DNA of 64,000 nt, taken from assembly GCF_000306965.1 (NCBI RefSeq), contig NZ_JH976434.1, positions 106,401 to 170,400 of the forward strand, in the 5' to 3' direction. A program made the translations under genes and the position numbers. Positions 1 to 64,000 of this stretch are shown here, one piece after another (positions within the stretch are counted from its first letter, which is position 1; every line of letters starts with the position of its first letter). Origin of the DNA: Amphibacillus jilinensis Y1 (GTDB lineage Bacteria > Bacillota > Bacilli > Bacillales > Amphibacillaceae). Below the pieces are notes generated by a model. The model was not told the origin of the DNA. It saw only the letters and a program-made list of their open reading frames with translations, and searched no databases.

Positions 1-436
1 TCCGATCGTTACTAATTTCTAAGCGGTCTAAGTCAGCCTTGGTGATTAAGCGGTCTGATGGGACCGGTACAATTGGATCAAATAACTGGTCAAATTGCTC
101 ACCATACACAGCTTTTGCGCCTTGAATTAATTTTGATGGATCTTTCAAATGTCGTTCACCACGTGGGTGGACAATAACTTTAGCATTAGGACAAGATTCA
201 AGTAACAGGCCGACACCACCGGCATGATCCAAGTGAATATGTGTCACAATAATATAACTAATATCTGCTGGGTCAATATTTAAATCGTTAAGCCCTGCTA
301 ATAAATATGGAATTGAAGGGCTGGCGCTTGTTTCAATTAGTGTTAGCTTTTCTGCGTGTAATATGTATGAACCTGTACGTTCCGGTAAATTTAAATCATT
401 TAAATCGATTATGCTAATATCTGTCTGATTCGTCAT
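1..436 (-). CDS. MBL-fold metallo-hydrolase (partial, N-terminal part)
   Basis: Metallo-beta-lactamase-fold hydrolase. The visible 145 residues carry the zinc signature THIHLDHAGG near residue 65 (HxHxDH), typical of glyoxalase II, lactonase and RNase-like members. Start chosen at the ATG complementary to 434-436, preceded by an ATGGAGG ribosome site. The gene runs off the left edge, so the later metal ligands and the substrate-specific part cannot be seen. No signal peptide, so it is probably cytoplasmic. Its substrate cannot be deduced; the fold assignment is firm. It is divergent from the lipoprotein gene to its right. Confidence 0.85.
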   Translation of the reverse strand, partial: MTNQTDISIIDLNDLNLPERTGSYILHAEKLTLIETSASPSIPYLLAGLNDLNIDPADISYIIVTHIHLDHAGGVGLLLESCPNAKVIVHPRGERHLKDPSKLIQGAKAVYGEQFDQLFDPIVPVPSDRLITKADLDRLEISNDR

Positions 437-638
437 GATAAAACCTCCATCTATTCTTTTATTAATAGCTTAGCAAATTCAACTTTAAAATGTAAAGGAT
501 TTCCTTATTTAACTTCCACTTGATTCTTATTCCCCAGTTTAGTTTCTCCATAACCTATTTTTTTATTTTTTAGGAAAAAAGCTAGACGATTTTCAATGAA
601 TAAAATGGTAAGCTATTAGCTTGTTAGGGGGGAGTATT

Positions 639-1433
639 ATGAAAAAAATGATGATTCTTCTTTTAATGGCACTTTTCTTAACAGGTTGTGTTTCAAAAGA
701 ATCACGAGCATTTATGCGAGATAAAGAACAAAAGGAGATAATTAGTGACGAGATTGTTCGTCTAGGTAAAGAAACCTTTCACTTAGAAATTGAGCCAAAT
801 ACAAAGAAAATGAAATTCGCTTGGGATTCGGGCTTTCCGATGATTAATGATCGGAGCATCCTTGTTCCCGTGACGACAGTCGGTGAACCTGAATTTAGTT
901 TTAATGCTTATGTATATATTGATGGAGATCCTCGTGAAATTACAGGAATTAACCTCGATTACGGAAGCAGCGGATTAGGTTATTTAGGAGAATTCCTCAT
1001 CCATCATATTTATAACGAAAAACATCAGCCAGCCTTTGAACAACTTAAAGCATTTGATTCACATGTCTCAATTAAAATGATTTCGGTTAATGCACTCACT
1101 TCTTACCATCACCAATATGAACAAGAAAAAATTGCATTGTATCGCGCCATATCAGCTGATTATAATCAAGGAAAGTTTAATGATCCAGGCTATTATGATC
1201 AATTATTAGCTACGTATCTGCCAAAAACAGATGTGCTTGATGAGCCTTATTATCCTAAGATAAGCTTAGATGTCAAGCAACCCTATGGTAATGACTTTGA
1301 TATGGAAGAAAAAGTCACTGATATTATTAACTTTATTCGAACAAGTGACGTCATGCCATATGCAAAATATACAATTTCAGCTACAGATCAAAATGATGAG
1401 CGTATCTACGAGTTTTTCACAAAAACATATTGA
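639..1433 (+). CDS. Lipoprotein, DUF1672-like
   Basis: A 264-residue predicted lipoprotein. It starts with two lysines, a short hydrophobic run and the lipobox LTGC (Cys about residue 17), so it should be lipid-anchored on the outer face of the membrane. The start is the ATG at 639 with AGGGGGGAG just upstream; a TTG 18 bases earlier is in frame but overlaps that ribosome site. The mature part, with a VTTVGEPEFSFNAYVYID stretch near residue 90, resembles the DUF1672 lipoproteins of staphylococci and bacilli, judged by eye. The role of that family is unknown. The gene stands alone, ending in a bidirectional terminator shared with the convergent beta-helix gene. Confidence 0.7.
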   Translation: MKKMMILLLMALFLTGCVSKESRAFMRDKEQKEIISDEIVRLGKETFHLEIEPNTKKMKFAWDSGFPMINDRSILVPVTTVGEPEFSFNAYVYIDGDPREITGINLDYGSSGLGYLGEFLIHHIYNEKHQPAFEQLKAFDSHVSIKMISVNALTSYHHQYEQEKIALYRAISADYNQGKFNDPGYYDQLLATYLPKTDVLDEPYYPKISLDVKQPYGNDFDMEEKVTDIINFIRTSDVMPYAKYTISATDQNDERIYEFFTKTY

Positions 1434-1464
1434 ATAAAGGAGCGGGAAAATCCCGCTCCTTTAT
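1434..1464. terminator. Bidirectional terminator
   Basis: Perfect inverted repeat, arms ATAAAGGAGCGGGA-like (1434-1447 and 1451-1464) around a 3-base loop, filling the 33-base gap between two convergent genes. A-rich and T-rich flanks suit termination in both directions. Confidence 0.85.
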
Positions 1465-1466
1465 CC

Positions 1467-3101
1467 TTATTGTACCTTAATTATATTCCATTGCTGGTTA
1501 AAGCCCTGATTTAAATCCCATTGGACGATATTACCACCATCTTGTACAGAGCGATTGTGTGCATCCAAGGCCTTACCACTAAATCGATTGACTAATGTAT
1601 AATAACCATCACTCGTTCTTTCGATGGTCCATTGCTGATTCGTTCCACCTAAATGACTCCATTGAACAATATTTCCACCATTCGCTGTACTCCAATCAAA
1701 CACTTCAAGGGCATGATTACTGTTTCGATTAATAAGTTCATAATACCCTGCGTTATTTCTGACTATTCGCCATCTTTGACAAGGATGGAAATTCCGTTGC
1801 CATTGTTGAACATTATCACCTGCAGTTGTTCCTGCATTAACCACCTCTAATAGCTTACCGCTATTTCGATTAACAAGCTCATAACTGACTTGACTATCAA
1901 ACTGAATCGGATTGGCTAACCTTGTATTATTTGTATTAGTATTACCACTTCCACCTTCGATGCTTACTGCTGTACCATGGGTATCAATTTGATTATCTCT
2001 AATCGTATTATTATTTGATGCACCTGTTAATCGAATGCCGGGGAAACTAAAGCTAGCAAACGTCTCGATTTGATTACCGCGAATTTGATTACCACTTCCT
2101 GGAGCTAAGCGAATGACAGATTCTATATTTAAATTTGGATCCAGTTGCTGAATAACATTATTAGTTAAGGTATTGTTATTCGACTGAATCAGCACACCGT
2201 GAATTCTAGAATTGATTACCGTATTTTTTGAAATCGTATTATGATGGGCACCTGATAACACAAAGATACCACGCGGATAATTTTCAATCAGGTTATACTC
2301 AACGGTATTATAAGCACCGTCATTAGGAATACGAATTCCCCCGTAGCTATCGCTTTGTTGTACAGTATTAATCACTTGATTATAAGTAACCGTTGTATGG
2401 GTAGCACGTGACAAGTTAATCCCACTCCCACCAGTTGAATTGGTAATCCGATTACCCGTAATCAAGTTATCGTGGACATCACCAACCGGATGATTTTCAC
2501 TTCCAAACGCGATACCATGCCCACTTGACCGATCAATGATACTATCCCTAACGATTGAATTTTTCAAACGTCGCAACAATAAGCCAATCGTTACATCTCG
2601 CACTTCTATCTGCTCCAATGTTAAATGGCTCACATCTGCATCAATATTCATACCACCAATTTGACCCAAGCCCTGGTTTGCTCGGTTATTACGATCGCCA
2701 TCAAACGTCAAGTTTGAAATGGTCACATCTAAGCGATTGGATCCCCTTGGCAAAATGGGATTACCTACTACATAATTATTGCTTGTGCCTATCTTTTTTA
2801 AAACGGTTTGTCCTATTCCATCACCAACAAGATTAACGCCCGCATGAAAACGAACAGCTTCATTAATTGCATACGTTCCAGCCGGGATATAAACTGTTCC
2901 TGTCACACCACGATCATAAAAATGGCGCATTGCTGCATGTAACGCTTCTGTTTGCGAAGCTTGAACGCCTGGTGTCATACCAAAGTCTCTCGCATTAACG
3001 ACTTCTTGGGCATGGAGATCTACCGTTTTACCGTTAAAAGCAATCAGCATAACGAGAACACTTAACACAACCATCATCTTAATACGTTTACTTCGTTGCA
3101 T
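1467..3101 (-). CDS. Secreted parallel beta-helix protein with C-terminal ricin-type lectin domain
   Basis: A 544-residue secreted protein. Residues 1-33 form a signal peptide (KR-rich start, hydrophobic core, cleavage near HAQE). Residues 35-110 resemble the entry strand of the pectate-lyase-3 superfamily (ARDFGMTP, VYIPAGTYAI). Residues 110-395 hold many NxIxxN-type rungs of a right-handed beta-helix (PbH1 repeats). Residues 405-544 form a ricin-B beta-trefoil with three NRNSGKxLEV...GGNIVQW...QQW units, a carbohydrate-binding module. The likely job is extracellular binding and cleavage or epimerisation of a polysaccharide; the substrate cannot be named and catalytic residues are not obvious. 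No transporter or hydrolase partner is adjacent. A cre-like box lies upstream, suggesting catabolite control. Confidence 0.85.
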   Translation of the reverse strand: MQRSKRIKMMVVLSVLVMLIAFNGKTVDLHAQEVVNARDFGMTPGVQASQTEALHAAMRHFYDRGVTGTVYIPAGTYAINEAVRFHAGVNLVGDGIGQTVLKKIGTSNNYVVGNPILPRGSNRLDVTISNLTFDGDRNNRANQGLGQIGGMNIDADVSHLTLEQIEVRDVTIGLLLRRLKNSIVRDSIIDRSSGHGIAFGSENHPVGDVHDNLITGNRITNSTGGSGINLSRATHTTVTYNQVINTVQQSDSYGGIRIPNDGAYNTVEYNLIENYPRGIFVLSGAHHNTISKNTVINSRIHGVLIQSNNNTLTNNVIQQLDPNLNIESVIRLAPGSGNQIRGNQIETFASFSFPGIRLTGASNNNTIRDNQIDTHGTAVSIEGGSGNTNTNNTRLANPIQFDSQVSYELVNRNSGKLLEVVNAGTTAGDNVQQWQRNFHPCQRWRIVRNNAGYYELINRNSNHALEVFDWSTANGGNIVQWSHLGGTNQQWTIERTSDGYYTLVNRFSGKALDAHNRSVQDGGNIVQWDLNQGFNQQWNIIKVQ

Positions 3102-3147
3102 TTACCTTTCCTCCTATTCATTTGAATTTAACAATTCCCCTCCAATA

Positions 3148-3161
3148 GTTAAGCGCTTACA
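3148..3161 (+). promoter_or_regulatory. cre-like CcpA site upstream of the beta-helix gene
   Basis: GTTAAGCGCTTACA matches the CcpA operator consensus TGWAANCGNTNWCA at all defined positions but the first two. It lies 47 bases upstream of the start of the minus-strand secreted protein gene, where binding would affect initiation. Site inferred from sequence only. Confidence 0.55.
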
Positions 3162-3176
3162 AATATAGAAGTTAGA

Positions 3177-3228
3177 AAAGGAAATATTAAACATATTCAA
3201 CGCCCTGTTTAATATTTCCTTTATTTTT
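3177..3228 (-). terminator. Terminator of the TSUP gene
   Basis: Perfect 17-bp stem (3177-3193 with 3206-3222) around a 12-base loop, followed in minus orientation by TTCC and T-rich sequence. It lies downstream of the TSUP permease gene and upstream of the beta-helix gene, separating the two units. An operator role is possible because of the nearby cre box. Confidence 0.7.
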
Positions 3229-3351
3229 CAAAAAATGTTGGTGAACCTTTAGCCATTCTTCACTTCGAGTAACTACTGAGGGACTAGATTCAGAAAGAAA
3301 GCAGACAAACATTACTATCGATTGACTGCTAAGAAATATATAAGCCTCGTA

Positions 3352-4128
3352 TCAATATTGAAACATATTGAAGATATTAATAAGTATAATAGTAACAATT
3401 AAACCGTTGAAAATCTGCTCCACTTGTTTTACTGATAACCATATTCTTATCCTTGAACCTATTAAACCGCCAATAATACCACCAAAAACCATATATGGCA
3501 ACATCGTTAGATCATAACTCAATAATGATGTTGTAGCCAAAACGACAACCACTCCTGACAATTGAGCAAAGAAAATAATAAAAATAGAATTTAACGCCGC
3601 TGACTTGGCATCCATTGAAAACAGCCAGCCTAGAATGGCAACGTTTAACGGACCGCCTCCAATCCCTAAAAAAGCAGCTGCTAAACCTAAAATGAAGCCA
3701 ACCAGTATAATAACAAGCGGACGTTTAACTTTGAATGTTCGAAACTTCTGCCGATATTTTATAAAAATAAAAATCATGATTAATATTATAATAAGCAATA
3801 AAGACTGAATCCAACCGACATGATTAGACATGTTAGGGTCCGCTAAAATCCGATTAAAAATTGCCTTACCAAATGTGCCTCCAACGATAGAACCGAAAGC
3901 AATAAGTATACTTTGTTTTTTTTCAACTTGTTGACCTTGACGTCTTGAACTCATTAAAGCCACACTAGACATTGCTAACACTGTTACACTGGAAAGGATG
4001 CCAATACTAGCTAAATCATAATGGCCAAAAAAATCAAGGACAGGCTTCATAATGACGCCACCACTGATTCCTGCTAACGCACCTATAAATGTTGTGAAAA
4101 AACCAATTAATAAGTAAAGAATAAACAC
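3352..4128 (-). CDS. TSUP (TauE/SafE) family permease
   Basis: A 258-residue membrane protein of the TauE/SafE family, thought to move sulfite, sulfonates or other small anions across the cytoplasmic membrane. It has about seven or eight hydrophobic segments in two related halves, each with the glycine-rich family motif: GALAGISGGVIMKPVL near residue 17 and GLAAAFLGIGGGPLNV near residue 150. Length is normal for the family. It stands alone, so the substrate cannot be inferred from neighbours; the only sulfur genes in the window are 24 kb away. Start is the ATG at 4128, preceded by a GAGGTGAGGG ribosome site. Confidence 0.85.
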   Translation of the reverse strand: MFILYLLIGFFTTFIGALAGISGGVIMKPVLDFFGHYDLASIGILSSVTVLAMSSVALMSSRRQGQQVEKKQSILIAFGSIVGGTFGKAIFNRILADPNMSNHVGWIQSLLLIIILIMIFIFIKYRQKFRTFKVKRPLVIILVGFILGLAAAFLGIGGGPLNVAILGWLFSMDAKSAALNSIFIIFFAQLSGVVVVLATTSLLSYDLTMLPYMVFGGIIGGLIGSRIRIWLSVKQVEQIFNGLIVTIILINIFNMFQY

Positions 4129-4210
4129 AACCCACCCTCACCTCTCTAACACAATCAAAGATTAATTATAGCATGATCATAAAGTATCATTAAAGTGATT
4201 TAACAGATTT

Positions 4211-4364
4211 ATAAAATGAATTTTCAATCAGACAGGGGGCGCTTACCCCAATAATTCTTAGTTGCGTCGACCATGAGCTTAGTACACGTTGTCCCTCCCT
4301 AAATAGATTTTCTCTCCTTTCTATTTTGATGTGGTTGGTTTATGGACGCTTATCTGTAATAAAA
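4211..4364 (+). repeat. Dispersed intergenic repeat, copy a (full length, diverged)
   Basis: A 154-bp member of the repeat family described in the findings. It opens ATAAAATG..TTCAATCAG and closes TTTATGGACGCTTATCTGTAATAAA-like. It lies between the divergent TSUP and bceR genes and is followed by a short hairpin with a T run (4366-4388). It is one of the more diverged copies. Confidence 0.65.
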
Positions 4365-4365
4365 C

Positions 4366-4388
4366 AATAGCTAGTCTAGCTATTTTTC
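4366..4388 (+). terminator. Short hairpin with T run
   Basis: Inverted repeat AATAGCTA / TAGCTATT with a 3-base loop followed by five T residues. It sits right after a repeat copy and about 45 bases before bceR, so it may be the end of a repeat-derived transcript or a weak attenuator. Function uncertain. Confidence 0.35.
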
Positions 4389-4432
4389 GTTACAATATAA
4401 GAAAGTGTTAATTGAAATGTGTGGTGAAGATC

Positions 4433-5128
4433 GTGTTAAAAATCTTATTAATTGAAGATGATTTTACTTTATGTCAAGAAATTAAAGAGCGGTTATCAAC
4501 TTGGAATTATGATGTACACACCGTTGAGGACTTCCATCAAGTTATGGAGCGTTTTACCGATGTCAATCCAGACCTTGTTATTATCGATATCCAATTACCA
4601 CAATTTGACGGATTTCATTGGTGCCGGATGATTCGCTCGCACTCTAAAGTGCCGATTATCTTTCTATCGTCACGCGATCACCCAACGGATATGGTGATGT
4701 CGATGCAGCTTGGAGCAGATGATTACATCCAAAAACCTTTTCACTTTGATGTGCTAATTGCAAAAATCCAAGCCATACTGCGACGTGTTTATAATTATAA
4801 TGCAGAAACAAATTATATAAAAACATGGCATGGGGCTACGATTGACTTTGAAAGAAATACCATTGAAACCAACGCGCACACAATAGAGCTAACGAAAAAT
4901 GAGGCGTTTATTTTACACGCCTTACTTAGCAAAAAAAATAAAATTGTCAGTCGCGATCAATTAATAGAAATGTTATGGAAAGATAGTCGGTTTATTAGTG
5001 ATAATACGCTAACCGTAAATGTTAATCGATTAAGATCTAAACTTGAAGCGATAGCGCTTGATCGTTTTATTGAAACAAAAGTAGGCCAAGGTTATATAGC
5101 CTTAGCCGAGGAGAATGATTATGTTTAA
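4433..5128 (+). CDS. bceR: BceR-like response regulator (OmpR family)
   Basis: A 231-residue response regulator: receiver domain with acidic pocket IEDD near residue 7, phospho-acceptor D52 in VIIDIQLPQFDGF and K in QKPFHF, then an OmpR winged helix from about residue 130. The close match to BceR-type regulators (HWCRMIRS, FLSSRDHPTDMVMSMQLGADD) and the downstream bceS-bceA-bceB genes make this a Bce-type module that senses bacitracin-like cell-wall antibiotics through transporter flux. Start: GTG at 4433 after GGTGAAG; a TTG at 4412 would add seven residues. It overlaps bceS by 8 bases. Confidence 0.88.
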   Translation: MLKILLIEDDFTLCQEIKERLSTWNYDVHTVEDFHQVMERFTDVNPDLVIIDIQLPQFDGFHWCRMIRSHSKVPIIFLSSRDHPTDMVMSMQLGADDYIQKPFHFDVLIAKIQAILRRVYNYNAETNYIKTWHGATIDFERNTIETNAHTIELTKNEAFILHALLSKKNKIVSRDQLIEMLWKDSRFISDNTLTVNVNRLRSKLEAIALDRFIETKVGQGYIALAEENDYV

Positions 5129-6107
5129 AACCTATTTACAAGAACGAAGCAGTTGGATCACTTTTATAATCGGGTTACAATTTCTAAGTCTATTAATCGC
5201 TTTGGTTGATCCGACACTGTCTTTAGCAGGTATGCTATATCTTGTTTTATTATCATTTATTTTCTTGGTCATATTTATCATTGTCCGTTATCAACGAGAA
5301 ACCCGTTTCTATAAAAAGTTAAAAGACAGCAACGATGACTACCAGCCAGTTAGCCCTTTTCAATCAATTGTTGCAGATCACTTAACAACTATTTCAAATC
5401 AACATGAACAGCACTTATCAACAAATCAAATAGAATTAGAACAGGAAAAAGACCAATTACTAGCTTGGATTCATGAAGTAAAAACACCTTTAACAGCCCT
5501 TCAACTTGTTATTGATCGCGTGAATGATCGATCAGTGAAACAGAGCTTACATTATGAGTGGTTACGCCTACACTTATTGCTTGATCAACAGCTACATATA
5601 AGGCGCATGCCTGCTATTGAAAATGATTTATACATCGAAACCGTTGATCTATCTTCCCTTTTAATAGAAGAAATCAAACCACTCTATACATGGTGTCAGC
5701 AAAAAAAGATTGGATTTGATTTAGAGCACATCGATGCAGAAGTTATTAGTGATGGGAAATGGTTAGCCTTTATTATCCGGCAAATAGTTATAAATGCGAT
5801 AAAATATAGTGAAAATTCCACAATTGAAATCAAATTGTATGAAGAGGATCAACATAAGAAGCTTTCCATTCAAGATTACGGTCAAGGTATTGCTACACAA
5901 GATTTGTCAAGGATCTTCGATAAAGGCTTTACTTCAACATCAACCCACAATAACCAAGCTTCAACAGGAATGGGTCTATACTTAGCTAGAAATGTTGCTT
6001 CCTCGCTCCAAATAACGATTGATGTTAACTCAACGTTGGATGTCGGAACGAATTTCACGCTAACCTTTCCTAATCGAAATGCGTTTCTGGAACTATCAAG
6101 CATGTGA
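5121..6107 (+). CDS. bceS: BceS-like intramembrane-sensing histidine kinase
   Basis: A 328-residue kinase with two N-terminal membrane helices (about 14-32 and 36-56) and almost no extracellular loop, the hallmark of intramembrane-sensing kinases that listen to a Bce transporter rather than to a ligand. The H-box [11 protein letters not shown] puts the phospho-acceptor at about H118. The ATPase domain shows an N-box ([11 protein letters not shown]), G1 (DYGQGIA) and G2 (GMGLYLA). Start: the second ATG (5121), seven bases after GAGGAG; the ATG at 5115 is too close to it. It overlaps bceR, and its stop codon lies inside the predicted BceR operator. Confidence 0.88.
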
Positions 6108-6122
6108 CAAAGATGTCACATG
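6101..6122 (+). promoter_or_regulatory. Candidate BceR operator before bceA
   Basis: Perfect inverted repeat with 9-base arms CATGTGACA and TGTCACATG separated by AAGA. The core fits the TNACA-N4-TGTNA pattern described for BceR-type regulators. It lies about 90 bases upstream of the transporter start, where such boxes occur, and overlaps the end of bceS. A transporter-specific promoter would follow between 6123 and 6190. Binding is inferred. Confidence 0.65.
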
Positions 6123-6210
6123 CTTTGTCGATTTTGTTAGTCAATTCAAACGCAAGACTTTTAATAAAGGCTTATACTTTAGTTATTATCACATAGAGGA
6201 GTGTAGTAAA

Positions 6211-6972
6211 TTGACGATACTAAAAGCAGAAAAGATCCATAAGTATTATGGGAATAAATTCAACAGACAAGAGGTATTAAAAGGGATAGATCTAGCCATA
6301 GAAGAAGGTGAATTCGTTAGTATTATGGGCGCCTCTGGCTCAGGAAAAACAACCTTATTAAATGTGCTCTCATCGATAGACAAATTGACAAGTGGCGCAT
6401 TACAAATAGAAGATCAAGATATGACAAAACTTAAGGAAAAGCAACTTGCCATCTTTCGCAAACAACATCTCGGCTTTATTTTTCAAGATTATCATTTACT
6501 TGATACCTTAACCGTAAAAGAAAATATCCTTTTACCTTTGTCAATTGCTGGCCTTTCAAAAAAACAAGCACAATTAAAATTTGATACACTAGCAGATCAA
6601 CTTGGTTTAAAAGAAATTGCCAACCATTACCCTAACCAAATTTCAGGTGGTCAAAAACAGCGTACATCAGCAGCACGCGCCTTTATTCACCAACCTTCTA
6701 TTATATTTGCAGATGAGCCGACTGGTGCTCTGGATTCAAAAGCCGCAGCTGATTTATTGAACCTATTAAGTGACCTTAACCAACAGCGTAAAGCAACGAT
6801 TGTCATGGTGACGCATGATATGACAGCAGCTAGCTTTTCAAAACGCGTCGTCTTTATTAAAGATGGTCAAGTTTATACTCAATTAAATAAAGGTGATCAA
6901 AATCGACAAAGGTTCTATCAAGATATTATGAAGACGCAAGCTGTTTTAAGCGGGGTGCCCCATGAGCATTAA
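6211..6972 (+). CDS. bceA: BceA-like ABC transporter ATPase
   Basis: A 253-residue ABC ATPase of the MacB/BceA class. Walker A GASGSGKT at about residues 40-47, Q-loop in [10 protein letters not shown], signature ISGGQKQR, Walker [13 protein letters not shown], and an H-loop (MVTHD). With BceB it would form the flux-sensing transporter that frees UPP-type lipid targets from bacitracin-like peptides. Start: TTG at 6211, nine bases after GAGGAG; upstream in-frame sequence lacks a ribosome site and runs through the operator. It overlaps bceB by 11 bases, so the two are translationally coupled. Confidence 0.88.
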
Positions 6973-8914
6973 TCGTTTAATCATCCAGAACTTGAAGCAG
7001 AATGTTAAAAACTATTATTTATATGTACTTGCCTTAATATTTAGTGTGGCATTATATTTTTCTTTTGTGACATTACAATATGATCCTTCTATGGATCAAG
7101 TAAGTGGATCGATAAGAGGAGAAGCAGGCATTCGGTCAGCTTCCGTTCTCTTGTTTGTTATTGTAGCTGTCTTTTTGTTGTATGCTAACCGTATTTTCAT
7201 TAAGCGACGCAGTCAAGAAATTGGACTGTTTCAACTTATTGGTATGAATAAGAAAGAGATTTTTCGAATTTTAACAATCGAAAACAGTATCTTATATTTT
7301 AGTTCACTAGCTTTTGGAATAGCGATTGGCTTTATTTCTTCTAAGCTGATTATGATGACCTTATTTAAAATTACTGGCGTAGATGACATGGCTTCCCTGC
7401 ATTTCTCAACCGAAGCCTTACAACAAACCTTAATCATCTTTTGTATTATATTTATATGTATTGCCTTTACCAACTATCTTTTTATTCTAAAGAACACCAT
7501 CCTCCAATTGTTTACCGTATTAAAATCTACAGAACACCGAGTTAAACGCTTTGCTTGGTTGGAAGTGATCATTGGATTACTAGGGTTGCTTAGTATTGGA
7601 TCAGGCTATTACGTTTCACAACGCCTGTTTGATGGTGATTTTACAGGTAGTAGCTATCTGTTTTTAGCGATGATTTTTATTCTAGCTTCAGTGATTATTG
7701 GAACGTATTTCTTTTTCAAGGGAACGGTTAGCTTTATCCTTAATATGATGCGAAAACAGCGAAATGGTTATTTAACGATCAATCATGTGTTAAGCCTATC
7801 ATCACTTATGTTCCGAATGAAATCAAACGCCTTGTTATTAACGATAGTAACAACTGTGTCCGCTCTATCGATCGGTTTACTATCACTCAGTTACATTACC
7901 TATTATTCCGCTGAAAAAACAGCAATGCAAAATGTAGCTGGTGATTTTTCATTTACGACTGAACAATCAGCTGATCTATTTACTAATACGTTGGAAGAAG
8001 CGAATATTCCCTTTAATCGGATACAGCGTGATGTTATATATGTAGAAGCAGATGTGGAGGCTATTGCAGAAAGCGAATTTGCTCAACAAAACATGGGAGA
8101 AATGCCTTTGATCTTACCTGTGGTATCAGCAGAGCAAGTTGAAGACCTCGATCTAGCAGAAGATGAGACCCGTTTTGCTGGGGCAAGTGTGCTAATGGAA
8201 ACGATGTTAACATTTAAGGGTGAAGGCGACATCTCTTGGGTAACACCTGATCAAACGATAGATCAACATTTTACAGGACGAGAGAATATAACCATTCTTT
8301 CCTATTTATTAACGAATGGTGGGTTACCCGTAGGTATAGTTAATCAAAACACTTTTGAACAGTTGCAAGTTCATCAAGATGAAGATTTACAGGTTGATTA
8401 TAATGTCTTTTTTGCTGTAAATATTACGAATCGATCACAACTTGATGATGCTAATAAACTTTTCAACCATTTAATTGATGACTTCGATGCTGAAACCGAT
8501 CCACTATCTCGTATCGAGATGAGCCAAGAGCAAAAAGAAAGCATGGGACTAGTCATGTTTATTGTTGGCTTTTTAGGCCTAACCTTTCTCATAACATCTG
8601 GCTGTATTCTGTATTTTAAGCAGATGGACGAGAGTGAAGATGAAAAGTCAAACTATACGATTTTAAGAAAAATTGGTTATACCAAACATGACTTAATTAA
8701 AGGTATCCGAATTAAACAAATTTTTAATTTCGGTATTCCACTTATTCTTGGATTATCGCATAGTTACTTTGCGGTTAAATCTGGCTGGTTTTTATTTGGT
8801 ACAGAGCTTTGGACGCCAATGCTTATCGTAATGGTTATTTATACGATTCTCTACTCAGGATTTGGCTTGTTATCTGTTAGCTACTATAAGGAAGTAATTA
8901 ATAAATCGTTATAA
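6962..8914 (+). CDS. bceB: BceB-like ABC transporter permease
   Basis: A 650-residue FtsX-type permease with the ten-helix BceB layout: one N-terminal helix, a helix trio (about 55-180), helices near 200-250 and 285-315, a large extracellular domain of about 200 residues (roughly 320-520) and three C-terminal helices. The extracellular domain is where Bce transporters meet peptide-antibiotic/lipid complexes and is typically poorly conserved. With BceA it both confers resistance and passes the signal to BceS. Start ATG at 6962 overlaps bceA. Which antibiotic is recognised cannot be read from the sequence. Confidence 0.87.
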
Positions 8915-8917
8915 GAA

Positions 8918-8954
8918 AGAAAGCTTTCGGCCTTAGGATCCGAAAGCTTTTTTC
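8918..8954 (+). terminator. Terminator of the bce operon
   Basis: 11-bp perfect stem (8920-8930 with 8940-8950) followed by a run of T. It lies four bases after the bceB stop and also serves the convergent DUF898 gene. Confidence 0.85.
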
Positions 8955-8956
8955 AT

Positions 8957-9259
8957 TTAACGGAAAGTTGTATTTCTCACTTTCCATTGCTCTAATTTGA
9001 TAAATAACCAAAAACCATAAATACCTAAAGTAATTAAAGTAAGCAACCACCATTTAATCCAATGACCGAATAATCCTACTGCTGTACCATTAAATTGGAG
9101 TCGCTTTCCTTCTACCACCGTATGATTAATTTTCCAACGATAGCGCATGACCAAAGACCATGGGTAACAAATGCCAACTGTTAACACCGTCACGATTGTC
9201 CCTAAAATAACCCAGCCAACATATTCAAAAAGACCTCCATCAAAATATGACTTTTCCAC
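8957..9259 (-). CDS. DUF898-family small membrane protein
   Basis: A 100-residue protein with two hydrophobic segments (about 12-35 and 66-88) and the DUF898/YjgN-type pattern SYFDGGLFEYVGW...LGICYPW...GTAVGLFGHWIKWW...GIYGFWL...WKVRNTTF. Here the repeat-like halves are reduced to one short unit, as in Lactobacillales and other Bacillaceae. The function of this family is unknown. It is followed immediately by the bce terminator and sits 13 bases downstream of the exonuclease gene, probably co-transcribed with it. Confidence 0.75.
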   Translation of the reverse strand: MEKSYFDGGLFEYVGWVILGTIVTVLTVGICYPWSLVMRYRWKINHTVVEGKRLQFNGTAVGLFGHWIKWWLLTLITLGIYGFWLFIKLEQWKVRNTTFR

Positions 9260-9272
9260 TCTTATCCCCCCT

Positions 9273-10157
9273 TTAATGTAACCGTATGTTTAGCTCGAGT
9301 GCGTCCATTAAATGGCGAATCTGAGTATGTTGTAAATGATAAGATAATGTCATAAGATCAAAATCATCAAAATAATCAATCGCACAATTTATTGTCACCA
9401 ACTCTTTACTTATTTTAGCTGATTCTTCCCCTTCAAGCAATTTCTTTTTGTAGCGATTATACTTTGAATCAAGCTCCAATAGGCTTTTATATAATTGATC
9501 AACAGATTGATAGTCTTGAATAAGAGGTAAGGCTGACTTGGCTCCAACACCAGGTACACCCGGGATATTATCACTCGCATCACCTAATAGGGCTTTAACT
9601 TCAATCCACTGATAAGGCTCAATCCCGTACTCTTCTTGAAAATGTTTGTAGGTATAAACGGTTTCTACTCGCTTTTGTGCAATAACTTGTGATGTTTGTC
9701 TGTTTAATAATTGCAATAAATCTTTATCATTACTATAGATTAAACATTGATGATCCGTTTCATTAGACCACTTATACGCTAACGAACCAATGACATCGTC
9801 TGCTTCATATGGAGGCACTGTTAACTGTGCAACACCTAATTGGTTTAAAATATCAGTAAGTGTTTCATATTGTTGGATTAGTGGCTCAGGCAATTCGTTT
9901 CGACTCGCTTTATAAAATTCATATTTTTTACGGCGATCGGTTTCTTCCCTTTTCACGTCCCAAGCAATCGCTAAATGTGTTGTTTGGTGTTGATTAATTA
10001 AATTGAATAATTTTTGCAAGAATACACGTAAGGCATTAGTGTACAAACCGTGTGAATTCCGCGATAGTTGCTCTGCTGTCTTATTGTAGGCTGTTGCAAA
10101 GTAGCCACGGCTTAATAAATTAAAGCCATCAATAACTAATAATTTGTTGTTTTCCAT
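9273..10157 (-). CDS. ypcP: 5'-3' exonuclease, YpcP/FEN-like
   Basis: A 294-residue flap-type nuclease: the 5'-3' exonuclease domain found at the N-terminus of DNA polymerase I, here as a stand-alone protein like B. subtilis YpcP. Acidic metal ligands are visible in LLVIDGFNLL, PPYEADDVIGSLA and SNDKDLLQLL, and the helix-hairpin-helix region has the typical GDASDNIPGVPGVGAKSA. It would remove RNA primers or flaps during replication and repair. The ATG at 10157 has GAGGTG seven bases upstream; an in-frame GTG lies one codon earlier. Confidence 0.88.
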   Translation of the reverse strand: MENNKLLVIDGFNLLSRGYFATAYNKTAEQLSRNSHGLYTNALRVFLQKLFNLINQHQTTHLAIAWDVKREETDRRKKYEFYKASRNELPEPLIQQYETLTDILNQLGVAQLTVPPYEADDVIGSLAYKWSNETDHQCLIYSNDKDLLQLLNRQTSQVIAQKRVETVYTYKHFQEEYGIEPYQWIEVKALLGDASDNIPGVPGVGAKSALPLIQDYQSVDQLYKSLLELDSKYNRYKKKLLEGEESAKISKELVTINCAIDYFDDFDLMTLSYHLQHTQIRHLMDALELNIRLH

Positions 10158-10236
10158 CACCTAACACCTCATCTACTATGTTTATGATTCCTTTTTAGTC
10201 TAGTCTCTTTGCTCACTTTTCTGAATAATAGTCTGG

Positions 10237-10287
10237 ATAAAACGTCACTTCAACCAGTAGCGGTTTATGGGGGCTATCTGTGATAAA
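10237..10287 (+). repeat. Dispersed intergenic repeat, copy b (short form)
   Basis: A 51-bp internally deleted copy: the left end ATAAAACGTCACTTCAACCA is joined directly to the right end GGTTTATGGGGGCTATCTGT and GATAAA. It matches the two ends of the 150-bp copies and the short copies at 17281 and 58378. Confidence 0.7.
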
Positions 10288-10415
10288 GCTATTAACTTTC
10301 ACTGCTGGGACTTTCGGTGGGCCGGGCTTGAGCCGGCTTGCTCACAAGCCTATTTCGTTGCAGATGCTTAATCCCCTCACGCTTTCTTACATGGTATCTT
10401 TTTATTATTCAGGTT

Positions 10416-10607
10416 TCAGTATATCATTTTTAGGTGTGTAGTGGTGAGTCTATCATTTAATAATGTTTTTCCTAGTTTAATACTTAAACACTCAACTTTC
10501 TCATCTGAGTTTTCGGGTTCAGCCAAGATAGCATAAGGGTAAACCTCATCGTAAATATAAGCGTTGCCTTTGCAGATAGATTTTCGATTTATGATAAACC
10601 TTTCGTT
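10416..10607 (-). pseudogene. Orphan open frame without start (possible gene remnant)
   Basis: A 63-codon open frame without a usable start codon or ribosome site, bounded by stops. Its residue mix (for example AYIYDEVYPYAILAEPE) looks protein-like and it lies in a stretch of repeat debris. I do not recognise a family. It may be the tail of a lost gene cut by the palindromic element that begins nine bases away, or chance. Confidence 0.3.
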
Positions 10608-10615
10608 TTAGACGC

Positions 10616-10741
10616 GCAGGGGAGATATGTTCCGCTTTCCGTGGGCGTGGCTTGAGCTAACTTTGCCCAGTCAAAACCACTTGGCAAAGTGGATCTCAAG
10701 CTCACGCTACTCCCACAGGAGTCTACACATATCTCACCTGC
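10616..10741. mobile_element. 126-bp palindromic MITE-like element
   Basis: Bounded by 15-bp near-perfect inverted termini (GCAGGGGAGATATGT and ACATATCTCACCTGC). Internal inverted arms include GTGGGCGTGGCTTGAG with CTCAAGCTCACG..CTCCCAC, so the whole element can fold into one long hairpin. The CGCTTTCCGTGGGCG and CACAGGAGTCTAC segments resemble a GC-rich palindromic repeat I recall from intergenic regions of several Bacillaceae. No coding capacity. Probably a non-autonomous mobile repeat. Confidence 0.65.
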
Positions 10742-10927
10742 TAAATAGTAACATCTATCTTAATAAGTGTTGTCTTTCAAGAGCTCATCAAGTGATATTT
10801 CAATCAGTGGACGTTACATTTACACCATGTAGATCATGAAGTCATCCCCGCGAAAAGCGAAGCCATTACTTTTTTGAATGAAATAACGTTTAAACATATG
10901 AGAAGGTCGCAGGTGGTACAACCATTA

Positions 10928-11015
10928 AGAAGTAAAGTCAACAAGCATATTGAATATGGCGTCTATTAAATACGACCAAGGTTAAATGCCTATTTTCAGT
11001 ATACGAAAGTTGAGT
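10928..11015 (+). repeat. 88-bp repeat, copy 1 (inverted relative to 17398-17484)
   Basis: About 87% identical to the reverse complement of 17398-17484 (first 29 bases identical). The two copies flank the maltose transporter and chemoreceptor genes. The frame ending KHIEYGVY-stop is open in both copies, so it may be the tail of an old transposase gene, but no transposase can be recognised. Confidence 0.75.
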
Positions 11016-11032
11016 TAAGTACAAACAACCAA

Positions 11033-11069
11033 TTAAAAAACTATCAAGCAGTTGACTAGCTTGATAGTT
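11033..11069 (-). terminator. Terminator of the maltose ABC operon
   Basis: Inverted repeat ACTATCAAGC / GCTTGATAGT (11040-11049, 11059-11068). Read on the minus strand it is followed by a run of six T. Located 18 bases past the malG stop. Confidence 0.85.
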
Positions 11070-11087
11070 CTTTGTTAATAGTTATTA

Positions 11088-11948
11088 TTAGCCTTTCGTA
11101 GCACCTGATGCAAGACCAGAAATTAAATATTTTTGCAAGAACAAATATACCATTGCTATTGGTACTGCAATCAGGATTGCACCTGCAGCAAATCTCGTGA
11201 AATTGTTCGAGAACTGATCATTTACAAAATTAAACAACCCAAGTGCTAGTGTATAATTCTCTGGGCTACGCAAGACAATACGCGGCAAGATAAAATCCAT
11301 AAATGGATGCATAAAGTTAAACAAGGCGACCACAGATAAGATCGGCTTAGCTAATGGTAACAGAATCTGAAAGAATATTCTAAAATGCCCTGCTCCATCC
11401 ATCTTTGCTGATTCATCCAATTCTTTTGGTAATGTATCAAAGTAACCTTTCACTAAAAAGGCGTTCATCGGAATATTGTTACCAATGTAAATAATAATCA
11501 AACCTAACAAACTATCTAATAAGCCAATGGTATTAAGTAAGATATAAAGGGCCACCATCGCCATCAAGACTGGGAACATTTGTAGGAGGAGGAATGCATA
11601 TAAGCCATATGTTCTTCCTCTAAAACGATAGCGCGAAAAGGCGTAAGCAGTAAAGCTGACCAATAAGGTCCCGATCAATGATACAGATAAAGCGACAACT
11701 AAAGTATTTTGATACCATAATAAATAGTTACTTCTTGGACTTGTAAACAACCACTCATAATGTACGAATGACCAGTTTTCTGGTATGATCGATGCACCAT
11801 ATAAATTGGAGCTTGGATTTAAAGATATACCGAATGCCCATAATAGCGGGTAAAAGATAATCACAAACATAACGGCAATAATCAAGTACATGGCTGCAAC
11901 TTCTAATCTGTTTTTTGTTTTTCTACCCATAGGTTGTCTTTTAGCCAT
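11088..11948 (-). CDS. malG: Maltose-type ABC transporter permease, MalG family
   Basis: A 286-residue inner-membrane permease with six predicted helices and the EAA loop DESAKMDGAGHFRIFFQILLP (about residues 187-207) that docks on the ATPase. The overall pattern matches MalG/MdxG/GanQ permeases of CUT1 sugar importers, so maltose/maltodextrin is the best guess but galactan or cyclodextrin oligomers are possible. Start ATG overlaps the malF stop by one base (TAATG). The operon lacks its own ATPase, as usual for CUT1 importers that share an MsmX-type ATPase encoded elsewhere. The gene ends in a strong terminator. Confidence 0.85.
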   Translation of the reverse strand: MAKRQPMGRKTKNRLEVAAMYLIIAVMFVIIFYPLLWAFGISLNPSSNLYGASIIPENWSFVHYEWLFTSPRSNYLLWYQNTLVVALSVSLIGTLLVSFTAYAFSRYRFRGRTYGLYAFLLLQMFPVLMAMVALYILLNTIGLLDSLLGLIIIYIGNNIPMNAFLVKGYFDTLPKELDESAKMDGAGHFRIFFQILLPLAKPILSVVALFNFMHPFMDFILPRIVLRSPENYTLALGLFNFVNDQFSNNFTRFAAGAILIAVPIAMVYLFLQKYLISGLASGATKG

Positions 11949-13267
11949 TAGTAAGTCCCCTCCTCTTTAAAGGAACGCGAACGACGGAATTGGAAAAACG
12001 CAAACGTCGCGACGATCAACCCTAAAATAATCGATATCGCAGCGGCCATACTATACTGCGAATTCGTGAAAGTTAAATTGTATATCCAAGAAATTAAAAT
12101 ATCGGTCCCACCAGCCGTTTGACCACGGACAGCTGGTCCTCCTTCATTAAAGAGGTAAATAATATTAAAGTTGTTAAAGTTAAATGTAAATTGCGTAATG
12201 AGTAAGGGCCCCGTTGCGAACATAAGGTGTGGAAACGTAATATTTCTGAACTTTTGCCAACGTGTTGCTCCATCCATATCAGCGGCTTCATACCAATCCT
12301 CTGATATTCCTTGAAGAACACCGGTAAATAGGGCATAAATATATGGAAACCCTAACCATATTTGGATCATAATAAGGGCAATCCTCGTCCAAGTTGGATC
12401 CGTTAGCCAAGGGATAGAAGTATTTAATAACGGCTGAATAATATCATTATTTATCGCACCAAAGTTATCATTAAATAATGCTGAAAAAATAATAATCGTT
12501 ACAAAACCTGGTACCGCCCAAGGTAAGATAAAGACAGTACGAATAAGCTTCTTACCTTTAATTCGCTTGTCATTCGTTAGGACAGCTAAAAACATCGCTA
12601 ACCCAATTGATAATGTCGTCGCCATAAACGTCCAAATCAACGTCCATGACAATACACTCATAAACGTCGTACGCCATTCACCGATCGTAAATAGATTAAC
12701 GAAATTTTGAAACCCAACCCAATCTAACAGATTTCGTGGTGGGGCATTATATAAAGTGTAATTAGTAAATGCCAAAAATGCCATAAATAATAATGGGAAC
12801 AATACAACGAATATAAGGAAAATTAATCCTGGACCTACAAGCAAGTATGGAAAACCTGCATCCCAAGCATTTCTAAATCCCTCAAGAATACCTGTTACTC
12901 TCCATCCATTCTTAATTTTAATCGCATCACGTCTAGCATCTTGAATATTTATAAAATAAAAAATCAAGAAGAATGTCAGGAAGATAAGTGATAATATTCC
13001 TTCACTTAAAAATATTCTTGAATCATCAGCACGTTCTACTTCGCCTAATGTAATTAAACCTTGAAGGCCTGATGACATAAAGTCATACATAACAATCGCA
13101 AAAGCAGCAAATAAAATGAAGATCGTTGCTCCTTTAACATAGCGTTTATTGTAAAGTTGACCTAGACCAGGAATAATGGATAGTAGCATAGCAAATGTGG
13201 GGTTATGATTAGAGCTATTTGTTTTTTTATGTTGGTTAGTCGTCTCCTGACTGTCTTTAGTAGCCAT
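11948..13267 (-). CDS. malF: Maltose-type ABC transporter permease, MalF family
   Basis: A 439-residue CUT1 permease with a cytoplasmic N-terminal tail, about eight helices and the EAA loop EAADMDGATRWQKFRNITFP (around residue 335). The first 45 residues (polar, N/S/T rich, then PGLGQLYNKRYVKGA) resemble the extra N-terminal helices of GanP/MdxF proteins. Start ATG at 13267 after AAGGAGGG; an upstream in-frame GTG would add 15 residues without a good ribosome site. It is translationally coupled to malG. A copy of the dispersed repeat separates it from the binding-protein gene. Confidence 0.85.
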   Translation of the reverse strand: MATKDSQETTNQHKKTNSSNHNPTFAMLLSIIPGLGQLYNKRYVKGATIFILFAAFAIVMYDFMSSGLQGLITLGEVERADDSRIFLSEGILSLIFLTFFLIFYFINIQDARRDAIKIKNGWRVTGILEGFRNAWDAGFPYLLVGPGLIFLIFVVLFPLLFMAFLAFTNYTLYNAPPRNLLDWVGFQNFVNLFTIGEWRTTFMSVLSWTLIWTFMATTLSIGLAMFLAVLTNDKRIKGKKLIRTVFILPWAVPGFVTIIIFSALFNDNFGAINNDIIQPLLNTSIPWLTDPTWTRIALIMIQIWLGFPYIYALFTGVLQGISEDWYEAADMDGATRWQKFRNITFPHLMFATGPLLITQFTFNFNNFNIIYLFNEGGPAVRGQTAGGTDILISWIYNLTFTNSQYSMAAAISIILGLIVATFAFFQFRRSRSFKEEGTY

Positions 13268-13394
13268 GATAGCCTTTCCCTCCTTCTTTAGAAAAACTCG
13301 GCTTAACACCAAGTTTCTTGGCGCAAGTTTGCATTTAGATCATGCAAATACACATCATTAACGCTTTTGTATTCGCATCGTTTAACTCCAAACA

Positions 13395-13550
13395 AATGAA
13401 ACAAACCTTCAATCCGTGGGAGCTTTCGCTCTTCCCCACTGATTGATCGTTGAGTGAATCAGTGGGGAAGAGCGTCCGTTAATCGTTCGTCTAAATAGAT
13501 CATCTCTACTCTCTATTTTGTGGCGGACGTTTTACGGACGGTTGTAAATT
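13395..13550 (+). repeat. Dispersed intergenic repeat, copy c (full length)
   Basis: About 156 bp between the binding-protein and malF genes, inside what is otherwise one operon. It carries the internal stem CCCCACTGATTGATC / TGAATCAGTGGGG and the right end TTTTACGGACGGTTGT. Oriented opposite to the flanking genes. The stem-loop may lower downstream permease expression relative to binding protein, as intercistronic hairpins often do. Confidence 0.7.
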
Positions 13551-13575
13551 ATCTCTCAACCCTGCTCCTTAAAGT

Positions 13576-14868
13576 TTATTGCCCCATTATCGCAATTTCA
13601 TCTTCAATGATTTGTACCATCTCATCGAATACTTCTTGGATATCATCACCTTGAGCAATAAAATTCAACGCATCTTCCATCGGTTCCCAAACTTGAGACA
13701 TCTCAGGTATATTTGGCATTGGGTGTGCTGATAACGTTTGTTCGAAGATTGGCTCCATTAATGCATCATCAATCTCAACTTCTGTATGTGCAGGTAATTC
13801 TCCCGCCACTTCATAATAAGTTGTTGAATTCTCCTCGTTTGTTAAAAATAGTGCTAATTCTGTTGCCCAGTACTGGTGCTCGGTGTAGAAATTAACTAAC
13901 CAGCCTTTATTTCCTGAGAACGAATTTAATCTTTCACCATCAACTGTTGGTAATGGAGCAATTTCTAAACTGTCACCTAAAGCATCACGATAATCTGGTA
14001 TCGCCCATGGGCCGTTAATAACTAACCCAACTTGCCCATCCATAAATAAACCATTCATAACATCTAAATCAATACCTTGAGGAATTAATCCTTCTTCAAA
14101 CCATGAAGCTATCGTTCCCGCACTTTCAACTGTTTCTGGCGCATTTAAGCCGATATCTGTTGTATCATATATACCATTATCGTCTTGCGCAAAAATGTAG
14201 CCGCCATTACCTGTTAAAAACGGATAAGTGAAATAAAGATCGTATGCATTCATTAAAAATCCATACTGATTACCTTCTGTCAAATCGCGAGCAATCTCCA
14301 TGACTTCATCCATTGTCTCTGGAATATCAGACACTAAATCCGTATTAACAAACATGCCATATGTTTCTACTACAGCAGGAATACCATATTGAATACCTTC
14401 ATAGCTAAAAGATTGAAAAGCCTCTTCATTGTATTCAGCTAATCTTTCCTGTTGTTCCTCAGTAAACTCAAGTTCTGCTGCTACACCTTGCAAATGAATA
14501 TCACCCATGCGGTCATGGGGCTGGAAGAAGAGATCTGGACCTTGACCAGATGGTCCATCTAAACCAATTCCATCTAATTGATCTAACATGTTGTATGGTG
14601 TAATATTAACTGCTATGTCATACTCTGCTTCAAAGCGTTCTGCAATTTCTTCATAAGCATCTAACTGTTGCTCTTCATCATTAACCCACATAGATAGTGA
14701 TTCAGGCTTAGCTGGAATGTCGTCATCCCCAGTCTCTGCGGTACCTTCTGACGTATCATCTGCTGGTGCATCCGTTTCTTCTGTGGCATCGCCACCACAC
14801 GCAACTAAAAATACAGATAAAACTAACATAAGTACTGCTGTGAACCAAAACGATTTGCTTTTTAACAT
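13576..14868 (-). CDS. malE: Sugar ABC transporter substrate-binding lipoprotein, MalE-like
   Basis: A 430-residue extracellular solute-binding protein. Signal peptide with lipobox LVAC (Cys about residue 24), then an acidic D/E/T-rich linker (about 27-55), then a family-1 binding domain (LSMWVNDEEQQLDAYEEIAERF, GPSGQGPDLFFQPHDRMG, LVINGPWAIPDYRDAL) typical of maltose/maltodextrin proteins such as MdxE. The acidic linker and acidic surface are common in salt-tolerant bacilli. First gene of the malE-malF-malG set. The 320 bases upstream contain a cre-like site, suggesting glucose repression. Sugar specificity is inferred. Confidence 0.87.
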   Translation of the reverse strand: MLKSKSFWFTAVLMLVLSVFLVACGGDATEETDAPADDTSEGTAETGDDDIPAKPESLSMWVNDEEQQLDAYEEIAERFEAEYDIAVNITPYNMLDQLDGIGLDGPSGQGPDLFFQPHDRMGDIHLQGVAAELEFTEEQQERLAEYNEEAFQSFSYEGIQYGIPAVVETYGMFVNTDLVSDIPETMDEVMEIARDLTEGNQYGFLMNAYDLYFTYPFLTGNGGYIFAQDDNGIYDTTDIGLNAPETVESAGTIASWFEEGLIPQGIDLDVMNGLFMDGQVGLVINGPWAIPDYRDALGDSLEIAPLPTVDGERLNSFSGNKGWLVNFYTEHQYWATELALFLTNEENSTTYYEVAGELPAHTEVEIDDALMEPIFEQTLSAHPMPNIPEMSQVWEPMEDALNFIAQGDDIQEVFDEMVQIIEDEIAIMGQ

Positions 14869-15163
14869 TATTTGTTTCCCCCTCTATAATGAGTGTTTGA
14901 AATAAACTGACAATCATTGCGTCAATCACAAATCCCGAAAGCGCTCTTATGAACCGCTTTCAATTGTGGGTAAAATGATAGTTTGGCAGCTTGAACAAGA
15001 CACTATCATTACAATTGCTTAAATGTGTCAGCAATGATTGTAACAGCTGTGCTCACTTCTCACACATTCCAAAATAGTGAAATCGCTTGCACCATATTTC
15101 GTTTCTATTATACTACTGACACATTTCAGTTGACAACCCTTTTTAAGAAAAAATATTAATTAT
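14869..15163 (-). promoter_or_regulatory. Upstream region of the maltose transporter operon
   Basis: About 300 bases with no gene. It contains a second weaker cre half-site pair (CGAAAGCGCTCTTA at 14936-14949) and several short inverted repeats. A promoter for the operon must lie here; I cannot fix its -35 and -10. Confidence 0.35.
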
Positions 15164-15177
15164 TGAAAGCGCTTAAA
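15164..15177 (-). promoter_or_regulatory. cre-like CcpA site upstream of the maltose operon
   Basis: On the minus strand TTTAAGCGCTTTCA departs from the cre consensus TGWAANCGNTNWCA at one defined position. It lies 296 bases upstream of the binding-protein start and 11 bases past the chemoreceptor stop. Distance fits an upstream repression or roadblock site only if transcription starts far upstream. Confidence 0.5.
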
Positions 15178-15188
15178 CATATATTGTG

Positions 15189-16907
15189 TTAATGATTAAG
15201 CTTCTGAGCTGTTTCTTCTAATGAAATGACCTCATTTGATAATAATTCTTGTCTTTCTGTTTGCGCTTCAATAATGCTTGTCACATTTAAGCTTCTTTCT
15301 TGTAAAACGCTTGCGCCATTAACAAGTTCAGTCACTGATTCCACCACTTCTTCAATCGCTCGATTAATTTGTTGGATTGATTTATTAATATCTTGATGTT
15401 CACGTGTTATCTTCGAATTATCATCTGAGATTCTTTTAAATAAATCAGCAGATTCTCCTGTCTTCTCTAATGATTCCATACTATGTGATTTAAACTGTAG
15501 GAAAGCACGGACAACCTGCTCAACTTCTTGACTCAACTCCACCAATACATCTTTTGTTTGCTTTGAAAAATCATTGGTTCCTTGTGATAGTTTTCTAATT
15601 TCATCAGCTACTACCGCAAAACTCTTGCCTTCTTGACCAGCTTTTGCTGCTTCAATCGATGCATTAATTGCCAGTAAATTCGTTTGATCTGCAATATCAT
15701 CAATACCTTTAATAAATGATGTGATATGTTCTAAATATTCTTCAATAGTGGTTACTCTTTCAGCTGTAGTAGACGTTTGGTTAGTTAATGCAGCCATTGA
15801 TGACTCTAGATTATTCATAAGATCCAAACCATGGTTAGACACATGTTCAAGCTCTCCCAATTGCTCGCTCATATAACCAATTGACGTTTGAATCTCTCCT
15901 GAACTTGCTGAAACTTCTTCAGTTGTAGCTGAAATCGTCCCCGTAAAATCCGTTTGCCTTTCCATTTCAACTGAAAATTGCTCCATCATATCTTCAATTT
16001 CTCTCATACCTTTAAATTGCTTGGCAGACTTCTCTGAAGCTGATTGCACAACGTTGAGAACATCTTTACTGATCTGCTTATTTTTCATTAAAATGCTTTG
16101 TAGCTGATCTCCCATGTTTGCCAGTCGACCATCAATCTCAGCGAATTCATCCTTCCGCTTTGTATCATGATGATAAGATAAATCACCATCATGGTAAGCT
16201 TTAATGCGTTTCATAACAAGGCCTACACCACTATTCAAGTTTTTAGCGAAAATCATTAAGCTTATGAGTGGAACAATGATAAGGACAGCCAAAGCTAACA
16301 TAATAACAAACTCAGAATTGGACAAAGATTGTTGTAATGCATCTGAGACGTCATCTCTTTGGCCTGCCAAGCTCGTTTGAATCCGCTCGTTGACTGAGTT
16401 AATTGATTCCTCGTTTCTCGTAATAACAGGTACAACACGTGAACGGACTCGCTCTGCTTCATCACCTACGAATACAGCGGTAAAATTTTGCTCAAAAATA
16501 TTTTGATAAGCTGTTATTGCATCATCAAGGTGCTGAAAATAGTGATATAATGGCTCACCTTCATTAATCCCTGAAGATAGTGTATTAAATATTTCTCTTG
16601 CATCAACCAACGATTGTTCTACTTGGTCAATTTGATCTTGATTATAACCCGATGTCGCTAACTGATAGTAAATAATACTTGTCTGGTTTAAATGGTTGAC
16701 CAACTCAGAAAAATCCTGCTGTAAGCTTGCCGTACCTTCAAGTGTTGTACTTTGTTCAGATACGTTTGAACTATATGCATAAATAAATCCGGCAGCGATG
16801 ATACACGTTAACACAATCATAGCAATCAATCCATATAATTTGTGAATTAACTTTCTCTCTGTATTCGCTTTCATTTTATTGAAATTTCTTACCTTCACCT
16901 CTGTCAC
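15189..16907 (-). CDS. Methyl-accepting chemotaxis protein
   Basis: A 572-residue chemoreceptor. Two membrane helices (about 25-45 and 205-225) enclose a roughly 160-residue extracellular region predicted to be a four-helix bundle. A HAMP-like linker follows, then the signalling domain with the conserved hairpin tip [21 protein letters not shown] (about residues 405-425). It relays ligand binding to CheA. Position beside the malE operon, with both enclosed by the same inverted 88-bp repeats, suggests it senses the same sugar, which is inference. Start is uncertain: GTG at 16907 or ATG at 16874. Confidence 0.88.
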
Positions 16908-17280
16908 TTCCCTTCATATCCTACTGTTTTCTAAATCAACATAGATGGTATATTAGTAGTGCAATCGATTCCACTCAATCGTTAGTTTACCATGTCTCAC
17001 CATTTTTTTCTACTCACTAAATAAGTTCTAGTTATTCAAGTAAGTGATGGGACCATCTATCTATGTCGATCAACGATGCTGGACGGTGCTATTAGAGGTG
17101 AAGCTTACACAATAATATGAGTCATTTCCCCTCCTTTTATAATTAAAAAATATTACAAAGTAACTAAATTTTATTTTGTAAATTAATTTAACTAACTTAT
17201 GATACAAGTATAATTTATTTTTAAATTATTGCCAATATTAAAATCTTCTAGCAAATATTCATAATCCTAAACTCTTTTTT
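16908..17280. other. AT-rich intergenic region with a 6-codon ORF
   Basis: Upstream of the chemoreceptor. Mostly AT-rich with no recognisable gene. On the minus strand a strong ribosome site (AAAAGGAGGGG) precedes ATG at 17125 and a six-codon ORF ending at 17105. It could be a leader peptide or the first codons of a lost gene. The chemoreceptor promoter should lie in this stretch. Confidence 0.35.
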
Positions 17281-17331
17281 ATAAAACGAACTTCAATCAG
17301 TGGGTGTTTACGGACGGCAATCTGTGATAAA
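17281..17331 (+). repeat. Dispersed intergenic repeat, copy d (short form)
   Basis: 51 bp: ATAAAACGAACTTCAATCAG joined to TTTACGGACGGCAATCTGTG and ATAAA. An almost exact end-to-end fusion of the family consensus; the middle 100 bases are absent, as in copies b and n. Confidence 0.75.
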
Positions 17332-17345
17332 TGAATGATTACACC

Positions 17346-17382
17346 AGAAAAGGAAGCTAATCTATGTCAGCTTCCTTTTTCC
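17346..17382 (-). terminator. Terminator downstream of ilvD
   Basis: Stem AAAGGAAGCT / AGCTTCCTTT with a 10-base loop and T runs on both sides. Placed about 115 bases past the ilvD stop, beyond the 88-bp repeat copy, as if the repeat had inserted between gene and terminator. Confidence 0.7.
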
Positions 17383-17397
17383 AGTCTTATATTATTG

Positions 17398-17484
17398 ACT
17401 CAACTTTCGTACACTAAAATAGGCATTAAACCTTGACAGTGTTCAATAGACGCCGTATTCAATATGCTTGTTGACTTTACTTCT
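17398..17484 (-). repeat. 88-bp repeat, copy 2 (inverted partner of 10928-11015)
   Basis: Reverse complement closely matches 10928-11015 over its whole length. It begins 13 bases beyond the ilvD stop. Together the two copies bracket a 6.4-kb block holding malE, malF, malG and the chemoreceptor. Confidence 0.75.
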
Positions 17485-17497
17485 GGATATTGATTTG

Positions 17498-19180
17498 TTA
17501 ATCATTAAAATGATCGGTAACAGCACCTATCGAAGAACAGGAAACATTATGTGCGTATTTCCCTAGTACACCTTTTTGATGGAGACGCGGTGGGACCCAT
17601 TGTTTGAAGCGCGTTTCAATTTCATCATCATCAAGATCGACCGAAATATCTTGAAGATCAGAATCAATCGTTACCCTATCCCCTTCTTGTAAAATCGCAA
17701 TTGGTCCTCTGTCTTGGGCTTCTGGAGCAATATGTCCAACAACTAGACCGTGAGTACCGCCTGAAAAACGACCATCGGTTAATAACGCAACCTTCTCGCC
17801 TAGTCCTTTACCCACTAAAATAGCAGAAATCGATAGCATCTCTGGCATACCAGGACCGCCCTTAGGACCTACACCTCGAATCACAAGCACATCACCTTCA
17901 TTAATTTTATTATCCATAACAGCTTGTGTTGCCTCGTTTTCATTGTCAAAGACACGTGCTGGACCAGTATGACGTTTTACTTTGACACCTGATACTTTTG
18001 CAACCGCGCCTCTTGGTGCCAAATTACCTTTTAAAATAACAAGCGGTCCTGTCTCTCGATAAGGTTGATCGAACGGACGAATGATTTGGCCATTATCCGT
18101 TAAGTCTGGAGCATCAGCTAGATTTTCTGCGACGGTTTTACCGGTAACTGTTAAACAATCTCCATGTAAATAACCATGTGCTAATAAGCGTTTCATTACC
18201 GCAGCAACACCACCGACTTTATACAAATCCTCCATGACATATTTACCGCTCGGTTTTAAATCAGCTAAATGTGGCACTCTCTTTTGTAAGCGATCAAAGT
18301 CATCAATCGTTAAATCAACTTCAACAGCATGAGCAATCGCCAATAAATGTAAAACGGCATTGGTTGAACCACCAAGTGCCATAACGACCGTAATTGCATT
18401 TTCAAAAGCTTTTTTAGTCATAATATCTTTCGGATAGATACCTTTTTCTAGCAAGTGATAAACCGCTTTACCAGCTCGTTCAACATCTTGGTATTTATCT
18501 TTTGATTCTGCTGGATTAGAGGAACTTCCAGGTAAACTCATGCCCATAGCTTCTACAGCTGAAGCCATTGTATTTGCTGTATACATACCTCCACAAGATC
18601 CGGCACCAGGGCAGGCCGCACATTCAATACCATGGAGATCTTCATCAGAAATATCCCCATTATTATACTTCCCTACCCCCTCAAATACAGAAACAATATC
18701 GAGCTTCTCTCCATTGCGATAGCCTGGTGCAATGGTTCCTCCATAAACAAATACTGATGGTACTTCGGAACGAGATATGGCAATCATACAACCAGGTATA
18801 TTTTTATCACATCCACCAATGGCGACATATCCATCCAAATTTTCCGCACCTACTACCGTCTCTATCGAGTCAGCAATCACATCACGGCTTGGCAGTGAAT
18901 AGCGCATACCATCCGTTCCCATCGATATCCCATCAGATACCGTTATTGTATTGAAAATCAGGGGCACACCACCAGCGTTTTTCGCGCCATCACGCGCTTT
19001 TTCTGCTAAGCCGTGTAAATGAATATTACAGGGGGTGACCTCACTCCATGTACTAGCAATCCCGATCATTGGTTTTGTGAAACTCTCATCTGTTAAACCA
19101 ACCGCCCGAAGCATAGCACGGTTGGGTGCTCTTTTTTCATCATCAAACACCTTACTTTTAATACGTAAATCTTTAGACAT
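17498..19180 (-). CDS. ilvD: Dihydroxy-acid dehydratase
   Basis: A 560-residue IlvD/Edd-family dehydratase that converts 2,3-dihydroxy-isovalerate and its homologue to the 2-oxo acids of valine, leucine and isoleucine synthesis. Fe-S and Mg ligands are visible: [11 protein letters not shown] (C124, D125, carbamylated K126), [16 protein letters not shown] (third Cys about 197) and GRFSGGTHG near the C-terminus. Length is normal. ATG at 19180 follows GAGGGAAACT. It stands alone without ilvBHC or leu genes, so it is either a displaced biosynthetic gene or a sugar-acid dehydratase relative; conservation of the branched-chain signature favours the former. No T-box leader was seen upstream. Confidence 0.92.
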
Positions 19181-19281
19181 AGTTTCCCTCCATTCTTTCT
19201 TCTTTCACTATATCGATAATTCTACATGATTTCAATATTTTTGCTAAATTCAGAAAATTACGTCATACATGATAATTTTAA

Positions 19282-19443
19282 GTAAAACGATTCTTCAATC
19301 TTGGCAACTTTCGCTTCTCTCCAACTGACTGGACGTTGAATAAATCAGGGGATTAGCATCCGTTAGCTCCAGCTCTAGCCTATATAGATGAGCTCTGTTC
19401 TCTATTTTCTCGGGGGGGTTTGCGGTCGCTTATCTGTAATAAA
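19282..19443 (+). repeat. Dispersed intergenic repeat, copy e (full length)
   Basis: About 162 bp between divergent ilvD and the peptidase gene. Left end GTAAAACGATTCTTCAATC, inner CAACTGACTGGACGTTGAAT, right end TTGCGGTCGCTTATCTGTAA. It ends about 40 bases before the peptidase start, so it likely contributes sequence to that promoter or leader. Confidence 0.7.
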
Positions 19444-19481
19444 TATGTTATAGTGCAACACATACCTTGGAGGTGCATGTA

Positions 19482-20039
19482 ATGATTCGTCGACTTATCT
19501 TTGTAATCATTAGTTTATTTCTTTGCTTTCTTATTATACAAGTTGTTCGATTTCATATTGAATTAAACAGTCGTGAAATGCCAGATCAATTGCATCCTAT
19601 CGTAGCAGAAAAGAAAGATCAATTAATTGATCAGGCCAGTGATATAGATATTGATATTGTTATTACCGACGGCTTTCGATCTGTTGAGGAACAAAATCAG
19701 CTTTATCAACAGGGCAGAGCAACAGAAGGTTCTGTTGTGACTTATGCACAAGGTGGCGAATCCTATCACAATTATGGATTGGCTATTGATTTTGCACTTC
19801 AAACAGAGGATGGAGAAATTATTTGGGATATGCAATATGATGGAAATAATAGCGGAGCGCCCGATTGGTTTGAAGTCGTTGACATTGCTAAATCACTTGG
19901 CTTCACTTGGGGTGGAGATTGGGATCGATTCCCTGATTATCCACACCTTCAATTTGATGACGGATTAAGCATTCAACAATTACAACGTGGCTATCGACCT
20001 GGTGACGATTTACTAAAATTTATTTTCTTTATCGATTAA
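19482..20039 (+). CDS. CwlK-like L-Ala-D-Glu/D-Ala carboxypeptidase (M15)
   Basis: A 185-residue LAS-type (M15C) peptidase anchored by one N-terminal helix (residues 4-23), active outside the membrane on peptidoglycan stem peptides. Zinc ligands are in place: SYHNYGLAIDFA gives H96 and D103, PHLQF gives H155, and the substrate motif TDGFRSVEEQNQLY is present. Best match is the CwlK/YcdD group of L-Ala-D-Glu endopeptidases. Start: ATG at 19482, eight bases after TTGGAGG; an upstream in-frame TTG is part of that ribosome site. Single-gene unit; role in wall turnover is inferred. Confidence 0.85.
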   Translation: MIRRLIFVIISLFLCFLIIQVVRFHIELNSREMPDQLHPIVAEKKDQLIDQASDIDIDIVITDGFRSVEEQNQLYQQGRATEGSVVTYAQGGESYHNYGLAIDFALQTEDGEIIWDMQYDGNNSGAPDWFEVVDIAKSLGFTWGGDWDRFPDYPHLQFDDGLSIQQLQRGYRPGDDLLKFIFFID

Positions 20040-20108
20040 TGCGCACTGAAAACGTCATCAAGTTATGTTAAAATTGACGAATAGCTGTTTGAAAACGAGG
20101 TGATAATC

Positions 20109-20846
20109 GTGTATTTTTACGATCGATTGAAAGAGAATCAGCATTTATTAAATGAGACTGAACAAATGATTTTAGATTATTTGTTAGAGCATTCAGCTAA
20201 AATAAAAGATTTAACCGTTCGAGAAGTTGCAAAAGCACACTATACAGCACCAAATACCATTATTCGCTTATGTCAAAAACTTGGATTCAAAGGATTTACT
20301 GATTTTAAAGAAGGATTATATGCTGCTGAACAAACAAAAAAAGATTGGGTTGAAATCACTTCTTTAGATGAGCAAATTGTTAAAACGAAACAGTTAGTTA
20401 ATCCAAAAATTATTGATCAGGTTATCGACTGTATACATCATGCTGAAAAAATTTTATTTTTTGCGGTAGGGCTATCACGTTTCCCCGCTCAAGAATTAGA
20501 TGCACGCCTGCAATTAATAGGTAAAAATAGTCATATCTTTGTCGATCCACATGTTATGAAGCATAATGCCAGTCTCTTATCTAACAAAGATTTAGCTATT
20601 GCCATTAGCAATAGTGGGACAACAGATAATGTGCTGGCTGCAACTACTATTGCTAATGTAGCAGGCGCAAAAACGCTAAGCATCACCGGTTTCTCTACTA
20701 ATCCACTGGCTAAGCAAACACACTACCAGTTATATGGTTTTACTAGTAATATACGTGTGAGTGGGATTGATGCAGCTGATCGCTTTAGTATTCACTATCT
20801 TATTAACCTATTATTTAACGAGTACTTGAGGAAATATCATACATAA
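20109..20846 (+). CDS. RpiR/MurR-family transcriptional regulator
   Basis: A 245-residue regulator: HTH_6 domain at residues 1-75 (LTVREVAKAHYTAPNTIIRLCQKLGFKGF), then a SIS phosphosugar-binding domain (about 105-235; ILFFAVGLSRFPAQ, ISNSGTTDNV, GAKTLSITGF). Such proteins sense a sugar phosphate. It converges on the PTS/6-phospho-alpha-glucosidase operon, and RpiR-type GlvR/MalR regulators control such operons, so an alpha-glucoside-6-phosphate ligand is likely. Start: second GTG (20109), six bases after GAGGTGA. The stop codon TAA is formed by the first bases of a dispersed repeat. Confidence 0.86.
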   Translation: MYFYDRLKENQHLLNETEQMILDYLLEHSAKIKDLTVREVAKAHYTAPNTIIRLCQKLGFKGFTDFKEGLYAAEQTKKDWVEITSLDEQIVKTKQLVNPKIIDQVIDCIHHAEKILFFAVGLSRFPAQELDARLQLIGKNSHIFVDPHVMKHNASLLSNKDLAIAISNSGTTDNVLAATTIANVAGAKTLSITGFSTNPLAKQTHYQLYGFTSNIRVSGIDAADRFSIHYLINLLFNEYLRKYHT

Positions 20847-20980
20847 AACGAAGCTTCAATCAGGGGTTGGCGTTTTCCTTCACTGATTGGTAGTTGAATA
20901 AATCAGTGCATGAACAGCCGTTAATTCTTGCCTAATAGAAGTGTTGTGACGGACGTTTTGCGACCGTTATCTGGAATAAA
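20843..20980 (+). repeat. Dispersed intergenic repeat, copy f (full length)
   Basis: 138 bp. Left end ATAAAACGAAGCTTCAATCA, inner CACTGATTGGTAGTTGAAT then AATCAGTG, right end TTTTGCGACCGTTATCTGGA. The first four bases overlap the stop codon of the RpiR gene. Lies in a convergent gap. Confidence 0.75.
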
Positions 20981-20985
20981 CATAA

Positions 20986-21022
20986 TGAAGGCAGAAGTAG
21001 TTCCCACTACTTCTGCCTTTGC
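20986..21022. terminator. Bidirectional terminator between rpiR and malA
   Basis: 13-bp stem (20988-21000 with 21007-21019, AAGGCAGAAGTAG and its complement), 6-base loop, T-rich on the plus side. Serves the convergent genes. Confidence 0.8.
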
Positions 21023-21033
21023 CATCCTATTTT

Positions 21034-22356
21034 CTATTTTAACACTGGCCAATACTCTTTATTTGCTTCAATTAATGCATCTAACACTTGCCTAGCCTTT
21101 TTAGCATCAACAACCGTGCGATTCAACGTTAATGCTTGAAGGGCTTTTGTATACGATCCTTCAATATAAGCTTCAACTGTTAATTTTTCAAAAGCATGTT
21201 GCCCTTCAATCAAACCTTTATAAAAAGTATCAATCTTGCCCACCGCATAAGGTGCAGGTCCATTTTTGCCTAGTGAAGCAGCGACTTCAATCATTACATC
21301 ATCAGGCAGATTTGCAACGATACCATTGTTTCTCACAATCACTACATATGTCTTACGCAAATGGTTGGCGATCGATGCAGCCACTTCTACCATCATATCC
21401 CCATGTGCATCATTGTGAACAACACTAGAGTCTTGAGCTGTTCCATTATCAACAATACGTTTACATTCTGCAAATACTTTCTTTTCACGACCTTGCCGAA
21501 CTTCATCTGTACGCGTATAGGTCGGATCAAGCTTCGCCTGCTTATATTCAGGATAGAGATAATATTGTAAATACGTATTCGGTAAGTATTCCGGGAAGTC
21601 CCGTAACATATCCTCTACCATCGCATACGTATCTAACCATGATTGATCACGTTGCTCCGCATCAACTGGACGAAAACCACCATTTAAAACAATATCTTTA
21701 ATTTTAGGAGCCACATCCGTACCGTGCTCATCATAAATCGCTGTAAACCAACCAAAATGATTCAGACCAAAATATGTTGGCTCCAATTTATTTACATCAT
21801 GATCAATTAATTTCGCATATGAACGCATTAAATTAACCGGTTGGTCACAAATGTTAAGAATGCGATCATCTTCAGGAAAAATTTGATCTAGTGCTAACCC
21901 GACAATAGCTGCAGGATTTGTATAATTTAAAATCCAGGCATCAGGACTTAAACGTCGCACATCTCTAACCATTTCCACCATATCGCGAATGGATCGCAAA
22001 CCATAAGCAAAGCCACCTGGCCCACAGGTTTCTTGTCCAATTAAACCCATACTAAGTGGAATCTTTTCATCTTGCTCACGCATGGTAAAGCCACCTGTAC
22101 GCATTTGGCAGAATACGAAATCAACATCTTTATAAGCCACTTCTTTATCCGTTGTATATTGCACCTCAACCTCAGGTGCTTCTTCTTTAAATAATATTTC
22201 AGCAAATGCCCCAATCACATTTTGGCGTTCTGCATCAATATCATAAAGAACGACACGATTTAACGCAAATTGATTTAAATGTGTGGTCATCGCTTTTAAA
22301 ATACCTGGTGTCCAAGTTGATCCTCCACCAACTAATACAATATTATTTTTCTTCAT
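21034..22356 (-). CDS. malA: 6-phospho-alpha-glucosidase (GH4)
   Basis: A 440-residue GH4 glycosidase that hydrolyses maltose-6-phosphate and related 6-phospho-alpha-glucosides using NAD+ and Mn2+. Rossmann start LVGGGSTWTPGIL, metal ligands C170 (NICDQP) and H200 (GLNHFGW), plus GPGGFAYGLRSI and NPAAI motifs match GlvA/MalA. Start ATG at 22356 overlaps the PTS gene by 14 bases, so the two are coupled: the transporter phosphorylates and imports the sugar and this enzyme cleaves it. Cytoplasmic. Terminator follows 12 bases after the stop. Confidence 0.92.
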   Translation of the reverse strand: MKKNNIVLVGGGSTWTPGILKAMTTHLNQFALNRVVLYDIDAERQNVIGAFAEILFKEEAPEVEVQYTTDKEVAYKDVDFVFCQMRTGGFTMREQDEKIPLSMGLIGQETCGPGGFAYGLRSIRDMVEMVRDVRRLSPDAWILNYTNPAAIVGLALDQIFPEDDRILNICDQPVNLMRSYAKLIDHDVNKLEPTYFGLNHFGWFTAIYDEHGTDVAPKIKDIVLNGGFRPVDAEQRDQSWLDTYAMVEDMLRDFPEYLPNTYLQYYLYPEYKQAKLDPTYTRTDEVRQGREKKVFAECKRIVDNGTAQDSSVVHNDAHGDMMVEVAASIANHLRKTYVVIVRNNGIVANLPDDVMIEVAASLGKNGPAPYAVGKIDTFYKGLIEGQHAFEKLTVEAYIEGSYTKALQALTLNRTVVDAKKARQVLDALIEANKEYWPVLK

Positions 22357-23929
22357 TTCCCGGCACCCCTTTCACTTTATCGGCAATCCCTTCTACTTGT
22401 GGTCCATAAATAACTTGTAAGTGTGTATCATCAATTTTCACAATACCTGCCGCACCTGTTTCCTTTAAAGCTTTTTCATCAGCGATATTTACATCTTTTA
22501 AAACGAGACGAAGGCGAGTGAAACAGTTCTCAATTTCTTCAATGTTATTAACGCCACCTAATGCATGAACAATCGTTTCACCGATGTTACCCTCGTCATT
22601 GATAACAACATCTTGTCCCTCATCTGATTGCTCACGACCTGGTGTTTGCACATTTTTCTTCTTAATAATATATTTAAAGAAATGATAATAAGCAAAGGCG
22701 TAACCTATCCCAACAATCACCGCAAAGAACCAATTGGTTTCAGTTCCTTGCAGAACACCAAATACCGTTAAATCAATAATGCCCCCTTGAACATTACCAA
22801 TGACGACATTAAATAAATCCATTAACATAAAAGATAACCCTGACATTAAAGCATGAAAAATAAAAAGTATTGGTGAAACGAAAATAAATGAAAATTCAAT
22901 CGGTTCAGTTATTCCCGTTGTGAATGAAGCCAACAAAGCGGCATACAATAAACCTTTGACTCGCTTTTGTTCACCGCTTCTCGCTGTTCGAATAATAGCG
23001 AGTCCTGCAGCAGGAAGACCAAATACCATAAATGGTACCTTACCTTGTGCTAAAAAGCGTGTAGCCGAAGCCATTAAGTCAAAATCAAGAACATCTTGTG
23101 CAAGTGCTGTGTTAAAGATATTCAACGCACCGACAACTTGCTCACCTTCAATCATGGCAATGCCACCAATCGGTGTAAATCGAACAAGTTGATTTAAAAT
23201 ATGATGAAGACCTGTCGGAATTAATAAACGTTCCAGAAAACCAAATAAAAATGTTCCAAATGCCCCTGAACCTGCGATGATATTACCTAGTGCTTCAATT
23301 GCTGCTCCAAACAGTGGCCATACGTAATACATGATTAAACCTAGCAGTGGGACAATCACGGTCGTAATAATTGGAATAAATCGCTTACCACCAAAGAAAC
23401 TTATCGCTACTGGTAATTCAATGTTATAAAACTTATTATGCAGTGCTGCAACCAAACCACCTACTAAGATACCTGCAAAGACATTCATTCTTAAGGTGAA
23501 AATTCCAAGTACGCTCTCATATTGAGCATTCATTTGCGTGGCTTCTAACTCCGTCATCCCTTGTCCCATTAAATAATCAATTGACGTCGTTTCTACCGTA
23601 TATCCATTGAGAGCTAATATATAGTTCAACGTAACATGAAATATAATAAATCCAATCACTGCTGAAAAAGCTGCCGTCGGCTTCTCTTTTCTTGCCATTC
23701 CTATTGCGATCGATACCGCAAATAAAATAGGTAGGTTTCCAAATAATGCTCCTGCTAATGCTCGAACAAAACCAATAACATCTTGTACACCTGAAAATGA
23801 AACAAACGTCTCCCCTACAATATCTGGATTCTGTAAGACAGAAGCTAGTCCTAAAAAGATACCTGCTGCAGCTATAATTGAAATCGGCATCATTAATGAT
23901 TTCCCTAGCTTTTGAAAAAAGTCTTTCAT
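22343..23929 (-). CDS. malP: Alpha-glucoside PTS transporter, EIICB (MalP/GlvC-like)
   Basis: A 528-residue PTS permease of the glucose superfamily. Residues 1-420 form the EIIC membrane domain (FLERLLIPTGLHHILNQL and TGITEPIEFSF, a sugar-binding motif). Residues 450-520 form the EIIB domain, with the phosphorylated Cys in EEIENCFTRLRL. No EIIA domain is present, so a glucose-type EIIA encoded elsewhere must donate phosphate. First gene of a two-gene operon with malA; a cre-like box sits about 50 bases upstream. Substrate maltose or another alpha-glucoside is inferred from the partner enzyme. Confidence 0.9.
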   Translation of the reverse strand: MKDFFQKLGKSLMMPISIIAAAGIFLGLASVLQNPDIVGETFVSFSGVQDVIGFVRALAGALFGNLPILFAVSIAIGMARKEKPTAAFSAVIGFIIFHVTLNYILALNGYTVETTSIDYLMGQGMTELEATQMNAQYESVLGIFTLRMNVFAGILVGGLVAALHNKFYNIELPVAISFFGGKRFIPIITTVIVPLLGLIMYYVWPLFGAAIEALGNIIAGSGAFGTFLFGFLERLLIPTGLHHILNQLVRFTPIGGIAMIEGEQVVGALNIFNTALAQDVLDFDLMASATRFLAQGKVPFMVFGLPAAGLAIIRTARSGEQKRVKGLLYAALLASFTTGITEPIEFSFIFVSPILFIFHALMSGLSFMLMDLFNVVIGNVQGGIIDLTVFGVLQGTETNWFFAVIVGIGYAFAYYHFFKYIIKKKNVQTPGREQSDEGQDVVINDEGNIGETIVHALGGVNNIEEIENCFTRLRLVLKDVNIADEKALKETGAAGIVKIDDTHLQVIYGPQVEGIADKVKGVPGNEEK

Positions 23930-24355
23930 TGTTCAATCCCTCCCCTGTTGTTTTGATAGTTTAAATATAATTGACAAAGAAACCGATTACAATGACGTTA
24001 ACTCTGTTCTTAACAAGATTAGAGGATAAGGACATGTACACAAATATGTGTCTTTGTACACGATTATTTGATGCGTGATCAAACAAAGTAACAGCAACTC
24101 TACTTTATTATCCACTATATCGAATCCATTTCCTAATTTATTTTCTCATAAAAAACGGCTATTCTTAATCAATTGACATTTTGTAGGCGTGAGATGCAAA
24201 TGAAATCCCTATATTGTAAACGCGCGACATTTAGCAATCCCTTCGCTTTATATAAATATGTTTTCAAGCTAACTTTAGTTGCGTTTTTTACTAATCAAGT
24301 TAGCTGAGTCAATGCCTTACTTTAAGAAACTAAAACGTGCTTTACTATCACCAAA
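23930..24355. promoter_or_regulatory. Control region of the alpha-glucoside PTS operon
   Basis: No gene in about 430 bases. It holds the cre-like box at 23978 and, further upstream, an imperfect inverted repeat TGTACACAAA / TTTGTACA (24035-24060) that could be the RpiR operator. A second inverted pair AAGCTAACTT / AAGTTAGCT lies at 24267-24305. Operator assignment is a guess. Confidence 0.4.
23978..23991 (-). promoter_or_regulatory. cre-like CcpA site before malP
   Basis: Minus-strand TGTAATCGGTTTCT matches the cre consensus TGWAANCGNTNWCA except for the last base. 49 bases upstream of the PTS start, a normal place for catabolite repression. Confidence 0.6.
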
Positions 24356-24388
24356 TAAAGACCGAATGATCTCATCCCATTCGGTCTC
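24356..24388 (-). terminator. Terminator of the SAM-regulated operon
   Basis: Stem AGACCGAATG / CATTCGGTCT (24359-24368, 24378-24387), with T-rich sequence following on the minus strand, 32 bases after the ligase stop. Confidence 0.8.
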
Positions 24389-24419
24389 TTCTCAGCTTAT
24401 TTACTTTTCACCTCGCTTC

Positions 24420-26069
24420 TTAAGACGACATAGAAATACGGTCGTGTTCCCGTTGCTTTAATTCTCTTCTCAAGATCTTCCCGCTAATCTTTGTTTTCGG
24501 CAATTGATCAACGACTTCGATCTCTTTAGGCGCAGCATGAGCAGCTAGTCGTTTACGGACATGCTGGCGTATCTCTTCAATTAATGTATTGGACACCACA
24601 TAATCTGATCGTAGTGTAATAAAGGCTTTAACAATCTCGCCCCTAATCGGATCAGGCTTACCAATCACACCTGCTTCAGCTACAGCAGGGTGTTCAATTA
24701 ATGAACTTTCTACTTCAAACGGACCAATCCGTTCACCAGATGAATTAATCATATCATCATTGCGGCCTTGAAAGAAAACATAGCCATCGTCATCCTGATA
24801 AGCCAAATCACCCGATACATACCAACCCGGATAACGAAAATATTCTTGGTATTTGCTTTCATTATTCCAAATGGTTTTCATCAAACCCGGCCACGAGGTT
24901 TTTACCGCTAATTGTCCAACTGTACCTCTAGGCAACACCTGACCAGCTTCATCTAAAATTCCTACTTCTATCCCTGGAAAAGGACGCCCCATTGATCCCG
25001 GTTTTATCGGTTGTGATGGTAAATTAACAATCAGATGTCCGCCTGTTTCTGTCATCCACCATGTATCATGAATACGTAAATGCCACTCACGAAATGCCCA
25101 ATGGATCACTTCAGGATTGAGCGGTTCACCGACACTTAAAACGTGGCGTAAGCTAGCAAGGTTATAGTTAGCATATAAATCACCTTTTGACATTAACAGA
25201 CGAAAGGCAGTTGGTGCACTGTACCAAATCGTAACACCTAGTTGCTCAATAATTTGGTACCAATCTTCGGCTTTAAATCGCCCCGCCTGAATCACGATAG
25301 TAGCTCGATTTAACCAAGGTGCAAATAAACCATAGACACTACCCGTTACCCAGCCGGGGTGTGACGTACACCAATAAATATCGTGATCGTGAATATCAAG
25401 TACCCATTTTCCCGTCAGGGCATGATGGGACACCGCACGATGTGCATGGAGAACACCTTTCGGTTTACCTGTTGAACCACTCGTGTAATGGATTAACATG
25501 CCATCGTCGGCATCTAACCATTCTACATACCGATCACCTTGAGTAACTTGATCGGAGATATCTTCTTGATAAAGCACCGTTTCTATTGATGGTACCTGCT
25601 GCCGATCAATACGTTGCCCCAATTCTTTATCGGTAATTAATAATTTACCTTGGCAATCATTAATACGATCATGGACAGCATCCCCCATAAATCCTTCAAA
25701 TAATGGTCCTGCTATCGCCCCAATCCGAATTGTCGCTAAAATCGCTACATAACAGTCTGGATTTTTCGGGAGAAAGATGAACACACGATCACCTTTTTTC
25801 ACATGATTAGCTCGTAAAATCTGTACGTAATGGTCAACATGGTCTTGAACTTCTTTAAACGTTAGGGTCTGATGTTGCTGCTGATTAATATAATGTAGAG
25901 CAGTTTTTTCACCATGTCCCTCTTCAACATGACGATCAATCGTTTCATAAGCAGCATTTATTTTCTTCTTATTAAACCATTCATTATCTTCCCATCTAAA
26001 CGTATGATAACGCGATTGATAATCATCAAGTTGGTATACCCCTTCATTCGGTTGTAAAATGTTTGACAC
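24420..26069 (-). CDS. acsA: Acetyl-CoA synthetase-like acyl-CoA ligase
   Basis: A 549-residue AMP-forming ligase. Adenylation motifs: HYTSGSTGKPKGV (P-loop), TWWMTETGG, WYVSGDLAYQDDDGY, and a C-terminal lysine motif TKISGKILRRELK. WCTSHPGWVTGSVYG is typical of acetyl-CoA synthetases of the Firmicute AcsA group. It would form acetyl-CoA (or a related acyl-CoA). It is the last gene of a SAM-riboswitch operon, so it may supply acetyl-CoA for O-acetylhomoserine or activate the acid imported by the adjacent ABC system. Start: GTG at 26069, seven bases after AGGGGGAG; a GTG at 26099 overlapping ssuB lacks a ribosome site. Confidence 0.82.
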   Translation of the reverse strand: MSNILQPNEGVYQLDDYQSRYHTFRWEDNEWFNKKKINAAYETIDRHVEEGHGEKTALHYINQQQHQTLTFKEVQDHVDHYVQILRANHVKKGDRVFIFLPKNPDCYVAILATIRIGAIAGPLFEGFMGDAVHDRINDCQGKLLITDKELGQRIDRQQVPSIETVLYQEDISDQVTQGDRYVEWLDADDGMLIHYTSGSTGKPKGVLHAHRAVSHHALTGKWVLDIHDHDIYWCTSHPGWVTGSVYGLFAPWLNRATIVIQAGRFKAEDWYQIIEQLGVTIWYSAPTAFRLLMSKGDLYANYNLASLRHVLSVGEPLNPEVIHWAFREWHLRIHDTWWMTETGGHLIVNLPSQPIKPGSMGRPFPGIEVGILDEAGQVLPRGTVGQLAVKTSWPGLMKTIWNNESKYQEYFRYPGWYVSGDLAYQDDDGYVFFQGRNDDMINSSGERIGPFEVESSLIEHPAVAEAGVIGKPDPIRGEIVKAFITLRSDYVVSNTLIEEIRQHVRKRLAAHAAPKEIEVVDQLPKTKISGKILRRELKQREHDRISMSS

Positions 26070-26095
26070 TGTAAACTCCCCCTTTGCCTTCTCAA

Positions 26096-26821
26096 TCACT
26101 GACTAAAGTCAAGTTGATTGAGAATATCTGTTTTGTAATGAGCGAATTCAACTGAGCCTCGATTACGAGGATGTTGCTGTTCAACACGAATTGTTTTAAT
26201 TATTCTGCCAGGTTGATCACGTAAAACAACGATACGGTCACAAAGATATAATGCCTCATCAATATCATGAGTAACGAGCACCATTGTCGTTTGATACTTC
26301 TCCCATATTTCTAACAATAAATCTTGCAACTGCATTTTTGTGAAGGCATCAAGTGCACTAAATGGCTCGTCAAGCAATAAAATTTCCGGACTAGTCACTA
26401 GTGCACGCGCAATTGCAACACGTTGGGCCATTCCACCAGACAATTGCCGAGGATATAAGTTTTCTTTCCCGGTTAACCCAACATATTCAATGAAGCGTTT
26501 TGCACGATCAAAAACAGCTTGTTGTTTGCCTTTGATTCCAAAAGTTATATTATCTTGAACGGTTAACCAGGGTAGCAACCGTGGTTCTTGAAAAATAAAA
26601 CCCGTTGTGGCGTGCACACCTTGTATAACTTGACCATTTATAGCGATTGTCCCACGATAGTCCTGATCCAAACCAGAAATAGCCCGTAATAATGTACTTT
26701 TACCACACCCGCTCGTACCGAGTAAGCCTACGATTTCACCTTTCTCAACAGAAAGGCTAATATCTTTAATCACATCAACATCAGCAAAACGTCTTGAGAT
26801 ATTTTCTAAAACTAATGTCAC
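26096..26821 (-). CDS. ssuB: Sulfonate/nitrate-type ABC transporter ATPase (SsuB-like)
   Basis: A 241-residue ATPase of the nitrate/taurine/sulfonate family. Walker A GTSGCGKST (about residues 36-44), Q-loop GFIFQEPRLLPWLT (the PRLLPW stretch is typical of SsuB/TauB/NrtD), signature LSGGMAQR, Walker B ILLLDEPFSALD, H-loop LVTHD. Energises uptake by the SsuA- and SsuC-like proteins. Start: GTG at 26821, five bases after GGGGGAG and one base after the permease stop. The substrate is not fixed by sequence; SAM control points to an organosulfur compound. Confidence 0.85.
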   Translation of the reverse strand: MTLVLENISRRFADVDVIKDISLSVEKGEIVGLLGTSGCGKSTLLRAISGLDQDYRGTIAINGQVIQGVHATTGFIFQEPRLLPWLTVQDNITFGIKGKQQAVFDRAKRFIEYVGLTGKENLYPRQLSGGMAQRVAIARALVTSPEILLLDEPFSALDAFTKMQLQDLLLEIWEKYQTTMVLVTHDIDEALYLCDRIVVLRDQPGRIIKTIRVEQQHPRNRGSVEFAHYKTDILNQLDFSQ

Positions 26822-26822
26822 C

Positions 26823-27662
26823 TTAGCTCCCCCTTTCAAAGCGATCTTGCCATCTTAATAATCTTGATTCCAACACCTTTAGTAACCAATCAGATAGTTT
26901 TCCGATTATTGCAAATAAAATTATACTAGCTAAAATCGTTTCTGGTGCTAAAGTATTTTGACCTAATACAAGCAAATATCCGAGTCCTTGACTGGCCCCC
27001 ATTAGCTCTGCTGCAACAACGAACATCCAACCTAAACCTAGACCGCTGCGTAGACCTACCAGAAAACTTGGGAGTGTTGCGGGCAATATAATCCGATAGA
27101 TTTGTTGAAATAGAGAAAGTTGATACATCCTGCCAACTTCAATCAATTTACGATCAACTGTTAAAATGCCACTAACTAAATTTAAATAGACTGGAAAGAA
27201 AACACCAACTGCAATCATAGTGATTTTTGATGACTCACCAATACCCATCCAAAGGATAAATAATGGTACCCATGCTAGTGAAGGGATCGATCGAAAAGCT
27301 TGAATGATCGGATCAAAGACATATTCTGCTTTCTTTAAAAAACCGACAAGTAAAGCAAAGATAACCGCAATGCCCGTTCCTAATAAAAATCCAGCAAAGA
27401 CCCGATAAACCGTAATATAAATATGCTGGGTTAATTCTCCGGAACTAGCTAACTCTGTTAGTCTTGCCAGTATTGCTGTTGGCGCCGGCAATTGATAAGA
27501 TTCGACCCAACCTAATTGGCTCACTATTTCCCAGGTAATAATCAAAGCAATCGGCAATATGCTACCTAGTAATAGCCGCTCAAATGATGACCAGATTTTT
27601 TTATGATCTGCCGATACTTTCATAGCATAGCGTGCTTTTATTTCAGTATTCGTCTTTGCCAT
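26823..27662 (-). CDS. ssuC: Sulfonate/nitrate-type ABC transporter permease (SsuC-like)
   Basis: A 279-residue permease of the SsuC/TauC/NrtB family with about six helices, the family stretch FRSIPSLAWVPLFILWMGIGE (near residue 125) and the ATPase-docking loop ending QIYRIILPATLPSFLVGLRS (about 185-210). The first 30 residues are a charged cytoplasmic tail. It lies 12 bases after the binding-protein gene and abuts the ATPase gene, forming one ABC importer. Confidence 0.86.
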   Translation of the reverse strand: MAKTNTEIKARYAMKVSADHKKIWSSFERLLLGSILPIALIITWEIVSQLGWVESYQLPAPTAILARLTELASSGELTQHIYITVYRVFAGFLLGTGIAVIFALLVGFLKKAEYVFDPIIQAFRSIPSLAWVPLFILWMGIGESSKITMIAVGVFFPVYLNLVSGILTVDRKLIEVGRMYQLSLFQQIYRIILPATLPSFLVGLRSGLGLGWMFVVAAELMGASQGLGYLLVLGQNTLAPETILASIILFAIIGKLSDWLLKVLESRLLRWQDRFERGS

Positions 27663-27674
27663 AACCTAACCCTC

Positions 27675-28655
27675 CTATCGCTCGATCGTTCGCTCAGCAA
27701 ATGATGGATTAATTAATTCTTCTACAAGTTGTTCAATGTTGGCATCCGCTTCTATAACTTCACCTTCTTGAAGAATCAAACCAGACTCAATTAACGCTTG
27801 ATAGTGGATGTCACCTGGTATAGGCTCCGAAAAGTCATTACGTTCTAATTGAATGGCAGCCACTTCTTCGCTGATCTCTGCTTGTTCTGCTAGTAAAGTA
27901 ACAGCATCTTCAGGATGATCAATCACCCATTGTCTTGCTCGCTCATAAAGACTTATGATCTGATCGACATAGTCGGGATAATCTTCCGCAAAAGCCTGAT
28001 GAACATTTAAAAAACCATAAGTGTTAAAATCAGGCTCGCGATAAAATAATTCAGCATCTGATTCTAACTCAACTCTTGCCATATGTGGATCTAAACCGGC
28101 CCAAGCATCGACTTGATTTGATAATAAGCTCGATGCTCCATCACCATGTTGTAAATTAATAAGTTCAATGTCGCTTTCATCAATTCCCTCGGCCGCTAAT
28201 GCACGAAGCAAAAAGATATAAGGATCGGTCCCAAGTGTTGCTGCAACAGTCTTTCCTTTTAAATCCTCAAGACTTGAAATATCTGAATCGCCTGATGTCA
28301 CAAGTGCAGTCCACTCTGGTTTGGAATAAATATAAACGTTCTCAATAGGAGAACCGTTTGCCTTTGAAATTAGAGCTGCTGCTCCTGCTGTTGAACCAAA
28401 ATCCACACTATTACTATTTAAAAACTCCAAAGCACGGTTACTCCCTTGACTGAAGACCCATTCAACTTCAATACCTTCATCTTCAAACGCTTCTTCTACC
28501 CAGCCAAATTCTTTTAATACTAAACTCGTTGGTGAGTAATGGGCATAGTCCAACCGAATTGTTTCAGGGTGATCTTGACTAGAATCCTGGTCACACCCCA
28601 TTATTAAACTTAATATCCCTAACAAAATAACCCCATATATTAATCTACTTTTCAT
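27675..28655 (-). CDS. ssuA: Sulfonate/nitrate-type ABC substrate-binding lipoprotein (SsuA-like)
   Basis: A 326-residue lipoprotein with lipobox LIMGC (Cys about residue 21) and an NMT1/SsuA-type binding domain: IRLDYAHYSPTSLVLKEFGW, then EWVFSQGSNRALEFL, KGKTVAATLGTDPYIFLLRAL and VDAWAGLDPHMARVE. It captures the substrate outside the membrane for SsuBC. Family members bind alkanesulfonates, taurine, nitrate, thiamine precursors or bicarbonate; SAM-riboswitch control and the adjacent MetY argue for a sulfur compound such as a sulfonate. The exact ligand is unknown. Confidence 0.84.
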   Translation of the reverse strand: MKSRLIYGVILLGILSLIMGCDQDSSQDHPETIRLDYAHYSPTSLVLKEFGWVEEAFEDEGIEVEWVFSQGSNRALEFLNSNSVDFGSTAGAAALISKANGSPIENVYIYSKPEWTALVTSGDSDISSLEDLKGKTVAATLGTDPYIFLLRALAAEGIDESDIELINLQHGDGASSLLSNQVDAWAGLDPHMARVELESDAELFYREPDFNTYGFLNVHQAFAEDYPDYVDQIISLYERARQWVIDHPEDAVTLLAEQAEISEEVAAIQLERNDFSEPIPGDIHYQALIESGLILQEGEVIEADANIEQLVEELINPSFAERTIER

Positions 28656-28676
28656 CTCCTATTCCCCCTATTTGAT

Positions 28677-30503
<1,827 letters not shown>

Positions 30504-30559
30504 TTAAATTTATAATCTTTTGTTTTCACCAGTCATTTTGTTCTTGTGTACATCTCATT

Positions 30560-30710
30560 TAAAAAGAGCCCTTCTTTAAGAAGAGGGCTCCACTAAACAG
30601 GCTCTTCTTATCGTTCAGACATTCGTCTGCTGGCTTTAGCACCTTTTAAACAGCTGTTTAATGGTTGCCGGATTTCATCGGGCCAGTCCCTCCATCACTC
30701 TAGATAAGTA
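30560..30710 (-). ncRNA. SAM-I riboswitch (S-box), downstream copy, with terminator
   Basis: On the minus strand: CTTATCTAGAGTGATGGAGG, GACTGGCCCGATGAAATCC, GGCAACC, AAGGTGCTAAAGCCAGCAGA and a closing CGATAAG, the conserved SAM-I aptamer blocks. They are followed by a terminator (30561-30590, GAGCCCTCTTCTT with its complement and a T run). When SAM is abundant transcription should stop here. Located about 100 bases before metY. The match to consensus is very good. Confidence 0.92.
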
Positions 30711-30802
30711 ATATTTGTTATATTTTTCAAAAATTCACGTCACTTCTATTTTCACACCAATGACCGTGTGCTCAAATTATTAAGTATTTTATCTTAAAAC
30801 AA

Positions 30803-30957
30803 TAAAAATTCCGCCTTCATTTGAATGATGAAGGCGGAATTTTCAACCGATATTCAATCATCATCCAAAGCACATGCTTTGCTGGTAGGGGCACCTTACA
30901 TGATGTAGGTTGCCGTGAAGTCAATGAGCCAGTTCTCTCGTCCACTCTTGATAAATT
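30803..30957 (-). ncRNA. SAM-I riboswitch (S-box), upstream copy, with terminator
   Basis: A second S-box 90 bases upstream of the first: TTATCAAGAGTGGACGAGAG, AACTGGCTCATTGACTTCAC, GGCAACC, AAGGTGCCCCTACCAGCAAA, a GCAAAGC..GCTTTG stem and GATGATG. It has its own perfect-stem terminator (30805-30820 with 30828-30843). It deviates more from consensus (GGACGAGAG, GCTCATTGA) but keeps the core kink-turn and pseudoknot segments. Tandem arrangement with the downstream copy. Confidence 0.85.
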
Positions 30958-30980
30958 TTTTAAATTTTTTGATTAAACAG

Positions 30981-31008
30981 ATTATAACATAAATAATTAA
31001 ACTGTCTA
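30981..31008 (-). promoter_or_regulatory. Promoter of the SAM-riboswitch operon
   Basis: Minus strand TAGACA, 16-base spacer, TATAAT: a good sigma-A promoter. It lies just upstream of the first riboswitch aptamer, so one transcript would carry both switches. Confidence 0.75.
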
Positions 31009-31036
31009 GTGGAAATGCATACTTTTTTAAAAAATA

Positions 31037-31061
31037 GTGTAAATAAAGCTAAAGTGGGTAT
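31037..31061 (+). promoter_or_regulatory. Candidate sigma-B promoter of the SDR gene
   Basis: GTGTAA, 13-base spacer, GGGTAT: close to the general-stress consensus GTTTAA-N12-15-GGGTAT. Located about 72 bases before the SDR start codon. Confidence 0.5.
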
Positions 31062-31133
31062 ACGAAGAATAAGTTAATAAAAGAACTTTAATTATGAGAT
31101 AAAACGTTTAAAACGCAATGGAGGAGAATAGAT

Positions 31134-31922
31134 ATGAAAACCGCATCGTTAAAGGATCGAGTAGCAATTGTTACAGGTGCAAGCTCAGGTATTGGTAGGG
31201 CAACGGCTTTAAAATTTGCCACTGAAGGAGCAAAAATTGGATTAATCGATATAAACGAGAAAGACGCAGAACAAGTGAAAAAGCACATCATCAAACATGG
31301 TGGAGAAGCGGTCATTGCAGAAACCGACATTCGTGACCCTGAACAGGTTGAACAAGCTATAAAAGCGATTATTGAACATTTTGGTAAACTTGATATCGTA
31401 TTTGCCAACGCAGGAATTAATGGTAAGGTCGCACCAATTGAAAATATTACCCCAGAAGAATGGGACCAAACACTAGAAACCAATTTAAAAGGGACCTTCC
31501 TCACAACCAAATATGCGATTCCATATTTAAAAAAACGTGGAGGTAGTATTGTGATCACAAGTTCTATTAATGGAAATAGACAGTTTTCTGCGATCGGTAT
31601 GTCTGCCTATAGTTCAAGTAAAGCCGCACAAATGGCCTTCGGTAAAATGGCTGCTTTAGAACTCTCAGAATATCGCATTCGTGTTAACATCATTTGTCCT
31701 GGTCAAATTGAGACGAATATTGGTAAAAATACATTTAAAGAAGATGAAAACCTTAAAAAAGTAAATATACCTGTAGAATACCCAGAAGGAAATCAACCAT
31801 TAGAAGGAAAAGGAGGGAAACCAGAACAAGTCGCGGACCTTGTACATTTCCTTGCCTCTGATGCTTCCGCACATATTACGGGAACTGAAGTATATATTGA
31901 TGGTGCTTCGACATTACTTTGA
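31134..31922 (+). CDS. Short-chain dehydrogenase/reductase
   Basis: A 262-residue classical SDR oxidoreductase. NAD(P) motif TGASSGIG (about residues 15-22), a D in GLIDINE that favours NAD(H), NAG motif in FANAGING, and a Ser-Tyr-Lys catalytic triad with YSSSK. It is most like the 3-oxoacyl-ACP-reductase-like/glucose dehydrogenase-like group, with a slightly extended segment before the C-terminus. Substrate unknown. ATG at 31134 after AATGGAGGAG. A sigma-B-like promoter upstream suggests a general-stress enzyme. Single-gene unit followed within four bases by a dispersed repeat. Confidence 0.85.
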   Translation: MKTASLKDRVAIVTGASSGIGRATALKFATEGAKIGLIDINEKDAEQVKKHIIKHGGEAVIAETDIRDPEQVEQAIKAIIEHFGKLDIVFANAGINGKVAPIENITPEEWDQTLETNLKGTFLTTKYAIPYLKKRGGSIVITSSINGNRQFSAIGMSAYSSSKAAQMAFGKMAALELSEYRIRVNIICPGQIETNIGKNTFKEDENLKKVNIPVEYPEGNQPLEGKGGKPEQVADLVHFLASDASAHITGTEVYIDGASTLL

Positions 31923-31926
31923 TCAA

Positions 31927-32075
31927 ATAAAACGAAACTTCAATCAGTGAGGCAATGCATTTTCCCGACTGACTGGTAGTTGAGTGAATCAGGACGGCCG
32001 TTAACTCCCGCCTCAATAGGTTAGCTCTGCTCGCTATTTGAGACAGGTATTTTACGGAGGCTTACCTGTGATAAA
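31927..32075 (+). repeat. Dispersed intergenic repeat, copy g (full length)
   Basis: 149 bp, one of the best copies: ATAAAACGAAACTTCAATCA at the left, GACTGACTGGTAGTTGAGTG inside, TTTTACGGAGGCTTACCTGT plus GATAAA at the right. It starts four bases after the SDR stop and ends exactly where the decayed VOC gene loses its C-terminus. Confidence 0.8.
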
Positions 32076-32406
32076 CTTAATCCAAATGAACTTCTCATTT
32101 GACTCATATTGATCATGAGGCATCAATATTTCTTCACCCGTTATTAAACATTCAAATCCTTAAAGCGAACCGCATTCGGCAAAAGGTGATGGTGTAAAAT
32201 CAAATAGATGATCAACGAGGCTATCGGTGCAGATGGGATCGTCTTTGGATAGTAAAGACAGCTTGTTGTATTTTATCCTTTTCGCCTGTTTCAGTGTGAA
32301 ATAACGTTGTAATTCATTAATCTCAGCGTTATCGAAATATTAACATAAAACCGCATCATCTCTTCTGCTTGGTCAGAAAACATCAAAAAGGTCTTACTGT
32401 TATCAC
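32074..32406 (-). pseudogene. Decayed VOC-family (PhnB-like) gene
   Basis: Translation of the minus strand in shifting frames yields a collinear PhnB/glyoxalase-fold protein: VRPFLMFSDQAEEMMRFYVN, then DNAEINELQRY, GEKDKIQQAVFTIQ, CTDSLVDHLFDFTPS and ILMPHDQYESNEKFIWIK. At least three frameshifts separate these blocks, there is no start codon, and the normal C-terminal end (usually a DxFGVxWQ motif) is replaced by repeat copy g. So it is a dead gene. Function of the intact family members varies (metal-dependent dioxygenase or resistance fold). Confidence 0.8.
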
Positions 32407-32504
32407 AGCTATTCTCTTAAACCGCTATCTATTTTAGATACATAACGTATTTCTAATTATTTTTTAGCAGCTTTTCTAATATAGTAAGACTTTACTGAAC
32501 AAAG

Positions 32505-32530
32505 GTTTAACAGCTTTTATTTTAGGTTAG
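32505..32530 (+). promoter_or_regulatory. Possible sigma-B promoter of the VLRF1-type gene
   Basis: GTTTAA, 14-base spacer, GGTTAG. The -35 is perfect for sigma-B but the -10 matches GGGTAT only partly. 40 bases before the start codon. Confidence 0.35.
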
Positions 32531-32569
32531 TAATGAACTATAGGAAGCTATTATTAAATAAAGGAGTAG

Positions 32570-33379
32570 ATGCAACGTATGGATTTAAATAAAGAAATAA
32601 AGCGACTAGAACGTATTTATCTAGAGAAACCAAAGCGTGTATTTACCATGTATTTAAACACAGATCCCGCCGATCCTGATCAACAAGGTGGCGAATGGAA
32701 AATTCATTTAAAAAATGGCTTGCAACGTTTTGAAAAATATTTAGAAAATGACGGTGATAAAGAGGAATTAGAAAATTTTTGTGAAATAAAACGTAAAGTT
32801 GAAAATTACATGGCAGAACACGAACTTGAATTAGCTAAAAGTGTCATCATATTTGCAACGCCTGATCAGTCAACTTGGTTTGCCGAGCGGTTTCAAGTAC
32901 CCGTACAAACTGAATTCTTTTGGGAGGAAATTGCGAAAGTTGATCAGCTTATTCAATTACATCACGACTTTCCAAAAACAGGTATAATTCTCATACAAAA
33001 AGAGGCAATCAAAATTGTTGAAACTGAGTTGGGTCGTCCTATAAATACTTACTTCTATGAGCTAGATTTAGATACAGAAGATTGGCGGCAACATACGGGT
33101 CCTCACCGTGCCCGTGCTACCGTTGGATCTGGTGGTAAAAGTACCAAGCGCGAGCAATTTATTGCTAGATTTGAAGCCAATCGCCATCGCTGGTATAAAC
33201 AGATTGCACCAAAGCTTGATAAATTAGCTAAAGACCACAACTGGGAATATATACATTTAATTGGAAGTAGTGAAGAAACACAAGAACTAGCTGGTGAAAT
33301 GAATAAACCTATTAATGGTTTCCTCGATAAGAATATGCTTGACAGTAAAGAAACAGAGATTATAAAAACCATACATTAG
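32570..33379 (+). CDS. VLRF1/aeRF1-type release-factor family protein
   Basis: A 269-residue protein that resembles the VLRF1-type aeRF1 family: YLNTDPADPDQQGG near residue 28, GPHRARATVGSGGKSTKREQ near 178-197 and ANRHRWYKQIAPKLDKLAKD near 205-225. Members are thought to act as peptidyl-tRNA hydrolases or release factors on stalled ribosomes; this is a family-level prediction made from remembered motifs. Cytoplasmic, charged, no membrane segments. Two start choices: ATG 32570 (AAGGAG only a few bases upstream) or ATG 32579. It may be a stress gene, given the sigma-B-like promoter. Single-gene unit. Confidence 0.7.
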   Translation: MQRMDLNKEIKRLERIYLEKPKRVFTMYLNTDPADPDQQGGEWKIHLKNGLQRFEKYLENDGDKEELENFCEIKRKVENYMAEHELELAKSVIIFATPDQSTWFAERFQVPVQTEFFWEEIAKVDQLIQLHHDFPKTGIILIQKEAIKIVETELGRPINTYFYELDLDTEDWRQHTGPHRARATVGSGGKSTKREQFIARFEANRHRWYKQIAPKLDKLAKDHNWEYIHLIGSSEETQELAGEMNKPINGFLDKNMLDSKETEIIKTIH

Positions 33380-33473
33380 ATGGGCAACACACGTTTCTGA
33401 ATCTACTCGAATGAGATAAACACACATTAAACAATATTTAAAAAACATTAGATCAAAACAAATCTAAAAGATG

Positions 33474-33510
33474 AAGACGAATGATCCATTTTTGATCATT
33501 CGTCTTTCTA
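33474..33510 (+). terminator. Terminator hairpin after the VLRF1-type gene
   Basis: Stem AAGACGAATGATC / GATCATTCGTCTT with a short T-rich loop, followed by TCTT. About 95 bases past the stop. Confidence 0.75.
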
Positions 33511-33628
33511 TAAAGATTCGGCAGTCACCTTTACAAAGGCTGGGACGTATTTTATTTAGCGATAATGACATTATTCGTTCTTTTGCTTTCTTGTGTTTTT
33601 AAAAATCCATTTTGTTCGTTTAACAAAG

Positions 33629-33665
33629 CAAACATTCAAGCAACATTATCTGACTTGAATGTTTG
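33629..33665 (-). terminator. Inverted repeat, probable terminator of the lipoprotein gene
   Basis: 12-base arms CAAACATTCAAG and CTTGAATGTTTG around a 13-base loop. About 105 bases past the minus-strand lipoprotein stop; minus-strand sequence after it has TTTG and T-rich patches. Otherwise nothing is seen in 33511-33769. Confidence 0.5.
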
Positions 33666-33769
33666 TGACATGCACTTATAAAATAGTCGGCAATAATGCT
33701 CACCAACGGCATTTGACAACGAACCCAAATATAGGATTTAACCTCTTTCTTGAAGTTATTCTACTTGAT

Positions 33770-34678
33770 TCAATCAACTATAAATTCAACAGCTAAGGTT
33801 GCCCTTATATCTTGATACGTCTCAGCCTGAATATCTTTGATAACGCGATATTCCCCTGGCTCAAGCTCAGCTATTTCTATCGACTGTTGATGTGAATCAC
33901 CAGGACCTAATATAATGGCAATCTCAATAAAAGCAAGATCTAGTGGAACAACCTTCCATTCATCATCAATTTTCTTTTCGATAGCATAATGCATCCCCAG
34001 CATGAGCTGGGTCGGACCATAATTTTTAACAGTTAAGGTTGGTTCTTCATCTTGATTATAGTGCGATTGATCCAAAGACATCGCGACATTCATTTCATCT
34101 GATACAGCTACAATTAAGCCTAATAACGTATCTTCAACTTCGCCTGCTTCATTTAATACCTCTGCACTCAACACATACAGCACATTTTCTTCACTTGGAA
34201 GATGATCGTCTAATATTGACTCTTCTTCAACCACTTCATCTATATACACGGTTTCATCAATTAACAACTCAATTGTATCAAAGTCTTGATCAACTTTCTC
34301 AAGGCGGACACGAATATTATGGCCAAATGATATATTGTCATCTTGATGATTGACTAAATCGATATTGATTGCTGACTCAGGCGCCTGATATCCTGTTGTT
34401 AGCCCATAGCCAAATTCGCCTTCACCATCAAGCATAAACCATTTTCCCGTTGGTGCATTGAACGGCGTCATTTCAGCTAGATATGCCTGATCTTGAAACG
34501 CTTGCTTAAAATCCAGATGTTGAAATTTCCCCTCTTCTTGTTCCTCACCTACCCTACTTGGTAGCTCCCCTTGTCCGTCTTGCCAATTCAGATGATCTCC
34601 TTGACTTGAATCTGCCTGTCCACAGGCAACTAATAATAGTAGAAAAAGCAAGTACAGCAGTCTATTCTTAAGCATCAT
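33770..34678 (-). CDS. Lipoprotein with bacterial Ig-like domain
   Basis: A 302-residue lipoprotein with lipobox LLVAC (Cys about residue 19) followed by a polar, acidic linker. The C-terminal 110 residues (AMSLDQSHYNQDEEPTLTV to GEYRVIKDIQ) match the pattern of bacterial Ig-like (Big_14-type) domains that carry an amino-terminal YxxxE and a C-terminal GxYRxxK. The middle third has no recognised family. It is an outer-surface protein of unknown role. Alone between long intergenic regions. Promoter unclear. Confidence 0.7.
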   Translation of the reverse strand: MMLKNRLLYLLFLLLLVACGQADSSQGDHLNWQDGQGELPSRVGEEQEEGKFQHLDFKQAFQDQAYLAEMTPFNAPTGKWFMLDGEGEFGYGLTTGYQAPESAINIDLVNHQDDNISFGHNIRVRLEKVDQDFDTIELLIDETVYIDEVVEEESILDDHLPSEENVLYVLSAEVLNEAGEVEDTLLGLIVAVSDEMNVAMSLDQSHYNQDEEPTLTVKNYGPTQLMLGMHYAIEKKIDDEWKVVPLDLAFIEIAIILGPGDSHQQSIEIAELEPGEYRVIKDIQAETYQDIRATLAVEFIVD

Positions 34679-34884
34679 TGTACACTCCCTTTAATAATCA
34701 GTCGTCTCTCGGTCAAGTAGGTTACAGTTAACGATACCCTAATCCTAGAATTTTCATACTATATAATTGTGGTTATTCGCATAGCTTAAGCTTTAAGCGA
34801 GTCATATGATGCCGTTTATAATCGACCGCGATTTGTTTAGACTTTTTTCACAGTTAATCTGTCATTATTAGACTCCATTTCTTG

Positions 34885-35084
34885 TAACGAGCCTTCAAGC
34901 AGTGGACGGAGGTCATGCAGACGTTACCACAGAACATGGCGGTTTTAGTCTACGATCTTACCCACTCCCTGATTGTTAGTTGAATAAATCAGAATATTAG
35001 CGTCCGTTAGCATCCGCCTATATTGACTTATCTCTGTACTCTATTTTTGAGGTAGCTGTGTTGCGGACAGTTATCTGTGATAAA
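34885..35084 (+). repeat. Dispersed intergenic repeat, copy h (expanded form)
   Basis: About 200 bp. Left end CCTTCAAGCAGTGG, then an inserted module GACGGAGGTCATGCAGACG..CATGGCGG..TAGTCTACGATC, then the usual core CCCTGATTGTTAGTTGAATA and right end TTGCGGACAGTTATCTGTGA. Shares the inserted module with copy j. Confidence 0.7.
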
Positions 35085-35124
35085 CTTAAAGTATGTGTAA
35101 AACAAGGATAATGGGGTGAAGAAA

Positions 35125-35286
35125 ATGATAATAACTGTTAAACCATCGAATGAAAAGCAAGAACAGACGCTCAACAAGCCTGCGTCTATTAAGGTAAGCT
35201 ATCGATTTACAAACTTTTTCAGTATCGATACTATGAAACAGGTTAAAGCTTTTAACTATGTAAGGATGACCAATTCGGATCATTAA
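35125..35286 (+). CDS. Possible small protein (53 aa)
   Basis: ATG at 35125 follows GGGGTGAAG at good spacing and opens a 53-codon frame with a lysine-rich, rather polar product (ITVKPSNEKQEQ...). No family recognised. It starts 40 bases after repeat copy h and its last 35 bases overlap the 3' end of the convergent C45 gene, which argues against strong constraint. It could be a real small ORF or chance. Confidence 0.35.
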   Translation: MIITVKPSNEKQEQTLNKPASIKVSYRFTNFFSIDTMKQVKAFNYVRMTNSDH

Positions 35287-36313
35287 TGAAAGGGACATCA
35301 CTTTCTAATATACCCGTAATGCGACGAACTCGAATGACTTCACCTGCTAAAAAGCGATTAAAATCAAATACGACTGGTCTTTGATTTGCACCAAGACCAA
35401 TCCACCCCTTACCTTGTCTAGGTTGATATAAACTGGTATGCAATGTACCCGACCACGCTTGATACTTATTAGAAAAAATCGCATGAGAGCGATGATTAAA
35501 TATTTGATACGCCTGGTTAGATTTCAGATGAGATGGCGAATGTCGATTGATTCGATCCATCCGGCTAATGGATTCATCGTTACGATAACGATTTTCTTTA
35601 GTTAAATATTCAAAATGATTGGTGCATACATTAGCCATTCTTGTCAAAACAGTGCGTGGACTCGCTTCAACAATTAATGATTGACCTGAACGATCCATCA
35701 ATACATAAGAAAATGACGTACGATGTGGGATAGCTTTTAATAGCTGGACCCCTTCTTCAACGGTTGCACAATATTCTAATAACATGCGGCCAATCATATT
35801 ACAAATGAAGCCATCACCAGAACCAATCCGATTAGTAAAGTTATAACCCATCACTAACCCTTTCTCATTTATACCGTCTATTCGACCAGTTATTTGCATG
35901 GATGGTCCCATGGAAGCATAGCCCCCATCAGTAGGCTGATAAAGAACATAACGCCCTTCATAGCCATTTGGATGACTGTCATAGTTTCTCACAAAATATT
36001 GGTCGCCCGTCATTATAGAACAACCACTCTTACCAATTTCTAAATAATAACCAGCAAAGGAACGAACAGCTTCTTGTTGTGTCATCTCTAGAGCGTCAGC
36101 TAATCCTTCGATTTCAAAACGGAGCTTTGGCGCAAAATGATCTAATAATCGCAAGCCTTTTTCCACATGTGTCGAAAAATGTGTCTTATATCTTTTGGCA
36201 TGTAATTTTTCTCGATTTTGCATGATTGGCGACTCTCTTAACTTAACACCTTGCTGATATCCAAATTGTCCATGTGTTCCCCGAAAAGAGATCACCTCAG
36301 AAAAGACTTTCAC
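35252..36313 (-). CDS. C45-family autoproteolytic acyltransferase/hydrolase
   Basis: A 353-residue Ntn-type enzyme related to acyl-CoA:6-aminopenicillanic acid acyltransferase and choloylglycine-hydrolase-like C45 proteins. C98 in GKSGCSIMTGDQYFVRNYD is the predicted nucleophile exposed by self-cleavage, and the following stretch has the expected R and N/D residues. IDGINEKGLVMGYN and SFSYVLMDRSGQSLIVEASP match the family. No signal peptide; substrate unknown (an amide or acyl group on a small molecule). ATG at 36313 follows GGGGGGAAG. No related genes adjacent. Confidence 0.8.
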   Translation of the reverse strand: MKVFSEVISFRGTHGQFGYQQGVKLRESPIMQNREKLHAKRYKTHFSTHVEKGLRLLDHFAPKLRFEIEGLADALEMTQQEAVRSFAGYYLEIGKSGCSIMTGDQYFVRNYDSHPNGYEGRYVLYQPTDGGYASMGPSMQITGRIDGINEKGLVMGYNFTNRIGSGDGFICNMIGRMLLEYCATVEEGVQLLKAIPHRTSFSYVLMDRSGQSLIVEASPRTVLTRMANVCTNHFEYLTKENRYRNDESISRMDRINRHSPSHLKSNQAYQIFNHRSHAIFSNKYQAWSGTLHTSLYQPRQGKGWIGLGANQRPVVFDFNRFLAGEVIRVRRITGILESDVPFINDPNWSSLHS

Positions 36314-36434
36314 TTTCTTCCCCCCTTAATATTATACCTACTTTAAAGAAAACCATTATTAATGTGCAAATAATTAGCTTATTATAACTACAAGTGATGT
36401 CCTTGATGATATACAGACATCCGCTAACATTAAA

Positions 36435-36575
36435 TAATCTGTAATCATAACATCAACGTCCGCCATAACAGAGAGCGTAAAGCGCATCTTATTTAGCCGG
36501 GAATTAACAGACGCTAATGCCTTGATCCACTTAGCTACCAATCAACAGATTGAAAACGCTTTTACTGATTGGAAC
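36435..36575 (-). repeat. Dispersed intergenic repeat, copy i (reversed)
   Basis: The only clear copy on the minus strand. Its reverse complement reads TTTTCAATCTG, GATTGGTAGCTAAGTGGATC, CGTCTGTTAATTCCCGGCTA, CTCTCTGTTATGGCGGACG. The right end is degraded. Between the C45 gene and the bmr leader. Confidence 0.6.
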
Positions 36576-36782
36576 TGGGGCTGGGACAAAAGCTTAACGA
36601 GATAAGAAAAATCCGTACATTAATCACTAATACATGTAGTGCTTCGGTAAAACACTTCACTTACCAATTTCTTCGTTTAAATTTACAACTTAATTATTTA
36701 TTTTTCCATTTTTTATTGACGTTACATTCATTTGTATATATAATAAAAAAACATTGATTAAATTAAACTTAAAAAGGAGGTC

Positions 36783-36866
36783 ATGATGATGTTGTTAACT
36801 ATTATGCAACCCAAATTTGGACTAAAACAAAATATATCGTGGCCTCATTTTGTCATAATTGATTGA
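36783..36866 (+). CDS. Leader peptide ORF 1 of the bmrCD-like operon
   Basis: A 27-codon ORF (three ATG codons in a row; 36786 or 36789 is best spaced) after AAGGAGG. The product is hydrophobic, with PKFGLKQNISWPHFVIID at its end. The stretch GTGGCCTC (36839-36846), near its 3' end, is identical to the 3' arm of the terminator at 36986-37019. That is the layout of a ribosome-controlled attenuator: a ribosome paused early leaves this stretch free to pair with the terminator 5' arm. By analogy it plays the part of B. subtilis bmrB. Confidence 0.7.
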   Translation: MMMLLTIMQPKFGLKQNISWPHFVIID

Positions 36867-36985
36867 AATAGGTAATATCTATTAATTATTTCATTTATTT
36901 TCAGCCTTTAATTAAGAAGAATGTATTCAATTTGGATCTAACTGGATCAGAATATTTTCTGTTAATTAAGGTGAAAGCACTTTTT

Positions 36986-37020
36986 AAAGAGGTCACTATT
37001 ATAGATGTGGCCTCTTTTTG
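36986..37020 (+). terminator. Attenuator terminator 1 in the bmrCD leader
   Basis: AAAGAGGTCAC (36986-36996) pairs with GTGGCCTCTTT (37007-37017), with one G-U pair, and T residues follow. An alternative partner for GAGGTCAC is GTGGCCTC in leader ORF 1, giving mutually exclusive antiterminator and terminator folds. Confidence 0.75.
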
Positions 37021-37072
37021 TGTTCCTTTTTAGGATAAATATACCTTTTATCGATCTATCGGTATATTCAAC

Positions 37073-37108
37073 AGCGCAGATGTCACGGACATCTGCGCTA
37101 TTTTATTT
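37073..37108 (+). terminator. Attenuator terminator 2 in the bmrCD leader
   Basis: Perfect 12-bp GC-rich stem AGCGCAGATGTC / GACATCTGCGCT with a 3-base loop, followed by ATTTTATTT. A second terminator upstream of bmrC, so expression needs two read-through events or an alternative fold. Confidence 0.8.
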
Positions 37109-37148
37109 GATCAATGTTAACGCACTAAACATAAGGAGGAATTTTAAA

Positions 37149-37208
37149 ATGAATAATTGCAAATCTATCCAATCGGCAAAAGGATTTAAACGGTTATGGA
37201 GTGGTTAG
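37149..37208 (+). CDS. Leader peptide ORF 2 of the bmrCD-like operon
   Basis: A 19-codon ORF with a strong AAGGAGGA site eight bases upstream. The product is basic (seven K/R/N-type polar residues, ending KRLWSG). It lies between terminator 2 and bmrC, 38 bases before the bmrC start. It could couple translation to bmrC or be a second sensing peptide. No known homologue recalled. Confidence 0.55.
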   Translation: MNNCKSIQSAKGFKRLWSG

Positions 37209-37246
37209 CTTACAATATGGGGAATTTTTGAAAGGAGATCAATATA

Positions 37247-38992
37247 ATGTTTTCAATTTTTTACAAATTAGCATGGTTTTTTAAAGAGCATTGGGCTCGA
37301 TATACGATTGCAATCATCGCTTTAATTACAGTCAATTTTATTGAACTTATCCCACCAAGATTGGTTGGAATGACGATCGATCTTATACAATTTAATGAGT
37401 TAACACGAGAAAAACTAATGATGATCATTTTTATTTTCTTGGTACTTATGGTGTTGAACTATACGATTATGTTTATTTGGGATTACAACTTGTTTGGGGG
37501 AGCTATCCTACTGGAACGGCAAATACGTTCAAGATTAATGGAACATTTCTTAAAAATGAATCCGAGATTTTACGGTGCAAATCGGACTGGTGATTTAATG
37601 GCACGATCAACAAATGATTTGAAAGCCATCATGACCACTTCTGGTTTTGGTGTCCTCACTCTTGTTGATTCAACGGTGTTCATGTCCTTTTTAGTCTTAA
37701 TGATGGGCTTCTCAATAAATTGGAATCTGACGATAGCAGCCCTTATTCCAATGCCGATCATGGCTGTCATTGTTTACAAATATGGTCAGGTGATCCATCA
37801 ACGATTTACCGATGCACAGGATGCATTTAGTGAACTAAATAATTATACACTAGAGTCGATTCGTGGTGTTCGCGTGATTCGTGCCTTCGTTCAAGAACAA
37901 CGTGATCAGCAACGCTTCTCGGATATGACTGAAACGGTATTTCAAAAGAACAAAGCTGTTGCCCAAATGGAAGCCTATTTTGAACCCACGGTGAAAATAC
38001 TCGTTGGATTATCTTATACGATTGGCTTAGGTTATGGCACGTTAATGGTCATGAATCACCAAATCTCGATTGGTGACCTCGTTTCTTTTAATGTTTATCT
38101 GGGGATGATGATTTGGCCGATGTTTGCGATCGGCGAACTAATAAACATTATGCAACGTGGAAATGCATCACTTGATCGCGTTGAAAATATACTCAAGCAA
38201 AAACCAGATGTTGTTGACCCTGATCAGCCAGTACAGATTTCAAAGCTTAAAAATATCGTTTTTAAGGATGTTGATTTTTCTTACCCTGAAAGTGATGATA
38301 TCCAATTAAGACATATTAATTTAACGATTAAAAGTGGAGAGACAATCGGCATCGTTGGGAAAACAGGTGCAGGTAAAACGACGCTATTCAAGCAACTGTT
38401 ACGAGAGTATCCTCCACCATTTGGACAGTTAACCATTAATGGGCACCCCATTAACCAGTTCAATCTAGACGATACAAGAAGTTGGATTGGCTATGTTCCA
38501 CAGGAGCACATTTTATTCTCTAAAACAGTAAAGGAAAACCTTGTGTTCGGATGCGGTGAAAAATCACTTGAGGATATTAACCATGTATTAGCCTCTACGT
38601 CATTAAAAAGTGATATTGATGCATTGCCGGAAGGACTAGACACAGTAGTCGGAGAAAGTGGTGTCACACTTTCAGGTGGGCAGAAGCAGAGAATTTCTTT
38701 AGCGCGTGCCCTATTAATGGACCCTGAAATCATTATTCTGGATGATTCTTTATCCGCAGTAGATGGAAAAACAGAGACGACAATTATTGATCATCTTAAA
38801 CAAGAGCGAGCTGGTAAAACAACTTTAATTGCAGCACACCGGTTGTCTGCCGTTAAACATGCTGATCAAATTATCGTTATCGATAAAGGACGTATCATCG
38901 AACACGGTACACATCAACAGTTAATTGAAAAAGGTGGATGGTATAAAGAGCAATTTGACATACAACAAATGGAAAGGAAGGTGAGAGCGTGA
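37247..38992 (+). CDS. bmrC: Heterodimeric multidrug ABC exporter subunit, BmrC-like
   Basis: A 581-residue half-transporter: six membrane helices (residues about 15-300) then a nucleotide-binding domain. Walker A GKTGAGKTT, signature LSGGQKQR, but Walker B reads IIILDDSLSAVD: the catalytic Glu is replaced by Asp. That is the expected degenerate site of the YheI/BmrC subunit in BmrCD/LmrCD-type heterodimers. Partner is the next gene, overlapping by 4 bases (GTGA). Start ATG at 37247 after GAAAGGAGATC. Probably exports drugs that stall ribosomes, as leader control implies. Confidence 0.9.
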   Translation: MFSIFYKLAWFFKEHWARYTIAIIALITVNFIELIPPRLVGMTIDLIQFNELTREKLMMIIFIFLVLMVLNYTIMFIWDYNLFGGAILLERQIRSRLMEHFLKMNPRFYGANRTGDLMARSTNDLKAIMTTSGFGVLTLVDSTVFMSFLVLMMGFSINWNLTIAALIPMPIMAVIVYKYGQVIHQRFTDAQDAFSELNNYTLESIRGVRVIRAFVQEQRDQQRFSDMTETVFQKNKAVAQMEAYFEPTVKILVGLSYTIGLGYGTLMVMNHQISIGDLVSFNVYLGMMIWPMFAIGELINIMQRGNASLDRVENILKQKPDVVDPDQPVQISKLKNIVFKDVDFSYPESDDIQLRHINLTIKSGETIGIVGKTGAGKTTLFKQLLREYPPPFGQLTINGHPINQFNLDDTRSWIGYVPQEHILFSKTVKENLVFGCGEKSLEDINHVLASTSLKSDIDALPEGLDTVVGESGVTLSGGQKQRISLARALLMDPEIIILDDSLSAVDGKTETTIIDHLKQERAGKTTLIAAHRLSAVKHADQIIVIDKGRIIEHGTHQQLIEKGGWYKEQFDIQQMERKVRA

Positions 38993-41022
38993 AACCTTCA
39001 ACAGAAAAACAATTATTCAACTATGCACTGTCTAATAAAAAAATCATTTCTTTTGCTTTAATTTGTTTAATTGTTGCTGTATCACTTGAGTTAACCGGTC
39101 CATTTATTGCTAAAACAGTTATTGATCATCATATTGTTGGGATAGAAACAGAATGGGCCCAATTGACATCAGATCAAGATGGTGCCGTCTCTTACCAACA
39201 AAAATATTTCAAAAGAGCAGACCGTGTGACAGATCAAGATCAAGTGGTCGACTATTACACATTAATTCAATCTGAACGGAATTATTATTTTATCGAAGGA
39301 CAGTTCCCCTTAAACAGTGATGTGGAATTAAACCAAGACCAGCAATTATCCGTTACAGTAAACGGACAATCAGAGATTATTTCAGGGAACCGATTAACAA
39401 CTAATGATCTTTATCAATTTTTCCAACCAGAATTGACGCCGATTATTAGGCTTATCGTGATCTATTTAGGACTGATTATAATCGCGGCCTTTTTTCAATA
39501 CTTTAAGACATATCTCTTACAAGTCCACGCTAATAAAATTATTCAAAAGATGCGGCAAGATGTATTTAAGAAAGTTGAAACATTACCGCTTCCATATTTT
39601 GTTGATCGACCAGCGGGCAAAATTTTAGCACGGATCACAAATGATACGGAAGCGATTAAAGAGTTATATGTGAAAGTTCTCGAAACATTTATCAATGGGT
39701 TTATTTATATGATCGGTATTTTTATTGCTTTGTATTTATTAAACCCAATCCTTGCATCTGTTTGCTTGATCTTGATTCCGATTCTGTTTCTATGGATGAA
39801 ATTTTACAAAAAATATGCTGGACACTATAATCGATTGATTCGTTCGGTCAACAGCGATATTAATGGTTCGATCAATGAATCGATCCAAACGATGCCAATT
39901 ATTCAAGCCTTTCGACAAACGAAAGAACGACAAGCAGAATTTGAGCAATTAAATGGACGACATTTTCATTATCAGAAAAAAATGATTGCTTTATCTGCTT
40001 TAACATCCTATAACCTTGTCAATGTGTTAAGAAGCATTGCTTTTATCGGATTTATCTGGTTTTTTGGTAATGGTGTCCTTACAGTGGAAGGTTTTATTTC
40101 AACCGGTGTTCTCTACGCTTTTGCTGATTACTTAACACGATTATTTGAACCGGTAAGTCAAATTGTTAATCAGTTACCACAGTTAGAGCAGGCTAGAGCA
40201 TCAGCAGATCGTGTCTTCGAATTATTAAATACAGACGGTGAGTCGATCGAGGCTCAAGGTCTTGAACCGATCAAGGGAGGCGTCGAGTTTGACGATGTAA
40301 GTTTTGCTTATGAAAAAGAAAACTATATTTTAAATCATGTTAGTTTTCTAGCCACCCCCGGACAAACCGTCGCTTTTGTCGGTCATACCGGTTCAGGAAA
40401 AAGTTCGATTATGAATCTTTTATTCCGCTTTTATGATCCACAAAAAGGAAAGATTAAAGTGGATGGTTTGGATACTTCAACTATAGCACGACAACAGTTA
40501 AGACAGCAGATCGGCATTGTTTTACAAGATCCATTTATTTTTAGTGGAACCATCATTTCAAATATTACTTTAAATGATGACAGCATTAGCAGGGAGCAAG
40601 CTATTTCAGCCTTGAAAGCGGTTGGTGCAGATCAATTTATTGAAAAGCTACCAAAACAATATGATCAACCCGTTATTGAGAATGGCAATGCATTCTCAAC
40701 CGGTCAAAGGCAACTCTTATCTTTTGCTCGCGCATTAGCTTTCGATCCCGCTGTATTAATTTTAGATGAAGCCACCGCCAATATTGATTCAGAGACAGAA
40801 AGACTGATTCAACAAGCCATGAGCGTGCTAGCAAAAGGAAGAACGATGCTCATTATCGCTCACCGTCTTTCAACGATTCAACATGCTGACCAAATTATTG
40901 TCTTAGAAAAAGGACATATCATTGAACATGGTACCCATGATCAATTAGTTGAACAAGACGGAAACTATTACCAAATGTATAAAATGCAACAAGATAGCGT
41001 AACAGAAAAAATCATTTCGTAA
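38989..41022 (+). CDS. bmrD: Heterodimeric multidrug ABC exporter subunit, BmrD-like
   Basis: A 677-residue half-transporter, larger than its partner because an approximately 95-residue extracellular segment (about residues 45-140) is inserted between helices 1 and 2, as in YheH/BmrD. Walker A GHTGSGKSS, Walker B LILDEATANID with the catalytic Glu intact; the signature is unusual, AFSTGQRQL instead of LSGGQ. So the consensus ATP site uses this Walker B with the partner's LSGGQ, and the degenerate site uses the partner's Asp and this divergent signature. Starts with GTG overlapping the bmrC stop. Confidence 0.9.
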   Translation: MKPSTEKQLFNYALSNKKIISFALICLIVAVSLELTGPFIAKTVIDHHIVGIETEWAQLTSDQDGAVSYQQKYFKRADRVTDQDQVVDYYTLIQSERNYYFIEGQFPLNSDVELNQDQQLSVTVNGQSEIISGNRLTTNDLYQFFQPELTPIIRLIVIYLGLIIIAAFFQYFKTYLLQVHANKIIQKMRQDVFKKVETLPLPYFVDRPAGKILARITNDTEAIKELYVKVLETFINGFIYMIGIFIALYLLNPILASVCLILIPILFLWMKFYKKYAGHYNRLIRSVNSDINGSINESIQTMPIIQAFRQTKERQAEFEQLNGRHFHYQKKMIALSALTSYNLVNVLRSIAFIGFIWFFGNGVLTVEGFISTGVLYAFADYLTRLFEPVSQIVNQLPQLEQARASADRVFELLNTDGESIEAQGLEPIKGGVEFDDVSFAYEKENYILNHVSFLATPGQTVAFVGHTGSGKSSIMNLLFRFYDPQKGKIKVDGLDTSTIARQQLRQQIGIVLQDPFIFSGTIISNITLNDDSISREQAISALKAVGADQFIEKLPKQYDQPVIENGNAFSTGQRQLLSFARALAFDPAVLILDEATANIDSETERLIQQAMSVLAKGRTMLIIAHRLSTIQHADQIIVLEKGHIIEHGTHDQLVEQDGNYYQMYKMQQDSVTEKIIS

Positions 41023-41047
41023 CTATTAATTAATCCTTAACCTTACA

Positions 41048-41086
41048 AGCAGCCCCCTTGATTGTTTATGAGGGGGCCTGTTTTGG
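41048..41086 (+). terminator. Terminator of the bmrCD operon
   Basis: GC-rich stem CAGCCCCCT / AGGGGGCCTG with a 12-base loop, followed by TTTT. About 25 bases past the bmrD stop. Confidence 0.8.
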
Positions 41087-41108
41087 AAAGGCTAAGGATT
41101 TATCTTTT

Positions 41109-41366
41109 ATAAAACGCCCCTTTAATCAGTGAACGAAGGGCTACAGGACGTAGGTCATGTAGACGTGGGCCTACAGGATGCAGGTCATGCAGGCGTTGCC
41201 ACAGGACGTGGCGATCTTAGGCTGTATTCCTTCTTACAAGATGTGCCGACTTTAATCTACGACCTTCTGCTTCCATTGATGGGTAGTTGAATGTGTGCCC
41301 GTTATCACCATTTGCGCTATGCTCTATCTTGAGATAAGTGGTTTACGGAAGGTTTTCCGTGATAAA
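41109..41366 (+). repeat. Dispersed intergenic repeat, copy j (longest, expanded form)
   Basis: About 258 bp. Usual left end ATAAAACGCCCCTTTAATCA and right end GTTTACGGAAGGTTTTCCGT plus GATAAA. In between are two tandem units of GGACGTAGGTCATG-like sequence (41145 and 41172 regions) and CACAGGACGTGGCGATCTTA. The tandem unit explains the extra length. Fills most of the convergent gap between bmrD and the GH95 gene. Confidence 0.75.
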
Positions 41367-41393
41367 AAAATCGTGATCCAAACCAGCTCGTTA

Positions 41394-43688
41394 CTATTCA
41401 AAGACCACAAAATGGTAAACTTTCTCTTTCTCAACTGCAATTTCGTAGCAGTTATCTGATATTACCTTAATCCGATCGGGTTGATTTTCTATATATGGAT
41501 TTGTGCCAATTGGAAGTCCCAAATGACAAACACCATCGACAGAAGGCTTCAATTTTAGCCATGACAACTTATGATTATCCCATTCCATTTCTATTTGATA
41601 GCCACCTCTTGCCCGTAATCCTTTCACATAGCCATGCGACCATGCTTTTGGTAGTGCTGGGAGGATTTTAATCAGCCCTTGATGGCTTTGCACTAACATT
41701 TCAACAATGCCCGCAATACCACCAAAATTCCCATCAATTTGAAAAGGTGGGTGGTTATCAAATAAATTGGGTAAGGTAGAAGATTTCAATAACTCAATAA
41801 TATTTTGATAGGCTTTTTCTCCTTCAGCTAAGCGCGCCCACATATTTATCATCCAAGCACGACTCCATCCTGTATGACCTCCGCCATGTTTTAAGCGTCT
41901 CATTAAAGTCGTTTTGGCCGCCTTTGCCCATTCTGGTGTTAACTCCGTTGAAATTTGTTGACCAGGATAAAGCGCAAACAGCTGTGAGATGTGTCGATGT
42001 CCTGGGTCAGCTTCCTCGTAATCTTCTAACCATTCTTGAATTTGACCATACTTCCCAAGTTTAATCGGTGGTAATTTAGCTCGTAATCCCTGTAAACTAT
42101 TTCTAAATGTTAGATCACAATCCAAATGTTCACTTGCCTCGATACAGGCACTAAACAAAGCATAAATAATCTGACTGTCCATTGCTGGACCCTCACAGAG
42201 GTGGCCTTTTATACCATCAGGTAAAATGTACATATTTTCTGGCGAAACAGATGGTGTCGTGACTAATGCACCGGTTTGATTTTCTACAAGAAAATCGACG
42301 AAAAACTGTGCGGCTTCTTTTAACGTATCGTATACTTCTGCTAAAAAAGAGTGATCTTGATTAAACTGATAATGCTCCCATAGATGGAGACATAACCAAG
42401 CCGCCCCCATTGGCCAATAGCTTGCGGGTAGATGTATATCTTGTGGAGCCGTATCAGCCCAAATATCTGTATTATGATGAGCAACAAACCCTCTACAACC
42501 ATACATTTTTTCTGCGGTTATCTTTCCGTTTTGACGTAAGCGTTTAATATGATCGAATAAAGGAAGGTGGCATTCTGGCAAATCACATAGTTCTGCTGGC
42601 CAGTAATTCATTTCTGTATTAATGTTAATGGTAAACTTACTATCCCACGCTGGAGTCATTTGATCATTCCAAATCCCTTGTAAATTAGCTGGTAAGGTCC
42701 CTGGACGACTCGATGAAATCATTAAGTAACGACCATAATTAAAATACAATTCAAACAAAGCCAAATCTTCTTCCCCAGCTTTTATACGAATTAATCTTTG
42801 ATCAACAGGTAATTGCCTTCTCATCCCGTTATTTCCAAGCTTAACTGTAACACGATCAAATAAAGAACGATAATCTTTGATATGATTATTTTTCAAAATA
42901 TGGTAAGGTTTTTTGGCCACTTGATTAATAATATAGCGACACTGTTGCTCTGGATCTTTATAGTAAAAGGAAGTAGTTGCCGTTAGAAGAAGTGTAACAA
43001 CATCAGCCCCCTTAACACAGAGGCGATTACCAATCGCTTTAATACTTCCTCCCTCTTGAATCACTTTTAACTCACTGTGAAAACGAATCCCTTCTTTTCC
43101 ACCCGTTTTTCCCGCCATCACAAGTTGATCGTCACTTCTCGCTGCAAGCCGATCTAAATACCTTGTCCCACCTCGATCCAATGTGCAAGTAAAAGTTATT
43201 GCTTTATTTCGAGAGGCAGTCAGCCTCACTACCATTGTTTGATCAGGGTAACTACAAAAACACTCTCTATGGTAATCAATCTCATCACAACGAAAATTAA
43301 CTTCTACCCGTCCCGTATTTAAATCTAACTGTCTTTGATAGTTTTCATAAGTCGTCTGATCAAAATCAATAAATAAATCGCCTAACGTCTGATAGTGCCG
43401 TTGAGATTCAGGGACACCTGACAAGCTAAGTTTTGCTAAATCTTCAGCTTCTGGAACTTTACCTTCTTTAAGTAAACGTCGAATTTCTGGTAAATACTTA
43501 AAAGCATCCGGATTATGTCGATCTCTTGGTCCACCGTACCACACTGAGTCTTGATTTAATTGAATTCTTTCCTGATTAACCTCGCCAAAGATCATCCCTC
43601 CTAAATTGCCATTACCTATAGGTAATGCTTCATTCCACGCTTTAGCAGGTTGCTTGTACCACATGACCTTTTCAGAGTTAGAAGTCAT
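41394..43688 (-). CDS. GH95 alpha-L-fucosidase (or related glycosidase)
   Basis: A 764-residue family GH95 enzyme that hydrolyses alpha-1,2-linked L-fucose (some members act on L-galactose). N-terminal beta-sandwich with [18 protein letters not shown] and [11 protein letters not shown], an (alpha/alpha)6 barrel with [18 protein letters not shown] (the paired catalytic-site Asn residues), [28 protein letters not shown] and [16 protein letters not shown]. No signal peptide, so it acts inside the cell on imported oligosaccharides. Start: ATG at 43688 after AAGGGTG; longer in-frame upstream sequence lacks a ribosome site. No fucose pathway genes are adjacent. A cre-like box precedes it. Confidence 0.88.
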
Positions 43689-43714
43689 TGTTTCACCCTT
43701 TCTTCCCATTTTCC

Positions 43715-43728
43715 GTGAAGCGCTTACA
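43715..43728 (-). promoter_or_regulatory. cre-like site before the GH95 gene
   Basis: Minus strand TGTAAGCGCTTCAC: perfect left half of the ideal cre palindrome, imperfect right half. 27 bases upstream of the start codon. Confidence 0.45.
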
Positions 43729-43964
43729 TGTTTTTGTTCATAATTATATAATAAAAAATATATTCGCATCTGCCTACCCGATAAAATATAGACCATACTT
43801 AGAGATTTAATTTAGATGCGTATCTTCGTATACCTTTTCAGTGATCTTATATAATACAGCTACAATTAATGAGCGTTTTCGTTCTTCTACTACTAAATAA
43901 TCATTGTCTATAATAAGTAACCGCGATACTCTATTTTAAGGCGAGTGGTTACAGATAAATAAAA

Positions 43965-43998
43965 TAACCTGTTCCATTAATGTATAATGGAACAGGCA
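43965..43998 (-). terminator. Terminator of the small secreted-protein gene
   Basis: Stem CCTGTTCCATTA / TAATGGAACAGG (43968-43979, 43985-43996). Minus-strand continuation is TTATTTTATTT. 26 bases past the stop of the 44024-44431 gene. The remainder of 43729-43964 holds only a degraded repeat-like remnant (about 43865-43965). Confidence 0.8.
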
Positions 43999-44023
43999 AA
44001 AATAACATGGCTATCGATTGAGC

Positions 44024-44431
44024 TTAAAGTGCTTCGTGATTATAGCTTATTAAACGATACATCTTTTCTCGACCATGTAAGAGGTGATCATCCATTTTTG
44101 CGGGGTCAATAGCAAAGGTAATCACGTCTCTCCCTAGCGTCTCACCAGAGTGCTCATCAATGGGGCTTATGTTAAATGATACAAGTATTTTTTCACGGTC
44201 GACTAACATCTCAGATAATGAAGTCACACGATAATCATTAATTGATGATTTAGGTAAGTTCACAACGACTTCTTCTCCATAATGTGATGTGGTTGCTTGA
44301 ACAATGGGCTCATAAAGAATCTCTTCTAATGGAATAGCATCTACGTCTAACGTCTTAGAGGTTACTTCATTTAGATAGGCTTGAACACTCAAGAAAAGTA
44401 GTACTAACACGATGACCATAACACGTTTCAT
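44024..44431 (-). CDS. Small secreted protein, DUF3888-like
   Basis: A 135-residue protein with an N-terminal signal peptide or anchor (MKRVMVIVLVLLFLSVQAYL). The mature part (LEEILYEPIVQATTSHYGEE near residue 35, VITFAIDPAKMDDH near 105) resembles the DUF3888 pattern of Bacillus secreted proteins of unknown function; the match is weak. ATG at 44431 follows GGAGGGG. Single gene with its own terminator; neighbours give no hint of its role. Confidence 0.55.
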   Translation of the reverse strand: MKRVMVIVLVLLFLSVQAYLNEVTSKTLDVDAIPLEEILYEPIVQATTSHYGEEVVVNLPKSSINDYRVTSLSEMLVDREKILVSFNISPIDEHSGETLGRDVITFAIDPAKMDDHLLHGREKMYRLISYNHEAL

Positions 44432-44572
44432 TTGTATATCCCCTCCAATTGTAATAAGTTACCACTTTTACTTAATTACTACTTATTATATAAAATTATT
44501 TTGTAGCCGTTAATAGTATAATTATAACTTATTACTAAATAGTATGAACTAAAAAGTTGGGATAATACGTGA

Positions 44573-44717
44573 ATAACACGAAACGCCAACCAGTGGCAGG
44601 CGTTCTCCTCCCACTGGTTGGTCGTTTCGTGTTAGTATTCGTTAACTCGATCCTAAATAGTTGATTACTACGCTCTATGTTGTGACGGTCGCTTTATGTC
44701 CTGTCACCTGTGATAAA
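44573..44717 (+). repeat. Dispersed intergenic repeat, copy k (with long palindrome)
   Basis: About 145 bp. Its left half has become a nearly perfect hairpin: AACACGAAACG and CCAACCAGTGG pair with CCACTGGTTGG and CGTTTCGTGTT further on (one bulged base, 22 paired bases). Right end GTCACCTGTGATAAA is typical of the family. Between the DUF3888-like gene start and the end of oadB, so it could terminate the citrate operon. Confidence 0.7.
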
Positions 44718-44765
44718 ACGTGATCTATATTTAGCAAGAAAACATTACTCACTCCTTCTATACTT

Positions 44766-45896
44766 CTAAAGGAAAAATTGAAAAAATATTCCGGCTGCTA
44801 CTGCTGAGCCGATTACCCCTGCTACATTAGGACCCATTGCATGCATAAGTAGAAAGTTTGAAGGATTTGCTCTTGCTCCTTCTTTTTGCACAACTCGCGC
44901 CGCCATAGGTACAGCAGAAACCCCTGCAGCACCTATCATTGGATTGATTTTTCCTTTTGTTAATTTGCACATAAGTTTACCGAACAACACACCTCCTGCT
45001 GTTCCAGTTGCGAACGCAACTAAGCCTAAAGCGACAATTTTTAATGTTTCAATGCTTAGAAAAAGATCAGCCTCAGCTTTCGCTCCAACCGTGACCCCTA
45101 ACAAGATCGTAATAATATACATTAAAGACCCTTGCAAAGTTTCTGTTAATTTCGGAACCCTTCCACTCTCTTTAATTAAATTTCCTAGCATTAGCATACC
45201 TACAAGAGGTGCCGATGAAGGAAGAATTAAGAGTACTAACATCGTCGTTACTATAGGAAAAATTATTTTTTCTTTTTTAGAAACAGGACGCAACTGTTCC
45301 ATCTTGATTTTCCGTTCCTTTTCTGTCGTTAATAACCGGATAATAGGTGGCTGTATAACTGGAACCAACGCCATATATGAGTACGCTGCTAAAGCAATTG
45401 TAGACAGCAAATGTGGAGCAAGTTGACTTGATAGAAAAATTGCTGTTGGACCATCAGCCCCACCAATTATACCGATTGATGCCGCTTCGCTTCCCGACAT
45501 ATTAAGAAGTAAAGCGCCAAAAAACGCACCAAAGATACCAATCTGTGCAGCCCCACCTAATATCAGTGTTTTTGGATTAGCAATTACTGGACCAAAGTCT
45601 GTACCCGCACCCAAACATAGAAATATTAGAGGAGGATAAATACCTAAATCCGTTCCTTGATATAAATAGTATAATAATCCTCCCGTGTCTCTCCCATTCG
45701 CCGCCATCATTAAATTTGTAAAAGGTAAGTTGACTAGAAGCATACCAAACGCAATTGGAATGAGTAAATAAGGTTCATAGCCTTTATTAATAGCCAAATA
45801 TAAGAAAATACATGCAATAACAATCATAATTATATGCTTATAGGTTAATCCTGCAAAGCCCGAGTTAGCAAGCAGGTCTAACAATATACTCCCCAT
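44766..45896 (-). CDS. oadB: Na+-pumping oxaloacetate decarboxylase, beta subunit
   Basis: A 376-residue integral membrane protein of the OadB/GcdB/MmdB family. It decarboxylates carboxybiotin and couples this to Na+ export. Family hallmarks: GAGTDFGPVIANPK, IGIIGGADGPTAIFLS (the Asp in this loop binds Na+), and the C-terminal AAGVSAVPMAARVVQ and HAMGPNVAGVIGSAVAAG. About nine helices. Last gene of the long citrate operon and 18 bases from oadD. It turns decarboxylation of citrate-derived oxaloacetate into a sodium gradient. Confidence 0.93.
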   Translation of the reverse strand: MGSILLDLLANSGFAGLTYKHIIMIVIACIFLYLAINKGYEPYLLIPIAFGMLLVNLPFTNLMMAANGRDTGGLLYYLYQGTDLGIYPPLIFLCLGAGTDFGPVIANPKTLILGGAAQIGIFGAFFGALLLNMSGSEAASIGIIGGADGPTAIFLSSQLAPHLLSTIALAAYSYMALVPVIQPPIIRLLTTEKERKIKMEQLRPVSKKEKIIFPIVTTMLVLLILPSSAPLVGMLMLGNLIKESGRVPKLTETLQGSLMYIITILLGVTVGAKAEADLFLSIETLKIVALGLVAFATGTAGGVLFGKLMCKLTKGKINPMIGAAGVSAVPMAARVVQKEGARANPSNFLLMHAMGPNVAGVIGSAVAAGIFFQFFL

Positions 45897-45914
45897 TATG
45901 TTAATCTCCTTCTC

Positions 45915-46259
45915 TTAAAGTGTAAATAGTATATCTCCTGCTTCAACTGTTTGATCTTTTGTCACGTGCACGCTCTCAATAATACCATCCATTTGGGCTA
46001 CGATTTCATTCTCCATTTTCATTGCTTCTAGTATGCATAAAACCTCTCCCTTTTTAACGTGGTCACCTTTTGCAACTTTTAAATCAAATACAACACCTGG
46101 CATTGGAGCATGGATCTTTTCACCACTCAATTCTGTCTGACTAGTCGATGGCGGAGGTGTTTCACTACTCTGTTGATTATTATCTACTGATAATCCATTA
46201 TTTTCTTCTACTTTAACTTGATATGACTGTCCATTGACTGTAATCTCGTAAGTTTTCAA
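45915..46259 (-). CDS. oadD: Oxaloacetate decarboxylase biotin carrier subunit
   Basis: A 114-residue biotin carrier protein. The biotinyl lysine is K81 in LEAMKMENE, in a typical lipoyl-like fold (residues 47-114). An N-terminal 20-residue strand region is followed by an S/T/P/Q linker (22-45). In enterococcal-type citrate clusters the carrier is a separate protein from OadA, as here; OadA in this cluster lacks a biotin domain, so they complement each other. It shuttles CO2 from OadA to OadB. 12 bases after oadG. Confidence 0.9.
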   Translation of the reverse strand: MKTYEITVNGQSYQVKVEENNGLSVDNNQQSSETPPPSTSQTELSGEKIHAPMPGVVFDLKVAKGDHVKKGEVLCILEAMKMENEIVAQMDGIIESVHVTKDQTVEAGDILFTL

Positions 46260-46271
46260 TTTAGAATCCCC

Positions 46272-46541
46272 CTAATTTATCCGTTGTACAGAATGAATTT
46301 TATAGTTCTTGTTTTGTTGATTTTGATTGATCATAATCAATGATGCAAGACAAGCAACCATTTGTTCTTCTTCATCATTAGCTTTAGACGATTGACCTGA
46401 ATCGTCTAATTGGCTTCTCTTTTCTCTAAAAACTAATCTAAATAGGTTTAAGACCGATTGAATAAGAATCAGTACAGTTATCACAATTAACAAGCTTGTA
46501 ATAGTAATTTGCAAACCTTCTAACAAGGTGAAATCATTCAT
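46272..46541 (-). CDS. oadG: Oxaloacetate decarboxylase gamma-like subunit
   Basis: An 89-residue protein with one N-terminal membrane helix (about 8-34), a short polar linker, and a C-terminal EEEQMVACLASLIMINQ motif with QNKNYKIHSVQRI, as in OadG/OadH gamma chains. It holds alpha and beta subunits together and binds the divalent metal ion in the decarboxylase complex. Small and diverged as usual. Gene order oadA-oadG-oadD-oadB, closely spaced. Confidence 0.8.
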   Translation of the reverse strand: MNDFTLLEGLQITITSLLIVITVLILIQSVLNLFRLVFREKRSQLDDSGQSSKANDEEEQMVACLASLIMINQNQQNKNYKIHSVQRIN

Positions 46542-46556
46542 TTAAACAGCCCCTTA

Positions 46557-47963
46557 CTACCACACGGCATTTATTTTTATCGTTGCGTTTTTCTCATCAT
46601 TTTCGGACCGAATGTCATCCGATGTCGCTTTATTTTCCAAAAATGCCTTTCCTACTTTCGGAAACATTGCATAAGTTAAAACATCTTCTTCACTTTGAGC
46701 TAATTGGCCAAGCTCTAACTTCATGTTATTAAATTCTGGTTCTATCAAATCTGCCGGCCGTACATGAATAACTTGTTTGTCTCCTATTATTTTTTTTCTA
46801 ATTTCATCAGATATAGGAACAGTAGATTTTCCATAAGCACCTCGAACATATTCCTTTATTTCATTTGGCACCATTTTATAACGCTCTCCAGTGATCACAT
46901 TAAAAACAGCTTGCGTTCCTACCATTTGACTCATAGGTGTGACTAGTGGCGGCAATCCGAGTTCTTCACGGACTCTAGGTACTTCTTCTAATACTTCTTT
47001 ATATTTACCTTCTGCGCCTGCATCCTTCAGCTGTGCATAAAGGTTTGACAGCATGCCACCTGGAACCTGATAAAGTAATGTTTTGGGTGTTGTTGCTAGC
47101 ATTTTAGCGTCTAACACCCCATTTTCTAGATACGTTTCCTTAATCTTTTCGAAATAATCGGACACTTCTTCTAAATGGCCCATATTTAATTTCGTACAAA
47201 ACGTCTCTGTTTCATCTAATACAATGGCCATTGCTTCTGTAGCAGGCTGGCTTACCCCTTCCGAAAAGGGAGCAATGGCGGTATCGATTATATCTGCTCC
47301 AGCCTTTATTGCAGCGAGATAGGTCATCTGCGCTATACCACTTGTGGCATGAGTATGAACTTCAATAGGTACATCGACACTGCTTTTCAATGATGCAACC
47401 AATTCACCTGCTACTTGGGGTGTTAAGATACCCGCCATATCTTTAATACAAAGAGAATCGGCCCCCATATGCTCCAGATCTACAGCTAACCTTGTGAAAT
47501 AGTCTATATTGTGAACGTGACTGATGGTGTAACAAAGGGTTGCTTGAGCATGTGCTTGATATTTTTTCACAGCATTTAAGGCTGTTTCCATATTCCTTAT
47601 ATCATTTAGTGCATCAAAAACACGTACAATATCAATGCCATTATTAATCGATCGTTCAATAAACTTCTCCACAATATCATCGGCATAATGGCGATAACCT
47701 AATAAGTTTTGCCCGCGTAGAAGCATCTGAAGTTTAGTATGTTTAGCACGTTTTTTAATTTCTTTTAATCGTTGCCAAGGATCTTCATTTAAAAAGCGGA
47801 TGGCCGCATCAAATGTTGCACCGCCCCAACATTCTAACGCGTGATAACCAACACTATCCATGGTTTCTATAATAGGCAACATCTCAGCAGTTGTTAGTCG
47901 AGTCGCCATTAAACTCTGATGACCATCTCGCAATACGGTTTCTGTTATTTTTATTTGTCGCAT
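46557..47963 (-). CDS. oadA: Oxaloacetate decarboxylase alpha (carboxyltransferase) subunit
   Basis: A 468-residue carboxyltransferase that moves the carboxyl group of oxaloacetate to biotin on OadD. TIM barrel with ITETVLRDGHQSLMATRL at the start, GGATFDAAIRF, LCIKDMAGIL (catalytic Lys) and EVHTHATSG (metal His pair), followed by the PYC/OADA domain to the end. It lacks the C-terminal biotin domain found in single-chain alpha subunits; that part is the separate oadD. Between the citrate transporter and oadG in the operon. Confidence 0.92.
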   Translation of the reverse strand: MRQIKITETVLRDGHQSLMATRLTTAEMLPIIETMDSVGYHALECWGGATFDAAIRFLNEDPWQRLKEIKKRAKHTKLQMLLRGQNLLGYRHYADDIVEKFIERSINNGIDIVRVFDALNDIRNMETALNAVKKYQAHAQATLCYTISHVHNIDYFTRLAVDLEHMGADSLCIKDMAGILTPQVAGELVASLKSSVDVPIEVHTHATSGIAQMTYLAAIKAGADIIDTAIAPFSEGVSQPATEAMAIVLDETETFCTKLNMGHLEEVSDYFEKIKETYLENGVLDAKMLATTPKTLLYQVPGGMLSNLYAQLKDAGAEGKYKEVLEEVPRVREELGLPPLVTPMSQMVGTQAVFNVITGERYKMVPNEIKEYVRGAYGKSTVPISDEIRKKIIGDKQVIHVRPADLIEPEFNNMKLELGQLAQSEEDVLTYAMFPKVGKAFLENKATSDDIRSENDEKNATIKINAVW

Positions 47964-48000
47964 AAGTAGCTCCCTTATCTATTTTCTCTAATGTCTAGCG

Positions 48001-49302
48001 TTACACTATTCCTATCACAAGCATGACTACCAATAAGATTAAACTCATCCCCCATAACCAGATGAAATTCTTTTTGATATGATCTTGAATGCTCACTTCC
48101 GCCAATCCACAAGCTAAATAGGTTACTGCAATAGCAGGGGAAATCATTAAACCGATATTTTCAGTGGTGAGTAGAACCCGCGCAACATCTATAGCAGCAA
48201 CGCCATAATTATCGGCAACCTCAATAATAATAGGCATCATACCAAAATAAAAACTGTCAGTACCTAAAAAAAGGATAAGCGGTACAGAAAAAATCGATAC
48301 AACAATATGAATATACGGTCCTACTGCATCAGGTAAAGCTAAAATGATAGAATTAGCCATTGATTCAATCATGCCCGTACCTTGGATAACGCCAAGGAAA
48401 ACCCCTACAGCAAATAAAATCATAATCATCGGCATAGCTGATGCACCGTAGTTTTTAAGTAATTTAGACTGCGTTTTTGAGTCTTTCACATTGACAATTA
48501 GTGCTATTGAAAAAGCAATCATAAACATCAGTTGGACAGGTAAAAGATCTATTACTAATAAAGCAATTGTTGCTAGTACAAGACAAACGTCAAAGATTAA
48601 TATCCCTTTACTTACTTGTATCGTTGCGTCTCGATCACTGGAATTTGACTTAATTGATTCGAATTCTTCGTCGGACATACCTGCTCCACGTTTTTTTTCA
48701 ATATATGACATAATAAAGGCAAGGGTATATGATAACGCCACTGCTACAAATTGCATTGAGATAATACCTGACCATATCACATTTACACTCTCATTAATGA
48801 CAGTACCTGCACGTATGGTTGGCCCCCCCCATGGCATGACGTTCATCGCACCAACGGAACTGGCAACAAGTAAAACTAATGTTGTAGGTCTAATATTCAT
48901 TTTTTTGTATATTGGTAACATGGGTGGAATAGTAACAAGTGCCGTAGAAGCACCAGCACCATCAAGATGCCCTATTATCGCAATCGTTACGGTAACTAAC
49001 ATAACACCTAAAACACTATTGCCCATCACACGAAAAAGCGGACGAATAATGATATCAAATGCACCAACATCATTCATAAGGCCAAAGAATGCAATTGAAA
49101 AAGCAAATAAAGATGCAGTTGCCACCATTGAGGCAATACCATCTGTTACAAAACCTCCGATTTCAGCCAATTTAAAGCCTGCTGAAATGGCTGCAACGAT
49201 AGGTAAACAGGAAAAAGCGACGATCGGATTTGTTTTACCAGATATCAATAAATAAACAATTCCTAATATTAATAAGAAACCAATAGCTGTTATATATGTC
49301 AT
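48001..49302 (-). CDS. citM: CitMHS-family citrate transporter
   Basis: A 433-residue CitMHS secondary transporter with about twelve helices, taking up metal-citrate with protons (or the related citrate carrier of enterococcal clusters, named CitH there). Motifs: GHLDGAGASTALVTIPPMLP (near residue 110), NVMPWGGPTIRAG (near 155) and FLGTDSFYFGMMPI (near 345). It imports the citrate that the surrounding genes ferment. The counter-ion (Mg, Ca or other) cannot be inferred. Between citX and oadA. Confidence 0.9.
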   Translation of the reverse strand: MTYITAIGFLLILGIVYLLISGKTNPIVAFSCLPIVAAISAGFKLAEIGGFVTDGIASMVATASLFAFSIAFFGLMNDVGAFDIIIRPLFRVMGNSVLGVMLVTVTIAIIGHLDGAGASTALVTIPPMLPIYKKMNIRPTTLVLLVASSVGAMNVMPWGGPTIRAGTVINESVNVIWSGIISMQFVAVALSYTLAFIMSYIEKKRGAGMSDEEFESIKSNSSDRDATIQVSKGILIFDVCLVLATIALLVIDLLPVQLMFMIAFSIALIVNVKDSKTQSKLLKNYGASAMPMIMILFAVGVFLGVIQGTGMIESMANSIILALPDAVGPYIHIVVSIFSVPLILFLGTDSFYFGMMPIIIEVADNYGVAAIDVARVLLTTENIGLMISPAIAVTYLACGLAEVSIQDHIKKNFIWLWGMSLILLVVMLVIGIV

Positions 49303-49345
49303 ACTGTATCTCCTTTAGATGTTTTTATAGCAAGCTAATATTTCT

Positions 49346-49870
49346 TTACATCTCCTTTATTAATTTTTCTATCTGTTTATAAAGGGCTTTCATCGGATGT
49401 GATTGTGCTCTTGCACAAACTTTGGCTGGTTGGTCACATATATAACATTTCCGCAACGCATACCCTAGTTCTGTCCGAGAAATAGAACGATATGTCATCG
49501 GATCAATCACATCAACATCAAATAACCGTCCAAAACGTGTTGTATCTTCAAAGTGAATGGTTCTTTTTTTTATTTCTTTTGGTGATAGTGAACAAATCAC
49601 ACCATGATATTCTGGACCTGTACTCAAATCGCGTTGATAGTATTCATCAATGATATTAACGTTTGTTTTTAACATCGTTGTTAAAGTAGCTATAGTCGTA
49701 TCAAATAATTCAATTAACAATGGGTTACTTTTAATTGTTCCAGGGATGTTTAATTTAATTGATATTACTGGAGCACTATATTGGTCAACAAGATGATTGA
49801 TTAATATGCTCCGTGCCTCACGACGTGCCAATATAACCTTTAAGGATTGACTCCCCTCGTTCGAAAACAT
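49346..49870 (-). CDS. citX: Apo-citrate lyase phosphoribosyl-dephospho-CoA transferase
   Basis: A 174-residue CitX that attaches the phosphoribosyl-dephospho-CoA prosthetic group (made by CitG) to the CitD acyl carrier subunit. Conserved RREARSILI near the start, a central acidic region, DVDVIDP, R(S)ISRTELGYALRKCYIC and a cysteine-rich C-terminal part (CYICDQPAKVCARAQSH) common in CitX. Start: ATG at 49870, seven bases after GGAGG. Follows citF by 24 bases. Confidence 0.9.
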   Translation of the reverse strand: MFSNEGSQSLKVILARREARSILINHLVDQYSAPVISIKLNIPGTIKSNPLLIELFDTTIATLTTMLKTNVNIIDEYYQRDLSTGPEYHGVICSLSPKEIKKRTIHFEDTTRFGRLFDVDVIDPMTYRSISRTELGYALRKCYICDQPAKVCARAQSHPMKALYKQIEKLIKEM

Positions 49871-49894
49871 TAACAAACCTCCAGCACAACTTGG

Positions 49895-51427
49895 CTATTG
49901 CTTGACCTGTAATACTTTATCAATAAGTGTTCCATCTCGATATTCAACAAGAGCTACCACTTTATCTTCATATTCAATTGGCTTAGGCTTTCCTGTAATT
50001 CCATAAGCTTTCTCTTGCAACGCATCAATTGTATAAATTGGAATGCCTTGATCACTTAAACTTGCTATAAGATCCCTACGTTTCGGGTTAATCGCTATTC
50101 CTATTTCGGTTACAATCACATCAACACTTTCTCCTGGCGTGATTACCGTATTGACACGATCAACAATCGTTGGGATTCTACCTCGGACTAAGGGAGCAGA
50201 AATGATTGTCATTTTCGCATTGGCTGCATCACAGTGTCCGCCTATTGCACCACGTAAAACGCCATCGGAACCTGTCATTACATTGACATTAAAGTCTTTG
50301 TCAACTTCCAATGCAGATAAAATAACAACATCTAATTGATTAACAGCAGCTCCTTTATTATGTGGATCAGCATAATAGGAAGCACTGATTTCAATTTGTC
50401 TCTCTTGTTTCCCTAGACTTATCGCAGCTTCTTTGTCAAAATCTTGCACATCTAATATGGTGTCAACTAAATTCTCTTCTAACATGGTCAACATCGGTTT
50501 GGTAATACCGCCTAAAGCAAAACTTGCTTTAATATTATTACTCTTCATTTCTTCTGCTAGAAATCTCGTTACAGCTAGTGCAGCTCCGCCGGTACCTGTT
50601 TGAAATGAAAAACCATTTTTGAAATAGACCGATTTCGTAATCACTTCTTTAACTAACTCTGCTATCTGAAGTTCTTTTGGGTTCGTCGTAAAGCGAGTAG
50701 CACCTATCCCAATTCCGTCAGAATCCCCGATTTTGTCCAATTCAACAATGTAATCGACATCGGTTTGGGCGATGCTTATCGGTGTATTCGGATATGGAAG
50801 AATCGTATCGGTTAATAAAACAACTTGATCTGCATATTTAGCGTCCATCTGAGCATATCCTAATGAACCACAAATCGTTTTACCTTTTACACCATTCGCA
50901 TTCCCATAAAGATCGGTACTCGGTACACCTAAGAAAGCTACATCGATCTTTATATCTCCGGACTCAATTGCACGTGCTCTTCCGCCGTGTGACCGCAAGC
51001 GAACAGGTTCTTTCATGATTCCATTAGAAATGGCCTCTCCCAATTCTCCACGCAAACCACTCGTGGTCATATTTGTAATGACGCCTGTTTTTATATGATG
51101 CACTAATGGCGCATGTACGTTCGTTAAGGAGCTTGGTGCAATGGTTAAATTTTTTATTCCTTTCTTTGCAATGGCCTCCATAACAAGATTGATAATATAA
51201 TCGCCCTCTCTAAAATGATGGTGGAAAGAAATCGTCATACCATCAGATAAATTAAGCTTATCGATGACTTCTTCAATTGAAGCTACCCACTTCTCCTCAT
51301 CAAGCTTGATGGGTCTTACTTTAGGTGCAGTACGCTGCACCACTTTACAGTCAGTATGGACACCAGTAAAAACTTTGTTGTTGCCTCTCACTTCTTCAGG
51401 TATTTCTCGTTTCACTCTATTTATCAA
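49895..51427 (-). CDS. citF: Citrate lyase alpha subunit (citrate:acetyl-ACP transferase)
   Basis: A 510-residue CitF with the two-lobe CoA-transferase fold. It exchanges citrate for acetate on the CitD thioester, giving citryl-ACP. [56 protein letters not shown] and [20 protein letters not shown] fit the family. Length is standard. Sits 20 bases after citE. With CitE and CitD it splits citrate to acetate and oxaloacetate, the first step of citrate fermentation. Confidence 0.94.
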
Positions 51428-51447
51428 CTTATATTGACCTCCTCGTT

Positions 51448-52314
51448 TTATGAATGATTGGCTAGCGAAAGTACATATTTCGCTCGTTCAACAATCGGTT
51501 TATCAATCATTTTTCCATTTAAAGCAATTACCCCTGATTTCTTTTCGTTTGCTTCTTCAATAGCCTTAATGACATCAAGTGCGTGACTAATTTCTTTTTT
51601 TGTTGGGCGATAAATCTCATTAACTATTTTAATTTGACGCGGATTAATAATGGATTTACCATCAAAGCCAAGTTGATGAATTAATTCCACTTCCGCTTTA
51701 AAACCCTCTACGTTATCTAAGTCAGTATAAATCGTATCAAATGCCATAATGCCAACAGACCTTGCCGCGTGAATAATCATACTCCTAGCAAAGAGTAATT
51801 CATTGCCATCAGGATAACGCCTTGTTTTCATATTGGTCACATAGTCTTCTGCGCCTAAAGCAATTCCAATTAACCGCTTACTAGATTTTGCAATTTCTAG
51901 CGCATTTAACGTACCTTTGGCACATTCAATAGCTGCCATCATTTTAGTAGAGCCTACTTCTCTACCTAATTTTCTTTCATAAGACTCAATGACTTCCTCC
52001 ACATCTTTAACATCTTGGGCTGTCTCTGTTTTAGGTAAGCGAATGACGTCTACCTGTGCAGCAATCATCGCTTCGATATCATCAAATCCAAACCCAGAAT
52101 TAAGCGAATTTATACGAACAATTAATTCTTTTTCGCCATAATCAACATTTTTAAGTGCATGATAAACTAACAATCTAGCTGAGTCTTTCTCAAAAGGTGA
52201 GACAGCATCTTCCAAATCAAACATAATTGAGTCTGACGCATAAATGCTAGCATCTCTAATCATCGCTGGATGGTTACCTGGAACGAACATCATTGTTCTT
52301 CTTAGATTCGTCAT
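51448..52314 (-). CDS. citE: Citrate lyase beta subunit (citryl-ACP lyase)
   Basis: A 288-residue HpcH/HpaI-fold lyase that cleaves citryl-ACP to oxaloacetate and acetyl-ACP. [18 protein letters not shown] at the start, FDLEDAVSP (metal Asp/Glu), [17 protein letters not shown] (catalytic Glu), GAEDYVTNM and [12 protein letters not shown]. Start: ATG at 52314, overlapping the citD stop by one base (TGATG), so it is translationally coupled; an upstream GTG-rich extension is not needed. Confidence 0.94.
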
Positions 52315-52610
52315 CACTCGACCACTCCCCAATCAACACGCTGATTTTCTCCGATACTTCGGTAAATAGCCGTTTCCATTCTAGCTTGAATTGTGCAATC
52401 TAGAGCACCATTGTCGACAGCCAAAACCTTAGCATTTTCTATCATTTTATCGCTTAAAATTTTTCTGATTAACATATCAATGTGTTCTCCAAACTGCTTC
52501 TGCACACTGCTACGAATATCAATATCAATCCCCTGTTTATTAGGTCCTAAAATAATTTGAATATCACTTGATTCCAAAGTACCTGATGTAGACTGATTAA
52601 TTATTTCCAA
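52314..52610 (-). CDS. citD: Citrate lyase gamma subunit (acyl carrier protein)
   Basis: A 98-residue acyl carrier protein. The prosthetic group is attached at the conserved Ser in SGTLESSD (S14). VDNGALDCTIQARMETAI near the end matches CitD. It carries the acetyl and citryl thioesters between CitF and CitE. Overlaps citC by 14 bases at its start and citE by one base at its end. Confidence 0.93.
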   Translation of the reverse strand: MEIINQSTSGTLESSDIQIILGPNKQGIDIDIRSSVQKQFGEHIDMLIRKILSDKMIENAKVLAVDNGALDCTIQARMETAIYRSIGENQRVDWGVVE

Positions 52611-53625
52611 ATTGATTCACTTCCATTTTTTGTTTTTTGTAAGCTTCTAAGTACTTTAATGTCGTACGTGGTACATAATTTTCTAATGACTCTAAATCAT
52701 TAGCCTCAATAAGCGCTCTAACTTTTGTCGCACTAATAATGTCATCGTTTCTTGCTGTTAATCTTGGGATTTCTACCAATTGAACAGTGGGATAAAGTAC
52801 TTCCTTTAAAACACGATTATAAATTTTAGTTGTAGGTGAAAAAGGTTCTTCCCCTACAAAACGATATTTTATCCCAAGAGCCGATGCGATGTAATGTTCG
52901 AAGATACTAGCATCTAACCGTGCATGCTCTGTCGTAATATCTGCTTTTTTATTTATAAAATAAGAAGGAAATGTTGTATTCGAAACGATATAATTTCCAG
53001 TGCTATGTAATTTGACATTATTAAACGAAGCGATGCCCTGTTTCACTAATTCATATCGGATGGAAAACGGGAACACAGATTCTTCTTCCTCAACTACAAA
53101 AATGTGAACAAAATCACATAAAGATGCTGCATACTTCACCAAATGTAAGTGACCCTTCGTAAATGGATTAGCATTCATAACAATACTTCCAATTACATGG
53201 CCTTCTTGATAACGCATCTTTAACTTATGTTTATAATATTCAATCCCATAAACACCTCTTTCTAATAAACACAAATGATCGGTGCAAACTACTTTTTTAA
53301 AACCAAAATCAATAAATTTCCCTATTACATCTGGCTTTGTATAAACAAAATAGTGATAAATATTTTTTTGACTTAATTCAGCAATAATTTCGTTTACAAT
53401 TTTGTTTAGTAAGCATTGCCCACGGTATCCTTTATCAACTGCAACACATTTAATAATGTTCTTATGATATGAACCTGTCGCAACTAGTTTTTCTCCGTCA
53501 TAGATCCCCAAGGTATCTGTCACTATTTCATCCGATTGCATACCATGGTTAACCAGAAACGCTTTCCAAACTTCATAAACTTCTTTACGTGCTAAATTTA
53601 ATCGAACCACTGCTAATTGCTCCAT
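52597..53625 (-). CDS. citC: [Citrate (pro-3S)-lyase] ligase
   Basis: A 342-residue CitC that acetylates the citrate lyase prosthetic group with acetate and ATP, activating the enzyme. N-terminal acetyltransferase-like domain (VAVDKGYRGQCLLNKIV) and a C-terminal nucleotidyltransferase domain with the HxGH-type motif NANPFTKGHLHLVKYA. First gene of the citCDEFX-citM-oadAGDB operon. ATG at 53625 follows AAAGGAGGC at good spacing. A promoter and a cre-like box lie 70 to 125 bases upstream. Confidence 0.93.
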   Translation of the reverse strand: MEQLAVVRLNLARKEVYEVWKAFLVNHGMQSDEIVTDTLGIYDGEKLVATGSYHKNIIKCVAVDKGYRGQCLLNKIVNEIIAELSQKNIYHYFVYTKPDVIGKFIDFGFKKVVCTDHLCLLERGVYGIEYYKHKLKMRYQEGHVIGSIVMNANPFTKGHLHLVKYAASLCDFVHIFVVEEEESVFPFSIRYELVKQGIASFNNVKLHSTGNYIVSNTTFPSYFINKKADITTEHARLDASIFEHYIASALGIKYRFVGEEPFSPTTKIYNRVLKEVLYPTVQLVEIPRLTARNDDIISATKVRALIEANDLESLENYVPRTTLKYLEAYKKQKMEVNQFGNN

Positions 53626-53695
53626 ACATGCCTCCTTTCCTCAATACAATTCATTAAAGGTATACATCTACTTTTTCGTTACAACATCAGTTAAA

Positions 53696-53709
53696 TGAAT
53701 ACGCTTTCC
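53696..53709 (-). promoter_or_regulatory. cre-like CcpA site after the citC promoter
   Basis: Minus strand GGAAAGCGTATTCA has two mismatches to the strict cre consensus, one if an A/T is allowed at position 10. It lies just downstream of the predicted citC promoter, a roadblock position for catabolite repression, which is documented for citrate genes in enterococci. Confidence 0.45.
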
Positions 53710-53722
53710 ATGAGTCGATGCT

Positions 53723-53750
53723 ATTTTATCACAGCAGTTTTCCAAGACAA
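53723..53750 (-). promoter_or_regulatory. Predicted citC operon promoter
   Basis: Minus strand TTGTCT, 16-base spacer, TAAAAT. Weak -35, as expected for a promoter that needs an activator such as the divergent GntR regulator. 98 bases upstream of citC. Confidence 0.5.
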
Positions 53751-53762
53751 TACAAAATAGTG

Positions 53763-53850
53763 GCTTTTAGGTGTTCTTGGTGTTTTTACAGTGCACTTTG
53801 TGTTTTTTATATGTTTTTAATGTTTTATAGATGTTTTTTATATAATTCAC
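53763..53850. promoter_or_regulatory. T-rich repeat tract, candidate GntR/CitO operator region
   Basis: Plus strand has at least five copies of TGTTTTT or close variants (GGTGTTCTTGGTGTTTTTAC, TTGTGTTTTTTATATGTTTT and others) in 90 bases between the divergent citC and regulator genes. The AT-rich tandem sequence could be the operator of the divergently encoded GntR protein. Not proven. Confidence 0.4.
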
Positions 53851-53941
53851 TCATTCATTTTCTCTAAATATGCTATTATTTAGTTAAGTTTTTCCTCTCT
53901 ATATCATCTATCATCATAACGAAAAAAAAAGGAGATTACAT

Positions 53942-54661
53942 ATGGACGATTACATTGATGACATCATTAAACAAGTTGATCTTTCAAATCCTCGATCGCT
54001 TAATGAAAGTGTTTATCAAGGTTTTAAAAAATCAATTATTGATGGTATTATCCCAGTCGGAGAAAGGTTGAATGAAAAGGAACTATCAAGAAGGCTGAAC
54101 ATCAGTAGAACACCTGTTAGAGAAGCTACCAAACATCTCATTGAAGATAAGCTTGTCGAATATATTCCTAAGCGAGGGGTCATCGTTAAAAAAATTTCTA
54201 AAGATGACGTTATAGAAATCTATAAATTACGGAAAAATTTAGATTCTCTTGCCGCCATTGAAGCGATGAAACATATGACAGCAAGCGATTATCAAGAATT
54301 TTATAAAATACTAGATGATACCGAAAAGCTTTGGTTAAACGATAAGATTGATGAGACCATTCAAATGTTTAGAGTTTTTAATGAAAAAGTATACTCGAAA
54401 AGTGAAATGCCGCGCTTGAAAGCAATAATCTCTGAATTAAGAGAATACCTAAAACGATTTCGCATTATATCCCTTCAAGATCCGGAACGATGTAAACGGG
54501 CACTTTTTGAACATAGAAAAATGATTATTTTGATGGAAAAAGGACAAAAAGAAAATTTGATTGAGCTTATACATAAACATCTCGATTTTAGTGAAAAGCA
54601 TATTATCATCGCATTAGAAAATCAAATGAAAGGATTAAAACAACCACATGTTAAGTCATAG
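53942..54661 (+). CDS. citO: GntR-family regulator, CitO-like
   Basis: A 239-residue FadR-subfamily GntR protein: N-terminal winged helix (residues 15-85, with GERLNEKELSRRLNISRTPV), C-terminal FCD all-helical ligand domain (about 90-225). It is divergent from the citrate operon and co-transcribed with citG, matching the CitO position in Enterococcus, where CitO activates citrate genes when citrate is present. ATG at 53942 follows AAAAGGAG. Overlaps citG by 14 bases. Confidence 0.85.
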   Translation: MDDYIDDIIKQVDLSNPRSLNESVYQGFKKSIIDGIIPVGERLNEKELSRRLNISRTPVREATKHLIEDKLVEYIPKRGVIVKKISKDDVIEIYKLRKNLDSLAAIEAMKHMTASDYQEFYKILDDTEKLWLNDKIDETIQMFRVFNEKVYSKSEMPRLKAIISELREYLKRFRIISLQDPERCKRALFEHRKMIILMEKGQKENLIELIHKHLDFSEKHIIIALENQMKGLKQPHVKS

Positions 54662-55523
54662 TCTTTTTCATCAGCTAGCTAAAACGGCACAGCAAGCCAT
54701 TTTATATGAAGTCAGTATACAACCAAAACCTGGGTTAGTTAATCCCAATAGTCCAGGCGCCCATTCAGATATGGATTTCTTCACCTTTTTATCAAGTTCA
54801 ACAAGCTTGTATGAAGGTTTATTTCAATTTGCTTATAATGGTTATCATTTCGAAGGATCCAGTGATGAACACTTTCAAAGTTTAAGAGGATTAGGTATGA
54901 ATTGTGAAGATAAAATGTTCCTTGCTACAAACGGTATTAACACACATAAAGGTGTGATTTTCTCTTTTGCAACAATTGTTGCCGCTACGGCTAAAGTATT
55001 GAAACAAAAAAAAATCAACTTACATGAATACAGGCGTGATAACACCTCTGATATTCTTGCTGAAGTAAGTTGCTTAACTGAAAATTTAATTACAAATGAC
55101 CTAGAAAATTTGCCATCAACCGCACAGCTAACTAATGGAGAAAAACTTTATAAAGACTATGGCATATTAGGTATACGTGGTGAAGTAGCCAAAGGGTTTC
55201 CGACTGTTGCTAATCACGCACTCCCATATTTAAGGGAGTCACAATCGCAAGATGTCAACACGCAATTGCTCTGTACATTGCTTACCATTATGAAGCACGC
55301 AGAAGACAGTAACATTGTCAATCGAGGTAATTTAGATACATTAAAATATGTACAAACACAAGCTGATCACTTATTGAATCATTGCAATAACAAACAGCTA
55401 TTATATAAAGGATTAGAAAGTCTTAATCATGATTTCATTCAGAAAAACCTGAGCCCTGGTGGTTCTGCTGATCTATTATGTGTTACCATCTATTTTGCCT
55501 TATTAGAAAATCTAATCCATTAG
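54648..55523 (+). CDS. citG: Triphosphoribosyl-dephospho-CoA synthase
   Basis: A 291-residue CitG that makes 2'-(5-triphosphoribosyl)-3'-dephospho-CoA from dephospho-CoA and ATP, the precursor of the citrate lyase prosthetic group used by CitX. Family motifs: VSIQPKPGLVNPNSPGAHSDMD (near residue 24), GINTHKGVIFS (near 110) and FPTVANHALPYL, ending LSPGGSADLLCVTIY. It overlaps citO by 14 bases, so regulator and cofactor enzyme are expressed together. Completes the set needed for active citrate lyase. Confidence 0.93.
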   Translation: MLSHSLFHQLAKTAQQAILYEVSIQPKPGLVNPNSPGAHSDMDFFTFLSSSTSLYEGLFQFAYNGYHFEGSSDEHFQSLRGLGMNCEDKMFLATNGINTHKGVIFSFATIVAATAKVLKQKKINLHEYRRDNTSDILAEVSCLTENLITNDLENLPSTAQLTNGEKLYKDYGILGIRGEVAKGFPTVANHALPYLRESQSQDVNTQLLCTLLTIMKHAEDSNIVNRGNLDTLKYVQTQADHLLNHCNNKQLLYKGLESLNHDFIQKNLSPGGSADLLCVTIYFALLENLIH

Positions 55524-55592
55524 CCCAACACCTTAAGATAAGCGATGGCCATTGCTTGCTTAGCAAACAATTAGCTGTGGTTATCTGTGATA

Positions 55593-55632
55593 AAAAAGCT
55601 ATGCTCTATTAAAATAAGAGCATAGCTTTTTG
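55593..55632. terminator. Bidirectional terminator between citG and tRNA-Val
   Basis: Perfect 15-bp stem AAAAAGCTATGCTCT / AGAGCATAGCTTTTT (55593-55607, 55617-55631) with a 9-base loop. Serves citG (plus) and the tRNA gene (minus). A degraded repeat remnant (about 55530-55594) precedes it. Confidence 0.85.
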
Positions 55633-55640
55633 CTTAGAGA

Positions 55641-55713
55641 TGACTTCGACTGGGCTCGAACCAGCGACCCCCACCCTGTCAAGGTGATGCTCTCCCAACT
55701 GAGCTACGAAGTC
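55641..55713 (-). tRNA. tRNA-Val (GAC)
   Basis: Full cloverleaf on the minus strand: acceptor GACTTCG / CGAAGTC, D arm GCTC..GAGC, anticodon arm TCACC-TTGACAG-GGTGG (one G-U pair) with anticodon GAC, variable region GGGTC, T arm GCTGG-TTCGAGC-CCAGT, discriminator A. CCA is not encoded. Length 73. The anticodon reads valine codons GUC and GUU. The Val call rests on the anticodon alone; the acceptor pairs are unusual for tRNA-Val. Confidence 0.9.
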
Positions 55714-56020
55714 TAGATATTAATCATGTGATTTTAATATAATCGAAACGCTGTCTGCCGTCAAGCAATTATTATTAAATATAATTATCTTTCAGTTAAC
55801 AATTTTTCTGTTTTTTTGATATGATAGAGAAAGATCATTTTGAGTATTTTTAAAAATAGACATTATATATATTTAAGAGGATATTAACCTTATCTAAAAA
55901 CGTATAACCTTTTTTTATTAAAAGATGGATCTAATGATATAGCACTTCATGATTAGAGAACGATTTGAATGCCTGCTTTTAATTACGAAGAAATAAATTT
56001 CAGAAAATGAGGATAGATAT
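55714..56020 (+). other. Intergenic region before the SEDS genes
   Basis: About 300 AT-rich bases without a gene. It must contain the minus-strand tRNA promoter on the left and the promoter for the SEDS genes on the right (a TATGAT hexamer lies at 55828). Nothing else recognised. Confidence 0.3.
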
Positions 56021-57184
56021 ATGCAACCGAAAAAATTACCTATTGATTATACCATAGTGTTTTTACTATGCTGTTTTTTTATATTTAGTTTGTTCGCAAT
56101 TTATAGTGGCTCTGGCCAATATGCTAGTGGAGATCCTACCTTTTTTGTAAAGCGACAAATTGTTTTTTATGTTATTGGTTTTATATTGATGGCTGTGATT
56201 GCATATTTTGATTTTGAACTAATTGAAAAATGGACATTAGCGCTTTATAGTGTTGGATTAATTCTGTTAATAGCCGTTCGCCTGATTGGAATTGAGAAAA
56301 ATGGTGCAATACGCTGGATAGATATTGGCTTTATGGAGTTGCAACCTTCTGAAGTTATGAAGATTTTTCTTGTTTTACATGTGGCTGCACTTCTAACCCA
56401 ATTGGGAAAGTATCGACTCAGTTTTAGGGAAAGCATACCCGTAACGCTAAAAATCTCACTCTATACATTACCGCCGACCTATTTAATCTTGAAACAACCT
56501 GACCTGGGGACAACGCTTATGATCCTTTTTGCTGTCTTTGCGTTAATATTTGCTTCAAGCATTTCAATCAAAATGTTTATGCTTTTATTTACCCTTGGTC
56601 TAACAGGTCTTGGGACTTTAATTTTCTTGTACTTTTATAACTTTGACCTTTTCAATCGTCTTATTGAAGACCACCAATTAGCTAGAATCTATGGCTGGTT
56701 AAATCCTGCAGAATTTTCACAAGGATTTGGTTATCAACTTCAACAAGCCATGCTTGGTATTGGTTCAGGACAGTTATCTGGCACCGGATTCAATCAAGGC
56801 TATCAAGTGCAAAGCGGCCGGATTCCAGAGGCCCATACTGATTTTATCTTTGCTGTCATTGGGGAAGATTTTGGTTTCTTAGGAACCAGTATTTTGGTTA
56901 TCTTGTTTTTTGTCTTAATTTATCGGATCATTACCATTGCTTTTCATGCTAGTTCATTATTTGGCGTTTATATTTGTATTGGCGTCATCGGACTATTTGC
57001 CTTTCAAATTTTCCAAAACATTGGTATGACAATTGGGCTAATGCCGATTACCGGCCTGGCTTTGCCGTTTATCAGCTATGGTGGTAGTGCGTTGTTAACG
57101 AACATGATGGCAATTGGATTAGTGACAAGCGTGCATTTGAGGACAAAAGAGTATATGTTTAGCAGTGAGGAAACGATTGAATAA
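56021..57184 (+). CDS. SEDS peptidoglycan glycosyltransferase, RodA-like
   Basis: A 387-residue SEDS protein with about ten membrane helices that polymerises lipid II glycan strands with a class B PBP. Family motifs: LQPSEVMKIFLVL (near residue 107), KQPDLGTTLMILF, IPEAHTDFIFAVIGED (near 268) and MPITGLALPFISYGG (near 350). The RPEAHTDF/IPEAHTDF form and lack of a long tail resemble RodA and its paralogues. Start ATG at 56021. 13 bases before a second SEDS gene; tandem SEDS pairs occur in Bacillaceae, where one copy often serves elongation or sporulation. Exact role unassigned. Confidence 0.87.
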   Translation: MQPKKLPIDYTIVFLLCCFFIFSLFAIYSGSGQYASGDPTFFVKRQIVFYVIGFILMAVIAYFDFELIEKWTLALYSVGLILLIAVRLIGIEKNGAIRWIDIGFMELQPSEVMKIFLVLHVAALLTQLGKYRLSFRESIPVTLKISLYTLPPTYLILKQPDLGTTLMILFAVFALIFASSISIKMFMLLFTLGLTGLGTLIFLYFYNFDLFNRLIEDHQLARIYGWLNPAEFSQGFGYQLQQAMLGIGSGQLSGTGFNQGYQVQSGRIPEAHTDFIFAVIGEDFGFLGTSILVILFFVLIYRIITIAFHASSLFGVYICIGVIGLFAFQIFQNIGMTIGLMPITGLALPFISYGGSALLTNMMAIGLVTSVHLRTKEYMFSSEETIE

Positions 57185-57197
57185 GGAGTCTTAATCT

Positions 57198-58319
57198 ATG
57201 AAAAATCGCTTAAAAAGATTTGATTATGGTTTAATTATTGTAATAATGGCAATGAGTATATTTGGGTTAGTGATGGTATATAGCTCAAGCTATACGCTCT
57301 CAACACTTCAACATGGGCATGGTTACTTCTTTTTCATGAGGCAATTACAATTGTTTGGGGTCGGACTGTTTATTTTCGTGATCATATCGTTTATTTCACT
57401 AAAAACATTAGGAAAGTTAAGTCCAATGCTTATATTACTCTCGGTTATCTTGCTTGGCTTGGTGCTCGTTCCAGGTATTGGAGTAGTTAGGAACCAAGCT
57501 CAACGTTGGCTTGGCTTTGGACCTCTTATCTTTCAGCCATCAGAGATTGTTAAAGTATTTATGATCATTTATTTTGCATATATTTATGCAAAAAAACAAC
57601 CCTATATTGATCAATTTAAGAAAGGCGTCTTGCCTCCACTTATGATTTTAGCTGTTGTATTCTTATTGATCTTAGAGCAACCTGATTTAGGAACTGCTAC
57701 ACATATTCTATTAATTTGTGGTTTAATTGTTGTTTTTAGTGGGGTGAGATTTCACCATATTTTTCTTTTAGCAACTATTGCTGCCAGTGGTATTGGCTTT
57801 TTTGCGATTTCACAACCTTACCGTATGCAGCGACTCACTTCTTTCTTGAATACTTTTGATGATCCCAGTGGTGATGGTTACCAACTAATTAATTCTTATG
57901 TCTCCATAGCTACAAGTGGACTTTTTGGAAATGGATTAGGAAATAGTGTGCAAAAACTCGGTTACTTACCTGAAGCACAAACGGACTTTATTATGGCTGT
58001 GGTCGTTGAAGAGCTTGGCATAATAGGCATACTAACTGTCATTGGGGGATACATTTTTATCTTATACCGTGGCATTCAAATATCTAAAGAAGTGGACGCC
58101 ATGTATTTAAAATTGTTAGCTCTCGGTGTGACCTTTCAAATTACCTTACAAGCTATTTTTAATCTCGGTGCAGTGAGTGGTATGCTACCCATTACTGGTA
58201 TTCCACTACCTTTTATCAGTTATGGTGGAACATCATTGGTGTTCACTCTACTTTCTGCTGGTATTCTCGTTAATGTATCAGGAAGACGCCCTTTATCTGA
58301 TGCACAAAAAACTTCGTAA
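57198..58319 (+). CDS. SEDS peptidoglycan glycosyltransferase, FtsW/RodA-like
   Basis: A 373-residue SEDS protein: MVYSSSYTLS after the first helix, FQPSEIVKVFMII (near residue 112), EQPDLGTATHILL, LPEAQTDFIMAVVVEELG (near 255, FtsW/SpoVE-like) and LPITGIPLPFISYGGTS (near 330). About ten helices. Partner PBP not encoded nearby. It could be FtsW, SpoVE or a RodA paralogue; the window alone cannot decide. ATG at 57198 after AAGGAG. Terminator overlaps its stop codon. Confidence 0.87.
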   Translation: MKNRLKRFDYGLIIVIMAMSIFGLVMVYSSSYTLSTLQHGHGYFFFMRQLQLFGVGLFIFVIISFISLKTLGKLSPMLILLSVILLGLVLVPGIGVVRNQAQRWLGFGPLIFQPSEIVKVFMIIYFAYIYAKKQPYIDQFKKGVLPPLMILAVVFLLILEQPDLGTATHILLICGLIVVFSGVRFHHIFLLATIAASGIGFFAISQPYRMQRLTSFLNTFDDPSGDGYQLINSYVSIATSGLFGNGLGNSVQKLGYLPEAQTDFIMAVVVEELGIIGILTVIGGYIFILYRGIQISKEVDAMYLKLLALGVTFQITLQAIFNLGAVSGMLPITGIPLPFISYGGTSLVFTLLSAGILVNVSGRRPLSDAQKTS

Positions 58320-58344
58320 ACATACACGTTTACGAAGTTTTTTT
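58308..58344 (+). terminator. Terminator of the SEDS gene pair
   Basis: 14-bp stem (58308-58321 with 58328-58341), 6-base loop, long T run. It starts inside the final codons of the second SEDS gene. Confidence 0.85.
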
Positions 58345-58377
58345 CACGTTATCAAAACAAAGCATTTTTAAAAATTT

Positions 58378-58431
58378 TATAGAGTGAACCTTCAATCCGT
58401 CGGTGATTTACCCACAGTAATCTATAATAAA
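58378..58431 (+). repeat. Dispersed intergenic repeat, copy n (short form, diverged)
   Basis: 54 bp: ACCTTCAATCCGTCGG joined to TTTACCCACAGTAATCTATA and ATAAA. Same internal deletion layout as copies b and d. The rest of 58432-58661 shows no gene; promoter for the downstream hydrolase expected there. Confidence 0.55.
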
Positions 58432-58661
58432 AATCGTTTGTTAAGCTATTGTAATCAAGTTGACATAATAGAGCCATTCATTAGTAACTACTCCAACCTT
58501 CTCCTGAAATAATTAACTGGTATATATTACTTAATAATCGTTGAATCCATGTAGCGTGTGACTTCTTAATTTTTTCCTTATTTTTCACAATGAAATATTA
58601 TGTTACAACTGTTAGCCTTTTGAATAGAGTTATAAACTCAAATTCTAGGAGGTTATCATAG

Positions 58662-59243
58662 ATGAAAAAAATCATTTGTTTTACTAGTTTATTATTAATC
58701 ATTGCTTTTAGTCCAATTCAATCTAAAGCAGCAACGCATACGGTTGAACAAGGTGACTCCTTATGGCAAATTGCTAATCGATACGGCATAGCAATTAATC
58801 AAATCATTTCAGACAACCAGCTTTCAAGTTCAGTCATCCATCCGGGGCAAAGTCTAAAAATTGGTACTTCAGTAACAAGTGCAGAAAAAGAGCTTCTTGC
58901 ACGACTTGTTCATGCGGAAGCTAGAGGAGAATCCTATCCAGGTAAAGTAGCCGTAGCAACGGTTGTCTTAAATAGAGTGGATCATGCTGACTTTCCAAAT
59001 ACGATCGAGGGTGTTATTTATCAACGTTCTGCTGGCGGTTTTTATGCCTTTACACCTGTTCAGAATGGGGCAATTAACCGGGGAGCAAATCAGGAAGCAC
59101 TCCAGGCTGTTAATGAAGCAATTGCCTTTCGCGGGCAAGGAAGTGGTTCTCTTTATTTCTATAATCCACAAACAGCTACAAACGATTGGATTCGTAGCCG
59201 TGAAGTAACAATAATTATCGGAAATCACCATTTTGCTAAATAG
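58662..59243 (+). CDS. LysM cell-wall hydrolase, SleB/CwlJ-type
   Basis: A 193-residue secreted hydrolase. Signal peptide (residues 1-24, AAxAA-type end SKAAT), LysM domain (about 25-68; HTVEQGDSLWQIANRYGIA and HPGQSLKIG) that binds peptidoglycan, then a Hydrolase_2/SleB lytic transglycosylase domain (LARLVHAEARGESYPGKVAVA, catalytic Glu in HAEARGE; FYNPQTATNDWIRSR). Such enzymes act on spore cortex (SleB, CwlJ) or cell wall (YkvT). ATG at 58662 after AGGAGG. Supports a spore-forming host, but the target (cortex or vegetative wall) is not certain. Confidence 0.86.
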   Translation: MKKIICFTSLLLIIAFSPIQSKAATHTVEQGDSLWQIANRYGIAINQIISDNQLSSSVIHPGQSLKIGTSVTSAEKELLARLVHAEARGESYPGKVAVATVVLNRVDHADFPNTIEGVIYQRSAGGFYAFTPVQNGAINRGANQEALQAVNEAIAFRGQGSGSLYFYNPQTATNDWIRSREVTIIIGNHHFAK

Positions 59244-59314
59244 TTTATCTAGAATACGTTAGCTTTTTCTATTTTGACCTTTGTTATGTCAAAATGCTTT
59301 ATACCACCGTAAAA

Positions 59315-59345
59315 AAGAGGCATTCCTTTGAAAGGAATGCCTCTT
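59315..59345 (-). terminator. Terminator of the chemoreceptor gene
   Basis: 13-bp stem AAGAGGCATTCCT / AGGAATGCCTCTT with a 5-base loop; minus-strand T run follows. 12 bases past the chemoreceptor stop. Confidence 0.85.
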
Positions 59346-59356
59346 ACACTAGTTAA

Positions 59357-61111
59357 TTAACCTGTCACATCATATTTCTCAATTAAGCTACTTAACTCTT
59401 GATTCAAATGTGTAAGTTGTTCTGCTGATTGAGCAACATTACCAATTACACGAACTTGTTCATCAATTGAAGAGGTAATTTCTTCAACCGATGCTGCTGT
59501 TTCTTCTGACACACTTGAAGCACTCTCTATTGCCGCACTCATTTCTTTATTATGATTATTGATTGTATTGATTTCTTGCTTCACTAAGTCTAGCGATGCG
59601 ACAATGTCTTTAACAGAAAGCGATAATTGACCAAATTTACTTTGGGTGCTGATAACATCAGTACTTAACTCTTCTGCTGTCTTCATCGTGCCCTCTACTG
59701 TTTTCACAGTACTAGCTGTTTCATTAACAATCGCAGAGACCACTGATTGTACTTGGTGGGTGGCACCTTTTGATTGCTCAGCTAATTTTCTGATTTCCTC
59801 CGCAACTACCGAGAAGCCTTTACCGTGTTCACCAGCACGTGCTGCCTCTATACTGGCGTTAAGTGCTAATAAATTGGTCTCTTCAGCAATATTCTCAATC
59901 GTATCCATAACTTTGGTAATTTCTTTCACCTTATCACTTAAACCTTTAATTTCATTGCTAACTTGCTGTGACGCAGTTAAAGACTCGGCATTAGAGGCTT
60001 GAAGCCTTTCAATAATTTCACTTCCTTCAGTCGAAACGGTTGCCGTCTTAGTCGTTAATGTACCCATCTTTTCATTTTGCGTTGTCATTGCAGTAATTGC
60101 TTGCGTTAAAAGATCTACTCGTGAATTAATATCTTCAAGGTCATTCGCCTGCTCTTGTGTTCCAGTGGCAATCTCGTTGATTGCTTCGCCAACTTCTTGA
60201 CTGCTAGCAGACGTTTCTTCTGAAATAGCTGATAAATCTGTTGCTGAATCGAGTAAGTGTGCACTTGTTTTTTGAACATTATTAACTAATGTTTTTAATT
60301 CAATCGACATTTTATTAAAAGCGCTAGCTAATTGACCAATTTCATCACTGGATTCCTTTAGATCTGTTTGATAGATCTTACCTTCTGCGATATCATTTGA
60401 GACGCCCGCTACATTTTTTAACACTTTAATCTTAGAACGTGTTAAGAGATAAAAGGCCAATGTACTTAAAATCACAAGTACAAAAGTTGAACTAACAATA
60501 AAAATAAGTAACGTATGCAAATCTTCATAAAATTCATCTTGAAAAACAACCATACCTACTGTCCAATCCCATGGTTCAAAATGCTGCATATAAGCGGTCT
60601 TGTCTCGATATGAACCATCTTCTTGTAAATCTGCATAGATCACATACTGATCTTCGATATTACTAGCTTGTCCAGCCTCTACCATCGTTGCACGATTATC
60701 TCTCGTATGCTGATTAGGCGGTTCTTGACCGACACGACTTGGGTGTATTTGCAAGACATAATCCTGATCATATGCTAACAAATAACCATCTTGTTTATAA
60801 GAAAAATAAGATGATAAATAATCATGACTACCTTCTTCGTTTATCGGACCACTTAAAACTAATCGTGCTTGTTCTTGTGCTTCTTCTAATGATAATGTTC
60901 CTGATTCTACATTTTCATTCAAAAGCTCAAGTGATGCTAGTGAACCGTCTACAATACTCTTTAGATCACGTTCACCAGCTTCCAGTAACTGACTTCTTGC
61001 TATAAAATAACTTGTTGTTCCAATTAATGCTCCAGTAATTAGAATGATAACAGTAACAAGTAACATCAACTTTGTCGAAATCGAATGAAACATATTTTTT
61101 GTTTTGAACAT
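59357..61111 (-). CDS. Methyl-accepting chemotaxis protein with Cache domain
   Basis: A 584-residue chemoreceptor. Membrane helix at about 12-32, extracellular single-Cache-type (sCache_2) sensor of about 160 residues ([48 protein letters not shown]), second helix at about 200-222, HAMP (225-280) and signalling domain with the conserved tip [21 protein letters not shown]. sCache_2 receptors often bind small organic acids; ligand unknown here. Single-gene unit. ATG at 61111 follows AAGGGGG. Confidence 0.9.
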
Positions 61112-61236
61112 TGATTTTTCCCCCTTTTAAGAAAACTTACACTTTATTTATCGACAAATATCTACAAAATTCAATTCATTTTTCTAAAATTCATGTTATG
61201 TTATAATAACGTTTAAAACAGACTGGAGTTTTTATA

Positions 61237-61662
61237 ATGCACGTTATTGAAGCATTGACCACAACAACAAAGCAAGATGCCTTTACTATTCGCAAACAGG
61301 TTTTTATTAATGAACAAGGGGTTGATCCCCAAATAGAACATGATCAATATGATCATGATGCGATCCATATCGTTGGCTATTTAGATCAACAGCCGATTGC
61401 CACAGCTAGAATACGCCTGGTCGATGACAAAGCAAAGATTCAACGCGTAGCAGTCTTAAAAGCTTATCGTAAACACGGTTATGGTAAACAACTTATGTTA
61501 GCATTAGAAGCGACTTTAACATCACACGGTATCAATATCGCCACTTTACACGCTCAAACCCATGCGCTGTCTTTCTATCAATCTGTTGGTTATCAAGTGA
61601 TGTCTGAGCCTTTTTATCAAGCTGGTATTGAGCATGTCGAAATGGAAAAAACACTGGCATAA
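61237..61662 (+). CDS. GNAT acetyltransferase, YjcF/ElaA-like
   Basis: A 141-residue GNAT protein: IRKQVFINEQGVDPQIEHDQYD near residue 22, PIATARIR, RVAVLKAYRKHGYGKQLMLALE (acetyl-CoA loop) and FYQSVGYQVMSEPFYQAGIEHVEMEK. This matches the YjcF/ElaA-type group of bacterial N-acetyltransferases. Substrate unknown. Cytoplasmic. Stands alone with a promoter-like AT-rich stretch upstream. Confidence 0.85.
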   Translation: MHVIEALTTTTKQDAFTIRKQVFINEQGVDPQIEHDQYDHDAIHIVGYLDQQPIATARIRLVDDKAKIQRVAVLKAYRKHGYGKQLMLALEATLTSHGINIATLHAQTHALSFYQSVGYQVMSEPFYQAGIEHVEMEKTLA

Positions 61663-61717
61663 CGTATAAATTCTGCTAATCTCGTCGAAGCTGTTTTTAA
61701 CAACAGGGGGGATTGGC

Positions 61718-62392
61718 ATGCATTTCGGTTCAATATTTATAGAAACAATTTTTGGGTTTATCGTCTTATTTACGATGACGAAAGTACTTGGTAAAACACA
61801 AATTAGACAGCTCACTGCGTTTGACTTTATCTCTGCTCTGATTCTTGGTGAATTGGTCGGTAATGCTTTGTATGATGACCAAGTAGGTATTAAAGAAATT
61901 GGTTTTGCTGTCATACTTTGGGGAAGTTTGATGTATATAACTGAATTTATTAGTCAACGTTACAAAAGATCAAGAGCACTTATTGAAGGAAAACCAGCAC
62001 TGGTGATCAGTAAAGGGCACTTACAACGGGATGTAATGAAGAAAAACAAACTGGACATGAATCAACTGTTGCATCTCCTTCGTCTTAAAGATGTATTCTC
62101 TGTTCAAGATGTTGATTACGCAATCTTAGAAACAGATGGAACCGTTTCTGTTTTAAAGAAGACAATGGCACAACCACTGAATAGGCTTGATTTAAATTTA
62201 GCACCTGAGAAGATTGTTCTACCCATTACCCTAATTAATGACGGTGAAATCATTTATGACAATTTAAGCGAAATAGATCGAGATCAAAAATGGCTTGTCC
62301 AACAATTAAAGCAACAGAATATCGATTCTTATAACAAAATATTTTATGCCGAATATCAAGAGAATAAGCCACTTTACATTCAAACCATGTAA
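61718..62392 (+). CDS. DUF421 (YetF/YcaP-like) membrane protein
   Basis: A 224-residue DUF421 protein. Three N-terminal helices (about 6-26, 36-58, 62-82) with GKTQIRQLTAFDFISALILGELVGN, then a soluble tail of two alpha/beta parts (ALIEGKPALVISKGHLQRDVMKKNKLD, DYAILETDGTVSVLKK, IVLPITLINDGEIIYDNLSE). Homologues of YetF/YrbG/YcaP occur in most bacilli, several in spores; function poorly known. ATG at 61718 follows AGGGGGG. Its terminator overlaps its last codons. Confidence 0.85.
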   Translation: MHFGSIFIETIFGFIVLFTMTKVLGKTQIRQLTAFDFISALILGELVGNALYDDQVGIKEIGFAVILWGSLMYITEFISQRYKRSRALIEGKPALVISKGHLQRDVMKKNKLDMNQLLHLLRLKDVFSVQDVDYAILETDGTVSVLKKTMAQPLNRLDLNLAPEKIVLPITLINDGEIIYDNLSEIDRDQKWLVQQLKQQNIDSYNKIFYAEYQENKPLYIQTM

Positions 62393-62408
62393 TAGTGGCT
62401 TATTTTTA
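62363..62408 (+). terminator. Terminator of the DUF421 gene
   Basis: Stem AATAAGCCACT / AGTGGCTTATT (62363-62373, 62394-62404) then T residues. The 5' arm lies inside the coding sequence. Confidence 0.7.
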
Positions 62409-62696
62409 TACATAAAAATTAACTTGGCCGCCAATACCCGTTAGCTCAGCATATACTTGTGAAGATACGAACGAGATGTCCACCATTGGCTGACTACTTG
62501 AATGATTATTACTTTTATCATGTTCTAAATTAGGAAAATCTTCTTGCGCTGTCCCTTGATTTGTTTGTATATTATCATGTGTTTCAAGTCGTATTGGATA
62601 AGGTCGCTCGATTGGCATTGGATCTCGATCTGATTGCGTCACACGTTCTTGATAATACTTTGCTTGGTAATTTTCAATTGGTAGTATATAACCCAT
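62406..62696 (-). CDS. Small conserved-looking protein of unknown function
   Basis: A 96-residue protein, no family recognised. The N-terminal 35 residues are rich in Y, Q, E, R (GYILPIENYQAKYYQERVTQ), the middle is polar and N/Q/D/S rich (low complexity), and the last 25 residues are hydrophobic beta-like (VDISFVSSQVYAELTGIGGQ). ATG at 62696 follows AGGAGGGATGATCC. Last of three small minus-strand genes beside the coat gene. Context hints at a spore-associated or envelope protein, which is inference. Confidence 0.6.
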   Translation of the reverse strand: MGYILPIENYQAKYYQERVTQSDRDPMPIERPYPIRLETHDNIQTNQGTAQEDFPNLEHDKSNNHSSSQPMVDISFVSSQVYAELTGIGGQVNFYV

Positions 62697-62748
62697 GGAT
62701 CATCCCTCCTTTACTTCATATATACCCCTTTATACAGTTTTTAATCCT

Positions 62749-62916
62749 CTATTCTTCCCATAGCCTAAAGGCATCTGCAAATGCTCTCATCTCCCGCTCC
62801 AATTGATCAACATATGGAACAACTTTTTGCTCTGGTCTCCTAAAATAATGTTCGTTTTTAACCAAATGTTTTTCTATAATAGCTAAATTTTTTATAAATT
62901 GAGAGTGATTTATCAT
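62749..62916 (-). CDS. Small ORF, 55 aa, unknown function
   Basis: ATG at 62916 opens a 55-codon frame 9 bases after the stop of the preceding minus-strand gene. The product is charged and helical, rich in aromatic residues (HYFRRPEQKVVPYVDQLERE, then MRAFADAFRLWEE). No family recognised. The ribosome site is weak, but coupling to the gene before it is possible. Plausible as one of a trio of small genes. Confidence 0.55.
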   Translation of the reverse strand: MINHSQFIKNLAIIEKHLVKNEHYFRRPEQKVVPYVDQLEREMRAFADAFRLWEE

Positions 62917-62925
62917 ATTAAATCA

Positions 62926-63186
62926 CTATAACCATGAGAATGGACGACGACGTTCTGGTTGAGGTTGAGACTGTTCATTTTCTGATGAAGATTCTCCCTC
63001 TTGTTTAGGCGCTTCTTGATCTTCCGTTTCATCAGCTTCTGACTGTGTAGGCATTGGTGGTCGACGCCCAAAAAAAGGATCAAATGCTGGACGTCTTTCT
63101 TGACCAGTCGGTTCAAAATGAACATGGTCTGCTTGAATAATTAAATCATTTACTTTGATTACTTTCTTTTCTTTTTCTTCAGCCAT
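62926..63186 (-). CDS. Small polar protein of unknown function
   Basis: An 86-residue protein (ATG at 63186; a GTG four codons earlier overlaps the ribosome site AAGGAG). It begins with a structured part KVIKVNDLIIQADHVHFEPT, then DPFFGRRPPMP and a long acidic E/Q/S-rich disordered tail ending RRRPFSWL. Looks like a family I remember only vaguely from bacilli, so no name is given. First of three small minus-strand genes, possibly spore-linked given the adjacent cotY/cotZ gene. Confidence 0.65.
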   Translation of the reverse strand: MAEEKEKKVIKVNDLIIQADHVHFEPTGQERRPAFDPFFGRRPPMPTQSEADETEDQEAPKQEGESSSENEQSQPQPERRRPFSWL

Positions 63187-63198
63187 CTTATCTATCAC

Positions 63199-63440
63199 TC
63201 CTTTTTATTCACGAGAATGAAGTCGCTATTAGTCTATGCTCATTCACCTAATTGGTGCTACAAAAATAAAACATTGCACAACACGATTATTGGATGGAGA
63301 AATGAAAACTTGTAAAGTTCAAATTCACTATAACCAAGCAAACGAGCATATTTTGTTAGTATGTCACCTTAAATTTTTTCTCCTTCCGCTTTCTTTTACA
63401 AAGAAAAGAGCTACAATGTGTTGGTTCCTGTTAGCACGCT
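63199..63440. other. Divergent region between small genes and coat gene
   Basis: About 240 bases without a convincing gene; a 77-codon plus-strand frame here has no ribosome site and no family resemblance. Contains the start region of the minus-strand genes. Confidence 0.35.
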
Positions 63441-63468
63441 ACTATCCTTCATTTGATGCATATCTATA
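63441..63468 (+). promoter_or_regulatory. Candidate sigma-K promoter of the coat gene
   Basis: AC, 16 bases, then CATATCTATA, fitting the sigma-K pattern AC-N16-CATANNNTA used for late coat genes. About 100 bases upstream of the coat protein start. Confidence 0.5.
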
Positions 63469-63571
63469 AATACAGAATAAAATTCAATACCGCCCACACT
63501 GCAACGTTAATTGAACATATTCTATAAGTGACGATTCGGTCAGCCAATATTATTGAAAGGAGATATGTATT

Positions 63572-64000
63572 ATGTCTTGTGGAGGTAAATATGATACTGG
63601 CAATTGTGTTGCAGATATTTTACGAGAGATTGCCGACGCTCAAGACCAGCTAGTTGATTGTACCTGTGATTCTAGTTGTGAACAGTCGATTGCAGACTTA
63701 CTAGGGGAAGTTTCTCCAGTTAGCGACCTTGATACTGTACCCGTTATTTTATACTGCAAAGATTGTAAACCATTCAAAGGTTACGGTGCACGCATTAATC
63801 AAATTCAGCATGTATTTGGTAGCTTTTATTTCCGTGTAAAAAGCATTGACAAGGATAATTGTGCGGTATTAGAGTTACTAAGAGACCCAAGCTCACAAAA
63901 ACGTGATCCTAAGTCCCCAGTGGAACAAGAAACAAATAATTTAAGAGGAACAGGTGTCTGTATCACTGTTAACCTTGAATGTTTCTGTCATGTCACTTGT
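63572..64000 (+). CDS. cotZ: Spore coat protein CotY/CotZ family (partial)
   Basis: 143 residues visible before the right edge. A cysteine-rich outer spore-coat/crust protein of the CotY/CotZ family: MSCGGKYDTGNCVADILREI at the start, DLVDC-type CTCDSSCEQSI, a central DTVPVILYCKDCKPFKGYGA and VFGSFYFRVKSID, ending CITVNLECFCHVTC. The many Cys residues allow disulfide cross-linking in the crust layer. ATG at 63572 follows AAAGGAGAT at good spacing. CotY and CotZ are too similar to separate here. It is strong evidence that the host makes endospores. Confidence 0.9.
   Translation, partial: MSCGGKYDTGNCVADILREIADAQDQLVDCTCDSSCEQSIADLLGEVSPVSDLDTVPVILYCKDCKPFKGYGARINQIQHVFGSFYFRVKSIDKDNCAVLELLRDPSSQKRDPKSPVEQETNNLRGTGVCITVNLECFCHVTC

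Follow-up and report, generated by a model that had tools for sequence, protein, structure and literature searches.

Attenuators of the trp type alternate between the pairings 1:2, 2:3 and 3:4, and their leader ORF lies over region 1. For bmrCD, ribosome-mediated attenuation is already published: the bmrB-bmrCD operon of Bacillus subtilis has a leader ORF, a terminator, an antiterminator and an anti-antiterminator, lincomycin induction is abolished by mutating the homologous terminator or by blocking leader translation, and Reilman and co-workers describe the antiterminator as energetically less favourable than the terminator (PMC4191407). How translation reaches the bmrCD terminator is given in general terms only in the accessible portion of that account. 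Growth-phase control of the promoter through AbrB is a further trait of the bmrB-bmrCD type. For ermK of Bacillus licheniformis, a leader ORF together with a pair of adjacent intrinsic terminators has been described (PMC4335068). Here we analyse a leader that has the operon, the leader ORF and the three kinds of structure in common with B. subtilis, and we propose that its Shine-Dalgarno sequence (SD) would itself be the sensor arm linking leader translation to the bmrCD terminator. We describe a putative relay variant of the switch and a conserved micro-ORF.

The whole stretch of DNA analysed, 64 kb long and called the window below, was read directly and gave the order upstream DNA, ORF1, terminator 1 (T1), terminator 2 (T2), ORF2 and bmrC, with these features:

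35252-36313, minus strand: C45-type hydrolase gene, the upstream neighbour, divergent from the leader
36716-36744, plus strand: promoter-like site TTGACG-17-TATAAT, 11 of 12 consensus matches
36776-36788, plus strand: R1, the SD GGAGGTCA and the ORF1 start codons, of which 36777-36788 is predicted to pair with the R2 side (36835-36846)
36783-36866, plus strand: ORF1, leader ORF of 27 codons from the first ATG or 25 from the third, translated from sequence only
36839-36846, plus strand: R2, GTGGCCTC within ORF1, able to pair with R1 or R3
36986-37020, plus strand: terminator 1, R3:R4 with a T-rich tail, by sequence reading and folding
36989-36996, plus strand: R3, GAGGTCAC, the 5' arm of terminator 1, partner of R2 (antiterminator) or R4 (terminator 1)
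36998-37014, plus strand: R4, loop and 3' arm of terminator 1, predicted partner of the emerging terminator 2, weak in the window species
37073-37108, plus strand: terminator 2, stem 37073-37099 with a T-rich tail
37149-37208, plus strand: ORF2, micro-ORF MNNCKSIQSAKGFKRLWSG ending Ser-Gly-TAG-C, 38 nt upstream of bmrC
37247-38992, plus strand: bmrC, YheI orthologue (best PDB match YheI, query residues 2-575 of 581)
38989-41022, plus strand: bmrD, YheH orthologue (best PDB match YheH, query residues 7-669 of 677)

The first-pass annotation had proposed a ribosome-mediated attenuator upstream of a BmrCD-type exporter, and this is still the best reading, supported by relatives and by folding. 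The 27-codon ORF that it described is present, strong ribosome site included: GGAGG at 36776-36780 is followed by three consecutive ATGs (36783, 36786 and 36789), the third of which may be the true start, and 36783-36866 encodes the peptide MMMLLTIMQPKFGLKQNISWPHFVIID. The exporter assignment is borne out by the near full-length PDB matches to YheI and YheH; BmrC is 96% identical to that of Amphibacillus cookii, its nearest named relative, and neither BmrC nor BmrD reached the cut-off of a curated NCBIfam exporter subfamily. Judged by its sequence, the locus has the make-up of the bmrB type, in which a leader ORF that has a ribosome site precedes an intrinsic terminator and bmrC-bmrD lies downstream. 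It resembles ermK in its leader ORF and two adjacent terminators and differs in what is controlled, since ermK governs a macrolide-resistance rRNA methylase, whereas bmrC and bmrD, and no Erm methylase, lie downstream here.

Several elements of the layout carry little weight by themselves. A consensus scan found 5 promoter-like sites in the region against a shuffle mean of 7.7, no enrichment, and the site at 36716-36744 is no evidence by itself because shuffles yield as many. A consensus terminator scan returned terminator 2 only (1 found against a shuffle mean of 0.7); it missed terminator 1 because the 10-base loop exceeds the limit of the scan, and a separate script detects both. The stem of terminator 1 joins 36986-36996 to 37007-37017, and a T-rich stretch follows. 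Because the hydrolase gene is divergent, neither terminator ends it. The octamer GTGGCCTC in ORF1 is, as first reported, identical to the 3' arm of terminator 1 (37007-37014); these are the only two copies in the 64 kb, both on the same strand and both in the leader (expected 0.53). Two or more copies arose in 8/100 shuffles of the window, weak evidence alone, and we regard the duplication as above chance because the arrangement is conserved in relatives. Rfam gave five matches in the window and none in 36700-37250. Among them are two tandem SAM riboswitches on the minus strand (30605-30710 and 30855-30957) and two Bacillaceae-1 RNAs, also on the minus strand, that flank the bmrCD region (34892-34964 and 41170-41236).

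From sequence and modelling, we consider it probable that the leader is a ribosome-sensing transcription attenuator built as the chain R1:R2, R2:R3, R3:R4, R4:T2 and T2. It shares the first three pairings and the leader ORF with trp-type attenuators and differs from them in that region 1 is the SD and start site, control codons are absent and R4:T2 is an extra link. With no ribosome on ORF1, or with ORF1 read through, R1 would pair with R2, R3:R4 would form and terminator 1 would stop transcription; polymerase slipping past it would meet terminator 2. A ribosome held at initiation or on the first codons, as early-elongation drugs would cause, would cover R1, R2 would then pair with R3 before R4 is made, and terminator 1 would be blocked. 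The freed R4 would pair with the emerging apex and 3' arm of T2, terminator 2 would fail, bmrCD would be transcribed, and ORF2 would then probably couple or gate bmrC translation. Both folding and the way in which partners change together across species support the predicted pairings. We infer the order of pairings in the cell, drugs as the trigger and the role of ORF2, as well as, by analogy with B. subtilis (PMC4191407, accessible part), a drug-dependent read-through of the window leader.

Folding of the window leader gave a 12-bp R1:R2 helix (36777-36788 with 36835-36846) at -18.3 kcal/mol, with -14.9 kcal/mol for R2:R3 and -16.6 kcal/mol for terminator 1, in agreement with the earlier statement that the 5' arm of terminator 1 can pair with either copy of GTGGCCTC. 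When the RNA was folded only as far as R3, with P-site codons counted from 36789, R1:R2 formed in the absence of a ribosome on the start, and R2:R3 formed with probability 1.00 when codon 1 or 3 occupied the P site. At codon 5, 8 or 11, R1:R2 was back at 0.96 or more; a ribosome on R2 left neither helix, and one at the stop gave R1:R2 at 0.86. Once R4 was present, terminator 1 won at equilibrium. The annotation had suggested that an early stall frees the first copy of the octamer; R2:R3 does form in the model with the start occupied, and what needs correcting is the cause, which by folding is the covered SD and start rather than merely a copy that the ribosome has not reached.

The leader anatomy of the window recurs in relatives, as a comparison of the DNA upstream of BmrC loci revealed. 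A BmrC search of 146 family genomes matched 105 at E 1e-120 or better, and upstream DNA was taken for 70 of these loci (30 + 40); the 35 omitted comprise 33 at the low-scoring end of the list plus G166 and G123. ORF1, T1 and T2 could be placed, partly by eye, in 55/70 leaders from 24 genera, window included, which form the family set and contain 52 distinct R4/T2 pairs. The 15 left out are ten of genus g16, L033 (different layout), L052 (no leader seen) and L057, L066 and L068 (terminator 1 unclear). Automatic extraction placed 52/70, including L066 and without L019, L025, L064 and L065. Further loci were added (80 named, 20 more and 30 of genus Bacillus), and some of the named loci belong to the same species as unnamed ones. 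The leader ORF and the octamer duplication are conserved in relatives, the reverse of the loss that the first-pass annotation had listed as counting against it.

Across the 55 family leaders we folded each sequence alongside ten versions with a shuffled ORF1 interior (550 in all), scoring R2:R3 at >=5 pairs and R1:ORF1 at >=6 pairs. With a ribosome on the leader start, R2:R3 formed in 54/55 leaders against 111/550 shuffled. In free RNA, R1:ORF1 formed in 44/55 (185/550 shuffled), and R2:R3 in 15/55 even without a ribosome (67/550 shuffled). With codon 6 in the P site the counts were 34/55 for R1:ORF1 (105/550 shuffled) and 26/55 for R2:R3 (62/550 shuffled); with the ribosome at the stop they were 38/55 (129/550) and 7/55 (28/550), respectively. 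In these models the start-occupied state is clear and the intermediate stalls are not.

RNAalifold on 36 aligned family leaders recovered the same SD:R2 helix, in which 96.5% of cells are paired against 37-56% when the register is slid by 1 to 3 columns. Changes in the helix among these 36 leaders are one-sided, with no two-sided case, and none of the 500 shuffles falls short of the observed values. Swap tests within the family were modest (R1:R2 z -2.4 to -3.1, R2:R3 z -2.0 to -2.7). In the wider set the GGTCAC/GTGACC pair gives way to others, such as GGTTAC/GTAACC types (L151, L169), and a swap test with one leader from each of 48 groups (99 leaders placed of 120 chosen from 200; some named groups may equal a numbered genus, and the leaders are related, not independent) gave z -8.7 for R1:R2 and -7.8 for R2:R3. 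R1:R3, for which no pairing is expected, stood at -0.3, and the reversed controls at -0.7 for R1:R2 and -3.6 for R2:R3. A second draw gave -8.5, -7.6 and -0.2, with reversed controls of -1.3 and -2.7. Because the reversed R2:R3 control itself departs from zero (-3.6 and -2.7), part of the R2:R3 signal is base composition. That terminator, antiterminator and anti-antiterminator are mutually exclusive here is read from folding and swap tests only. The accessible text of PMC4191407 holds no description that we found of the SD-R2 and R2-R3 pairings.

Two other ways of triggering the switch have to be weighed against these data. As in erm leaders, a specific leader peptide might arrest the ribosome with a particular drug and the RNA pairings simply follow; all 55 family leaders do carry ORFs of 21-34 codons with strong SDs, and NFI..VTF is common to some of them. 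We nevertheless think this quite unlikely, as genera differ in the peptide and in the frame of R2 but retain the nucleotides, and folding requires the start region to be covered. R2 is read as SWP in the window and as VTF, VTS or CDL elsewhere, and because its codon frame varies among species, it is the RNA and not the peptide that is conserved there. Even less probable, to the point of being hard to credit, is that a protein or small ligand chooses between the hairpins, whether an antiterminator protein, a DNA-binding repressor of the T2 palindrome or a riboswitch: in many members T2 is nearly palindromic and carries GCGTATAC, and the lack of an Rfam match at the locus leaves room for a novel RNA, but T2 stems vary from genus to genus in step with R4, one arm of the switch is the SD itself, and the B. 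subtilis relative is ribosome-controlled (PMC4191407, accessible part).

The ribosome-sensing chain would extend to the second terminator through R4, whose sequence complements T2 at its apex and 3' arm. Over the 52 distinct leaders, own R4:T2 pairs averaged -13.3 kcal/mol versus -10.2 kcal/mol for swapped ones, and the lowest of 20,000 permutations reached -11.7 kcal/mol. Three draws of a single leader from each of the 24 genera gave z -4.9, -4.9 and -5.2, comparable to the own stem of terminator 1 in the same draws (-5.3, -4.7 and -5.7), and controls (reversed T2, shuffled R4, R3:T2 and R2:T2) ranged from -1.7 to +1.6. The candidate pairings R2:T2 and R3:T2, whose z values lie within this control range, were rejected. 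Automatic extraction of 52 family leaders, same-genus ones included, yielded z -9.4, with the own pair beating the median swap in 48/52. The wide set gave -6.5 over 45 groups, one leader per group; outside the family the signal was weak (z -2.3, 21 distinct leaders of 31 loci considered). Stripped of its GTGRC motif, the T1 loop continues to match the T2 of its own leader (z -4.7 over 39 groups, and -6.0).

Much of this match is nevertheless shared motif, and its species-specific part needs bulges, because swaps in a fixed register nearly equal the own pairs: in a fixed ungapped register R4:T2 pairing is 0.72 against 0.31-0.46 in other registers (50 leaders), swapped partners reach 0.68, and little species-specific excess remains, with z 2.9 over the 50 leaders and 1.3 with one leader from each of 22 genera. 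For the window species itself the pairing of R4 with T2 is weak, at -8.3 where swapped partners average -8.7. When R3 was removed and the RNA ended 8 nt past the T2 loop, R4:T2 prevailed over T2 in 48/55 leaders (shuffled R4: 102/550), in the window by 7.7 to 0.3 pairs. With T2 complete, T2 beat R4:T2 in 39/55, and R4:T2 was ahead in 16/55, the window not among them. As T1 beats the antiterminator and complete T2 mostly beats R4:T2 at equilibrium, the ON state would rest on timing; and since T2 is made after the terminator 1 decision, R4:T2 could act only on T2 or later.

The complementarity and covariation of R4 with T2 suggest that terminator 2 should fail as well when terminator 1 is lost. 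The annotation was right that a second terminator and a 19-codon ORF follow; the 3' half of T1 matches T2, which makes T2 more than an add-on. A simpler scheme, in which the ribosome controls terminator 1 only, T2 acts as an unregulated backup that reduces leakage, and shared motifs account for the R4:T2 match, seems to us unlikely. It would explain why the T2 hairpin is stable alone in folding, why the fixed-register excess is small and why R4:T2 is weak in the window species, but a T2 that is stable and unregulated would prevent induction, R4 and T2 match in a species-specific way once bulges are allowed and still do so for the loop alone, R3:T2 and R2:T2 show nothing, and the homologous terminator is the regulated one in B. 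subtilis (PMC4191407, accessible part). If the relay is true, one ribosome would control two terminators, and compensatory changes would make this directly testable. Our search on tandem or relay terminators found no such relay among its results, as far as these sources were accessible.

Genus g16 offers no strong natural test of the relay. Its middle hairpin lacks a T-run (ten leaders, eight inspected), and R4:T2 is modest in the leader examined, only somewhat better than shuffled (57/500 shuffles as low).

A genus Bacillus leader, L194, links the chain to the published system. It contains the bmrB frame as published, 162 nt long from a GTG start and with its end 119 nt upstream of bmrC, and its terminator, which occupies the place of T2, has C at nt 136 and 140, the mutation sites given in the accessible part of PMC4191407 (positions counted by hand). 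T2 of the window would thus match the B. subtilis bmrB terminator in both position and function. The T1-place hairpin of L194 has no T-run, leaving one terminator, whereas in the window that hairpin is also a terminator. From the accessible text of PMC4191407, the hairpin without a T-run would correspond to the published anti-antiterminator and R4:T2 (-14.2) to the antiterminator. L194 also shows R1:R2 (-25.7) and R2:R3 (-23.3) around a 23-codon ORF (L194:1204-1275; SD GGAGGG, MPRNLRVYQTVSYWRGKPFVLFS) in a frame other than annotated bmrB, and this ORF may be a better candidate for the leader than the annotated GTG frame of 53 aa. Because L194 shows the same chain, the hairpin chain probably goes far back, and in the window's family the middle hairpin would have become an extra terminator. 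L173 carries an ORF similar to the 23-codon one.

Beyond T2, the second ORF of the first-pass annotation proved to be more than an ORF that happens to follow: it is a conserved micro-ORF. Among 178 distinct upstream regions (of 200) searched for a micro-ORF ending within 75 nt of bmrC, 135 contained a candidate, and 118/135 candidates end in Gly-stop, many of them from close relatives; 60/178 regions have no Gly-stop micro-ORF. The same ending occurred in 2/42 when the search was moved 150 nt further upstream and in 50/679 in shuffled DNA. All four Gly codons are used before the stop (48, 38, 22 and 10 of the 118), which argues that the peptide end is conserved. Position -3 is acidic in 93/118, the stop is TAG in 94/118, and C follows in 78/118. 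Gly before TAG-C is a poor context for termination, and a ribosome that pauses at this point might open the bmrC start or shield it. The bolder version of our proposal, in which one ribosome event at the start codons topples two terminators by relay and ORF2, with its acidic-Ser/Gly-Gly-stop ending, gates bmrC translation, making the exporter only if translation stress is read twice, is possible and we hold it tentatively, with more doubt than belief. We found no mention of a conserved micro-ORF before bmrC in the accessible literature, in a search not closely aimed at the micro-ORF.

ORF2-like ORFs upstream of bmrC occur twice in L012 and L029; L013 has one with a stretch resembling the first bmrC codons, as found in some of L012, L013 and L029. 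L194 carries an ORF2 counterpart, VKTNTEARAVRAKLDEKSCKEKIEGG, between bmrB and bmrC (L194:1403-1483) with a weak SD; in its close relatives L195 and L196 the ORF2 search counted no such ORF.

An exact pattern, AAGGAGGTCA-N45-75-GTGRCCT, matched 12/398 genomes of the class, among which the window's own locus was recognised as this leader; it was too narrow, its read-backwards control also gave scattered matches, and protein-anchored searches replaced it. A whole-leader DNA search of 61 relatives matched 6; except in the window and its sister, only short stretches aligned, most of them running from the promoter into early ORF1. A covariance model built on the leader from SD to R2 had a single match in the genome of the window, at bmrCD, and matched 23/41 genomes searched.

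Copies of the leader also stand before other genes. In two genera, L221 (G022:C34) and L233 (G018:C30) have a full copy before a gene for a 270-aa trypsin-like protease instead of bmrCD, with an SD, an ORF1 holding GTGACCTCC or GTGACTTC, two hairpins in the T1 and T2 places, and mini-ORFs ending KGSG and KDSG before the stop; the gene that adjoins this protease-type copy is, by appearance, carbonic anhydrase-like. L242 (G049:C40), from another family, is a weaker covariance-model match (E 3.6e-4) that does not lie before bmrC: an SD, GGAGGTCAT, and a matching ATGACCTCC are followed by two T-tailed hairpins and then small ORFs, and its downstream gene is presumably, by its appearance, of the DJ-1/PfpI type.
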